From Candidatus Blautia faecavium (GTDB lineage: Bacteria; Bacillota; Clostridia; Lachnospirales; Lachnospiraceae), in NCBI GenBank assembly GCA_019118425.1, contig DWYZ01000105.1, forward strand, positions 1 to 41,244: a stretch of 41,244 nt of DNA. Direction: 5' to 3'. How positions within the stretch are numbered: position 1 is the first letter of the stretch; every line of letters starts with the position of its first letter. Shown piece after piece: positions 1 through 41,244 of the stretch. The notes below the pieces were generated by a model. It did no database searches. It saw only the letters and a program-made list of their open reading frames with translations, and was not told where the DNA came from. The position numbers and the translations under genes are program-made.

Positions 1-457
1 TGGGACTTGGAGAGGGAACAGAGGCAGGCAATGCAGGTGAAACAGGAAGCACATAGTTTGCACTTCCCGTATAACTTTGGCCGCTGTTCCACTGAAAATC
101 CTGGTACTCCTGTATATATGGATCTGCCTGCGCAGTACCGTCCTGCCCCCAGGCCGGGTCCTGCCGCAAGCCAGGATCTTCTGGCTGGAGATAAAGGTTT
201 GCATTCCATTCTGTCCCCTGTTCCCATTCCTCTCCCCAATAGGATGGCGTCTCTTCTGGAAGCACTGCCTCGCTGTTTCCCGGTATTTCATTCCAGCCTG
301 GAGGATAGTCTGTATTCTCTCCCACACCGATTTCTACATCGAATCCTCCTATCTCCATCGCTGCTGTCCGGCAGGTAAAAAACAGGCTGAAAATTCCTGC
401 CCCCAAAAAGCAGCGTTTTAGAGCCCCCCTATTCTTTTTACTATTTTTCTTTTTCAT
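1..457 (-). CDS. Secreted hypothetical protein, 3' end off the window
   Basis: An open minus-strand frame starts at ATG 457 and stays open for 152 codons to the window edge, so the C-terminus is missing. A GGAG about 10 nt upstream favours ATG 457 over the in-frame ATG at 466, which is too close to it. The N-terminus is strongly basic (MKKKNSKKNRGALKR), followed by a hydrophobic stretch (residues about 16-26), as in a signal peptide. The mature part is rich in Trp, Gln, Pro, Glu and Tyr and has no domain I recognise; the last visible residues become Pro/Ser-rich. It overlaps the last 17 nt of the kinase gene, so the two are almost certainly translated from one mRNA. In Lachnospiraceae such kinases often sit in gene groups for surface (Tad-type) pili, but nothing in the visible part proves that link. 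Function unknown. Confidence 0.7.
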   Translation of the reverse strand, partial: MKKKNSKKNRGALKRCFLGAGIFSLFFTCRTAAMEIGGFDVEIGVGENTDYPPGWNEIPGNSEAVLPEETPSYWGEEWEQGTEWNANLYLQPEDPGLRQDPAWGQDGTAQADPYIQEYQDFQWNSGQSYTGSANYVLPVSPALPASVPSPSP

Positions 458-1712
458 GCTTTGCATTCTCCTCTCTCATAAATTCCGTCCAGGTTTTCGT
501 GTTCTTCGTCTCGATTCCTAAGAGCAGCCCTTGCTTTTCTTTCTCTCTATATTCTTCCCAAAGCTCCCTGCTCTTCTCCCTCTCTCCTGCTCTCCAAAGA
601 TAAATCCCATATTCTCCGTAGATTTCTTTGTATTCCCAGTGATAAACTCTAAGCTGTTCATAATAAAAAACCGCCAGATCTTCCCTGCCCCAAAGCTCTG
701 CGTTAAGAGCCAAAAGAAGGAGGACCCTTCTCCTGGCTTCTTCCTGGGGGTATTCTTCCAGGATTTCCTGAAGTTTTTCTTCCGCTCCCCGGCAGATCTT
801 TTTTCTTTCTTCTTTCTCCCCTTCTAAAAAAGGCGGGGCATAGTACAGGGAAGTCACTTCCGAAAGCCGCTCTGTAAAATCTATCTGTTCCTCCTGTTTG
901 GGACGGAAATAGAAAAACAGAAGGAAACAGCAAAGTACCGTCAAAAGAATCCCCAGGGACAGCTTCATCCTTTCCTTGCTCTCCTTAACCTTTTCCAGAG
1001 CCTTTTTCACCTGCGGCATTTCTTTATAACGCCGGCTTATCGTTTTCTGAGAACATTTCCATAAAAGCCGCCCAAAGGCAGGATACGCAGCTATATATCC
1101 ATAGAGTCTGTTCCCGCATAAAACCTGCAGCGTCTTTCCCAAAGCATAAATATCGCTCTGCGCGCCTATTTTTCCCTGATATTGCTCCGGCGCCGCATAT
1201 CCCCTGGTCCCATGACAGACCTGTACCCGCTCATTGTACCCAAACACCGCGCTCCCCAAATCCACCAGATATAATTTTCCTTCTGCTGAACGCATAATAT
1301 TTCCCGGCTTTAAGTCCCCATAGAAAACAGGGGGTTTTCTTGTATGGAGATATTCTAAAACATCGCAAAGGAAAAGGCCTGCTTCTATCACTTCTTTTAA
1401 AGAAAATCCTTTTCTTTCCTTCCGTTCTTCTTCTAAAGATTTTCCTTTGATATATTCCATAACTAAATAGCAGGCGTCCTCCTTTTCCGCATAATCTACC
1501 ATTTTAGGCAAAGACGGATGTTCTAAAAGCCGCAGGAGTTTCGCCTCTCTTCTTTTACTCAGAGGAATTTCCTTGACTGCCCACATGGTTCCAAGTTCTA
1601 AATCCCTGGCAAGATAAAGGCTTCCTTCCCCGCCTTTATTGATCTGCTCAAGGACGCAATACCTCCCTTTTAAAATAATCCCTGTAAGACTGTTGATTTT
1701 TATCACCTTCAT
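441..1712 (-). CDS. Membrane-anchored Ser/Thr protein kinase, divergent catalytic loop
   Basis: A 423-residue eukaryotic-type protein kinase. Residues about 17-240 form the kinase domain: glycine loop NKGGEGSLY (25-33), ATP-binding lysine in WAVKEI (K47), catalytic loop YGDLKPGN (131-138), metal-binding DLG (151-153) and APEQ (174-177). One membrane segment follows (about 251-269), then a charged C-terminal region (about 275-423) that should lie outside the cell and looks helical, possibly TPR-like. There are no PASTA repeats, so this is not the cell-division kinase PrkC/PknB. The usual HRD of the catalytic loop reads YGD and DFG reads DLG; the Asp and the Lys and Asn after it are kept, so activity is plausible. 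It is the first gene of a minus-strand operon with a good promoter at 1781-1809 and overlaps the next, secreted protein gene. Substrate unknown. Confidence 0.88.
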   Translation of the reverse strand: MKVIKINSLTGIILKGRYCVLEQINKGGEGSLYLARDLELGTMWAVKEIPLSKRREAKLLRLLEHPSLPKMVDYAEKEDACYLVMEYIKGKSLEEERKERKGFSLKEVIEAGLFLCDVLEYLHTRKPPVFYGDLKPGNIMRSAEGKLYLVDLGSAVFGYNERVQVCHGTRGYAAPEQYQGKIGAQSDIYALGKTLQVLCGNRLYGYIAAYPAFGRLLWKCSQKTISRRYKEMPQVKKALEKVKESKERMKLSLGILLTVLCCFLLFFYFRPKQEEQIDFTERLSEVTSLYYAPPFLEGEKEERKKICRGAEEKLQEILEEYPQEEARRRVLLLLALNAELWGREDLAVFYYEQLRVYHWEYKEIYGEYGIYLWRAGEREKSRELWEEYREKEKQGLLLGIETKNTKTWTEFMREENAKHEKEK

Positions 1713-1780
1713 TCTTTTCTGCTTCTTTTAAAATGGAAATCCCGTCAAAAGAACTTAGACGGATTAGAAATGATAATTGT

Positions 1781-1809
1781 ATTATAGCACATATTGTTCC
1801 CAATGTCTC
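1781..1809 (-). promoter_or_regulatory. Sigma-A-type promoter of the kinase operon
   Basis: Reading the minus strand, a perfect -10 TATAAT (1781-1786) is preceded at 17 bp by GAGACA (1804-1809), which matches TTGACA in its last four bases. It lies about 70 bp upstream of the kinase start at 1712. The first copy of the 61-bp dispersed repeat begins only 15 bp upstream of the -35 box. Confidence 0.6.
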
Positions 1810-1824
1810 TAATAATTTCAAAAA

Positions 1825-1886
1825 TATTGAATCATGTTTGCCCGTAACCCCGCAGCAAGTGCGTGATTACGGGTATGACATGTAAC
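1825..1886 (+). repeat. Dispersed 61-bp hairpin repeat, copy 1
   Basis: This is one of four related sequences in the window (others at 1945-1991 inverted, 4771-4831, 21669-21729). It begins TATTGAATCATG, has the core CCGCAGCAAGTGCG, and ends TATGACATGTAAC. The central hairpin, perfect in the other plus-strand copies (AACCACGCA paired with TGCGTGGTT), is here weakened by substitutions. It lies in the 330-bp gap between the kinase start and the argS stop. That gap holds only the kinase promoter, this repeat, its inverted partner and the argS terminator. Confidence 0.75.
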
Positions 1887-1944
1887 AACGTATTTTTCTC
1901 TGGCACTGCTGCCGCCGCGCCGAAAAGCGGATCAAATGCCGCCT

Positions 1945-1991
1945 CCGAACCACGCACTTGCTGTGGGTTTATGTGCCAATATGCTTCAAAA
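1945..1991 (-). repeat. Dispersed hairpin repeat, inverted and partly degenerate copy
   Basis: On the minus strand this matches the first ~47 bases of the 61-bp repeat, starting TTTTGAAGCATATTGG and ending AGCAAGTGCGTGGTTCGG. The match is lost after that point. It faces copy 1 across about 58 bp, so the pair can form one long imperfect inverted repeat over 1825-1991. Confidence 0.55.
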
Positions 1992-2008
1992 GATGAGCTA
2001 TATACATG

Positions 2009-2036
2009 AAAAAGCAGCGCCCTTCATGGACGCCGC
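2009..2036 (-). terminator. Rho-independent terminator of argS
   Basis: On the minus strand the argS stop is followed within about 6 nt by a 9-bp stem (GCGGCGTCC with GGGCGCTGC, two G-T pairs), a 5-nt loop and then TTTTT. This is the normal shape of an intrinsic terminator and fits the end of the degV-argS transcript. Confidence 0.7.
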
Positions 2037-2042
2037 CTTTCT

Positions 2043-3809
2043 TCACATTCTCTCCGGTGCAGAGAAGCCCAGCATATCAATACTGGTTTCAAGCACATTT
2101 TTAGTCAGCTCAAGAAGCTGGATGAAGGATTCCTTCTGCCCCTGATCTTCTTCAGATAAGATCTTCGTTTCATGATAAAAACTGTTAAAGGCATTGGAAA
2201 CCTCATAAATGTACGCGCAGATCTTATGGGGTGCCTTTTCTTCAAAAGCATTTTCCACAGTGGCCCCGAAACGGGAAAGCAAAAGCATCAGGCTTTTCTC
2301 ACTGTCATTTACCGGTGAGAGGAGCCGTCCCTTTTCCAGGCTGCCGCCTTCCTGTACATAACGATTCAGGATAGACTTGATCCTTACAATCGTATACAGA
2401 ATATAAGGGCCTGTATTTCCCTCAAAAGAAGTAAATCTATCCACATCGAAAATATAATCCTTCGTGGCCTGATTAGAAAGGTCTCCGTATTTAATAGCAG
2501 ACAATGCTACGATCTTAGCCGTCTCTCCTGCATCTTTATCTCTGACACTGCGGTTATCTACGATTTTTTTATACATTTCTTCATTGATATCCGCGATCAG
2601 GTTTTCCAGGCGCATTACGCCGCCCTCTCTTGTCTTAAAAGGCTTTCCGTCTTTTCCGTTCATGGTTCCAAACCCTAAGAAGGAAAGCTTAGTGTCCTCT
2701 TTAACAAGCCCTGTCTTTCTTGCGCAGCGGAACACCTGGATAAAATGGAGCTCCTGGCGCTTATCCACTACATAAAGAATCTCGTCCGGGTCAAAAAGCT
2801 TCATTCGCTCCACAATAGTGGCCAGATCTGTAGTAGTATATAAAGACGCGCCGTCTGATTTCAGGATCATACAAGGCGGTATTTCCTTCGTGTCACTCTC
2901 TTCCTTTACATCCACCACAAGAGCGCCGCTGTCTTCATATGCATATCCCTTTTCCTTCATGTATTCTACCATGTCCGGAATATATGGCTGGGCATCCGCC
3001 TCGGATTTCCACAGATCAAAGGATACGTTTAAGTTCTCATAGTTTTTCTTAAGATCCGCTACAGACACATTTAAAATATGCTGCCAGAGGGCCTTATATC
3101 CTCTCTTACCCATCTGAAGAAGATGAGTGGCTTCAAGGGCTTCGTTTCTATATTCTTCGTCTTCTTTCGATCTCACGCTTGCAGAAGGATAGATTTCTTC
3201 CAGCTCACTTATGGTAAAGGGCGCTTCTTTCGGATATTCTCCTTCAAAGGAATCATCGAAATACACCAGTTCCGGCTGTCTGTGCTTCAGCTCAGTAATG
3301 ATAAGTCCCATCTGAAGTCCCCAGTCTCCCAGGTGTACGTCTCCGATCACCTTATGTCCCACATATCTTCCGATCCGCTTGATACTCTCCCCAATGATCG
3401 CCGAACGAAGGTGTCCTACATGGAGAGGCTTTGCCACGTTCGGGCCGCCGTAATCAATGATGATGGTCTTAGGCTCCTTCGTCTCATTTACGCCAAACTT
3501 TTTATCTTCTGCCATTTTATTTAAGTGGCCGGCAAGATAATCACCCTTTACATTTAAGTTGATAAAACCTGGTTTTACCACCTCCGCTTTTGAAAAAACA
3601 GCATTATCTCCAAGCATGGCAACTACTTCTTCCGCTATCATAAATGGCGCTTTTTTATAAGCTTTAGCTCCTGCCATGGCCCCATTGCACTGAAATTCAC
3701 ACAGATCCGGACGGTTAGAAACCGTAACCTTTCCGAAAGAAGGATCATATCCCGCTTTTTCAAATGCCCGGGAAAGCTCCTGATCCATCAGTTCCATTAA
3801 TTTTTCCAT
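2043..3809 (-). CDS. argS: Arginyl-tRNA synthetase
   Basis: A 588-residue class I tRNA synthetase that charges tRNA-Arg in the cytoplasm. The N-terminal Arg-tRNA synthetase domain (about 1-90) is followed by the Rossmann catalytic domain with the HIGH-type motif HVGH (130-133, in PLHVGHLRS) and DYGGPNVAKPLH just before it. A KMSKS-like segment FKTREGG comes later, and the C-terminal anticodon-binding (DALR) part runs to the end, closing in LGFSAPERM. Full length for the family. It starts 37 nt after the degV stop on the same strand, so it is probably the second gene of a degV-argS operon and ends at the terminator at 2009-2036. No T-box leader is visible. Confidence 0.97.
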   Translation of the reverse strand: MEKLMELMDQELSRAFEKAGYDPSFGKVTVSNRPDLCEFQCNGAMAGAKAYKKAPFMIAEEVVAMLGDNAVFSKAEVVKPGFINLNVKGDYLAGHLNKMAEDKKFGVNETKEPKTIIIDYGGPNVAKPLHVGHLRSAIIGESIKRIGRYVGHKVIGDVHLGDWGLQMGLIITELKHRQPELVYFDDSFEGEYPKEAPFTISELEEIYPSASVRSKEDEEYRNEALEATHLLQMGKRGYKALWQHILNVSVADLKKNYENLNVSFDLWKSEADAQPYIPDMVEYMKEKGYAYEDSGALVVDVKEESDTKEIPPCMILKSDGASLYTTTDLATIVERMKLFDPDEILYVVDKRQELHFIQVFRCARKTGLVKEDTKLSFLGFGTMNGKDGKPFKTREGGVMRLENLIADINEEMYKKIVDNRSVRDKDAGETAKIVALSAIKYGDLSNQATKDYIFDVDRFTSFEGNTGPYILYTIVRIKSILNRYVQEGGSLEKGRLLSPVNDSEKSLMLLLSRFGATVENAFEEKAPHKICAYIYEVSNAFNSFYHETKILSEEDQGQKESFIQLLELTKNVLETSIDMLGFSAPERM

Positions 3810-3846
3810 TCTCTATCTGCTCCTCGTATCCTATATTTCCTGACGG

Positions 3847-4719
3847 TTATACCGTCACCTTTTTTGCACAGGTAATAGCCAGCGCTCCATCTCCAATGTG
3901 GCAGGCAACGCTTAAAGAAAGCCTGTCTACCCAAATATCATACCCAGGAAATGCATCAGCCACCTCCAGCTTATATTCTTCCGCTTCTTTTGAAGATGTT
4001 CCGGAATATACCACCTGCAGGCACATCTCGCCCTTTGCCGCATAAGCGGCGAAGCGTTTCCTTAAATCCTCTTCCATTGCTTTAAGCATTACACGCTTGG
4101 CTTGCTTCTTTCCACGAACTTTAGCATAGGCGTCCAGCTTTTCTCCCTGTATCTGCAGAACGGGCTTTAAATTCAGCACAGTGCCGATAGCCGCCGCTGC
4201 CGGGGTGATCCTTCCGCCGTTTTTCAAATATTTTAAAGTTTCTACCGTAATGTAAATACTGGATTCAAACTTTTCTTCCTCCAGCACTTTCTTAATCTCC
4301 GCCGCGTTTTTACCTGCATCTCTAAGAGTCAGGGCATCCAGTACGGACTGGCGCTGTGTTACGGAAATTCTCTGGTTATCCACTACCTGTACTTTTCCAT
4401 CATAGTCTCTTGCAAGTCCCATAGCGGACTCACAGGAATTGCTGAGGCCGCTGGACATGGGGATATGAACCACTTCATCGTATTCTCTTAACAGATTGTC
4501 CCACAATCCGCAAACCTCCGCCGGGCTTGGCTGTGATGTGGATATCTTCTCATCGTTTTTCAGGCGCTGATAAAATTCTTCTTGGGTAAGTGTAATTCCC
4601 TCCAGATACATTTTTTCATTAATGTAGAAGGGCATAGGGAGAACAGAAACGCCCAGTTCTCTTCCTTGTTCTTGTGTTATGCCGCTGTTGCTGTCTGTCA
4701 CAATGGCAATTTTTCCCAT
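3847..4719 (-). CDS. DegV family fatty-acid-binding protein
   Basis: A 290-residue DegV-fold protein. In Firmicutes, members of this family bind a fatty acid (FakB role, presenting it to kinase FakA for phosphorylation), but no FakA gene is in the window. The N-terminus KIAIVTDSNSGI is the family signature, with the later blocks STSQPSP, HIPMSSGLSNS and GGRI. I choose ATG 4719 over ATG 4740 because AAAGGAG lies 7 nt before it and the protein then begins MGKIAIVTDS as in the family; the longer start adds seven residues encoded over the ribosome site. First gene of a probable operon with argS. Its leader carries the repeat at 4771-4831. Confidence 0.92.
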   Translation of the reverse strand: MGKIAIVTDSNSGITQEQGRELGVSVLPMPFYINEKMYLEGITLTQEEFYQRLKNDEKISTSQPSPAEVCGLWDNLLREYDEVVHIPMSSGLSNSCESAMGLARDYDGKVQVVDNQRISVTQRQSVLDALTLRDAGKNAAEIKKVLEEEKFESSIYITVETLKYLKNGGRITPAAAAIGTVLNLKPVLQIQGEKLDAYAKVRGKKQAKRVMLKAMEEDLRKRFAAYAAKGEMCLQVVYSGTSSKEAEEYKLEVADAFPGYDIWVDRLSLSVACHIGDGALAITCAKKVTV

Positions 4720-4770
4720 ATCGTACTCTCCTTTTCCCATCGATAGGCTAAAAAATACTGCATACTAATC

Positions 4771-4831
4771 TGTTGAATCATATTGGGCCGTAACCACGCA
4801 GCATGTGCGTGGTTCGGGTGTAACATGTAAT
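4771..4831 (+). repeat. Dispersed 61-bp hairpin repeat, copy 2
   Basis: Begins TGTTGAATCATATTGGGCCG and ends GGGTGTAACATGTAAT. The centre is a perfect 9-bp stem, AACCACGCA with TGCGTGGTT, loop GCATG. It lies between the degV start and the degV promoter at 4843-4871, so it would be transcribed as part of the degV leader, in reverse orientation. Confidence 0.8.
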
Positions 4832-4842
4832 CCGTAATGTAC

Positions 4843-4871
4843 AGTGTAACATATTTTTCCCCGTATCTCAA
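4843..4871 (-). promoter_or_regulatory. Candidate promoter for degV-argS
   Basis: On the minus strand TTGAGA (4866-4871) and TACACT (4843-4848) are separated by exactly 17 bp. The -35 is a 5/6 match and the -10 a 4/6 match. It is back-to-back with the LUD promoter, whose -35 starts at 4872. Confidence 0.45.
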
Positions 4872-4900
4872 TTGAAAATGTAAAAGTGCTGTGATATAAT
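4872..4900 (+). promoter_or_regulatory. Promoter of the LUD-domain gene
   Basis: TTGAAA (4872-4877), a 17-bp spacer, then a perfect TATAAT (4895-4900). Transcription would start near 4907, right where the long structured repeat (4909-5095) begins, so that repeat would make up nearly the whole ~200-nt leader. Confidence 0.65.
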
Positions 4901-4908
4901 TTTTGAAA

Positions 4909-5095
4909 GTCAAAAACCCCGCAGCAAGCTAAGGGGCACCAAATTTGCAGCGCAGCAAAGCAGCGGAGAATTTGGTCTACGCTCGGCTTAGGCCGGCGCT
5001 GAGCATGTGCCGCCGGCACATAACGCCCCTCGCGGCAGTCTCCAAATAGCCATGCAAGCATGTCCGCTTGGCTCGTTGCTCGCGGGAATAAAAAA
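4909..5095 (+). repeat. Long structured intergenic repeat, copy A (leader of LUD gene)
   Basis: This shares its two ends with 37190-37322 (minus strand). Both start GTCAAAAACCCCGCAGCAAG and both end with GCAAGCATGTCCGCTTGG, CTCGTTGCTCGCGGG and then ATAAA. Copy A has about 45-50 extra bases in the middle, including a stem ATGTGCC/GGCACAT near 5010. The 389-bp gap 4720-5108 contains no gene; it holds two divergent promoters, the short repeat and this element. Whether it is a mobile repeat or a leader RNA cannot be settled here. Confidence 0.75.
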
Positions 5096-5108
5096 GGGGG
5101 ATGATTCT

Positions 5109-5744
5109 ATGACTTACATATCAGAAAGCAATGAAAAGGCAGCCCAGATCCTGAGCAAGGCCTTCACAAAACGTAACATGAAATTCTACTATTGTCCTAC
5201 CATAGAAGAGGCGAAAGGCCAGGTTCTTTCTCTTATCCCGGAAAATTCTTCCGTAAGCTGGGGCGGTTCGGAATCCATGGAAGAGGCCGGCATCATCCAG
5301 GCAGTAAAAGAAGGCCCATACCAGGCGATAGACCGAAAATCCGCAAAGACCCCGGAAGAATCCCGAGCCATTTACGGAAAGATCGTCTGCTGTGATTATT
5401 TTCTTACAAGCACCAATGCCTTCACCAAAGACGGTGAGCTGGTTAATATCGACGGTGCAGCCAACCGTGTAGCCTGTATCAGCCATGGCCCCGCCAATGT
5501 GATCATCCTGGCAAGCATGGATAAAATGTGCGCTTCCGTAGAAGAGGCGGTAAGCCGCGTTCGCACACTTGCCTCTCCCCCCAACGCCATTCGGGTAAAG
5601 GCAAATACTCCCTGCGCCAAAACTGGCGTGTGCGCAGACTGTTTAAGCCCCGACTGTATCTGCTGCCAGATCCTGGTAACACGCTTTTCCAGAGTTCCCG
5701 GCCGTATCCAGGTTATCCTCTGCGGAGAAAAACTAGGCTTTTAA
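5109..5744 (+). CDS. LUD-domain protein (YkgG/LutC, DUF162 type)
   Basis: A 211-residue cytoplasmic protein of the LUD family, named for LutC-type proteins of lactate utilisation. The sequence has typical blocks: SWGGSESMEEAGI, DYFLTSTNAFTKDGELVNIDG, SHGPANVI and the closing Cys cluster (residues about 175-195: CAKTGVCADC, then DCICC), which is common in stand-alone clostridial members and may bind metal. No lutA or lutB gene is near, so a lactate role is only a family guess. ATG 5109 is chosen because AAAGGGGG lies 8 nt upstream; a longer frame from 5007 would read through the repeat element. Promoter at 4872-4900. Its stop overlaps by 4 nt the stop of the convergent gene on the other strand. 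Confidence 0.88.
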   Translation: MTYISESNEKAAQILSKAFTKRNMKFYYCPTIEEAKGQVLSLIPENSSVSWGGSESMEEAGIIQAVKEGPYQAIDRKSAKTPEESRAIYGKIVCCDYFLTSTNAFTKDGELVNIDGAANRVACISHGPANVIILASMDKMCASVEEAVSRVRTLASPPNAIRVKANTPCAKTGVCADCLSPDCICCQILVTRFSRVPGRIQVILCGEKLGF

Positions 5745-6796
5745 AAAGTCTCTCTTCTTTGTGTCTGGGCAATCCCTTCTCTTCTCCAATTAAAGAGAAG
5801 GAGGCCCATACATAAAAAGAAGGAGGTCACAGATAAAAAGATGCTCTTTCCGGTCAGAATCAGGTTTTCCGCCTGCACCACAGTTCTTGATAAAACCAGA
5901 TACAGCCTTAATTTTTCTAGCTCTTCCTGCAGGCGCGCTGGATAAAAAGAAAAGTCCGACCATTTTCCCGGAAGCCATTCTGCAGGAATATGTATATTCT
6001 TATATAAAACCCATGCCAAAACTGCAAGAAGCAGTATACGGATTCCTTTCCATATCCACGCATCTATTTTCTTTTCTTTGCACCTTTTCTCTTCCTTTCC
6101 GGCAGAGACAAAAAATGCCAAGAACATAAGCCCCGGAACCAAGCAAAGCCCAAGGAGGGCACCATTTTCCAAAATCTCCCCTTCTACTGCCGTTCCTGAC
6201 AGACCATAGCTCATTAAAAACTGAGAAACTGTATTTTCTATGCTTTCTCCCTCTTTATATCCCACGAAAACTTTCGTATACGCAGCGTCCCTGTCTTTCG
6301 GATGATAAAGCATGATCCTTTCTTTTAAAGGAAGAACATCCCTGACCTGGTAAGAATCCTCTCCTAAAATGATCTCTCTGCCAATGACCGAAGTACTTCC
6401 GAAAAGCTCCCGGGCTGTTTTTTGATCTACAATACATCCATCTGCATCATTTTCATCCAGACTGTTCATCCTCCAGTCATAGAGGGTGCTGTCCCCCTGG
6501 ATACCTGCCGCAAGAACTTTTGTCTGTCTGCCATATTCTTTTTCATACAGAGTCATCAAACCGCCGTCATAATAAAAGCATAGCCTGGCCGGCTCTTCTT
6601 TTTCTTTTTCCTTTTTCAGAATTTCAGCCGCCTGGACTCCATCCGGCCAGTTATCTGCCAGAAACACGGGAGCTCCGTAAGAAGGAACTATACTCATATA
6701 AGCCTTTAAACTAAAAAAGTAACTCACAAATACCAAAAGCCACAGTACCAGAACCCTTCCCTTTTTTATCAGGGCGGTCTGGGTCCTGCCGCTCAA
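5741..6796 (-). CDS. MacB-like membrane protein without ATPase, last gene of transporter operon
   Basis: A 351-residue protein with one N-terminal membrane segment (about 14-32), an extracellular domain of about 180 residues, and three C-terminal membrane segments (about 213-232, 251-266, 318-336). This 1+3 layout and the segment DENDADGCIVDQKTARELFG...VIGREI resemble the MacB periplasmic core domain (compare SNAAENLFSGENPVGKTIEIG in the permease at 14780-16036). I cannot see the conserved FtsX signature in the last part, and the loop between the last two helices is longer than usual, so it is a divergent relative. Its ATG overlaps the stop of the adaptor gene (ATGA), so the two are translationally coupled. 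No ATPase is encoded in this operon. Exact role unknown. Confidence 0.72.
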   Translation of the reverse strand: MSGRTQTALIKKGRVLVLWLLVFVSYFFSLKAYMSIVPSYGAPVFLADNWPDGVQAAEILKKEKEKEEPARLCFYYDGGLMTLYEKEYGRQTKVLAAGIQGDSTLYDWRMNSLDENDADGCIVDQKTARELFGSTSVIGREIILGEDSYQVRDVLPLKERIMLYHPKDRDAAYTKVFVGYKEGESIENTVSQFLMSYGLSGTAVEGEILENGALLGLCLVPGLMFLAFFVSAGKEEKRCKEKKIDAWIWKGIRILLLAVLAWVLYKNIHIPAEWLPGKWSDFSFYPARLQEELEKLRLYLVLSRTVVQAENLILTGKSIFLSVTSFFLCMGLLLFNWRREGIAQTQRRETF

Positions 6797-8133
6797 CTTT
6801 CCTGCAGCCGTATCCGGCTGCCGTCTTCAATCGCTCTGTCAGAGGAAACAATGATCTCTTCTGTGTTGGCCACTGCTCCATTTACAAGAGCCGCTACTGT
6901 CTCATTTTTATCCTGTACACGTACGTCCACCCGCCGTGCCACCTGTACTTCTCCCAGTACAGAATTTTCCGTATCCACCACATATATGTAGTTGATCCCG
7001 TTTTCTTCATATAGGGCGGACAGCGGTATGCTGGCCGGATACGGACCCGCATCCATAGTGATAGTAAAATCTACGCTTTCTCCAATGGCAAGTGTATTCT
7101 CCGGCACCTTTACGGTAATGATCCTGCTGTCCGGGTCCGTCTCATCCTCCTGGATGCTCTCAATTTCCGCATCCTCTACTTCTGTGCCGCTGCTCCCTGT
7201 TAGAGCAACGCTTCCCCCCACCTGTACATATTCCAGCTGGTCTCCACGTATGCTTCCTTCCATGCGTAGTTCTCCGCCCAGCATATAAAGTATAGCTGCC
7301 GCCTCCTCTGTGGTAGTGCTGCCTGTAGCAGCGGCTATGGATTTTACTACGCCGTCACAGGGAGCGGTTACCCTCCCTTTTCTTTCTTTTAATTTATTTA
7401 GGGCCGCACATTCTTTTTGGGATGTTTCCAGCTGTCTTTTAGCTGTTTCCAGTTCACTGTCTGATGCCTCTTGTTCCTTGGCGTCCTCAATGGCTCTTTT
7501 GGCCTCCAGGACTTCCTGGTTGCGGCTCATAATCACCTGATTCTGTGATTCCTTCTTGGCACGTACGTCATCCCGGAGAGCCTGTTCTGTAGATGCGTCA
7601 GAGCCATCGCTCATAAGACCTTTGTTATTCAGATAATTCTGCAGCTTCTGTTCCGCCACATCCACCTCCATCTGTGCATTTGCCATATTGATGTCGCCGT
7701 TTTCTACAGCCACCCTGTAGTTTTCATCTGCCCGTTCCAGTTCTTTCGCTTTGTTCGCGCTGTCTATACTGGCCTGGCTTTCCAGGTCGCGGACCTTTAA
7801 GGCCAGCTCGTCCCGTTCTGCTGTCTTTTCGTCTATGGCTTTATTTATGGAAGAGGAAGAAAGACTTAAAAGGACCTGCCCTTTTTCCACTGTCTCCCCC
7901 TCCTGTACCAACACCTGTGCTACTTTCAGCCCCTCCCTGGCAAATACAGCCCTTTCTCTGGTACCCTCTACTTTTCCCGTCCCCTCTACTACATGGGAGA
8001 CTATCTTGTTCTGAGGCGTGCTGGTCTGCACCTGAGCTACATTTACAGAGTCCGCCGCTCTGGATAAAAATGTAAAAAGCAGCATGACCACAAAAAACAT
8101 AACAAACCATTTGATCAATCTCTGTCGTTTCAT
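6793..8133 (-). CDS. HlyD/MacA-type membrane adaptor protein
   Basis: A 446-residue membrane fusion (adaptor) protein. It has an N-terminal membrane anchor (about 9-25), a first lipoyl half with VLVQEGETVEKGQVLLSL (about 74-92), a long helical hairpin (about 96-250, rich in E, A, K, Q; the turn region near 165-185 reads NNKGLMSDGSDAS), a second lipoyl half with RVTAPCDGVVKSI, then beta-barrel and membrane-proximal domains. Such proteins link an exporter to its outer partner; in a Gram-positive they work outside the membrane with a MacB-type permease. It is coupled to the MacB-like gene downstream by a 4-nt overlap and lies 70 nt after a sugar-type ABC permease gene. SD GGAGG is 11 nt from the ATG. 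Confidence 0.85.
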   Translation of the reverse strand: MKRQRLIKWFVMFFVVMLLFTFLSRAADSVNVAQVQTSTPQNKIVSHVVEGTGKVEGTRERAVFAREGLKVAQVLVQEGETVEKGQVLLSLSSSSINKAIDEKTAERDELALKVRDLESQASIDSANKAKELERADENYRVAVENGDINMANAQMEVDVAEQKLQNYLNNKGLMSDGSDASTEQALRDDVRAKKESQNQVIMSRNQEVLEAKRAIEDAKEQEASDSELETAKRQLETSQKECAALNKLKERKGRVTAPCDGVVKSIAAATGSTTTEEAAAILYMLGGELRMEGSIRGDQLEYVQVGGSVALTGSSGTEVEDAEIESIQEDETDPDSRIITVKVPENTLAIGESVDFTITMDAGPYPASIPLSALYEENGINYIYVVDTENSVLGEVQVARRVDVRVQDKNETVAALVNGAVANTEEIIVSSDRAIEDGSRIRLQES

Positions 8134-8203
8134 TTTCTATCTATCCTCCTGCTACGCTTTTTTCCTGTTACTGGTCACTGTGTGACATACAGCCTTTTCC
8201 TCT

Positions 8204-9040
8204 CTATTCCTTTAACGCTGTGGAAATAATCCCCTGTTCTAAATAATCCTGTCCTGCCAGAAAAACAAGAAGAGCAGGAAGGAGTACAATCACAGAAGAA
8301 GCAAAAGCCATTCCCGCATCCTCAAGGCTGATATTCGGCAGAAACAAGGACAGCGGCCACAAACTTTTCGTTTTTAAAAAGGCCATGGGCTGTTCAATTA
8401 AATTCCAGTATTCTAAAAATCCCAGCACCATAGCGGAGATGATCCCAGGAGAGCCAAGAGGAAGTCCGATCTTGATAAAAATCTTCAGCTCTCCCGCTCC
8501 ATCCAGCCTTGCGGATTCCAGAAGACTGTCCGGAATCCCTTCAAAAAAACGGTACATAATAAAAACCGGAAACGTGGAAAACACGGCTGGCAAAATGATC
8601 CCTGCAAGGGTATCCAGTAAATGCAGTCTGTCCAATACCAGATAATTGCTCAGCATCATTACCTGAAAAGGCATCATCATAAGGGCAATATATAAGGTAA
8701 AGAGAAACTTTTTTCCCGGAAATGTAAATTTCGCAAATCCCCAGGCCGCCGGCGTTCCGATCAAAAAATGCCCTGCAAGCACACCAAAGGTGATCTTCAC
8801 GGAATTCCAGAACATGATAAAAAATTCCGGCGTATCCAAAAGCACCTCCACGTAAGACCGCAGCGTAGGATACGCGGGAAGCAGCTTCCAGGAAGCATAG
8901 CCATTCCCAGAAGAAAGGACAGGTCCTAAAAGCTCTCCCAGCTCCACATTTCCCATAAGCGACCCTGCCATCAGAAACACCACTGGAAAAACCACGATCC
9001 CTGCCAGGAGAAATACTAAGCCGGTCAATATCTTTCTCAT
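8204..9040 (-). CDS. Carbohydrate-type ABC permease, MalG/AraQ family
   Basis: A 278-residue inner permease subunit of a binding-protein-dependent importer, with six predicted membrane segments starting at residue about 5. The ATPase-docking EAA loop is clear: ESARLDGAGELKIFIKIGLP. It begins 4 nt after the other permease gene, as a pair, and a GGGGGA Shine-Dalgarno lies within the end of that gene. No ATPase gene accompanies it, as is usual for clostridial sugar transporters that share one MsmX/UgpC-type ATPase encoded elsewhere. The likely binding protein is the 785-residue protein at 10867-13224, which has a matching promoter. Substrate unknown. Confidence 0.92.
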   Translation of the reverse strand: MRKILTGLVFLLAGIVVFPVVFLMAGSLMGNVELGELLGPVLSSGNGYASWKLLPAYPTLRSYVEVLLDTPEFFIMFWNSVKITFGVLAGHFLIGTPAAWGFAKFTFPGKKFLFTLYIALMMMPFQVMMLSNYLVLDRLHLLDTLAGIILPAVFSTFPVFIMYRFFEGIPDSLLESARLDGAGELKIFIKIGLPLGSPGIISAMVLGFLEYWNLIEQPMAFLKTKSLWPLSLFLPNISLEDAGMAFASSVIVLLPALLVFLAGQDYLEQGIISTALKE

Positions 9041-9044
9041 ACGC

Positions 9045-9896
9045 TTATTCCCCCTTGTCCCATGCCTTTTGCAGGATCAGGATCAGCCCCAGAATCACTG
9101 CCCCTGTCACTACTGCCGCCGCAGCCATCTTATCCATAGAAAGCTCCCTGTACCAGTTATTAAAAAGGTGCTGTAGAAGATACATATCTTCCTGGGGATA
9201 GTCGCCTGCCACCAGATAAGCTTCCCGAAATACTTTAAACGCATTTAAAAGGGAAAGTACCACAATAGTAAACAAAGACGGCAAAAGATTGGGCAGGGTG
9301 ATGTCTGTAAAACATCTCCACTCTCCGGCCCCATCTACCCTTGCCGCTTCGTACAGGGATTGGGAGATGGCTGAAAGCCCTGCCACCCACAGTACGATAT
9401 CATATCCCAGATTTCTCCACAGATAGCTCACCACCAGCACAGAAAAGGACGCGCTTGTATTCATCCAGTCGATTCCTTCTATGGAAAGGAAGGACAGCAG
9501 ATGATTCAGCAGGCCTTGGCTGTGAAACAGTACCTTCCATAAAAGGACAACAGAGGCCACCGGAATGGCCATGGGCAGAAGAAACATACTTTTTGTCAGC
9601 TGAACCCATTTTTTCTGTTTTGTTATGATCACAGCGATCACCAGGGACAAGACTACCAGTATAGGTATGCAGATTCCGAAAAAACGCAGCGTATTTTTAC
9701 ACGCCAGACGAAATGCCTGATTAGTAAAAATCACCTTGTAGTTTTCTATTCCCGTAAATTCTTCCGTCACCGCGCTAAAAAAAGACCGCCGGATTACGTC
9801 TATATACGGAATCACCCAAAACACACAGACTCCCGCGAAACTTGGGAGCAAAAACATAAGCCCTTTTAATTGGCGTATTTTCATAAATATTTTCAC
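9045..9896 (-). CDS. Carbohydrate-type ABC permease, MalF/UgpA family
   Basis: A 283-residue permease subunit with six membrane helices and the EAA loop EAARVDGAGEWRCFTDITLP. It forms the heterodimer partner of the permease encoded immediately downstream. First gene of a four-gene minus-strand operon (permease, permease, adaptor, MacB-like protein). The start is uncertain: GTG 9896 gives this length but sits directly on the AAGGAA site, while ATG 9884 (in frame, four residues shorter) is about 13 nt away from it. The promoter at 9913-9945 carries the two-component operator described there. Confidence 0.9.
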   Translation of the reverse strand: MKIFMKIRQLKGLMFLLPSFAGVCVFWVIPYIDVIRRSFFSAVTEEFTGIENYKVIFTNQAFRLACKNTLRFFGICIPILVVLSLVIAVIITKQKKWVQLTKSMFLLPMAIPVASVVLLWKVLFHSQGLLNHLLSFLSIEGIDWMNTSASFSVLVVSYLWRNLGYDIVLWVAGLSAISQSLYEAARVDGAGEWRCFTDITLPNLLPSLFTIVVLSLLNAFKVFREAYLVAGDYPQEDMYLLQHLFNNWYRELSMDKMAAAAVVTGAVILGLILILQKAWDKGE

Positions 9897-9912
9897 TTCC
9901 TTTACTTTCTTT

Positions 9913-9945
9913 AAGATAACACAGGAATCTCTAAAAAATCTCTAA
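9913..9945 (-). promoter_or_regulatory. Two-component-regulated promoter of the ABC/adaptor operon
   Basis: On the minus strand: repeat TTAGAGATTTT (9935-9945), repeat TTAGAGATTCC (9924-9934), 5 bp TGTGT, then -10 TATCTT (9913-9918). The 11-bp spacing of the two repeats is one helical turn, as in sites for OmpR/PhoB-family regulators. No -35 consensus exists at 16-18 bp, so activation by a regulator bound at the -35 position is likely. The same layout occurs at 9953-9985, 13310-13342 and 13369-13401. Confidence 0.7.
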
Positions 9946-9952
9946 GGGATCT

Positions 9953-9985
9953 TTAGAGGTTTTTTAGAGATTTTTGTGTTAGAAT
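9953..9985 (+). promoter_or_regulatory. Two-component-regulated promoter of the response regulator
   Basis: Repeat TTAGAGGTTTT (9953-9963), repeat TTAGAGATTTT (9964-9974), TGTGT, then -10 TAGAAT (9980-9985). Arrangement and spacing are identical to the divergent promoter 7 bp away, so the two sets of boxes form one large inverted repeat. This indicates autoregulation of the response regulator. Confidence 0.7.
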
Positions 9986-10064
9986 AAAAGTATATTGGGA
10001 GTGCTCTGGCCAAAAAGCTTTTGGTTTTCAGAGCAAAAAAGCAAAGAAATCTGGAGGGATGATC

Positions 10065-10748
10065 TTGAGAATTTTAATGATCGAAGATGATAAAGAATTG
10101 TGCGAGGCCACGAAATACCGTCTGGAAAAAGAGGACTTTCAGGTGGATGTCTGCCATGACGGAGAAGAAGGCTTGTATTATATGCAGGAAAACATCCACG
10201 ACCTGGTAATCCTTGACCGTATGCTCCCGTCTATGGACGGGGTTTCTCTTTTACGAGAGGCCAGGCGTACCCATGTATCCACACCGGTTATTTTTCTCAC
10301 TGCTTTAGGGGAATTAAACGATAAGATTACCGGGCTTGATTGCGGAGCAGACGATTACATGGTAAAGCCCTTTGCCTTTGAAGAACTGCTGGCGCGGATC
10401 CGCTGTCTGATGCGCCGTCCTGGAAAATGGGACGATTCCTCCCTGTTAAAGCTTGGAGACATCACCTTTGACCCGGAGAATAACCGGCTTTTCAAAGGCA
10501 CCAAAGAATGCACTCTTTCAAAAAGAGAAGGCGCCTTAATGGAGGTTTTTCTGCGCAATCCCGGCCAGACGCTTACCAGAACCGTCCTTTTAAACCGGGT
10601 ATGGGGACTGGACAGCGATGTGGAGGAAGGGAATCTGGATAACTACATTCATTTTCTCCGCCGCCGCTTAAAATCCGTAGACAGTTCCCTGGTCTTAAAA
10701 ACTGTCCGCGGCATTGGCTATCAGCTTGAGGTCCTGCTTTATCCATAA
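10065..10748 (+). CDS. OmpR/PhoB-family response regulator
   Basis: A 227-residue DNA-binding response regulator. The receiver domain (about 1-115) has the acidic pocket IEDD, phospho-acceptor Asp in VILDRMLPSMDG (residue 51 from this start), the FLTA switch Thr and the VKPF lysine. The winged-helix DNA-binding domain fills the second half (FDPENNRLFKG...LSKREGALMEVFLRNPG...VWG...VRGIGYQLE). I prefer TTG 10065, which lies 6 nt after GGAGGG and gives MRILMIEDD as in the family; ATG 10059 directly abuts the GGAGGG. Its kinase partner is encoded at 13462-14754, separated by the binding-protein gene on the opposite strand. The repeats in all four nearby promoters are the natural candidate binding sites. 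Confidence 0.93.
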   Translation: MRILMIEDDKELCEATKYRLEKEDFQVDVCHDGEEGLYYMQENIHDLVILDRMLPSMDGVSLLREARRTHVSTPVIFLTALGELNDKITGLDCGADDYMVKPFAFEELLARIRCLMRRPGKWDDSSLLKLGDITFDPENNRLFKGTKECTLSKREGALMEVFLRNPGQTLTRTVLLNRVWGLDSDVEEGNLDNYIHFLRRRLKSVDSSLVLKTVRGIGYQLEVLLYP

Positions 10749-10807
10749 AAGCAGGGTCTTCAGCAAAAATGTACATCAATGCATCTAATTTTTTCTATAT
10801 TAAAAGA

Positions 10808-10856
10808 AGCGCACATCCTTGGCTCAATTTCCAAGGATGTGCGCTCTCTTTATTTT
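10808..10856. terminator. Bidirectional terminator between response regulator and binding-protein gene
   Basis: A perfect 15-bp stem (AGCGCACATCCTTGG with CCAAGGATGTGCGCT) around an 8-nt loop at 10808-10845. It is followed on the plus strand by a T-rich run and on the minus strand by TTCTTTTAA. It serves the two convergent genes ending at 10748 and 10867. Confidence 0.85.
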
Positions 10857-10866
10857 TCTTTTTCTT

Positions 10867-13224
10867 TTATTCTGACAGGTAAAGGTTTACTTCCTGGATC
10901 GCGGCCCTTGCCGCTTCCTCCAGTCCGATCTCACCGTTCAGATAACGCGCGCCGGCTTCTGATACTGCGTTTAAGATAATCTGATTTGTCCTGGAAGGGA
11001 CGGTAAGTGTTTTGCCAAGTTCCTGAATCCTGCTGATGGCCTCATCTGAAGGCTGCAGGATATCCATCTCTATAGTTTCTCCTGTCTCCGTATTCGAAGA
11101 ACCCATAACAGAAACCACACCGTCTTTGCCTCCTAAATCCCAATAGGTCTCTCCTTCATAAGCTGCCTGGTTTACCGGAAATCCTGTACTTCCTGACATT
11201 TCCTGGCTTGACTGGCTAAAGAGATATTCTACGAACCGCTGTGCCGCGTCCTTTTCCTGCGCTTTCGCACTGATGCCGATCACAGAGCAGGGAATAAAAA
11301 CATTCTCTGCCTGCCCGTTCCATAAAGCGCTTGTAAGAGAATTATCCTTTTGTTCCGCAGAATAAACAAACGAAAGCTGGTCTGCAGAATACAGCCCTCC
11401 CAGGCTGGCGACAAAGGTCCCTCCTAAAAGGTTCAGGCTTCCCGTACTGACCCCATAGGAGAATCGGTCGTATTCTGATTCCGACAGGTAGCTAAGCTCA
11501 TCCTCTGAAAGCGATTCCTTCATGATCTCTGCATAAGTCTGATATATTCGGTTCGCCTGCTTGAGATACTCTGAAATTTCTGTTTCGTTTAAAGTTCCGT
11601 CCTCATTGACCCATGCAGGGGAGGAAGTATCTGCCAGGCTCTGAAGCAGCAGCTTTGGAGAAACAATCAGAGAGATAGGCATCTTTGTGGCACCGTACTC
11701 TGCCTGATGAGACTCCAGCATATCCGCCAGTGTAGTCAGGTCGGTCACTGCATTTACGTCTTCTGTCTTACCCTGGATCATAGGAATTCCAAAACGCAGA
11801 GGCATGCAGTAGATGGCGCCATCCTCCTGGGTGTAGGCATTTTTAATATTTTCCAGTATCCCGCCTTCTGTATTTTCCAGGATGCCGCTTATATCCTCCA
11901 GCATACCATTCTCTATATAGGTATCCTCCGGAATCCCATCCAGGATCAGGATATCCGGACCTTTGCCGGCCATGATCTCAGTATTTAAGGCTTTTATGGC
12001 GTCGCTGGCAGTCACCGCGTCTTCTCCTGTCATACCGGTCTGGAGATTCAGATAAATGTCAGGATTTTCTTTTTGGAATGCACCGGCTGCCTGTCTCAGC
12101 AGACTGTTGTCTGTTAAAGAATAAATTGTAAGCTCTGTGTCTGGAACGGAAGGCGTGTCTTTTGAATATTCATACCTCAGCAGCCTGGCCGGACTGGCCG
12201 TTCCCTGGCCGTAATCTCTGACCGCCAGATAAAATCTCCCTTCTCCGTCCATAGCCAGCTCTACCAGGGACAGATCCGGAGAGCTTAAGCTATTCAGACT
12301 TCCATTGATGATCTGCTCCGTTACGCTTCCTCCGAAAACATACCGGTACATTCCCTGGCTGTCCGCGAAGAACATGCTGTCCTCCTCATCTCCGGCCACA
12401 GCCACTACAGGATACTGCCCCACACCGCTAAGTTCCAGATTAGAACTATTGGAAGAAATCTGATCCGTCAGCGCTTGCTGGTCATCCATAGGCTGTCCTG
12501 ATTCCAAATCATAATAATGGATCCCGTCTGCGCTGACTGTGATCAAATGGTTTCCCACTGCAAAGAAATAAGAGAGCATAACCCCTTTTTCATATTCTCC
12601 TAAAACACTTCCATCTGAGAGATCCACCTCGATCACGCCGTCTGCAAGTACTGCCAAAAGAAGCGTGCCCCGGTCTGTAAATGCGCTGCTGAATCCAAAA
12701 CCATTTCCCAGATTGTCTGCCAGATCTAGTTCTTTTGTTTCTCCCGATGGGTTTGCATAGAAATACTTGCTGGACTCTAGCATATCATCTTCAGAAGCCG
12801 TAAGATCCGAAGCCACGGCAAAAACTCCGCCGTCTTTCGCCAGCTTAGGAAAGCTCAGGGAATACTTTGAACTGTCAAGACCGAAAAGCTGATAAAGAGA
12901 GGTTTCCTCTCCCCAGGTTTCCCCTCCGTCCAAAGAGTCTGCGTAAACCATTTCGTTGTCTCCATTATAACCGCAGATACGAAGCCTTCCATCCTCCAGA
13001 ACTGTCATAGATTCTATGGCATTGAATCCCTCTGGAATCTGGATATCTTCCTCCAGATAGCGGCCCATAGCCGTATCGCCGCTATTTTGGGAATTCTCCT
13101 CCGTGGCCTCCTCCTGATTGGATGCCTTGGCCAGTTCTCCTTTGTATATACTCATACTGCCCACTGCCAGAGCCACTGCGGCAGTCATGGCAATCCCTCG
13201 TACCAGTTTTTTTCTACGTTTCAT
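10867..13224 (-). CDS. Beta-propeller plus extracellular solute-binding fusion protein
   Basis: A 785-residue exported protein. An N-terminal signal-like segment (about 8-35, ending in a possible AKA cleavage site) contains no lipobox cysteine, unusual for a Gram-positive binding protein. Residues about 55-360 are a repeat-rich beta region with an Asp-box (SLDGGETW, 97-104) and recurring short beta units, which suggests a propeller. Residues about 363-785 look like an ABC family-1 sugar-binding protein: TELTIYSLTDNSLLRQAAGAFQ, KENPDIYLNL, GKGPDILILDG, EDISGILE, and GISAKAQEKDAAQRFVEYLF. It is transcribed alone from the promoter at 13310-13342, whose operator matches those of the permease operon, regulator and sensor kinase. 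This suggests it feeds the two permeases, senses the signal for the kinase, or both. Ligand unknown. SD AAAGGAGA is 6 nt before ATG. Confidence 0.83.
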   Translation of the reverse strand: MKRRKKLVRGIAMTAAVALAVGSMSIYKGELAKASNQEEATEENSQNSGDTAMGRYLEEDIQIPEGFNAIESMTVLEDGRLRICGYNGDNEMVYADSLDGGETWGEETSLYQLFGLDSSKYSLSFPKLAKDGGVFAVASDLTASEDDMLESSKYFYANPSGETKELDLADNLGNGFGFSSAFTDRGTLLLAVLADGVIEVDLSDGSVLGEYEKGVMLSYFFAVGNHLITVSADGIHYYDLESGQPMDDQQALTDQISSNSSNLELSGVGQYPVVAVAGDEEDSMFFADSQGMYRYVFGGSVTEQIINGSLNSLSSPDLSLVELAMDGEGRFYLAVRDYGQGTASPARLLRYEYSKDTPSVPDTELTIYSLTDNSLLRQAAGAFQKENPDIYLNLQTGMTGEDAVTASDAIKALNTEIMAGKGPDILILDGIPEDTYIENGMLEDISGILENTEGGILENIKNAYTQEDGAIYCMPLRFGIPMIQGKTEDVNAVTDLTTLADMLESHQAEYGATKMPISLIVSPKLLLQSLADTSSPAWVNEDGTLNETEISEYLKQANRIYQTYAEIMKESLSEDELSYLSESEYDRFSYGVSTGSLNLLGGTFVASLGGLYSADQLSFVYSAEQKDNSLTSALWNGQAENVFIPCSVIGISAKAQEKDAAQRFVEYLFSQSSQEMSGSTGFPVNQAAYEGETYWDLGGKDGVVSVMGSSNTETGETIEMDILQPSDEAISRIQELGKTLTVPSRTNQIILNAVSEAGARYLNGEIGLEEAARAAIQEVNLYLSE

Positions 13225-13309
13225 TTTGTTCTCCTTTCTGACGCATTCTACCCATAGGGCACAACGACTGCGTCAATAACAGTAGATGGTTTTCTTGATC
13301 GACTTCATC

Positions 13310-13342
13310 ATCATAACAGGGTTTTCTCTAAAAAATCTCTAA
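13310..13342 (-). promoter_or_regulatory. Two-component-regulated promoter of the binding-protein gene
   Basis: On the minus strand: repeat TTAGAGATTTT (13332-13342), repeat TTAGAGAAAAC (13321-13331), 5 bp CCTGT, -10 TATGAT (13310-13315). Spacing is identical to the other three promoters of the group. Confidence 0.7.
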
Positions 13343-13368
13343 AAATCTTTTTTTCATTTTCGATAATT

Positions 13369-13401
13369 TTAGAGAAACCTTTGAGATTTCTGTGATATGA
13401 T
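13369..13401 (+). promoter_or_regulatory. Two-component-regulated promoter of the sensor kinase
   Basis: Repeat TTAGAGAAACC (13369-13379), weaker repeat TTTGAGATTTC (13380-13390), TGTGA, then -10 TATGAT (13396-13401). The divergent binding-protein promoter lies 26 bp away. The start codon of the kinase is about 60 bp downstream. Confidence 0.65.
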
Positions 13402-13461
13402 AGGAACAACAGTAAGAAAAACTTATTTCTAACTCATTATAACAGGAAGAAGGATATTTTT

Positions 13462-14754
13462 ATGTTTAAAAAACTGCATATACAAATGACAATATTTTCT
13501 ACCTTTATTACCAGCATTATCCTGATCGCCATGACTCTGATCTGCCTTTTCATCTCAGAATCCAGTCTTCGGCAAAACAGCTATTCTACCTTTTCTAATA
13601 ATGTAGGTTCCTGTATCGCTTACCTGGAAAGCCAGTCCATCCTGTCTCATCAATGGCTCTCCCAGGCGGAAAACAATTACGGTATAAAAATAGAAGTCCG
13701 TGATAACAATAAGCCTTTATTCTACGGAAAACTCAACGAAAAAGCTTCCGACACGGAACTATTTGAAAAAGCCGTATCCATCTCCCGGGAAGCCTATGCT
13801 CTGGATCTGGAAAACCTTGCCTCTGCAAAAGCCCTGACCCAGAGCGAACAATTCCAGATGGACGGCTACTATGCAGCTACCGCCTTAATTCCAAAATCCA
13901 ATGGAACTTTAAGCGCCATCTTCCTCTGCCCTTTAGACGACCTGAACAGCCAGCTTTTGTTTATGCGCCTTGCATTTGCCATCGCTGTTTTTGTCGCTGT
14001 GCTTGCGCTTTTTATTTTTTCCTGGTTTTTTACCCGGAAAATGCTCCTTCCTATAGAAAAAAGCAGAAAAAGTCAGACGGAATTTATTGCCTCCGCCTCC
14101 CATGAACTTCGTTCTCCCCTTGCGGTAATCCGTTCCGGCATTTCGGCTATGGAAAAGGCTTCTCCTCAAGAAACCGCTCATTTTACTGCCATCATCCAAA
14201 AAGAGAGCGATCGTATGGCTCATCTGGTGGACGACATGCTTTCCCTGGCAAACGCGGATAACCATTCCTGGAAAATGCTTCCGGCTCCTTGTGAGCTGGA
14301 TACCCTCTTACTGGAAACCTATGAGAAATACGAACCTCTTGCACGCAAAAAACAGCTTACGCTTAAGATCCAGCTTCCTGATGAGCCCTTGGACCCATGC
14401 CCCTGTGATTCCTCCAGGATCTCACAAGTACTCTCTATCCTTGTAGACAATGCCATAAGCTATACACCGGAAAACGGAACGATCCTCCTCTCCCTTTCCC
14501 AAAAAGAAACGACTTTTCTTCTTTCTGTAGCGGATAATGGGCCGGGGATTCCTGACAGTTCCAAAGATTCTGTATTTCAAAGGTTTTACCGGGCCGATTC
14601 TTCCAGAAATGATAAACAGCACTTCGGCCTTGGCCTTTCCATTGCCCGGGAAATCCTCCAGCTTCACCATGGAACAATCCGTATAACAGATACCCCCGGA
14701 GGCGGAGCTACCTTCCTGATCAGCCTTCCTGGCACATGGAAGGACAAAAAATAA
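13462..14754 (+). CDS. Membrane sensor histidine kinase
   Basis: A 430-residue orthodox sensor kinase. Two membrane helices (about 8-32 and 166-191) enclose an extracytoplasmic domain of about 130 residues. There is little room for a full HAMP domain; the phospho-acceptor helix follows directly (ASHELRSPLAVI, His 214). The ATPase part shows the N box (QVLSILVDNAISYTP, Asn 330), DNGPGIP (358-364), the F box and HFGLGLSIAREI. It should phosphorylate the response regulator at 10065-10748; both promoters share the same boxes. The gene ends at a terminator shared with the convergent export operon. AGGAAGAAGGA lies about 9 nt before the ATG. Confidence 0.93.
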   Translation: MFKKLHIQMTIFSTFITSIILIAMTLICLFISESSLRQNSYSTFSNNVGSCIAYLESQSILSHQWLSQAENNYGIKIEVRDNNKPLFYGKLNEKASDTELFEKAVSISREAYALDLENLASAKALTQSEQFQMDGYYAATALIPKSNGTLSAIFLCPLDDLNSQLLFMRLAFAIAVFVAVLALFIFSWFFTRKMLLPIEKSRKSQTEFIASASHELRSPLAVIRSGISAMEKASPQETAHFTAIIQKESDRMAHLVDDMLSLANADNHSWKMLPAPCELDTLLLETYEKYEPLARKKQLTLKIQLPDEPLDPCPCDSSRISQVLSILVDNAISYTPENGTILLSLSQKETTFLLSVADNGPGIPDSSKDSVFQRFYRADSSRNDKQHFGLGLSIAREILQLHHGTIRITDTPGGGATFLISLPGTWKDKK

Positions 14755-14781
14755 AGCGAGGGCAACCCCGCTTTATTTTTT
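14746..14781. terminator. Bidirectional terminator between sensor kinase and export operon
   Basis: A 13-bp stem AAAAAATAAAGCG with CGCTTTATTTTTT, extended by GGG/CCC after one bulged base and closed by a CAA loop. The A and T tracts at the two ends make it work in both directions, and it includes the ends of both convergent reading frames. Confidence 0.85.
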
Positions 14782-16036
14782 ATTCACTTCTAAGCGCATC
14801 AATTGGATTTAAATTTGCCGCCTTATAAGACGGAAGCAGACCAAAGATCAATCCGATCATCATAGAAAAGACAACCGATCCGATAATCGCCGGTATACTG
14901 ATGGCCGTAGGAGAGCCGGACACCCTGGCCACTACTCTGGAAAGTCCGATCCCTGATATTACTCCGATTACTCCGCCGATGCTGGTAAGAACCGAGGCCT
15001 CTGTTAAAAACTGAGCCATGATCGTTTTTTTACGGGCTCCAATCGCTTTTTTCAGTCCGATCTCACTGGTTCGCTCTGTAACAGACACCAGCATGATATT
15101 CATTACACCAATACCTCCCACCAAAAGAGAAATACTTGCGATCCAAATCAGCTGCTGGTTTGTGCTTTCACTTAACCTTTGAAGATTACGCACCCGTTCC
15201 ATCACATCATCTGCCCGGTATTCATAGTTTGTACTGGACGTATTGACAATTCCTTCTTTCAGGACATCTGCCGCGGCGTTTCCCGCACTGCTCATATTAT
15301 CTGTACTGTCTGCCTTAATAATGGCATTTTCCGGTTCATCGTAACTAAAAACAATAGGCCAGCTTGCGCTTGGAATCATTATACATCCCATCATCGTCTG
15401 GAAATACTCATAGAACTGTGAGATATCTTCGATATTGGGAAGAAAATCTTCATTCTGATGAACAACGCCTACCACAATAAAAGGTTCTGAACCGATCTCA
15501 ATGGTCTTTCCCACTGGGTTTTCTCCTGAAAATAAATTTTCCGCCGCATTGCTGTCGACCAGAGCCACCTTATTATATCCGTCATAATCCTCCTGGAGAA
15601 AGCCTCTTCCAAGCTGTACCGAATAACCGCAGGTATCCAGATAATTCATATCCACCCCGTATACGCTTCCCCCTTGGAATGCTGTATTCTGATAATACAC
15701 ACTGGAGGTGTAAGAACGGCTGTAATAAAAAGTAGCGTTTTCCACATGATCCAGTTCCAGAACTTTATCCTTTTGTTCCTGAGATATGACCGGCGGGGTT
15801 CCTCCTGACATTCCGAACTCTGTGTCATAGGGATTATCTCCGTCATACAAAGTAATGGTCACTGTATTATTCCCCGAACCGATCAAGTCTTCCTTAATCT
15901 GTTCGCTTGTTCCTTTTATAGTAGATACAATTGCGATAATTGATGCAATACCAATGATAATACCCAGCATTGTCAGGAAGGATCTCATCTTATGGGACCA
16001 GATTCCTTGAAACGACAGTCTGATATTTTCAATCAT
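14780..16036 (-). CDS. MacB/FtsX-type ABC exporter permease
   Basis: A 418-residue permease of the MacB type: N-terminal membrane helix in SHKMRSFLTMLGIIIGIASIIA, an extracellular MacB core domain of about 230 residues, then three helices with the FtsX-type signature SISLLVGGIGVMNIMLVSVTERT, EIGLKKAIGARK and GLLPSYKAANLNPIDALR. It works with the separate ATPase encoded at 18030-18710 and the adaptors of the same operon to export a substrate or to drive work outside the membrane. It is the last gene, 14 nt after the stop of the large adaptor. SD AAGGAGGG is well placed. Confidence 0.94.
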   Translation of the reverse strand: MIENIRLSFQGIWSHKMRSFLTMLGIIIGIASIIAIVSTIKGTSEQIKEDLIGSGNNTVTITLYDGDNPYDTEFGMSGGTPPVISQEQKDKVLELDHVENATFYYSRSYTSSVYYQNTAFQGGSVYGVDMNYLDTCGYSVQLGRGFLQEDYDGYNKVALVDSNAAENLFSGENPVGKTIEIGSEPFIVVGVVHQNEDFLPNIEDISQFYEYFQTMMGCIMIPSASWPIVFSYDEPENAIIKADSTDNMSSAGNAAADVLKEGIVNTSSTNYEYRADDVMERVRNLQRLSESTNQQLIWIASISLLVGGIGVMNIMLVSVTERTSEIGLKKAIGARKKTIMAQFLTEASVLTSIGGVIGVISGIGLSRVVARVSGSPTAISIPAIIGSVVFSMMIGLIFGLLPSYKAANLNPIDALRSE

Positions 16037-16050
16037 GAAATCCCTCCTTT

Positions 16051-18033
16051 TTAATATCCGTACATTTCCTCTAAAGTAACTTCTCTCGTTTTCGCGCCTT
16101 CTTTAATGTCGCTTCCATAAGGGAAGGCTACCTTATCATCCATAGACAGGCCTCCTTTAACAAGGATATAATAGCCTCCGTTTACACTTCCTCCTACAGA
16201 AAGCACCTGGCGCTTCAATACTCCGTTATCATCCTTATAAACGTAATTGTTTCCGTTTTCTGTAAGCACAAATTCCCTTTGTATGATAAAACTTCCTTCC
16301 GGAAGGTCTTCACTGGGAAGAGTGATCGTCACATATTCCATATCAGAAAATTTTAAAGATTTATCACTTACTACCGCACTGAATGTATAATAAGAAACAT
16401 TGGGATTTCCAGTTCCATAGTAAAACGAACTGGAATCTGTGGGATAATCCGACACATCTACCACCTGGGCTTCAAAACCGCCCATTCCCACCTCACTGTA
16501 GCTCATACAGTTTATGGTCATTCCTTCCTGAAGTTTATCCAACATCAATTCACTGATAGAACCTCTTACATAAAAACCATCCCTGCTCTGTACAGTAATA
16601 AAAGCACTTCCGTCAGAAGAAGCAGTTGCCGAATTTCCCACATGGGATACCGTTCCGTCCAGTTTGCTGTAAATCATTTTTTTCTGTGCAGTTTTTTCCA
16701 GTTTAGCTATATTGATCTCGCTTTCCTGGATATCCAGCTTTAAGCTGCTGATGCGATTCTGCTGTATTTTAATAGCCTCTTCTCTTGTCATAGTGGATAC
16801 ATTGGAATCCGAACCTCCTCCGGAAATATTGTCATCCGGATATTCCGGCTCCAGATTTTCTTCATACTGTGAAGCCCCTTCAATGGTAAAATCCGTCTCA
16901 ACCAGCATGTCCACCGGTTTCTCCAGAGTACTTCCGTCTATGAGATAATATCCAATGCAGGACTCTCTCCGATTGGAAAAATTAGTGATCGTATCATTCT
17001 GATGGAATTCCAGTTGATACCAGTATCCTCCCTCTTTCACCACCGTGGATCCATCCGGGGTATATCCTGCCATTTTATTTAGAAAACCACCTGTCACTGT
17101 TACCAGTCCCTTCGCAGAACCGCACAGGAAAATAAAAGGATCTTCCTCTGTTCCGCTGCCCTTAAAAGGAACAGTCTCATCATCAAGCTTTGCATAAAAT
17201 TCAGGATTCCCGTCATGGATGTCATCGTTTCCATCTGTAAAATAAGGATCATAATAATCCGTATCATCATCCAAAGCAGGAGTCGGCGTCAAAGTAGGCG
17301 ATGGAGACGGAGACGGTGTAGGAGCATCATCCAATCCGGAATCAAACCCAGAATCGTTGGAATCCCCTCCTGTTCCTTCCTCTCCCTCCAAGACATCGTT
17401 TGGTTCGCTTGCCTCCTGATCACTTCCGTCCTGATCACTTCCATCGTCAAAGAGATTTCCATCATAAAAGCTCGTCAGCAGCAAAGGCTGCATCACAGAG
17501 GCCAGGTAGACTCCAGTCCGGCCATTTCCTGCTGATGCCACCGGGCTTAATTCCTCATCGCTTCCGGAAATAGTCACATCTGAATCAGAACTGTCCAAAT
17601 TATCTGCATTATAATAACTATCCGTATCCTCGATCGGACCGCCGTTTCTTAAACTGTTCAGACGATTTACCGCCGTTGTCAGATTTTGTTCCTGCTGCTG
17701 CTTTTTTAATCGGGCAATATTCAGTTCCATCTCCACAAGGGTAGTGTCAAAAGAAACCAGAGGATCTCCCACCGATACCTGACCGCCCTCTTCCACATAG
17801 ACCTCCTGAACGATCATATCCGAATCTACAGTCACATTCTGCGATACATTCGTAGTGATCTGTCCATCCAAAGTAGTCTCATCTGAATAATATGTCCCCG
17901 TGACGCTTCCCACACTTACGACCATCACTTCCGTTTGGTTCATCTGCCTTATGTAGATCAGCCCGCCGGAGACTGCGCCGGCCACCAAAGCCACTACCAA
18001 AATACCGATAATGACTTTTTTTACCTTGCTCAT
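16051..18033 (-). CDS. Adaptor (membrane fusion) protein with a large domain inserted in the hairpin
   Basis: A 660-residue adaptor. Membrane anchor at about 6-28, first lipoyl half VYVEEGGQVSVGDPLVSF (about 78-95), first hairpin helix (about 97-130), second helix (about 413-452), second lipoyl half SKLDGTVSHVGN (456-467), then barrel and membrane-proximal domains to the end. Between the two helices, where most adaptors have a short turn, about 280 residues are inserted: an acidic Ser/Asp/Gly-rich linker, a Pro/Ser/Thr track (PTPSPSPSPTLTPTP, 238-252), and a compact part (about 277-390; EEDPFIFLCGSAKGLVTVTG, GYWYQLEFHQND) with a Cys pair (304, 359). Overlaps the ATPase gene by 4 nt (ATGA). 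Substrate unknown. Confidence 0.87.
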   Translation of the reverse strand: MSKVKKVIIGILVVALVAGAVSGGLIYIRQMNQTEVMVVSVGSVTGTYYSDETTLDGQITTNVSQNVTVDSDMIVQEVYVEEGGQVSVGDPLVSFDTTLVEMELNIARLKKQQQEQNLTTAVNRLNSLRNGGPIEDTDSYYNADNLDSSDSDVTISGSDEELSPVASAGNGRTGVYLASVMQPLLLTSFYDGNLFDDGSDQDGSDQEASEPNDVLEGEEGTGGDSNDSGFDSGLDDAPTPSPSPSPTLTPTPALDDDTDYYDPYFTDGNDDIHDGNPEFYAKLDDETVPFKGSGTEEDPFIFLCGSAKGLVTVTGGFLNKMAGYTPDGSTVVKEGGYWYQLEFHQNDTITNFSNRRESCIGYYLIDGSTLEKPVDMLVETDFTIEGASQYEENLEPEYPDDNISGGGSDSNVSTMTREEAIKIQQNRISSLKLDIQESEINIAKLEKTAQKKMIYSKLDGTVSHVGNSATASSDGSAFITVQSRDGFYVRGSISELMLDKLQEGMTINCMSYSEVGMGGFEAQVVDVSDYPTDSSSFYYGTGNPNVSYYTFSAVVSDKSLKFSDMEYVTITLPSEDLPEGSFIIQREFVLTENGNNYVYKDDNGVLKRQVLSVGGSVNGGYYILVKGGLSMDDKVAFPYGSDIKEGAKTREVTLEEMYGY

Positions 18034-18710
18034 TCCTTCACCTCTTTCTCCCGCAGCACTCCATCACGTATGGTCACTACGCGTCTGGCATGGGATGCAA
18101 TTTCCGGGTCGTGTGTGATCATCAGTACTGTTACGCCCTCCTCATTCAGTCTTTGAAACAATTCCATTACCTGCGCTCCTGATTTACTGTCCAAAGCTCC
18201 CGTAGGCTCATCTGCCAAAAGCAGCTTCGGACTGTTCACAATTGCTCTGGCAATGGCCACGCGCTGCATCTGGCCTCCGGAAAGCTGATTCGGCTTAAAA
18301 TCCACTCGATCAGAAAGCCCTACCCGATCTAATGCCTTTAAGGCCTTTTCCCGCCGAAGCTTTTTAGGAACCTTGGCATAATTTAAAGGCATCTCCACAT
18401 TAGACAACGCACTCTGCCGGGGCAGAAGGTGAAAGCTCTGAAATACGAATCCGATCTTATGAAGCCGAATATCCGACATCTCATTCTCTGAACAGGACCT
18501 GATATCCTTTCCATCCAGGATGAAGCTTCCCTCTGTAGCCTGATCCAGGCATCCGATTATATTCATCAATGTGGTCTTACCGGAACCGGACGGTCCCATG
18601 ATCGCCACATATTCTCCTTCTTCCATAGAAAAATTCACATCTTTTAATACAGGAACCTTCATTTTTCCCTGCAGATACTCTTTATAGATTCCTTTTAATT
18701 CCAAGATCAT
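18030..18710 (-). CDS. MacB/LolD-type ABC transporter ATPase
   Basis: A 226-residue ATP-binding subunit. Walker A GPSGSGKT (39-46), Q loop in FVFQSFHLLPR, signature LSGGQMQRVAIARA, Walker B LLLADEPTGALD and the switch His in MITHDPEIA are all present. It belongs to the family that pairs with MacB-type permeases, here the one at 14780-16036. It overlaps both neighbours by 4 nt (upstream adaptor at 18707, downstream adaptor at 18033), which indicates tight coupling in the order adaptor, ATPase, adaptor, permease. Confidence 0.96.
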   Translation of the reverse strand: MILELKGIYKEYLQGKMKVPVLKDVNFSMEEGEYVAIMGPSGSGKTTLMNIIGCLDQATEGSFILDGKDIRSCSENEMSDIRLHKIGFVFQSFHLLPRQSALSNVEMPLNYAKVPKKLRREKALKALDRVGLSDRVDFKPNQLSGGQMQRVAIARAIVNSPKLLLADEPTGALDSKSGAQVMELFQRLNEEGVTVLMITHDPEIASHARRVVTIRDGVLREKEVKE

Positions 18711-20143
18711 TCTGATTCCTCCACATCTTCCACGACAGCTTCCTCTGATCCCGGCGCGTCCTCTATAGGTACCAGCTCTTCGTCAGGCAAATCCGATCCC
18801 GTATCGGATTCCACGATCTCTCCGTTCATATCCGTTATAACTTCACCGCTTGTATCTGCTTCCATATCTACGCTGTCATCTCCTATGGCGGCATCTGTTC
18901 CTGAAGATATGCCGAAAGATTCATCACTGGATATAGCCGTCATGCCTTCCTGAAGATTTTCCGCAGGATAAGCAATAGAGTCCTCTAGAGAAAGTCCTTC
19001 AACGATCTCATATTCACTCAGAGACTCATCGTACTGTCCGAGAATGACCTCTCTTTTTTCCAGACGTCCGTTCTCATCAGCAGCCCATACATAAGGGTCT
19101 GTACTGTCCGCGTCTACGATCATAAATTCGCTGAGCCAAAGGCCTTCCTTCTGGTCCTCCTGTCCGTTATCAAGCTCTATGTATACATGCTGCCCCAGCA
19201 TCAAGCCATCTGACGAATCCAATTCCACATAAAAAGGATACGTACTGGAAGTTGTCTGGCTGTTTGAAGTATCCATGCTGTACATAGATGTGCTGCTGTT
19301 CTCCGTAGTGGCATTCTCTCTGTCCACTACGCCTACAGTCCCTCTCCAAATCTCTTCTTCATCCACACGGGAACGTATGATAACAGGTACTCCTTCTGAA
19401 ATATACTGGATATTCTGCTCATTTACATATCCTTTAACTCGGTATGCACCTGTACTTAATATGGTAATAAAAGCGCCGCTGCTTCCGTCCGTATTCATAC
19501 TGTCATAGCTGGACGTCTGCTCCAGACTGTCCCCCTCATCAGACGACAGCTGTGTGGTATCGATCTTCTGGATCACTCCGTCTATCTCACTGCGCACTTC
19601 CGTATTGGCAGTGGCATTCTGCAGCTGATCAATTTGTGCCTGAGTACTCTTCTGATCATACTGATTCTTCTGCAGATTCATACGGTTCGTCTCGATTTCT
19701 ATGGTATAAGACAACTGGCTGTCCTGGCTGGCCTGCTTTTTTTCATTTTCCAGGGTGCTGATCTGTTCCTGGAGGCTTAACGCCTCATTTTTTAGACGGT
19801 CAAGAGCAAGCTGCTGCTCCTGAAGGCTCTGCTGAATGCTGCTGAGATCATACTCAAACAAGAGCTGTCCCTGTTTTACTTCCTGACCTTCCTCCACTTG
19901 CACTTCCGTTACCTTGCGGTCGCTTTCAATCTTTACCTCTACTGTTTCCTGTGGTTCTATTACCCCTGCGTATCTATTTTCGGTTCCGGAGGAATATCCT
20001 GTGATGGTACTGACGCTGGATACATAAGCGCTCTCTCCGTCAGCCACATTCTGACTGCTGTCACGAATCCCGAACCAGTAGATGCCGCCTGCCGCTGCAG
20101 CGACAACAAGAATCCCCCCGACAGCAAAAATGCCTTTCTTCAT
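18707..20143 (-). CDS. MacA/HlyD-type adaptor with acidic C-terminal tail
   Basis: A 478-residue adaptor, first gene of the MacAB-like operon. It has a membrane anchor (about 4-24), first lipoyl half EVQVEEGQEVKQGQLLFEY, a helical hairpin (about 101-180, Gln-rich), second lipoyl half RSEIDGVIQKID, then barrel domains. The last ~75 residues (about 405-478) are very acidic (many Asp/Glu, Ser, Gly) and should extend outside the cell. ATG 20143 is chosen because GGAGG lies 5 nt upstream; the in-frame ATG 20155 overlaps that ribosome site. A second, larger adaptor sits in the same operon, so the complex may use two different adaptors. Confidence 0.9.
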   Translation of the reverse strand: MKKGIFAVGGILVVAAAAGGIYWFGIRDSSQNVADGESAYVSSVSTITGYSSGTENRYAGVIEPQETVEVKIESDRKVTEVQVEEGQEVKQGQLLFEYDLSSIQQSLQEQQLALDRLKNEALSLQEQISTLENEKKQASQDSQLSYTIEIETNRMNLQKNQYDQKSTQAQIDQLQNATANTEVRSEIDGVIQKIDTTQLSSDEGDSLEQTSSYDSMNTDGSSGAFITILSTGAYRVKGYVNEQNIQYISEGVPVIIRSRVDEEEIWRGTVGVVDRENATTENSSTSMYSMDTSNSQTTSSTYPFYVELDSSDGLMLGQHVYIELDNGQEDQKEGLWLSEFMIVDADSTDPYVWAADENGRLEKREVILGQYDESLSEYEIVEGLSLEDSIAYPAENLQEGMTAISSDESFGISSGTDAAIGDDSVDMEADTSGEVITDMNGEIVESDTGSDLPDEELVPIEDAPGSEEAVVEDVEESE

Positions 20144-20293
20144 ATTTACCTCCAATCATGAATCTCTTAATATTATTTCATTGCTTAATCATACCAGATT
20201 CTGCTCCAAAAGGAAAGTCTAGAAGGAAATCACTTCAATTTTCACAAAAAATTCATCCTTTTTTTATAATAAATGTACATATTTTAGGCTTTT

Positions 20294-20322
20294 TTGACTT
20301 TTTCTTCATAATCTGTTAGAAT
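20294..20322 (+). promoter_or_regulatory. Promoter of the lipoprotein gene
   Basis: TTGACT (20294-20299), 17-bp spacer, TAGAAT (20317-20322). Each box differs from the consensus by one base. The lipoprotein ATG lies 34 bp further on. Confidence 0.75.
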
Positions 20323-20355
20323 GAGAAGGAATAATTTGGAAAGGAAAGAACTCGT

Positions 20356-21546
20356 ATGAAGATTACGAAACGTCTGCTTCCATTTCTTCTGGTTATCCTC
20401 GCCGTAATCGGTATCGGCTGTTCCCACGTGGATAAGACAGATGTAGAGGAAGTCATTATAAGTGAACTGGATTTGCTTAAAAATCTGGATGCGAAAACGA
20501 CACAAAAGTATATCTCCTACAAAGAACTTTTTCCCGACGCCTCGGAAAACAATACGTTACCTGAGGAAGTGAATGAAGTCTTTTCACTTTTCTTCCAGAA
20601 TTTTAATTACAAAATTCTGGATATTAACGTCGACAAAGAAAACAAAACTGCCGAAGCCTCCATACGCCTTACTACAATGGATGCCCAGTCTCTTGCAAAA
20701 GATTTTGCAGAGGAAGAACTCCGTCAGGAAATTCTTCAATCGGCAGATAAAGTTTCCCAAAATACAGAAGAAAACAATATCTCCCTTGAGGAGCGTTATT
20801 TGATCCTTTACCGTCTGCTCACGGAAAACAGCTATGATTCTGTAGAGACAGACTGTACCATGCAGCTTGTAAACAATGGCAATGAAAAGGACGATTGGGA
20901 AATTAAGCGTACACATTCCCTGGAGAATGACCTTGTCGGCGGTCTTACGGCATATCTGTCTGACCCCGATATCCTCCCACCTGAGGATACCCTGGCAGTC
21001 TATTTAAACACCCTAAAAACAATGGATACAGCTGAAATGAGCAATTATCTTGGTGTTGAGAGTATTTTAAATACCTCTGATGAAGCCAAGCAGGCCATCG
21101 CCGCCGCTCTTGTAGAACAGGTACATAAATGCTTTAACTATGAAGTAACGGAAACATCTGTAAACGGCTACACAGCCACTATCGAAGCAAAGATCACTAC
21201 CTTTGACAGTGATTCTATCCTTGCCTCCTATCAGACTGATCTGGACAGCTATTTATCTTCTCCAGACGCAGTCATTGACGGTTCACAGAACCGTTATCGG
21301 AAGTCTTATGAGCTTCTTTTGGACAGTATTGAAAAAAATGATGCAGTCACTACCTCCTCTGCGGCCTTTACCCTGGTCAATGACGGCGCACAGTGGAAGC
21401 TCCAGAATGACAATAATGAACTGGGAAATGCTATTTTCGGTACATTAATTACTACACCTGTGTCGCAAGAAGAGGACTCAGAAGAAATATCGGACACAGA
21501 TTATGAAGAAACACTATCCGATTTAGAGGAATATCCTTCTGAGTAA
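20356..21546 (+). CDS. Duplicated-domain lipoprotein, function unknown
   Basis: A 396-residue secreted lipoprotein: basic start MKITKRLLP, hydrophobic stretch, lipobox VIGIGC (Cys 22). The mature part contains two related units, about 38-203 and 212-372: compare FNYKILDINVDKENKTAEAS with FNYEVTETSVNGYTATIEA, and MQLVNNGNEKDDWEIK with FTLVNDGAQWKLQND. The two thus look like a tandem duplication of a roughly 160-residue alpha/beta domain, similar in kind to DUF5105-type lipoproteins, though I cannot confirm the family. The C-terminus is acidic (SEEISDTDYEETLSDLEEYPSE-like tail). It is divergent from the MacAB-like operon, has its own promoter at 20294-20322 and ends at a strong terminator. Confidence 0.85.
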   Translation: MKITKRLLPFLLVILAVIGIGCSHVDKTDVEEVIISELDLLKNLDAKTTQKYISYKELFPDASENNTLPEEVNEVFSLFFQNFNYKILDINVDKENKTAEASIRLTTMDAQSLAKDFAEEELRQEILQSADKVSQNTEENNISLEERYLILYRLLTENSYDSVETDCTMQLVNNGNEKDDWEIKRTHSLENDLVGGLTAYLSDPDILPPEDTLAVYLNTLKTMDTAEMSNYLGVESILNTSDEAKQAIAAALVEQVHKCFNYEVTETSVNGYTATIEAKITTFDSDSILASYQTDLDSYLSSPDAVIDGSQNRYRKSYELLLDSIEKNDAVTTSSAAFTLVNDGAQWKLQNDNNELGNAIFGTLITTPVSQEEDSEEISDTDYEETLSDLEEYPSE

Positions 21547-21550
21547 TTCT

Positions 21551-21596
21551 AAAAAAAGCGCCTGTGCAGTGTCACTCACCGCACAGGCGCTTTTTT
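21551..21596 (+). terminator. Terminator of the lipoprotein gene
   Basis: A-tract, then stem AAGCGCCTGTGC with GCACAGGCGCTT around a 13-nt loop, followed by six or more T. Symmetric enough to work in both directions. Confidence 0.9.
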
Positions 21597-21668
21597 GTTA
21601 CTGGTCACAGGTTGACCAGTAACGGGGCAATTGGGCACTTAAAATTCGCTTCGCGAGGCCCAATTGCC
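21597..21668. repeat. Two consecutive perfect inverted repeats
   Basis: Hairpin 1: GTTACTGGTCA with TGACCAGTAAC, 5-nt loop (21597-21623). Hairpin 2: GGCAATTGGGC with GCCCAATTGCC, 21-nt loop that itself holds TCGC/GCGA (21626-21668). They directly follow the lipoprotein terminator and directly precede copy 3 of the 61-bp repeat, so the 189-bp gap is almost wholly hairpins. Confidence 0.75.
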
Positions 21669-21729
21669 TGTTGAATCATGCTGGCTCGTAACCACGCAGC
21701 AAGTGCGTGGTTCGGGTATGACATGTAAC
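21669..21729 (+). repeat. Dispersed 61-bp hairpin repeat, copy 3
   Basis: Begins TGTTGAATCATGCTGGCTCG and ends GGGTATGACATGTAAC. The central stem AACCACGCA/TGCGTGGTT (loop GCAAG) is perfect, and TCATGC can pair with GTATGA outside it. It is followed by GCTTTTTT, between the convergent lipoprotein and TauE genes. Confidence 0.8.
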
Positions 21730-21735
21730 GCTTTT

Positions 21736-22494
21736 TTATAGGTCAAAAATAATTTTAATAAACAAAAGAGTTATGACCACGAGAATCAGCGGACGTACGA
21801 TCCGGCTTCCATTCTTCATAACCATTCCAGCCCCGATATAATGGCCGGCAATAGAAAATGCCGATGCAGCCAGCCCTAATGGGAAAATAATATTTCCGCT
21901 GAACAAGAATACAACCAAAGCAGTCACATTAGAGGACAGATTCGCAAGTTTCATGTTTCCAGATGCCCTGCGCACATCCATCTTAGCAGCCCCAGTATAC
22001 AAAAGCAGAAGAAACGTACCGGTTCCCGGACCATAGAAGCCATCATAACACCCAACAGCCAGGGACGACAGAGCGCAGATCAGCCACTGCTTTTTCCGTC
22101 CTATCTTTATCCCGCTGTTATCCCCTATTTCTTTTTTCTTCAAAACATAAAAGGAAACGACAGGCAAAACAGGGATCAGCATCCATCGAAGCAGGGTATC
22201 GCTGGCACGCAGAGCCAGATTCGCTCCTATGTAAGAACCGAGAAGCGCCATAGAAATACAGGGAAGAGCAAGTCCCCAGTCCACAAACTTATTCCTGCAC
22301 AGCCTCACAGTAGAAAAAACGGTTCCCGCAGAGGAAGACAGCTTATTCGTGGCGATCGCATTGTGCATAGGAACTCCCGCCAACAAATATGCAGGCAGGG
22401 CGATCAAACCGCCTCCGCCTGCAACTGCATCTACAAAGCTTGCCAAAAATACTAACGGACAAACAATGATAAAAGTCAGAATGGTAAGTTCCAT
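21736..22494 (-). CDS. TauE/SafE-family membrane transporter
   Basis: A 252-residue integral membrane protein with about eight helices. It shows the family features: FLASFVDAVAGGGGLIALPAYLLAG near the start, ATNKLSSSAGT, then a second half with GCYDGFYGPGTGTFLLLLY and SGNMKLANLSSN. The family exports sulfite, sulfoacetate or related organosulfur anions, but the substrate cannot be read from the sequence. It starts 1 nt after the aspS stop and is the last gene of the relA-to-aspS block, so it is probably translated by re-initiation from that mRNA. Confidence 0.9.
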   Translation of the reverse strand: MELTILTFIIVCPLVFLASFVDAVAGGGGLIALPAYLLAGVPMHNAIATNKLSSSAGTVFSTVRLCRNKFVDWGLALPCISMALLGSYIGANLALRASDTLLRWMLIPVLPVVSFYVLKKKEIGDNSGIKIGRKKQWLICALSSLAVGCYDGFYGPGTGTFLLLLYTGAAKMDVRRASGNMKLANLSSNVTALVVFLFSGNIIFPLGLAASAFSIAGHYIGAGMVMKNGSRIVRPLILVVITLLFIKIIFDL

Positions 22495-22495
22495 T

Positions 22496-24283
22496 TTATT
22501 CTTCCTCTTCTATCTTAAGGCCTAATTCATTAAGCTGCGCTTCACTTACCCGGCTGGGAGACTGGGTCATCAAACAGGAAGCGTCTTTTACCTTAGGAAA
22601 GGCGATCACATCTCTGATGCTGTCCACCTTAGCCATCAGCATAACAAGGCGGTCCAGTCCATAAGCCAGTCCTGCGTGAGGCGGCACTCCGTATTTAAAC
22701 GCATTGAGGAGGAATCCAAACTGTTCATAGGCTTCTTCTTTGGTAAAGCCAAGCTTTTCAAACATTCTTTCCTGGATATCATCCTGATGGATTCGCACGC
22801 TTCCTCCGCCGATCTCATTTCCGTTTAACACAATATCGTATGCCTTTGCCCGCACCTTGCCGGGATCCGTGTCGAGCAGAGGCAGATCCTCTTCCATCAG
22901 CATAGTAAAGGGATGGTGCATAGCTGTATAGCGGTTTTCTTCTTCATTCCACTCCAGAAGAGGGAATTCTGTGATCCATACGAACCGATACTCGTTCTTA
23001 TCCAGAAGATTCATCTGTTTCGCCAGTTCTACGCGCAGCGCTCCCAGCACATCGTATACTACTTTATTTTTATCTGCCGCAAACAAAAGCAGGTCTCCTG
23101 CCTCTCCTTCCATGGCAGCTGTCAGAGCGTCCATCTGCTCTTCTGTCATAAATTTCGCAAAGGAGGATTTTCTTGTGCCGTCTGCAGCTATGGCAATATA
23201 GGCAAGTCCCTTAGCACCATAATCCTTTGCGAAATCTACCAGTTTATCAATCTTTTTACGAGGCATTTCTCCCTGGCCCTTGGCATTGATTCCCCGAACG
23301 CTTCCTCCATTTTCCAAAGCCCCTGTAAATACACCGAATCCACAGTCTCTTACGATTTCACTTACATCATGAAGCTCCATTCCAAAACGCAGATCCGGCT
23401 TATCAGATCCGAACCGGTCCATTGCCTCCTGCCAGGTCATCCTCTGAATAGGGAGAGATACCTCCACATCCAGGACCTCTTTAAATAAAAATGCTAAAAA
23501 TCTTTCGTTTACGTCAATAACATCATCCACATCTACAAAAGAAAGCTCCATGTCGATCTGGGTGAATTCCGGCTGACGGTCAGCACGAAGATCCTCGTCA
23601 CGGAAACATCTGGCAATCTGGATATACCGGTCATATCCGGAGCACATTAAAAGCTGCTTATAAAGCTGAGGAGACTGGGGCAGTCCATAGAAACACCCTG
23701 GATGCACACGGGACGGCACAAGATAGTCTCTGGCTCCCTCAGGCGTACTCTTTCCAAGCATTGGAGTCTCAATCTCCAGGAACCCTTCCTTTGCGAAGAA
23801 TTGTCTGGTGAGCATTGCCACCCTGCTCTTCAACATAAGATTTCTCTGAAGATCCGGTCTTCTAAGATCCAGATAACGGTATTTCAGGCGGATCTCATCC
23901 TTAGTCTTGCTGTTCTCCTCAATAGGAAATGGCGGGACCTCTGCTTCCGATAAAACACGGAGACTTTTTCCCCGAAGTTCGATCTCTCCTGTAGCAAGAT
24001 TTTCGTTTACTGCGCCTCCGCGCTTTTCTATCGTGCCGGTAACTGCGATGACGAATTCGCTTCTAAGCTTTCCTGCTTTTTCAAAGCCCTCCTCGTCAAT
24101 GCTTCCGTTTTCAAAAATCACCTGCATGATCCCTGACCGGTCACGCAGATCCACAAACACAATGCCGCCTTTGTTACGAGCCTTCTGAACCCATCCCATC
24201 AAGGTGACTTCCTTTCCCACCATTTCCTTTGTCACTTCTGCACAACGGCACGTCCGGTGCAGGCCATACATACTTTCCGCCAT
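22496..24283 (-). CDS. aspS: Aspartyl-tRNA synthetase
   Basis: A 595-residue bacterial-type class II synthetase. An N-terminal OB-fold binds the anticodon (EVTLMGWVQKARNKGGIVFVDLRDRSG, about 27-53); the catalytic core shows the class II motifs (FLEIETPMLGKSTPEGARDYLVP, then CFRDEDLRADRQPEFTQIDME, and the last motif AYGLDRLVML) and the large bacterial GAD insertion between them. Full length for the bacterial enzyme. Whether it also charges tRNA-Asn cannot be read from the sequence with certainty. It lies 15 nt after hisS, the usual clostridial pairing, with SD AAAGGAG. Confidence 0.97.
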   Translation of the reverse strand: MAESMYGLHRTCRCAEVTKEMVGKEVTLMGWVQKARNKGGIVFVDLRDRSGIMQVIFENGSIDEEGFEKAGKLRSEFVIAVTGTIEKRGGAVNENLATGEIELRGKSLRVLSEAEVPPFPIEENSKTKDEIRLKYRYLDLRRPDLQRNLMLKSRVAMLTRQFFAKEGFLEIETPMLGKSTPEGARDYLVPSRVHPGCFYGLPQSPQLYKQLLMCSGYDRYIQIARCFRDEDLRADRQPEFTQIDMELSFVDVDDVIDVNERFLAFLFKEVLDVEVSLPIQRMTWQEAMDRFGSDKPDLRFGMELHDVSEIVRDCGFGVFTGALENGGSVRGINAKGQGEMPRKKIDKLVDFAKDYGAKGLAYIAIAADGTRKSSFAKFMTEEQMDALTAAMEGEAGDLLLFAADKNKVVYDVLGALRVELAKQMNLLDKNEYRFVWITEFPLLEWNEEENRYTAMHHPFTMLMEEDLPLLDTDPGKVRAKAYDIVLNGNEIGGGSVRIHQDDIQERMFEKLGFTKEEAYEQFGFLLNAFKYGVPPHAGLAYGLDRLVMLMAKVDSIRDVIAFPKVKDASCLMTQSPSRVSEAQLNELGLKIEEEE

Positions 24284-24298
24284 GATCTTTCTCCTTTT

Positions 24299-25555
24299 CT
24301 ACATTCTGTCTTTGAAAAATTCCACAAACTCTGTATAGCCATCCGCCATCATCTGTTCCTTCTGGAATTTTTTATTTTTTTTCATTATGGATATTTGAAT
24401 CTGTGTACCGCTGCTGCGCTCTTCTTCCGCCTGTTTTAAGATCGTGAGCAGCTTTTCCGCAGGCATATTCTTTTCAATAAGGTATGCTTTTTTCCCATTT
24501 TTAGAGGGAACCTGATATCCTCTCTCAAGAAGCAGCATAACGATCCGCTCGAAGCCGATAGAAAAACCGCAGGCACTGGTATTCGTCCCTGTAAATTTGC
24601 CGATCATTTCGTCATAACGTCCGCCGCCTCCTACAGAACCGCCGAATTCATCCATAGCAATCTCGAAGATTGGCCCCGTATAATAAGACATTCCCCGCAC
24701 CAGGGTCGGATCAAAAGCCATCTTAAAGTCGGCGGTCTTTACAGCATCCACTGTAGAGATAATGGTCTCCAGATCCTCAGCCACCTTTTCATCCAGCACT
24801 CCCTTTAATTTTTCTTTACAGAAACGCACGCCTTCGATATCAGAAGAAATCTCCTGGAACAGCTGCAGATACGTCTCGATGCTTTCTGTGGAAAAGCCTT
24901 CTTTTTTTAATTCCTCAGCGACTCCCTCAAGACCGATCTTGTCCATTTTATCCAAAATAATAAATACCGTGTCATAGCTCTCCTTTGGAAAACCGCTGTA
25001 CTGAGCCATTGCCTTTAAAATCCTTCTGTCGTTGATGCGGATGGTAAAATTATGAAAATCCAGTTTTCCAAGAAGGGTAGTGGTGGCAAGCACCAGCTCG
25101 ATCTCCGCCAGATAGGTAGGCTCTCCTAAAATATCAATGTCACACTGCATAAACTGACGGAACCTTCCTCTCTGCGGCCGGTCCGCTCTCCATACATTTC
25201 CCATCTGGAGCGCCTTAAAAGGAGCGGGAAGTTCATTCGCATGATTGGAATAATAGCGGGAAAGGGGGACTGTTAAATCGTAACGCAGGCCGGAATCCAC
25301 CAGGTCTGCTTCTTCCTTGGCCTCTTCAAGCTTTAATTTTTCTCCTCTTTTCAGGATTTTAAAGATAAGTTTTTCGTTTTCTCCGCCCTGTTTGCTGCAA
25401 AGATTTTCAATGTGCTCCACACAGGGTGTTTCAATGGAGGAAAATCCGAAAGTCCCGTATGTCTCACGGATCATATTCATCACATAGTTTCGGATTTCCA
25501 TTTCCTTTGGTAAAATGTCTTTCATGCCGGTGACCGGCTTTTTCTTTAATGCCAT
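24299..25555 (-). CDS. hisS: Histidyl-tRNA synthetase
   Basis: A 418-residue class II synthetase. Motif 1 region (GTFGFSSIETPCVEHIE), motif 2 (FQ-type: NVWRADRPQRGRFRQFMQCDID), the His-specific RGMSYYTGPIFEIA and GGGGRYDEMIG, motif 3 (ACGFSIGFERIVMLL) and a C-terminal anticodon-binding domain are present. The C-terminal domain ends in a Lys-rich stretch (SIMKKNKKFQKEQM). It is preceded by a full AGGAGG and lies between the HD-domain gene (9 nt away) and aspS. Confidence 0.97.
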   Translation of the reverse strand: MALKKKPVTGMKDILPKEMEIRNYVMNMIRETYGTFGFSSIETPCVEHIENLCSKQGGENEKLIFKILKRGEKLKLEEAKEEADLVDSGLRYDLTVPLSRYYSNHANELPAPFKALQMGNVWRADRPQRGRFRQFMQCDIDILGEPTYLAEIELVLATTTLLGKLDFHNFTIRINDRRILKAMAQYSGFPKESYDTVFIILDKMDKIGLEGVAEELKKEGFSTESIETYLQLFQEISSDIEGVRFCKEKLKGVLDEKVAEDLETIISTVDAVKTADFKMAFDPTLVRGMSYYTGPIFEIAMDEFGGSVGGGGRYDEMIGKFTGTNTSACGFSIGFERIVMLLLERGYQVPSKNGKKAYLIEKNMPAEKLLTILKQAEEERSSGTQIQISIMKKNKKFQKEQMMADGYTEFVEFFKDRM

Positions 25556-25564
25556 GGTTACCTC

Positions 25565-26140
25565 CTATAATTTTCGGTTGCTTTTATGTACTACCCTTTG
25601 AAAGGCTAGGAAAACTTCCATATCGAAATTTTTCACTTCTTCGATCATCAATTCCATAACGGTGTCTATATCAAACGCTTTTCTGTAAGGCCGGTCTGAG
25701 CTTAAAGCCGCAAAAACATCACACACTCTTAAGATCCGCGCTCCTATTGGTATATCTTCCCCCGCTTTATTGGACGGATAGCCGCTTCCATCGTAATTTT
25801 CATGATGGTAAAGAATACTTTCCAAAACAAAATCCGAATATCCCTGTCCCTTAAGTTCCTCATATCCAAGGGTGGAATGCATACGGACGTATTTTAGTTC
25901 CTCTATTACCAAGGGATCTCTTTCCTGTCCGTTAATATATCCTGTAAGCTTCAGCTTACCGATGTCATGAAGCATACCTGCGATCGCCAGCTCATAGCAC
26001 TGGCTCTCGTCCAGTCCTAATTCCTTTGCTACAGCATAGGCCAGATTACTGACTCTCATTCCATGATTCAGCTCCGCTGACAGGTCAAAATCTAATATTC
26101 TTTCCGGTGTATCTGCCGTTTTTTCGTATATCCTATCCAA
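25565..26140 (-). CDS. HD-GYP-like phosphohydrolase
   Basis: A stand-alone HD domain of 191 residues. It carries the HD motif MLHDIGK, the second His pair YHHENYDGSGYP (GYP signature) and a later RVCDVFAALSSDRPYRKA, all typical of HD-GYP proteins, some of which hydrolyse cyclic-di-GMP. No receiver or sensor domain is attached and it is shorter than most signalling members, so the substrate is open. I prefer TTG 26140, 7 nt after GGGAGG; GTG 26146 is only 1 nt from that site. Between hemZ and hisS, in the same operon. Confidence 0.85.
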   Translation of the reverse strand: MDRIYEKTADTPERILDFDLSAELNHGMRVSNLAYAVAKELGLDESQCYELAIAGMLHDIGKLKLTGYINGQERDPLVIEELKYVRMHSTLGYEELKGQGYSDFVLESILYHHENYDGSGYPSNKAGEDIPIGARILRVCDVFAALSSDRPYRKAFDIDTVMELMIEEVKNFDMEVFLAFQRVVHKSNRKL

Positions 26141-26161
26141 GGGCACGCCTCCCGTTGTTCT

Positions 26162-27670
26162 TTACAGCCAGGCTTCTATGCCTGCCCGTTTTCTCTCGAT
26201 CATCTCTTCTATGCGTGTTATATAATTTGTCACATCTTTTACATTTTCTACACGCTCGATCCTGCTGCCATGTTCAAACACCAGCTTCGAAGAGCCTCCT
26301 GCCCCAAGGGCAATGATCGGCTGTTTCTCTTCCATAATTAGTATATTGTAAATGCCGGCTTTGTCAACCTTTGCATAGCCCACATTTTCAAAATTTCCCT
26401 TCATGTTTTTCTGACGATAGAGATAATAAGGTCCCATCCCCATCTCATAGGCCGTTTTCATAACCATATCCATGATCTCCTGGCTGTTTTCAAAGGTCAT
26501 CTCCTGATACTGGTCTTTAAATATATTCAGCCTGGCCGCCCTCTTCACCGCCAGGGAATGGATTGTCAGGCTGTCAGGCCCAAGGGAACGGACCTCCTCC
26601 AAAGTATGCCTAACCATGGAGATATCCTCTCCCGGAAGCCCTGCGATCAAATCCATATTAATATTATCAAATCCGCAGGCTCTGGCCTCCTTAAAAGCGC
26701 TCTTAGTCTCTTCCACAGTATGCTTTCTGCCGATCAAGTCCAAGGTAACCTGATTCATTGTCTGAGGATTGACAGAAATCCTGGTCACGGGAAATTTCCG
26801 AAGGGTCATAAGTTTCTCCCGGTCAATGCTGTCCGGTCTGCCGGCTTCTACAGTGAATTCCTCCAGCCCATCATAGCCAAAGCTTTCTCCCACCTGATCC
26901 AAAAGGCGTTCCAGTTGTTCAGGAGAGAGCGTCGTGGGTGTTCCCCCTCCGATATACACTGTATCCAGCTTTCTTCCCTTCATCATGACGGAGACTGCAC
27001 GGATCTCTTGGCACAGCGCATCCAGATAAGCATCCACCTTATCTTTCCAGCGGCTTAAAGGATAAGAACTGAAAGAACAGTACAGACATATACTTGGACA
27101 GAAAGGAATCCCGATATATAAGCTGTAACCGTTTTCATAGTCGATATTTTTTAATATTTCCCGCTCCCTGTTTGCAATCGTAATGGCAAGGGCGGTCTTT
27201 TCGGGACTGACAAAATAACGCGACCGCATCTCTTGTGCTGCTTGTGTATTTTTCATTCCGGATTCTATCATCCCCATGGCAAGCTTCACTGGCCGTATTC
27301 CTGTAAGGTTTCCCCACGGAAGCGTTTTTCCTGTCAGTTTGATAAGTACATGGTAAAGAGCAGCCTTTATGCTGTCCTTATTTTCTTTTCTTATTTCGTG
27401 GGCGTCTCTTCCCTGCCCGGAACAAGAAATAAGGGCATCTTTTGACTGCCCTTGTATCACAGAGGCACATGCCGTACCCCTATGCCCTTCTCTTGAATAT
27501 TCGATTAAAAAGTCGTCCCTCTCTTTTTTTACGCGGAAACAGATCTCATATTCTTTCTGTGTATCTTCATAAGATACACAGATTTCCCTTTCTGGATAGA
27601 ATGCCTTAATCAGCTCATAGACATCATGCTCAAATTCCCTGTTAAAAAATACAATACCAATCTTACACAA
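26162..27670 (-). CDS. hemZ: Coproporphyrinogen dehydrogenase, radical SAM (HemZ)
   Basis: A 502-residue radical SAM protein of the oxygen-independent coproporphyrinogen oxidase family. The cluster motif is CPSICLYC (C-x3-C-x2-C) in YIGIPFCPSICLYCSF, followed by VYIGGGTPTTL and GFDNINMDLIAGLPGE. An N-terminal region of about 160 residues and the length fit HemZ rather than HemN/HemW. Many heme-negative clostridia carry this gene, so its real substrate here is uncertain. The start codon is TTG and it overlaps the end of the upstream hydrolase gene by 8 nt; GAGG lies 10 nt before it. Confidence 0.93.
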   Translation of the reverse strand: MCKIGIVFFNREFEHDVYELIKAFYPEREICVSYEDTQKEYEICFRVKKERDDFLIEYSREGHRGTACASVIQGQSKDALISCSGQGRDAHEIRKENKDSIKAALYHVLIKLTGKTLPWGNLTGIRPVKLAMGMIESGMKNTQAAQEMRSRYFVSPEKTALAITIANREREILKNIDYENGYSLYIGIPFCPSICLYCSFSSYPLSRWKDKVDAYLDALCQEIRAVSVMMKGRKLDTVYIGGGTPTTLSPEQLERLLDQVGESFGYDGLEEFTVEAGRPDSIDREKLMTLRKFPVTRISVNPQTMNQVTLDLIGRKHTVEETKSAFKEARACGFDNINMDLIAGLPGEDISMVRHTLEEVRSLGPDSLTIHSLAVKRAARLNIFKDQYQEMTFENSQEIMDMVMKTAYEMGMGPYYLYRQKNMKGNFENVGYAKVDKAGIYNILIMEEKQPIIALGAGGSSKLVFEHGSRIERVENVKDVTNYITRIEEMIERKRAGIEAWL

Positions 27671-28292
27671 AGGGGTTATACCTCTTTTCGTATCCTATAG
27701 TGGTGGATGCGTCATGTCCCGGAAATACCTCTGTATCTTCCGGAAGATTATCCACCAGTTTATGCAGGCTTCTCACAATATCCGCTGTACTTCCTCCAGG
27801 AAAGTCTGTTCTTCCCACAGAGCCGTAAAACAACGTATCTCCGCTGAACAGTACACCTTCATCTTTTAAATAGTAACAGCAGCTTCCCGGTGTGTGTCCC
27901 GGTGTATGGATCATCTGAACAGAAAATCCCGCCGCGGTAAACACATCCATATCATTCAAAAGGACATCTGGTTTAATGGATACAGCATGTCCGCAATAGC
28001 CAGACATATTTACAGATGGCTCCCGCAGCATTTCTTGTTCCGCGGAACAGGCATATATGTCTACATCGTACCTTTTCTTTATGTCTCCTACTGCAAGAAT
28101 ATGGTCATAATGACCATGGGTTAAAAAAATCCCTACTGGCTTTCCCTGCATTTCCTCTATCTTTTGGATGATCTTCTCCGGAGCGTCAGCAGGATCCACC
28201 AGGATCAATTCTCCTGTCTCTTTATTTTTCAGGAAGTAACAATTGGTATATACTGTGCCGAGAACACATTTTTCCAGTTCCAGTTTGCTCAT
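27663..28292 (-). CDS. Metallo-beta-lactamase-fold hydrolase (glyoxalase II-like)
   Basis: A 209-residue MBL-fold enzyme with the metal ligands in order: THGHYDH, HTPGHTPGS, SGDTLF and the closing GHDAST. The size and sequence match the short glyoxalase-II-like hydrolases found in the clostridial relA-hisS neighbourhood. Expected to be cytoplasmic; the physiological thioester or other substrate is unknown. It starts 21 nt after the relA stop with AAAGGAG well placed. Confidence 0.93.
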   Translation of the reverse strand: MSKLELEKCVLGTVYTNCYFLKNKETGELILVDPADAPEKIIQKIEEMQGKPVGIFLTHGHYDHILAVGDIKKRYDVDIYACSAEQEMLREPSVNMSGYCGHAVSIKPDVLLNDMDVFTAAGFSVQMIHTPGHTPGSCCYYLKDEGVLFSGDTLFYGSVGRTDFPGGSTADIVRSLHKLVDNLPEDTEVFPGHDASTTIGYEKRYNPFV

Positions 28293-28313
28293 AATCTGCT
28301 CCTTTACTCTGAC

Positions 28314-30647
28314 TTATCCTGTGGTTCGCTCTACGTCAAGAACGCTTTCTACTTGACGTATCTTTTCGATCAGTGAATTCAGCTCGTCCTTGCTCTTCAC
28401 TTCAAAGCTCATGGAGATGGTCGCTTTCTCCTGCTTATTCGTACGGGAATTGATACTGCGCACATCGATCTTTCTCTCTGTAAAGATTTTAGAAAGATCC
28501 ACCAGAAGTCCAGTCCGGTTATTTGCGTAAACACTGATTTCCGCCATATATTTTTCAGGAGTTTTTCCGTCTCCGCTCTGCCATTCAGCCTCGATCAGCC
28601 GGCTTCTGTCTATTTCAGACATATTAAGGATATTGACGCAGTCTGTACGGTGAATGGTGATGCCGCGTCCTCTGGTGACAAATCCTACAATCTCATCTCC
28701 GGGAATAGGACTGCAGCATTTTGAAAAACGGACTGCCACATCGTGGATTCCTTTAACCACAATGCCTCCCTTATTTTTCGTGATATGAAGCTTTTCGTGG
28801 GCATCTGAAGCAGCCTCTAAAACCTGCTCGTCTGTAAGATTTTTCTTATTCTCTCTTTCATAAGCTTCCAGCAGCTTATTAAACACCTGGCCTTCTTTTA
28901 AGCCCCCGTGTCCGATTGCCGCTAAAACGGAATCCCAGTCCCGGAAACCATATTTTCTCATGACAGCTTCCAGATACTGAGGTTTATTATAAACGCTGAT
29001 CTTATAGCCCTTGGACTTTGCGTACTGGGTAAGCATTTCCTTGCCTTTAAGGATATTGTCCTCTTTTAATTCTTTTTTAAACCACTGATTGATCTTATTC
29101 TTGGCCTGGGTGCTCTTTACCAGTTTCAGCCAGTCGCGGCTGGGTCCCTGAGAATTTTGGGAAGTAATGATTTCGATCCGGTCTCCATTTTTTATCTGAT
29201 ATTCGATGGGAACCAGTTTTCCGTTTACTCTGGCTCCAACCATTTTATTTCCCACCGCGCTGTGAACGCTGTAAGCGAAATCAATGGGGGTAGAGCCATT
29301 GGGAAGGGTTTTTACATCCCCTTGGGGAGTAAAGCAGTATACATTGTCTGCAAACAGATCCAGGTCATTTTTCAACAGGCTCATAAACTCCCTGTTATCT
29401 GACATGTCTCTCTGCCATTCCAGGATCTGGCGCAGCCAGTTCAGCTTTTCCTCTTCACTTTTTCCTACAGGAGCCTTTCCATCGGAGGTCTCCTTATATT
29501 TCCAATGGGCCGCAATACCATACTCAGCGGTCTTATGCATCTCGAAAGTACGGATCTGGATCTCGAAGGGCTGTCCCTTCGGTCCGATCAGCGTGGTATG
29601 CAGGGACTGATACATGTTCGGCTTGGGCATGGCAATATAATCTTTAAATCGTCCGGGGATGGGCTTATACATCTCATGGATCACCCCCAGAGCCGCGTAG
29701 CAGTCTTTTACGGTGTCCACAATGATCCGCACAGCAAACAGGTCGTAAATCTGGTCGATCGTCTTATCCTGATTAACCATCTTTTTATAGATACTGAAGA
29801 AATGCTTGATCCGGCCGTCCACCTGTGCCTTGATGTTTGCATCCTCCATATGTTTTTTTACCTGTTTGACGATATTGCCTACAAATTCCTCCCGCACGCT
29901 CTTGCGCAGCGCTACTTTTTCTACCAGATCATAGTAGACGTCCGGTTTCAGATATTTCAAGGAAAGATCGTCCAGTTCCACTTTTATCTTGGATATACCC
30001 AGGCGCATGGCAATGGGCGCGTAAATATCCATGGTCTCTCTTGCCTTTTCCTGCTGCTTTTCCGGGCTCATATACTGCAGGGTACGCATATTATGAAGCC
30101 GGTCGGCCAGCTTGATCAGGATCACGCGGATATCCTTCGCCATGGCTAGGAACATCTTGCGGAGATTTTCCGCCTGAAGCTCTACTTTATCTGCCGAATA
30201 GTTTAACTGTCCCAGCTTGGTAACCCCGTCTACCAAAAGGGCGACCTCTTCTCCAAACTCCTTTTTTACTTCATCGTAAGTCATCCAGGTATCTTCTACC
30301 GCATCGTGGAGCAGCCCCGCTACGATCGTCTCTTTATCAAGTTCCAGATCCGCCAGGATGATGGCGACGCACAGAGGATGGATAATATAGGGTTCACCTG
30401 ATTTTCTCTTCTGGTCCTTGTGCGCCTCGCTGGCCACCTGGTAAGCCTTCTCGATCATGGTTATATCCGTAGAAGGATGGTATTTACGGACACTAGTTAT
30501 TAATTCCTGATACAGTTCCGCCGGACTGGTAAAATCATGGGTAGCCTTTATGGCCGCGTCCGCTTTTCTTACGGATTCCATTTTTTCTAATTCAGCCCGG
30601 TCAGTGACTTTGCCTTGGTCTGTGTTTTTAATTATTTCCGCCAACAT
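28314..30647 (-). CDS. relA: Bifunctional (p)ppGpp synthetase/hydrolase, RelA/SpoT family
   Basis: A 777-residue long RSH enzyme controlling the stringent response. In order: N-terminal HD hydrolase (about 70-200; YIIHPLCVA, LLHDAVEDT), synthetase (GRFKDYIAMPKPNMYQSLHTT), TGS domain (VYCFTPQGDVKTLPNGSTPIDFAY), zinc-finger-like segment (SKCCSPIPGDEI) and a C-terminal ACT domain (about 705-777). The RFKD form of the synthetase motif is that of bifunctional Rel enzymes, not of synthetase-only RelA. It lies downstream of apt, as in many Firmicutes. Slightly longer than usual because of an N-terminal extension of about 35 residues. Confidence 0.96.
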   Translation of the reverse strand: MLAEIIKNTDQGKVTDRAELEKMESVRKADAAIKATHDFTSPAELYQELITSVRKYHPSTDITMIEKAYQVASEAHKDQKRKSGEPYIIHPLCVAIILADLELDKETIVAGLLHDAVEDTWMTYDEVKKEFGEEVALLVDGVTKLGQLNYSADKVELQAENLRKMFLAMAKDIRVILIKLADRLHNMRTLQYMSPEKQQEKARETMDIYAPIAMRLGISKIKVELDDLSLKYLKPDVYYDLVEKVALRKSVREEFVGNIVKQVKKHMEDANIKAQVDGRIKHFFSIYKKMVNQDKTIDQIYDLFAVRIIVDTVKDCYAALGVIHEMYKPIPGRFKDYIAMPKPNMYQSLHTTLIGPKGQPFEIQIRTFEMHKTAEYGIAAHWKYKETSDGKAPVGKSEEEKLNWLRQILEWQRDMSDNREFMSLLKNDLDLFADNVYCFTPQGDVKTLPNGSTPIDFAYSVHSAVGNKMVGARVNGKLVPIEYQIKNGDRIEIITSQNSQGPSRDWLKLVKSTQAKNKINQWFKKELKEDNILKGKEMLTQYAKSKGYKISVYNKPQYLEAVMRKYGFRDWDSVLAAIGHGGLKEGQVFNKLLEAYERENKKNLTDEQVLEAASDAHEKLHITKNKGGIVVKGIHDVAVRFSKCCSPIPGDEIVGFVTRGRGITIHRTDCVNILNMSEIDRSRLIEAEWQSGDGKTPEKYMAEISVYANNRTGLLVDLSKIFTERKIDVRSINSRTNKQEKATISMSFEVKSKDELNSLIEKIRQVESVLDVERTTG

Positions 30648-30793
30648 CTATCACCTGCCTATCGCCAAAAATTATAGCAAATGTCATGCTTCTTCTTATT
30701 ATGACGTTTGCCGCATCGATTTTTGCTGCGTAAAACGCAGATATTTCCTCTCGAAAATCGTGCGCTTCCTCCCGGAGGGTTATAGTAAAAGAT

Positions 30794-31318
30794 TTATTTT
30801 CCTTCGTAACGGATGATAGACTCAACGTTATATCCGTCAAGTTTCTTTACGCCGTTCAAGCCGGCAAGCTCCATGAGAAATACGATCTTTACTACTTCTC
30901 CGCCCAGTTCTTCCACTAATTTCGCGGCGGCCTCAATCGTACCTCCCGTAGCGATCAGGTCATCAATGATCGCCACTTTCTGTCCCGGTTTAATGGCATC
31001 CTTATGTATTTCAATCGTAGCGCTTCCGTATTCCAGATCGTAGCTCTTAGAAACAGTTTCACACGGAAGCTTTCCTTTTTTACGGATGGGAACAAAAGGT
31101 TTGTGGAGATTATATGCAATTGGCATTCCGAAAATAAATCCTCTGGATTCCGTTCCCACAATCACATCCACATCCAGCCCGTCCAGACAGGCCTGCATGG
31201 AATCAATCGCAAGCTGCAAGCCGTCTGCATCCTGCAATATACTTGTAATATCGCGAAAAATAACACCTGGTTCCGGAAAATCCGGGATACTTCTGACATA
31301 CTCTTCTAACTTCTTCAT
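30794..31318 (-). CDS. apt: Adenine phosphoribosyltransferase
   Basis: A 174-residue purine salvage enzyme making AMP from adenine and PRPP. It begins MKKLEEYVRSIPDFPEPGVIFRDI as the family does, and has the PRPP loop VAIIDDLIATGGTIEAA. ATG 31318 is chosen because GAGGAG lies 8 nt upstream; the open frame extends 35 codons further up without family similarity. A good promoter sits at 31414-31442. The 146-bp gap to relA has no gene or clear terminator, so apt and relA may be cotranscribed. Confidence 0.96.
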   Translation of the reverse strand: MKKLEEYVRSIPDFPEPGVIFRDITSILQDADGLQLAIDSMQACLDGLDVDVIVGTESRGFIFGMPIAYNLHKPFVPIRKKGKLPCETVSKSYDLEYGSATIEIHKDAIKPGQKVAIIDDLIATGGTIEAAAKLVEELGGEVVKIVFLMELAGLNGVKKLDGYNVESIIRYEGK

Positions 31319-31413
31319 TTTTCCACTCCTCTGTTCTTTTATCATAGTATTAAGAGATTTTCTTAGCGTCCTCTCTTGATTTTTTATTTTCTTTCTTATA
31401 GCAAGATAAAGTA

Positions 31414-31442
31414 AGTATAGCACTTTTTTTTCGCAGAATCAA
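31414..31442 (-). promoter_or_regulatory. Promoter of apt (and probably relA)
   Basis: On the minus strand TTGATT (31437-31442) and TATACT (31414-31419) are separated by exactly 17 bp. It lies about 95 bp upstream of the apt start, in the gap after recJ. Confidence 0.7.
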
Positions 31443-31486
31443 TGAAAAACCCGACACCACCCGCATAAATACGGCATTTTCCACCT

Positions 31487-33199
31487 TCAGCGATAATTTT
31501 GTATAACGATCTGTATGCTCTCTCTTCCCTGGTAGCGGTTTATCTCCGGATAATAGGTTACGGAAATAGCGTCTGCATGTGCCGCGAACTCTAAAAATTT
31601 CTCTGCTTCTCCAAAATATACTCCATCCACGGAATATCCTCCCTGATCCACTAGGCGCATTTTAGCTACATTCCGATTTTTCCCAAAAATCCTTGGTTCT
31701 AAAACACGAATTTCTTTCTGCGCAAATACTGGCTTAGTATTTCCTTTTCCAAAGGGCTCCAAAAGAGAAATCTGCTGGATCAGATTATTGGAAATATAAG
31801 AAAACGGCATTGCCACATCGATCACTATCTTTTGACACAGGTCATCCGGGGTAAGGGTACAGTTTTCATTTAATCGCCTGCGCAGCTCTTCTACCCTATC
31901 CTCAGCAAGGGAAAGTCCTGCGGCCATGGGATGCCCTCCGAATTGTTCCAAAAGATCCGCACACTTTACCAACTCATCGAACATGGAATACGCCTCAATG
32001 GAACGTCCGCTTCCCTTTACTCCATGCTCTCCCTTTGTCAGTACGATTACCGGTTTATAATATTTTTCCCGGATACGCCCCGCTATGATCCCGGCAAGAC
32101 TTTCATGGCATTCGGGGAGATAGATCACTAAAACCCGGTCCGCTCCCACTGAAGTCTCCTCCACCTGACGAATAGCTTCTTCCTTTCCTTTTTCTGTAAG
32201 GGCCTTTCTGCTTTCATTTAAAGAAGCCAGATCCCCTGCTATTTTTGCGGCCCGGTCAGGGTCTTCCTCATCAAAAAGCGCAAGCGAACGCGCCGCTGTA
32301 TCCAGCCTGCCGCTGGCATTGATACAGGGTCCCAGTACAAAACCAATATGATAGGCGGTGATTTTCCCTCCCTCAAGACCATTGGCACGGATCAAAGCCA
32401 TCAGTCCTGTATTTTGAGTCTTGGGGATTTTTTTCAGTCCTTCTTTTACAATGATTCTGTTTTCCCCCTGAAGATCCATCACATCTCCGACTGTCGCTAT
32501 GGCGGCAAACTCCAAAAGATCATAAAATTCCTCCACGGGAATCCTAAACCGTTCATATAAAGCTCCGATCAGCTTCCATGCCACCACTGCCCCGCATATA
32601 TTTTTATTGGGATACGTACAGGAGGGCTGCTTTGGATTCACCACTGCATCCGCCGAAGGAAGCAGAATTTCCCTTCCGTTTTCGGTGTCTCTATATGGAA
32701 TCTCATGATGATCTGTCACTACAACGGTCATTCCAAAATCTTTGGCCATGGCAATCTCTGATCTGGCCGCAATCCCGTTATCGCAGGTAAGGATCGTATC
32801 CACCCCGTCCTCTTTTGCTTTAAGGATCAAAGGCTCGTGGATACCGTATCCGTCACTGATCCTGTCAGGGATATAGGTATCGATCACCGCCTGAAGCCTT
32901 CGAAAGCCTTTAAGGAGTATGTAAGTAGAAGATACGCCGTCTATATCATAATCACCGATAATACGGATCTTTTTTTTGCTTTTAATCTTCTCTTCTAAAA
33001 TCCCTACTGCTTTTTCCATGTCTTTTAAAAGCCAGGGGGATGGAAGCATAGAGAGATCGCCTTGAAGATAGAGGCGGATGTCTTCTTCCCCTACTATGTC
33101 TCTGTTTCGTATCAACCTTGCGATGACAGGGTCTATATCAAATTTTGTTCCTATGGCATTAAAATCTGCACGTTTTGCCGCAACCACCCATTTTTCCAT
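31487..33199 (-). CDS. recJ: Single-stranded-DNA exonuclease RecJ
   Basis: A 570-residue DHH-family 5'-3' exonuclease used in recombination and repair. Catalytic motifs: IIGDYDIDGVSS, CDNGIAA, VVTDHHEIP, DAVVNPKQ, then the DHHA1 part with GSGRS and FGGHPMAAGLSL, and a C-terminal OB-fold (FGKGNTKPVFAQKEIRVLEP). Start ATG 33199 has AGGA at 8 nt and gives MEKWVVAAK; the longer frame adds ten residues. It lies downstream of secDF across an 81-bp gap holding a terminator-like hairpin. Confidence 0.96.
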   Translation of the reverse strand: MEKWVVAAKRADFNAIGTKFDIDPVIARLIRNRDIVGEEDIRLYLQGDLSMLPSPWLLKDMEKAVGILEEKIKSKKKIRIIGDYDIDGVSSTYILLKGFRRLQAVIDTYIPDRISDGYGIHEPLILKAKEDGVDTILTCDNGIAARSEIAMAKDFGMTVVVTDHHEIPYRDTENGREILLPSADAVVNPKQPSCTYPNKNICGAVVAWKLIGALYERFRIPVEEFYDLLEFAAIATVGDVMDLQGENRIIVKEGLKKIPKTQNTGLMALIRANGLEGGKITAYHIGFVLGPCINASGRLDTAARSLALFDEEDPDRAAKIAGDLASLNESRKALTEKGKEEAIRQVEETSVGADRVLVIYLPECHESLAGIIAGRIREKYYKPVIVLTKGEHGVKGSGRSIEAYSMFDELVKCADLLEQFGGHPMAAGLSLAEDRVEELRRRLNENCTLTPDDLCQKIVIDVAMPFSYISNNLIQQISLLEPFGKGNTKPVFAQKEIRVLEPRIFGKNRNVAKMRLVDQGGYSVDGVYFGEAEKFLEFAAHADAISVTYYPEINRYQGRESIQIVIQNYR

Positions 33200-33232
33200 G
33201 TATTTTTCCTTTCTGTGAGTTAAAAGCAAATG

Positions 33233-33262
33233 TCCCGGAGCAGACTGTATCCTGCCCCGGGA
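33233..33262 (-). terminator. Terminator-like hairpin between secDF and recJ
   Basis: On the minus strand, an 11-bp stem TCCCGGGGCAG with CTGCTCCGGGA (one G-T pair) and an 8-nt loop, followed by CATTTGCTTTTAA. The T-tract is broken, so termination may be partial and allow some read-through into recJ. Confidence 0.55.
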
Positions 33263-33280
33263 TCTTATACCAATTTAACA

Positions 33281-35695
33281 TTATTTATTTTTTTCCTGGT
33301 TTTTAGAAGCTTCCTGAGCGGCTAAACGCTCCGCTACTCTTTTACGGTTTTTCTTTTTAGGCTGGCCAGGCGTTCCTTTGGCATTTGCAGGCTTTTCCTG
33401 TTTCTGTCCAGAAGTTTTTGGGCCTTTTTCCTGCTTCGCTGTTTCCGAATGACCAGATGCGGCAATAGCCGGCTGTTTCTTTCCAAGATTTCTTTTCATG
33501 ACCAGCCACAAAGGGCCAGTGATGCATACGGAAGAATAGGCGCCGCACACAATACCCACCATCAGCGGAGCGGCAAACTCACGGATGGAAGATACGCCCA
33601 GAATATACAGCACAGCCACCATGACAAAGGTAGTAAAGGAAGTGTACATACTTCTTGTCAGTGTCTGTGTGATACTGCTGTTTACGATCTCATCCAGATG
33701 GTCCGGATCCTTATCCGCCTGCATATTTTCACGGATACGGTCAAAAATAACGATCGTTGCATTAATAGAGTAACCTACAATGGTAAGCATGCAGGCAATG
33801 AATGTATTTCCTACGGATATCCTGGAAACAGCATAGAACGCCAGTACTACCAGAACATCGTGTACAAGGGCTAAAACACCGCTGCTTGCAAAACGGATAT
33901 CCTTGAAACGGAACCAGATATAAAGGAGCATAAATATTGTAGCCACTAAGACAGCCACCACTGCGTCACGGCGCATCTCAGAACTTACTGTGGAGGAAAT
34001 GCTCTCCGAAGAGATCAGATCCGGATCCACATCGAAATTCTCTACCATAGCGTCATTGAATTCCTGACGTTCTTCCAGATCCAGTGCCCGTGTTTTAATG
34101 ATCACCTGATTGGTGCCTACAACCTTAGTCGGCTGCACATTTCCATCGCCGGTTATCTCTTCTACTACAGGCGTCACCTCTGAATCGATCTGGGCAATAT
34201 CCATATCTTCATTAAAGGTTACCGTAGTCGCGGTTCCGCCTGAAAATTCAAGGCTGTAATTCAAAGCGTTATTTCCCATCTGGCTGTTTACCAGCATGAT
34301 TACCGGACCGCTTAAGATCAACAGAATAGAAATCGTAAAGAATATCTTTTTATGTCCGGTGAAGTTAATGCTCTTCCTGACCTTTGCTCTTCCGTAGAAT
34401 TTTTCATTCCGGACGCCTACTGCATATACTGCATATACTAAAATCCTGGAAACCACCAGAGCGGTAAACATAGAAACAACAATACCGAGAGCCAGCGTAT
34501 ACGCAAAGCCTCTGACAGTGCCGGATCCAAGCCACATAAGTACGAAGGCAGCTATCAGCGTAGTAACATTTCCATCAAAGATAGCTGAGAACGCCTTGTG
34601 AAAACCGCTTTTAATAGCGTTTCTCACAGAGAGGCCTGCTGTGATCTCTTCTTTAATACGCGCATAGATGATAACATTCGCATCTACCGCCATACCAATA
34701 CCCAGGATAATACCCGCAATACCCGGAAGCGTGAGGGTAATATCAAAAGCATTCAAGGTAAGGAGCATCAATGCTGTATATATGATCAGCGCGACTCCCG
34801 CAATCAGTCCCGGTACTCTGTACACGCAGATCATGAAGATAATTACAATTGCGAGGCCGATCGCCGCCGCGATCAGGCTGGTGGTAATAGCCTCTTCTCC
34901 CAGCTGAGCCGCAACCACACTAGAACGAAGCTCTTCCAATTCAATGCTCAGGGAACCGATACGGATATAAGAAGCAAGATTCTGCGCCTCTTCCACACTG
35001 GACATTCCATCAATCTGCGCCTGTCCGCCCGTAATCGCTTCATTTACCGTAGGGGCACTTAAGATAGAATCGTCATATACGATAGCGATCTGTTTTCCTA
35101 CATTTTCTTCTGTAGCCTGGGCGAATTTCTCTTTTCCCGCTTCTGTCATGGTAAGGCTTACTACATATTGTCTTCCGCTTGTAGTAGAGGTCTGGATAGC
35201 GCCGCCCTCGGCGTCCGCCACATCGCTTCCCTCCAGCACCACAGACCCAGCCTCACGGATCTCATCCAGACTTCTGGAAAGTTCATATCCGTTTTCTCCC
35301 AGAGTAAAGTTCGTATTGCCGTCATCATCTGTTTCTTCAATGAAACAAAGAGAACCTGGTCTGCCCAGCTCTTCCAGAATGGCATTTGCATCTGTCACTC
35401 CAGGGATCTCTACGTTAATACGGTTAGACCCCTCCTGATAAACCTGAGCCTCCGTACTGTACTGTTCCACACGTCTTTGCAGCTTATACCTGGTATCTGC
35501 CATGTCCTCGCTGCTGGGGTTGTCTTCCTTTGCCTGATACGTGATGCTGACACCGCCTGCCAAATCGAGACCTGTCTTTATGTTTCTGGCAGCTCCTGTT
35601 CCTGTAGGCCCAATGCCCACAGCTGCAGTAAAACATAAAAAGGCAGTAATGATTACCGTCAGAATCAGAACCACGATCCCTCTGCTTTTCTTCAT
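33281..35695 (-). CDS. secDF: Fused protein-export membrane protein SecDF
   Basis: An 804-residue fusion of SecD and SecF, the proton-driven helper of Sec translocation. The SecD half (about 1-425) starts with one helix and DLAGGVSITYQ, has the periplasmic domain, then five helices with AVDANVIIYARIKEE. The SecF half starts near FTGHKKIFFTIS with FSGGTATTVTF and later TIVGYSINATIVIFDRIREN. The last ~60 residues are a charged, Lys/Gln-rich cytoplasmic tail. Only 22 nt separate it from scfB on the same strand; this neighbourhood is typical of Clostridia. Confidence 0.96.
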   Translation of the reverse strand: MKKSRGIVVLILTVIITAFLCFTAAVGIGPTGTGAARNIKTGLDLAGGVSITYQAKEDNPSSEDMADTRYKLQRRVEQYSTEAQVYQEGSNRINVEIPGVTDANAILEELGRPGSLCFIEETDDDGNTNFTLGENGYELSRSLDEIREAGSVVLEGSDVADAEGGAIQTSTTSGRQYVVSLTMTEAGKEKFAQATEENVGKQIAIVYDDSILSAPTVNEAITGGQAQIDGMSSVEEAQNLASYIRIGSLSIELEELRSSVVAAQLGEEAITTSLIAAAIGLAIVIIFMICVYRVPGLIAGVALIIYTALMLLTLNAFDITLTLPGIAGIILGIGMAVDANVIIYARIKEEITAGLSVRNAIKSGFHKAFSAIFDGNVTTLIAAFVLMWLGSGTVRGFAYTLALGIVVSMFTALVVSRILVYAVYAVGVRNEKFYGRAKVRKSINFTGHKKIFFTISILLILSGPVIMLVNSQMGNNALNYSLEFSGGTATTVTFNEDMDIAQIDSEVTPVVEEITGDGNVQPTKVVGTNQVIIKTRALDLEERQEFNDAMVENFDVDPDLISSESISSTVSSEMRRDAVVAVLVATIFMLLYIWFRFKDIRFASSGVLALVHDVLVVLAFYAVSRISVGNTFIACMLTIVGYSINATIVIFDRIRENMQADKDPDHLDEIVNSSITQTLTRSMYTSFTTFVMVAVLYILGVSSIREFAAPLMVGIVCGAYSSVCITGPLWLVMKRNLGKKQPAIAASGHSETAKQEKGPKTSGQKQEKPANAKGTPGQPKKKNRKRVAERLAAQEASKNQEKNK

Positions 35696-35717
35696 TTTCT
35701 TTCCCTTCTTACTTTTT

Positions 35718-37085
35718 TTAGTCTTCTGCTAATGCAGCTTTTATCATGATCGCGCACTCCACACGCTTTCTCTGGAGTTCGCATCCGATCTCATAGTTTC
35801 CTTTTATATCATTCTGGAAATGATACGCATTGGCAGCACAGCCGCCGCTGCAGTAGAACCTTGCAAAGCAGTCTTTACATGCTTCTTTTGTATACACATT
35901 GCAGCCGGAAAATTCTTTCTGAATTTCCGGTTTCACAATCCCTTCGTCCACATTTCCCATGAGATATTCTTCCTCACCTACGAACTGATGGCAGGGATAC
36001 AAATCACCCCAAGGGGTAACCGCCAGATACTCTGTTCCTGATCCGCAGCCGGAAAGGCGTTTATACACGCAGGGTCCTCCTGTCAGATCAATCATAAAAT
36101 GGAAAAAGTTAAAACCATTTCCCGCTTTTTCCCGGGCGATCATTTCTTTTGCAAGAAGATCGTACTCTTCAAGGATCTGCGGAATATCCTCTTCTTTAAT
36201 GGCATAGTCTTCCTCCGGCGAAGCAACCACCGGTTCTACAGAAATCTGTTTAAATCCCAGATCGGCCAGATGAAGGACATCCTTAGAAAAATCAAGATTA
36301 TGACGGGTAAAGGTACCTCTCACATAATATTTGTCCTGCCCTCTTGACTGTGCAAAGCGTATAAATTTCGGCATGATCAGATCATAGCTGCCGGCTCCTT
36401 TGCGAAACGGCCGCATATAATCATTTACTTCTTTTCTTCCATCTACGCTGAGTACGACATTGGCCATTTCCTTGTTGCAGAATTCCATGATCTCGTCGTT
36501 TAAAAGGACGCCATTTGTAGTCAGGGTAAAACGGAAGCGCTTATTATGCAAGGCCTCCTGTTCTCTGCCATATTGAACCAGCTGCTTTACTACTTCCCAG
36601 TTCATAAGCGGCTCTCCTCCGAAAAAATCCACTTCCAGGTTCTTTCTGGAACCGGAATTGGCAATGAGAAAATCCAGTGCCTTTTTCCCCACCTCAAAGG
36701 ACATCATGGCACGTCGGCCATGGTACTCCCCTTCTTCCGCAAAGCAGTAACGGCAGGCAAGATTGCAGTCATGGGCAATGTGGAGACACAAAGCCTTTAC
36801 GACTGTCTGTCTGTTTTTCGTAAATTCATCTATGGCATTTTCGTAGATATCTTTGGTAAACAGCATACCTTCTTCTTTTAGTTTTCGGCATTCCGCGGCT
36901 GAGGTCAAAATATCCTGTCTGTCATACTTAGGAGAAAGCTTGTCCGCGATCTCACCGTCGGAGTATCCTTCCTCCATGTAAGGCAATACTTCATAGGTAA
37001 CTTCATCTACAAGATGAATACAGCCGCTGTTAATATCAAGCACGATATTATAGCCATTATTCTGATAACGATGAATCAGACTCAT
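35718..37085 (-). CDS. scfB: Radical SAM maturase of the SCIFF peptide
   Basis: A 455-residue radical SAM/SPASM enzyme that forms thioether cross-links in the Cys-rich peptide encoded by scfA. The radical SAM cluster motif is HDCNLACRYCF; the C-terminal auxiliary cluster region has CVYKRLSGCGSG, PCHQF, ACKDCFARFYCSGGCAAN and a final GCELQ. The family start MSLIHRYQNNGYNIV supports ATG 37085; upstream in-frame starts lie in palindromic DNA with no family similarity. The Shine-Dalgarno is weak (AGGA about 10 nt away). It lies 236 nt downstream of scfA across a region full of inverted repeats, and 22 nt upstream of secDF. Confidence 0.95.
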   Translation of the reverse strand: MSLIHRYQNNGYNIVLDINSGCIHLVDEVTYEVLPYMEEGYSDGEIADKLSPKYDRQDILTSAAECRKLKEEGMLFTKDIYENAIDEFTKNRQTVVKALCLHIAHDCNLACRYCFAEEGEYHGRRAMMSFEVGKKALDFLIANSGSRKNLEVDFFGGEPLMNWEVVKQLVQYGREQEALHNKRFRFTLTTNGVLLNDEIMEFCNKEMANVVLSVDGRKEVNDYMRPFRKGAGSYDLIMPKFIRFAQSRGQDKYYVRGTFTRHNLDFSKDVLHLADLGFKQISVEPVVASPEEDYAIKEEDIPQILEEYDLLAKEMIAREKAGNGFNFFHFMIDLTGGPCVYKRLSGCGSGTEYLAVTPWGDLYPCHQFVGEEEYLMGNVDEGIVKPEIQKEFSGCNVYTKEACKDCFARFYCSGGCAANAYHFQNDIKGNYEIGCELQRKRVECAIMIKAALAED

Positions 37086-37116
37086 CTCTTCGAAATCCTT
37101 TCCTGTATGGTATAGC

Positions 37117-37171
37117 AACCGGAAAATTTCCGGTTTCATAGAATAAGCAGCGGAAGTCATTCCGCTGCTTA
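37117..37171 (-). repeat. Two palindromes just upstream of scfB
   Basis: 37144-37171 is a perfect 12-bp stem (TAAGCAGCGGAA with TTCCGCTGCTTA) around a 4-nt loop. 37117-37135 is a nearly perfect palindrome (AACCGGAAA/TTTCCGGTT). Neither has a T-tract on the minus strand, so they are not classic terminators. Confidence 0.7.
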
Positions 37172-37189
37172 CGCCGTTTTCAGAGCGAC

Positions 37190-37322
37190 TTTATCCCCGC
37201 GAGCAACGAGCCAAGCGGACATGCTTGCATGTCCATTTGGCGACTGCCGCGAGGGTCAAATACCCCGCAGCTCTGCCGCGCTACAAGTTTGATGCCCCGT
37301 AGCTTGCTGCGGGGTTTTTGAC
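37190..37322 (-). repeat. Long structured intergenic repeat, copy B (between scfA and scfB)
   Basis: The shorter relative of 4909-5095, in the same orientation relative to the downstream gene. It starts at the last base of scfA. One arm pair is ACCCCGCAGC with GCTGCGGGGT. A second hairpin nests GCCAA, GGACATGC, loop AA, GCATGTCC and TTGGC, and outer CGCG bases can pair as well. The 237-bp scfA-scfB gap is thus almost entirely structured. Confidence 0.75.
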
Positions 37323-37462
37323 TATTTATGCTCGCAGCTCTGGTTTCCTACTGTACAGGAAGTCTTACATGCAGACTGGCAGGAAGTCTGGCATTCACCG
37401 CATCCGCCTTTTTTGATCGTGTTCTGCAGGTTCTTTGTATTTAATGTTTTAATATGCTCCAT
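37322..37462 (-). CDS. scfA: SCIFF peptide precursor (six Cys in forty-five)
   Basis: A 46-residue peptide starting MEHIKTLNTKNLQNTIKKGG. Its second part holds six Cys (residues 21, 24, 28, 32, 36, 43) in the CGECQTSCQSACKTSC pattern and ends QSCEHK. This is the ribosomally made substrate of ScfB, which installs thioether bonds. Both length and Cys count fit the SCIFF family name. A full AAGGAGG lies 8 nt before the ATG, so expression should be high. Promoter candidate at 37498-37525. The final function of the mature peptide is not known. Confidence 0.95.
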   Translation of the reverse strand: MEHIKTLNTKNLQNTIKKGGCGECQTSCQSACKTSCTVGNQSCEHK

Positions 37463-37497
37463 TAGAATTCCTCCTTATGTATAATTTATCTCCGGAT

Positions 37498-37525
37498 AGT
37501 ATAGCATAAAACTTTTTAATTTAAA
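37498..37525 (-). promoter_or_regulatory. Candidate promoter of scfA
   Basis: On the minus strand TTTAAA (37520-37525), 16-bp spacer, TATACT (37498-37503). The -10 is strong and the -35 weak. The leader to the scfA ATG would be about 30 nt. Confidence 0.5.
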
Positions 37526-37563
37526 AGTCTTTTTTTCTATGGGGCCTCTTATCTCTATTCTCT

Positions 37564-37914
37564 TTAGGAAAGCATCCCGCCTAAAGCGCCGCCTCCCAGA
37601 CACATAAAAAAGGTTGTCACCAAATGCTGCACGGTCATATCCCACTTTCCCTGAACAGTAAAAGATACAAGGAGCAGTAAAAGAAAATAGCACAGCCCCA
37701 CCAGTATCCCCCAGAGGTACTTATCCTTCCGCATGATCTTTCCTGCTATAAAGCCGCCTGCCAGACAGGAAATCACATAAACCGCCACAATTCCTGCGGC
37801 TATGGGCCCTTCTCCCAGGTCAAACTGAAAAAGAAGGAATGCCAGCAGGAACAAAAAAGCTCCCGTCAAAGCATACGCTGCCAAAAGGGATTTTAACACT
37901 GCCTTCACTTTCAT
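37564..37914 (-). CDS. TIGR04086-type membrane protein
   Basis: A 116-residue protein with four predicted membrane helices (about 9-30, 37-58, 66-86 and 96-115) and little else. Size, Gly-rich helix ends (CLAGGFIAGKIMRKDKYLWG, CLGGGALGGML) and its position next to scfA match the TIGR04086 family, which is found near the SCIFF system and secDF in Clostridia. Function unknown; no catalytic motif is visible. Its ribosome site GGGAGGGG lies inside the 3' arm of the hairpin at 37920-37950, which may limit its translation. Confidence 0.85.
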   Translation of the reverse strand: MKVKAVLKSLLAAYALTGAFLFLLAFLLFQFDLGEGPIAAGIVAVYVISCLAGGFIAGKIMRKDKYLWGILVGLCYFLLLLLVSFTVQGKWDMTVQHLVTTFFMCLGGGALGGMLS

Positions 37915-37919
37915 AAAAC

Positions 37920-37950
37920 ACCCCTCCCATATGCAATATATGGGAGGGGT
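37920..37950 (-). promoter_or_regulatory. Hairpin that buries the ribosome site of the TIGR04086-type gene
   Basis: A perfect 13-bp stem, ACCCCTCCCATAT with ATATGGGAGGGGT, loop of 5 nt. The GGGAGGGG in the 3' arm is the only Shine-Dalgarno for ATG 37914, and CCCCTCCC in the 5' arm covers it. It could also be the terminator of the gene upstream (stop at 37974): GTTTT follows it. Confidence 0.65.
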
Positions 37951-37973
37951 TCCATCCTTATTCCTGTATGCCT

Positions 37974-39410
37974 TTATTTTCTCTTTTTATAAGCTACAGC
38001 CGTTCCTGTCATTACCATAGCCGCAGCAGCAGCCAAAGCCGCAAAAGGAAGGATCATGGTATCGTCTCCCGTTTCAACGGCACCGGTGGAAGAGGCGCCC
38101 GATCCCTGCGTATTCTCCTGTGTATTTTCTGGAGCACTTGTATTCTGGGCAGTGGCCTGGTTTGTTCCTGAGGCTGTGGTAGTATTGGAAGAGGCTGCCG
38201 GAGATACGGGAACTTCTGTAGTTGCTCCGTCATCGCCTCCCAGCTGGGAAGTATTGTCATCTCCATATCCCTGCTCAGCGATATCGCTTCCGATCACAGG
38301 CTTGCTTCCTGCTATTCCGAAAGGACTGAAGGAGTGCGTGCTGAATACCATTGTGTCACCATCTACACTGGGAATGATCGTTTCAATAGCACCATTGTCT
38401 AAAAGATGTTCGATCGTGTATTCATATCCTTCTTTTACCGGAACGGTAACGCTTATATATTCTCCGTCCGGTATCTCATATTCTGTATCGGTCCTTAAGT
38501 CCCAAAGTTCAAACTCATAAGATTTAAATATACTTGCATCTATTTCATTAGTAAATTCATATGCATCTCCGCTGGAAACTCTGAATTGTACATACCATGG
38601 AAGAGAAATCCCAGATACGGAAATGCCATTGCAGCTATGATTTTCAGCAGCACGTACCATCTGTTCATCCGGACTTAAATTCTCATCCGCTGACATAGGA
38701 CGTTCATCCTGCGTCAGGTCTGTTTCCTCCTGATCAAAGATATTTTCTACTGGAGTTTCTGTTACTTCCGGCGTTGGCTTTGACTCTTCGCTTTCTCCTG
38801 GACTGCTGATTTCTTCTTCACCGATTACCGCTTCACCAACTTCTTCTTCCTCCTGAACCTCATCTGCTGTCCCTCCGGAGTTTTCCTCCTGATCCGGTAT
38901 GCCAGTCACCTGTCCCTCTGCATCAGGTATCTGAGATATATCAGGCGCTGCCGAAATCCCAGGAGTCACAGTCTGATCAGGAGTTTCCGAGGGCAATGCC
39001 TCCTCTGTACTGTCCGTATCTTCAATACTGCTCACTACTACTGTAACAAATCCTCTTAAAACACCAGCCTGCGAATCCCAGCCTTCCTCCCCAGACAAAT
39101 CCACTGAATCAAAAGGAGAAAGCTTTACCTCATAGGACTGGACACGCTGAGACGGAACACAGGAACTGTCCACCCAGGATAAAGTTCCATATTCACTTTC
39201 CGGAAGAGAAATCTCTGCCAAGGGAACAGGTTCCTCTATGGTGATATTTTCCGGCAGGATACTGACCGCCGTCTCTATAGTTGCTTCTGACTGGGCCAGC
39301 ACACCCTGAGCCTGTCCGCTGATCATGGCCGCTGTTAAAGCCGCTGCTGCCAGAAGCCGCATCCCCTTTCTATATGTAATTTTTCCACTTTTTCTTTTCA
39401 CATTCATCAT
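37974..39410 (-). CDS. Secreted acidic protein with C-terminal wall-anchor-like tail
   Basis: A 478-residue exported protein. Signal peptide at about 16-40 (RLLAAAALTAAMISGQAQGVLAQ region, cut probably after AQGVLAQ or similar). The middle (about 130-255) is low complexity, rich in Glu, Ser, Thr, Pro and Asp. A structured part follows (about 260-370), with GISVSGISLPWYVQFRVSSG, YEFELWD and an STHSFSPFGI ending typical of bacterial surface modules. A Ser/Thr/Asn/Gln linker leads to VETGDDT, a hydrophobic helix and KKRK at the end: the layout of a sortase signal with a TGD-type motif instead of LPXTG. No known function. Strong promoter at 39484-39512; start from ATG 39410 or the adjacent ATG. 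Confidence 0.85.
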   Translation of the reverse strand: MMNVKRKSGKITYRKGMRLLAAAALTAAMISGQAQGVLAQSEATIETAVSILPENITIEEPVPLAEISLPESEYGTLSWVDSSCVPSQRVQSYEVKLSPFDSVDLSGEEGWDSQAGVLRGFVTVVVSSIEDTDSTEEALPSETPDQTVTPGISAAPDISQIPDAEGQVTGIPDQEENSGGTADEVQEEEEVGEAVIGEEEISSPGESEESKPTPEVTETPVENIFDQEETDLTQDERPMSADENLSPDEQMVRAAENHSCNGISVSGISLPWYVQFRVSSGDAYEFTNEIDASIFKSYEFELWDLRTDTEYEIPDGEYISVTVPVKEGYEYTIEHLLDNGAIETIIPSVDGDTMVFSTHSFSPFGIAGSKPVIGSDIAEQGYGDDNTSQLGGDDGATTEVPVSPAASSNTTTASGTNQATAQNTSAPENTQENTQGSGASSTGAVETGDDTMILPFAALAAAAAMVMTGTAVAYKKRK

Positions 39411-39483
39411 TACCGCACCTCAATTATTTAAAAAGCAATCTGTATGTATCTGTATCACGTATCTATTTTGATTCCGCACTATC

Positions 39484-39512
39484 ACTATACCAAATCTTTA
39501 TCCTTTTGTAAA
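39484..39512 (-). promoter_or_regulatory. Promoter of the surface protein gene
   Basis: On the minus strand TTTACA (39507-39512), 17-bp spacer, TATAGT (39484-39489). One mismatch to consensus in each box. Confidence 0.75.
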
Positions 39513-39608
39513 TATTTTGTAACAAATTTTTACATTTTTCGATATACCTGCTATAGCATAACACTTTCTGAGGTTTGCCCTGTAATTTTCTTTTTCCTTC
39601 TCCCCTCC

Positions 39609-39651
39609 AAAAAAACAGCCGAACACCCTCCTGGCGGATTGTGCCGGCTGT
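39609..39651 (-). terminator. Terminator of the amidase-YdcF unit
   Basis: On the minus strand ACAGCCGGCAC pairs with GTGTTCGGCTGT (one bulged base) and is followed by TTTTTTT. It ends the transcript of the genes at 39656-41028. Confidence 0.8.
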
Positions 39652-39655
39652 CTTC

Positions 39656-40246
39656 CTACATCATGAAAGAAAACTGTTTTATAATCCTTGTCATCTCTCC
39701 TATCACTGCGTCTACACCACTTTCTGTATCTCTCCAGCTTTCTTTACTAATGCCATCCACTATACAAGGAACCACCAGAAACTGTGTCTCCGGATAAACA
39801 TACTGGTAATACATCAGCGACCTTCTGGCATGGTAGGACTTACAACATAAAATTGCCTTTTTTATTTCTAATCCAGCCGTATCTGTCACCTTTTTAGAAA
39901 ATCTTGCATTTTCGTAGGTGTAACCAGCCTGGTCTTCTGTAAGGATTGCCTCTGGCGGCACCTGATTTTTTATAAGGACATCTCTTAAAAATTCCCACTC
40001 TGTCTGATAGTTCTTCCGATAACATTCCCGTTTTTTCAGTACCCCTGAGAATTTTTTTTCTGTGATGCTGTATTTTCCGCTGGGAAGTACATAGGGTGCA
40101 AGCCCTTCTCTGTAAAGTTCCGCCGCCCGCTCTGCCATATGCGGATAACCATTTCCCGGCACAAAAATAATGTCTGCCTTCTCTGGTTTATCCTCCACAA
40201 AAATGAAATCCTGTATTTCATCCAAAACTCTCTCGTACGTACTCAT
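39656..40246 (-). CDS. YdcF-family (DUF218) protein
   Basis: A 196-residue protein of the YdcF/SanA/ElyC group. Typical elements: ADIIFVPGNGYPHMAERAAELYREGLAPYVLPSG near the N-terminus, EAILTEDQAGYTYENARFSKKV in the middle, and AILCCKSYHARRSLMYYQYVYP, QFLVVPC later. There is no membrane segment, unlike SanA and ElyC, so it should be cytoplasmic like E. coli YdcF. Reaction unknown. It lies 17 nt after the amidase gene, with AGGAG about 10 nt before ATG, so the two are probably cotranscribed. Confidence 0.88.
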   Translation of the reverse strand: MSTYERVLDEIQDFIFVEDKPEKADIIFVPGNGYPHMAERAAELYREGLAPYVLPSGKYSITEKKFSGVLKKRECYRKNYQTEWEFLRDVLIKNQVPPEAILTEDQAGYTYENARFSKKVTDTAGLEIKKAILCCKSYHARRSLMYYQYVYPETQFLVVPCIVDGISKESWRDTESGVDAVIGEMTRIIKQFSFMM

Positions 40247-40263
40247 CTTCCTGCTCCTTTTCT

Positions 40264-41028
40264 CTATCTCGTAACAATCAGCGTGGTATATCCATCATCC
40301 CGAAGTTTCTGCTCCATATTAATGGCATTGCCCAACTGCATAAATGCCCCTACCTGGACTTTATAAAGCCCTCCTTCATAAATGAGGAATGCCGGGTAGC
40401 CTTTATCTAACAATTGATACAGCATCCTGTCCGCGTTTTCTCTGTTTTGAAAGGCTCCTGTCTGTACCCGGTAATAAACCGGATCTTCTATCGTTTCCTG
40501 TGAAAGCGTTCCTAAAATCGCATCCGCAATGGCCTGGGCGATTTCCTGGAACTTTTCATCAAACAGGCGGTTATCCTCGTCGGAATTTATAAAACCAGCC
40601 TCTACAAGCAGCGCCGGCATCTTAGTCCTTCTTAAAACCACAAGGCCCGGCCGCTCTTTTACACCAATTTCCTGAAAACCAATCTCGCCTAAAGCTCCCA
40701 GGATATTTTCCGCCATTTCATATTTAATCCCGCTTTTATCGTACAGAAGAACTTCAACCCCATTATACTGGTTTTCCCGGGGACTGCTGTTCCTGTGGAA
40801 CGAAATGAAATAATCCACTCCTGCCGCATTTGCAATCTGTGCCTTTTCGAAAGGCGTCTGGTAGATATCCGTTGTTCTTGTATAGTATACATCTATGCCA
40901 TTATTTTCCAGGATTTTTCCTACTGCCAAAGTCAATTGAAGGGCATCGTCTTTTTCCTGTCTGCCGTTATAAACCGCTCCAGGATCGCTTCCCCCGTGTC
41001 CAGCATCGAGCATAATCTTATATGCCAC
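40264..41028 (-). CDS. N-acetylmuramoyl-L-alanine amidase with SPOR domain, CwlC-like
   Basis: A 254-residue amidase_3 enzyme cutting the bond between muramic acid and the stem peptide. Zinc ligands and catalytic residues are in place: LDAGHGGSDPGA (His 11), QEKD (Glu 25), FISFHRNSS (His 78) and ALLVEAGFI (Glu 143). A SPOR peptidoglycan-binding domain fills residues about 183-254 (YRVQTGAFQNRENADRMLYQL...YKVQVGAFMQLGNA). There is no signal peptide, as in Bacillus CwlC, which acts in the mother cell at the end of sporulation; that role is inferred. The start is GTG with AGGAGG 8 nt upstream. First gene of a two-gene unit. Confidence 0.92.
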   Translation of the reverse strand: MAYKIMLDAGHGGSDPGAVYNGRQEKDDALQLTLAVGKILENNGIDVYYTRTTDIYQTPFEKAQIANAAGVDYFISFHRNSSPRENQYNGVEVLLYDKSGIKYEMAENILGALGEIGFQEIGVKERPGLVVLRRTKMPALLVEAGFINSDEDNRLFDEKFQEIAQAIADAILGTLSQETIEDPVYYRVQTGAFQNRENADRMLYQLLDKGYPAFLIYEGGLYKVQVGAFMQLGNAINMEQKLRDDGYTTLIVTR

Positions 41029-41244
41029 TGGTATTTCCTCCTAATTGTCCTTTTATGATTAGAATATGCCGCTGCTGACAATCTGCTACTGTAAAGAAAC
41101 AGATGTGATTTTTCATGGATCTTCTTTTGACAGTGGATTGTTTTTCTATGTTTTTGGTATGTATCTCTTTATACTAATTAAGATACCATAGATGGGAATT
41201 TCTTTCCATATTTATATTTTATATACAGGAAAACTGCTCTGTAT
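41029..41244. other. Gene-free right edge of the window
   Basis: These 216 bp upstream of the amidase hold no supported gene. A minus-strand CATATTCTA at 41060-41068 resembles the -10 box of the late sporulation factor sigma-K (CATAnnnTA), about 30 bp before the GTG, but no AC motif sits at the expected -35 distance. TTGACA occurs at about 41128 on the plus strand without a matching -10. Confidence 0.35.

Follow-up and report, generated by a model that had tools for sequence, protein, structure and literature searches.

Four promoters of a single two-component and transport module in Candidatus Blautia faecavium share one operator layout. The four sites are very likely bound by the module's own OmpR/PhoB-type response regulator (10065-10748), which, driven by the partner kinase, would activate the module together with its own gene and the kinase gene (class II activation). 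The window, meaning the whole stretch of DNA analysed, consists of 41,244 nt (GCA_019118425.1, contig DWYZ01000105.1, positions 1-41,244, forward strand) from a Blautia-type gut bacterium whose genome of 3.50 Mb is 91.7% complete. Both direct reading and a pattern search of the window show the four sites to match TTWGAG-N5-TTWGAG-N10-TANNNT with zero mismatches, and the full pattern has no match in 100 dinucleotide shuffles of the window.

The sites occur as two back-to-back pairs, one in each of the divergent gaps 9897-10064 and 13225-13461. In the first gap, the promoter of the permease-adaptor operon (9913-9945, minus strand) carries boxes at 9945-9940 and 9934-9929 (TTAGAG/TTAGAG) and the extended -10 TGTTATCTT, and that of the regulator gene (9953-9985, plus strand) carries boxes at 9953-9958 and 9964-9969 (TTAGAG/TTAGAG) and the extended -10 TGTTAGAAT. 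In the second, the promoter of the binding-protein fusion gene (13310-13342, minus strand) has boxes at 13342-13337 and 13331-13326 (TTAGAG/TTAGAG) with the extended -10 TGTTATGAT, and the kinase promoter (13369-13401, plus strand) has boxes at 13369-13374 (TTAGAG) and 13380-13385 (TTTGAG) with the extended -10 TGATATGAT. The respective -10 hexamers are TATCTT, TAGAAT, TATGAT and TATGAT. With the own locus left out of the profile, the boxes score 29.3 (permease operon), 29.2 (regulator), 30.3 (fusion) and 24.8 (kinase). At all four sites the half-sites repeat with a period of 11 bp, the second box lies 10 nt from the -10, and a TGn stands directly 5' of it (TGnTAnnnT). The original prediction, made from the letters of the window, had described an identical layout of TTAGAG/TTTGAG repeats at 11-bp spacing, often followed by TGTG(T/A), a string that contains the extended -10 TGn, and this layout is confirmed. 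The lack of a -35 hexamer, also predicted, is in line with a sigma-70 scan (TTGACA, 16-18, TATAAT) of 9850-13500, which returned no promoters compared to a mean of 4.9 in shuffles.

The regulator (plus strand) consists of a receiver domain (PF00072, 1.9e-27) and a winged-helix Trans_reg_C domain (PF00486, 1.2e-18), the arrangement that defines the OmpR/PhoB type; against the PhoB family proper (TIGR02154) it scores 196 bits, under the curated cut-off of 296.2. The TTG at 10065 is probably the correct start, as predicted: in the longer frame, which opens at ATG 10059, the alignment to many of the orthologues begins at residue 3. The kinase gene (13462-14754, plus strand) encodes a sensor histidine kinase (PF02518, PF00512). 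Between regulator and kinase, on the minus strand, lies a gene (10867-13224) whose product joins an N-terminal part, rich in strands and propeller-like (residues ~53-360), to a sugar-type solute-binding domain (PF13416, PF01547); its AlphaFold2 model has a mean pLDDT of 84.7, and the best Foldseek matches are sugar-binding proteins. A bidirectional terminator-like hairpin (10807-10846) found by the terminator scan separates the regulator and fusion genes. Also on the minus strand are the genes for importer permease 1 (9045-9896, PF00528), importer permease 2 (8204-9040, PF00528), an HlyD-like adaptor (6793-8133, PF13437) and a MacB-like permease part without an ATPase (5741-6796). For the last of these PF12704 falls just below the cut-off, and its structure model and fold matches point to YknZ, MacB and LolCDE. 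For permease 1, reading of the ribosome-binding site makes ATG 9884 the more likely start over GTG 9896.

The boxes are widely conserved. A search of related genomes for the spaced repeats near homologous genes, proposed with the prediction, covered the window and 80 related loci (81 in total) and found boxes in 144 of 251 upstream regions scored, compared to 1.05 expected from shuffles; many of these loci are related, so the counts are not independent events. The background was taken from dinucleotide shuffles and from seven other genes of the region, for which 1/188 upstream regions was boxed. A reversed-sequence control was dropped because TTAGAGATTTTTTAGAGATT is mirror-symmetric and matches in reverse too (at 14 bits, the reversed string matched in 14/81 regulator and 11/61 permease-1 regions). 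The half-site TTAGAG is found both in the window and in the 72-site profile. The -10 lies exactly 10 nt past the second box in 128 of 142 cases, with TG in 113, and in five regulator promoters the boxes stand exactly one turn further upstream (21 nt to the -10).

The position of the boxes follows operon structure. For permease 1 they occur at 24/24 operon heads versus 1/37 operon-internal copies, and for the kinase at 19/21 heads versus 1/55 internal copies, the two kinase heads without a box being L058 (weak) and L067 (none); in this table any module gene counts as an upstream neighbour, a definition set after the exceptions had been seen. A first adjacency table had listed four box-less permease-1 cases as 'not adjacent', and these sit behind a second copy of the fusion gene. 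Where operons are re-arranged, the boxes stand before whichever gene comes first. The regulator gene itself has boxes upstream in 69 of the 81 loci. The remaining 12, including the close relatives L038, L040, L043, L044 and L050, have no recognisable box there, so that the loss of repeats in relatives keeping the genes, named as what would speak against the prediction, is seen in part. Of the genomes searched, 18 encode an orthologue of the regulator, and 12 of these carry exact sites at the module (the other 6 have no exact site); of 43 genomes lacking an orthologue, none does. A motif-first scan that sampled 250 genomes of the family turned up strict sites in 15 of them, the host genome included; of the 17 sites outside the host genome, 15 precede module genes and 2 precede a small lipoprotein gene. 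Together the boxes at operon heads, their retention before the regulator gene and their co-occurrence with its orthologue support the predicted action of one OmpR/PhoB-type regulator at the operon heads of the module and at all four promoters, its own gene included.

Within the host genome the exact full pattern occurs at four places, all in the window, and one further place matches with one mismatch. Allowing as many as two mismatches raises the count to 28 (the four sites included) versus 40 for a reversed-pattern control, such that weaker sites are indistinguishable from chance; the half-site pair by itself is found at 6 places in the genome versus 3 for the control pattern. The regulon had been called closed. 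This is fair for the host genome as far as exact matches go, since no other exact full site was found in an assembly ~92% complete, but does not extend to some relatives, in which boxes unlinked to the regulator also mark a lipoprotein family and a single fusion gene. The genomes of L082, L110 and L112 are those with unlinked lipoprotein sites. The fusion gene (L205) has no regulator or kinase neighbour within the fetched 5 kb; two other candidates for unlinked fusion genes, L207 and L208, were ruled out as a regulator and kinase adjoin each. The MacAB-like operon at 14780-20155 was likewise rejected as a member, with 0/72 upstream regions of its four genes reaching 10 bits.

In the proposed mechanism, the kinase would phosphorylate the regulator, a dimer of which would sit head-to-tail on the two half-sites, 11 bp (one turn) apart, at approximately -39 to -23 in place of a -35 hexamer. 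The bound regulator would recruit RNA polymerase to the extended -10 and turn on the fusion gene, the permease-adaptor operon, its own gene and the kinase gene; sensing and transport would thereby increase jointly, with positive feedback. Half-sites one turn apart and an operator that replaces the -35 at a fixed distance from the -10 are the features of OmpR/PhoB direct-repeat sites. The circuit type is a familiar one, and the layout is that of CiaR with another half-site. The CiaRH sites of streptococci (PMC3091779) read TTTAAG-N5-TTTAAG-N10-TATAAT and are likewise bound by an OmpR-family regulator; the half-sites are direct repeats, and both distances (N5 and 10 nt) agree with those in the window. 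The half-site differs from TTAGAG, however, and the 15 promoters in S. pneumoniae are scattered, in contrast to the four of one module in the window. The recognition helix also differs (VVEVYVSKVRKKL in CiaR, NLDNYIHFLRRRL here). The latter is nearly invariant across the 81 loci, a figure biased by fetching patterns that include the helix; 81 orthologue rows were compared, and paralogue rows were left out (loci unoriented, some in the wrong frame). In Salmonella (PMC3335776), the PhoP dimer likewise binds head-to-tail across the -35, with 12 nt (one turn) separating its site from the -10; sites at 23 and 33 nt work too (compare 10 and 21 nt in our loci), and PhoP regulates its own gene. PhoP differs in its half-site, (T/G)GTTTA, its many architectures and orientations and its wide regulon. 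The Gram-positive BAS0540-BAS0541 system (PMC4938410) has an OmpR-type regulator that binds NTTAAG-N5-TTTAAG in gel shifts, its own gene included, but with a CiaR-like half-site and scattered targets. No description of the present half-site or module was found in the open-licence PMC literature, as judged by titles and the starts of abstracts.

Extended -10 promoters are able to function without a -35, and with TGn at 4/4 promoters the sequence is compatible with regulator-free transcription or with repression. The same regulator could then occupy the same sites to cover the -35 region of self-sufficient promoters. This is improbable, because a repressor would accept other distances, whereas here the -10 stands at a constant 10 nt or, one turn further off, at 21; moreover, the hexamers TATCTT and TAGAAT are not near consensus. 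It is less probable still that another OmpR-type regulator of the genome uses the sites, alone or jointly with that at 10065-10748. The regulator has 47 matches in the host genome (scored list), and in relatives the genes of kindred regulators (L202-L204, L212, L213) are themselves preceded by near-identical boxes, so that the binder is assigned by association. Yet exact sites track the orthologue of this regulator, boxes precede the orthologue's own gene in most loci, and no other gene of the host genome has an exact site. Finally, the terminator scan lists 9926-9972 as terminator-like (plus strand), where two like sites standing back to back create an inverted repeat, but a terminator or RNA hairpin in place of operators is very implausible given the fixed distance to the -10, the many relatives with single sites or other pair distances, and the lone sites seen at the heads of other operons.

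Activation by the module's own regulator may be part of a larger design, which we put forward tentatively and consider rather doubtful. The genes could represent an unnamed envelope module of the Lachnospiraceae and some neighbouring Clostridia, duplicated in places, in which an ATPase-less sugar-type importer, the propeller/binding-protein fusion, ATPase-less MacA/MacB-like parts and the kinase form one sensing complex under a self-amplifying circuit with its own code, TTAGAG-N5-TTAGAG. BceAB and BceS are an example of such a sensory transporter. For a gut-bacterial two-component system so far uncharacterised, the comparison yields a strongly backed operator prediction, and the TTAGAG code makes its regulon searchable from raw DNA. 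The promoters are short and would therefore be ready reporters for finding the signal. One circuit would join genes that annotation would scatter among sugar importers, HlyD-like and MacB-like proteins and two-component systems.

The four candidate operators lie in two divergent gaps with two promoters in each. In the first gap, 9913-9945 (minus strand) precedes the permease-adaptor operon and 9953-9985 (plus strand) the regulator gene (10065-10748). In the second, 13310-13342 (minus strand) precedes the fusion gene (10867-13224) and 13369-13401 (plus strand) the kinase gene (13462-14754). All four match TTWGAG-N5-TTWGAG-N10-TANNNT exactly, with no match in 100 shuffles, and thus share the identical layout of the original prediction. 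A -35/-10 scan of 9850-13500 finds no promoter (shuffle mean 4.9), which agrees with the predicted absence of a -35 element. TGn precedes the -10 at each of the four, which are therefore extended -10 promoters. The window is contig C309 of an assembly of 3.50 Mb in 318 contigs (91.7% complete) whose closest named relatives are Blautia, and the full pattern occurs in this genome in exactly four places, all in the window. The only single-mismatch place, on contig C296, lacks the TG and is followed only by a 70-codon frame at 344 nt; with up to two mismatches there are 28 matches, versus 40 for the reversed control pattern.

Relatives' loci were taken from the best 80 of 497 regulator matches, and their module genes were located with tblastn. 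These loci come from Blautia, Marvinbryantia, Murimonas, Robinsoniella and others, including Angelakisella and Anaerotruncus. The profile of 72 sites chosen by half-sites and -10 is TTTAGAGAAAnTTTAGAGAT; the TG, no criterion of selection, is conserved at 85% (T) and 89% (G). A 21-position box model, which excludes the window's own locus and does not score the -10, was applied to 251 upstream regions of four genes. It reaches at least 10 bits in 144 regions (1.05 in dinucleotide shuffles) and at least 14 bits in 133 (0.05). Among 188 upstream regions of seven other genes the sole positive is a permease-2 gene (L107), ~4 kb from permease-1. TANNNT stands exactly 10 nt past the second box in 128 of the 142 boxed regions with enough sequence, 113 of them with the TG; the runner-up offsets are 5 (23), 15 (18) and 21 (18), or 21 (8 cases) when only -10s with TG are counted. 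Median scores in the 26 Blautia-type loci, where scored, are 28.1 bits for the fusion, 23.5 for permease-1, 17.8 for the regulator and 14.2 for the kinase, whose boxes are the weakest.

The boxes track how the operons are split. In most distant loci the adjacent regulator and kinase genes point one way, and a series made up of the fusion, permease and adaptor genes points the other way; these runs are broken up in Blautia-type loci. A region was counted as boxed from 10 bits, or from 8 if the -10 stood at its proper distance. By this rule permease-1 (9045-9896 in the window) is boxed in 24/24 operon heads versus 1/37 internal positions, and the kinase in 19/21 versus 1/55, although these heads are not independent events, since most belong to one clade. 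The regulator is a head in every locus and boxed in 69/81. When each of the 59 regulator clusters at 85% contributes a single locus, the counts become 17/17 versus 1/29, 13/15 versus 1/40 and 49/59, respectively. Under a narrower definition of neighbours, used earlier, the counts were 23/27 versus 1/33 for permease-1 and 20/23 versus 0/53 for the kinase. The first fusion copy is boxed in 51 of 58 scored loci (6 with incomplete upstream sequence left out), with the -10 in place in 50; in the two box-less cases inspected out of seven (L064, L076), another, boxed gene stands first.

The sites also follow the regulator across genomes. Among 61 searched, 18 hold a regulator orthologue at at least 60% identity (in G007 split over contigs). 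Twelve of them have exact full sites at the module and six have no exact site; of the 43 other genomes none has a site at the module, and two carry one TTTGAG-type site each, remote from module genes. Of 26 exact places in all, 23 are at the module, the window's four included; the control pattern has 2 matches. The original prediction had proposed a pattern search in related genomes. Run on 250 genomes, one per genus of the family, it returned 20 places (3 own) versus none for the control. Of the 17 outside places, spread over 14 genomes, 15 lie upstream of fusion, permease-1 or regulator genes, counting one (L225) where the fusion match starts ~0.7 kb downstream, and two precede a small lipoprotein gene. 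This set overlaps the 80 loci, as identical sites (L218, L220, L224, L227) seemingly place several genomes in both.

Control of the regulator's own gene was supported in part: its box is kept in the 69 loci and absent in 12, including the close relatives L038, L040, L043, L044 and L050, so own-gene control is not constant. In five regulator promoters (L081, L083, L097, L102, L104) the boxes stand at 21 nt instead of 10, exactly one turn further up. The same phasing explains why Salmonella PhoP boxes function at 12, 23 and 33 nt (PMC3335776). At L075, L111 and the L051 kinase the boxes form arrays of three or four with an 11-bp period. Together, the one-turn shifts and arrays speak for contact with RNA polymerase, and this box phase therefore speaks for activation as the predicted action. 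The putative mode of action is like that at CiaR or PhoP class II promoters. The CiaR layout is alike (TTTAAG-N5-TTTAAG, 10 nt, TATAAT; PMC3091779), but the half-site and recognition helix differ here, and the regulator is for this reason not a CiaR member. Among the 25 matches listed to NCBIfam regulator models, none reaches its cut-off. Searches of open-licence PMC papers yielded no description of this half-site or module; the half-site code would be new, within a known kind of promoter layout.

The regulator consists of receiver and Trans_reg_C domains and is paired with the sensor kinase; the module further holds the fusion, two importer permeases, an HlyD-like adaptor and, last in its operon, a gene with a weak MacB_PCD match. 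The single-copy fusion (785 residues; model mean pLDDT 84.7) contains a sugar-type binding domain, whose model Foldseek groups with sugar-binding proteins. Its N-terminal part (about 53-360), presumably propeller-like (Asp-box), is predicted to be rich in strands and carries a consensus S-DGG-TW motif. Tandem fusion copies share one operon in L072, L076, L094 and L112, and at L064 8567-9604 a boxed 345-residue gene, with no binding domain in Pfam, starts by eye like this N-terminal part. The model of the last operon gene (mean pLDDT 90.3) resembles parts of MacB, YknZ and LolCDE permeases. The single operon at 5741-9896 joins sugar-type importer permeases and the HlyD-like adaptor to this MacB-like part, with an ATPase for neither, and many other loci of Lachnospiraceae have this set too. 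No ATPase is found in the module operons; the genome's two OB_MalK-type ATPases are on other contigs. Adjoining the kinase is a MacAB-like set (14780-20155; two adaptors, ATPase, FtsX-type permease) that stays beside the module, without boxes, in many Blautia-type loci.

By the exact sites of this 91.7% complete genome the regulon appears closed, as originally predicted, but in some relatives sites lie away from the regulator. In G072, G078 and G079 they precede a lipoprotein family of ~180-223 residues (L197, L199, L201, L206, L211; the one member compared with Pfam gave no match), and in the stretches fetched there nothing matches the regulator, the kinase, the fusion or a permease. L198 resembles these sites with no clear start, and at L200 the contig ends. 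This boxed family, also seen at L218, L223, L076 and L082, adjoins the regulator in some genomes and is distant in others. In G062 (L205) the gene behind a site is a fusion gene, with a neighbour labelled FtsZ-like by eye from its sequence, and Robinsoniella carries additional boxed regulator-kinase-fusion sets (L207, L208). Kindred regulators have similar, not equal, boxes upstream of their own genes (L212, L213; L202-L204). TTAAAG/TTAGAG-like boxes stand upstream of the L202-L204 regulators, which we take to be VanR-like, and of a D-Ala-D-Ala carboxypeptidase gene (L209), which suggests kindred operator codes. Given these similar boxes, the code is part of a wider set of kindred specificities.
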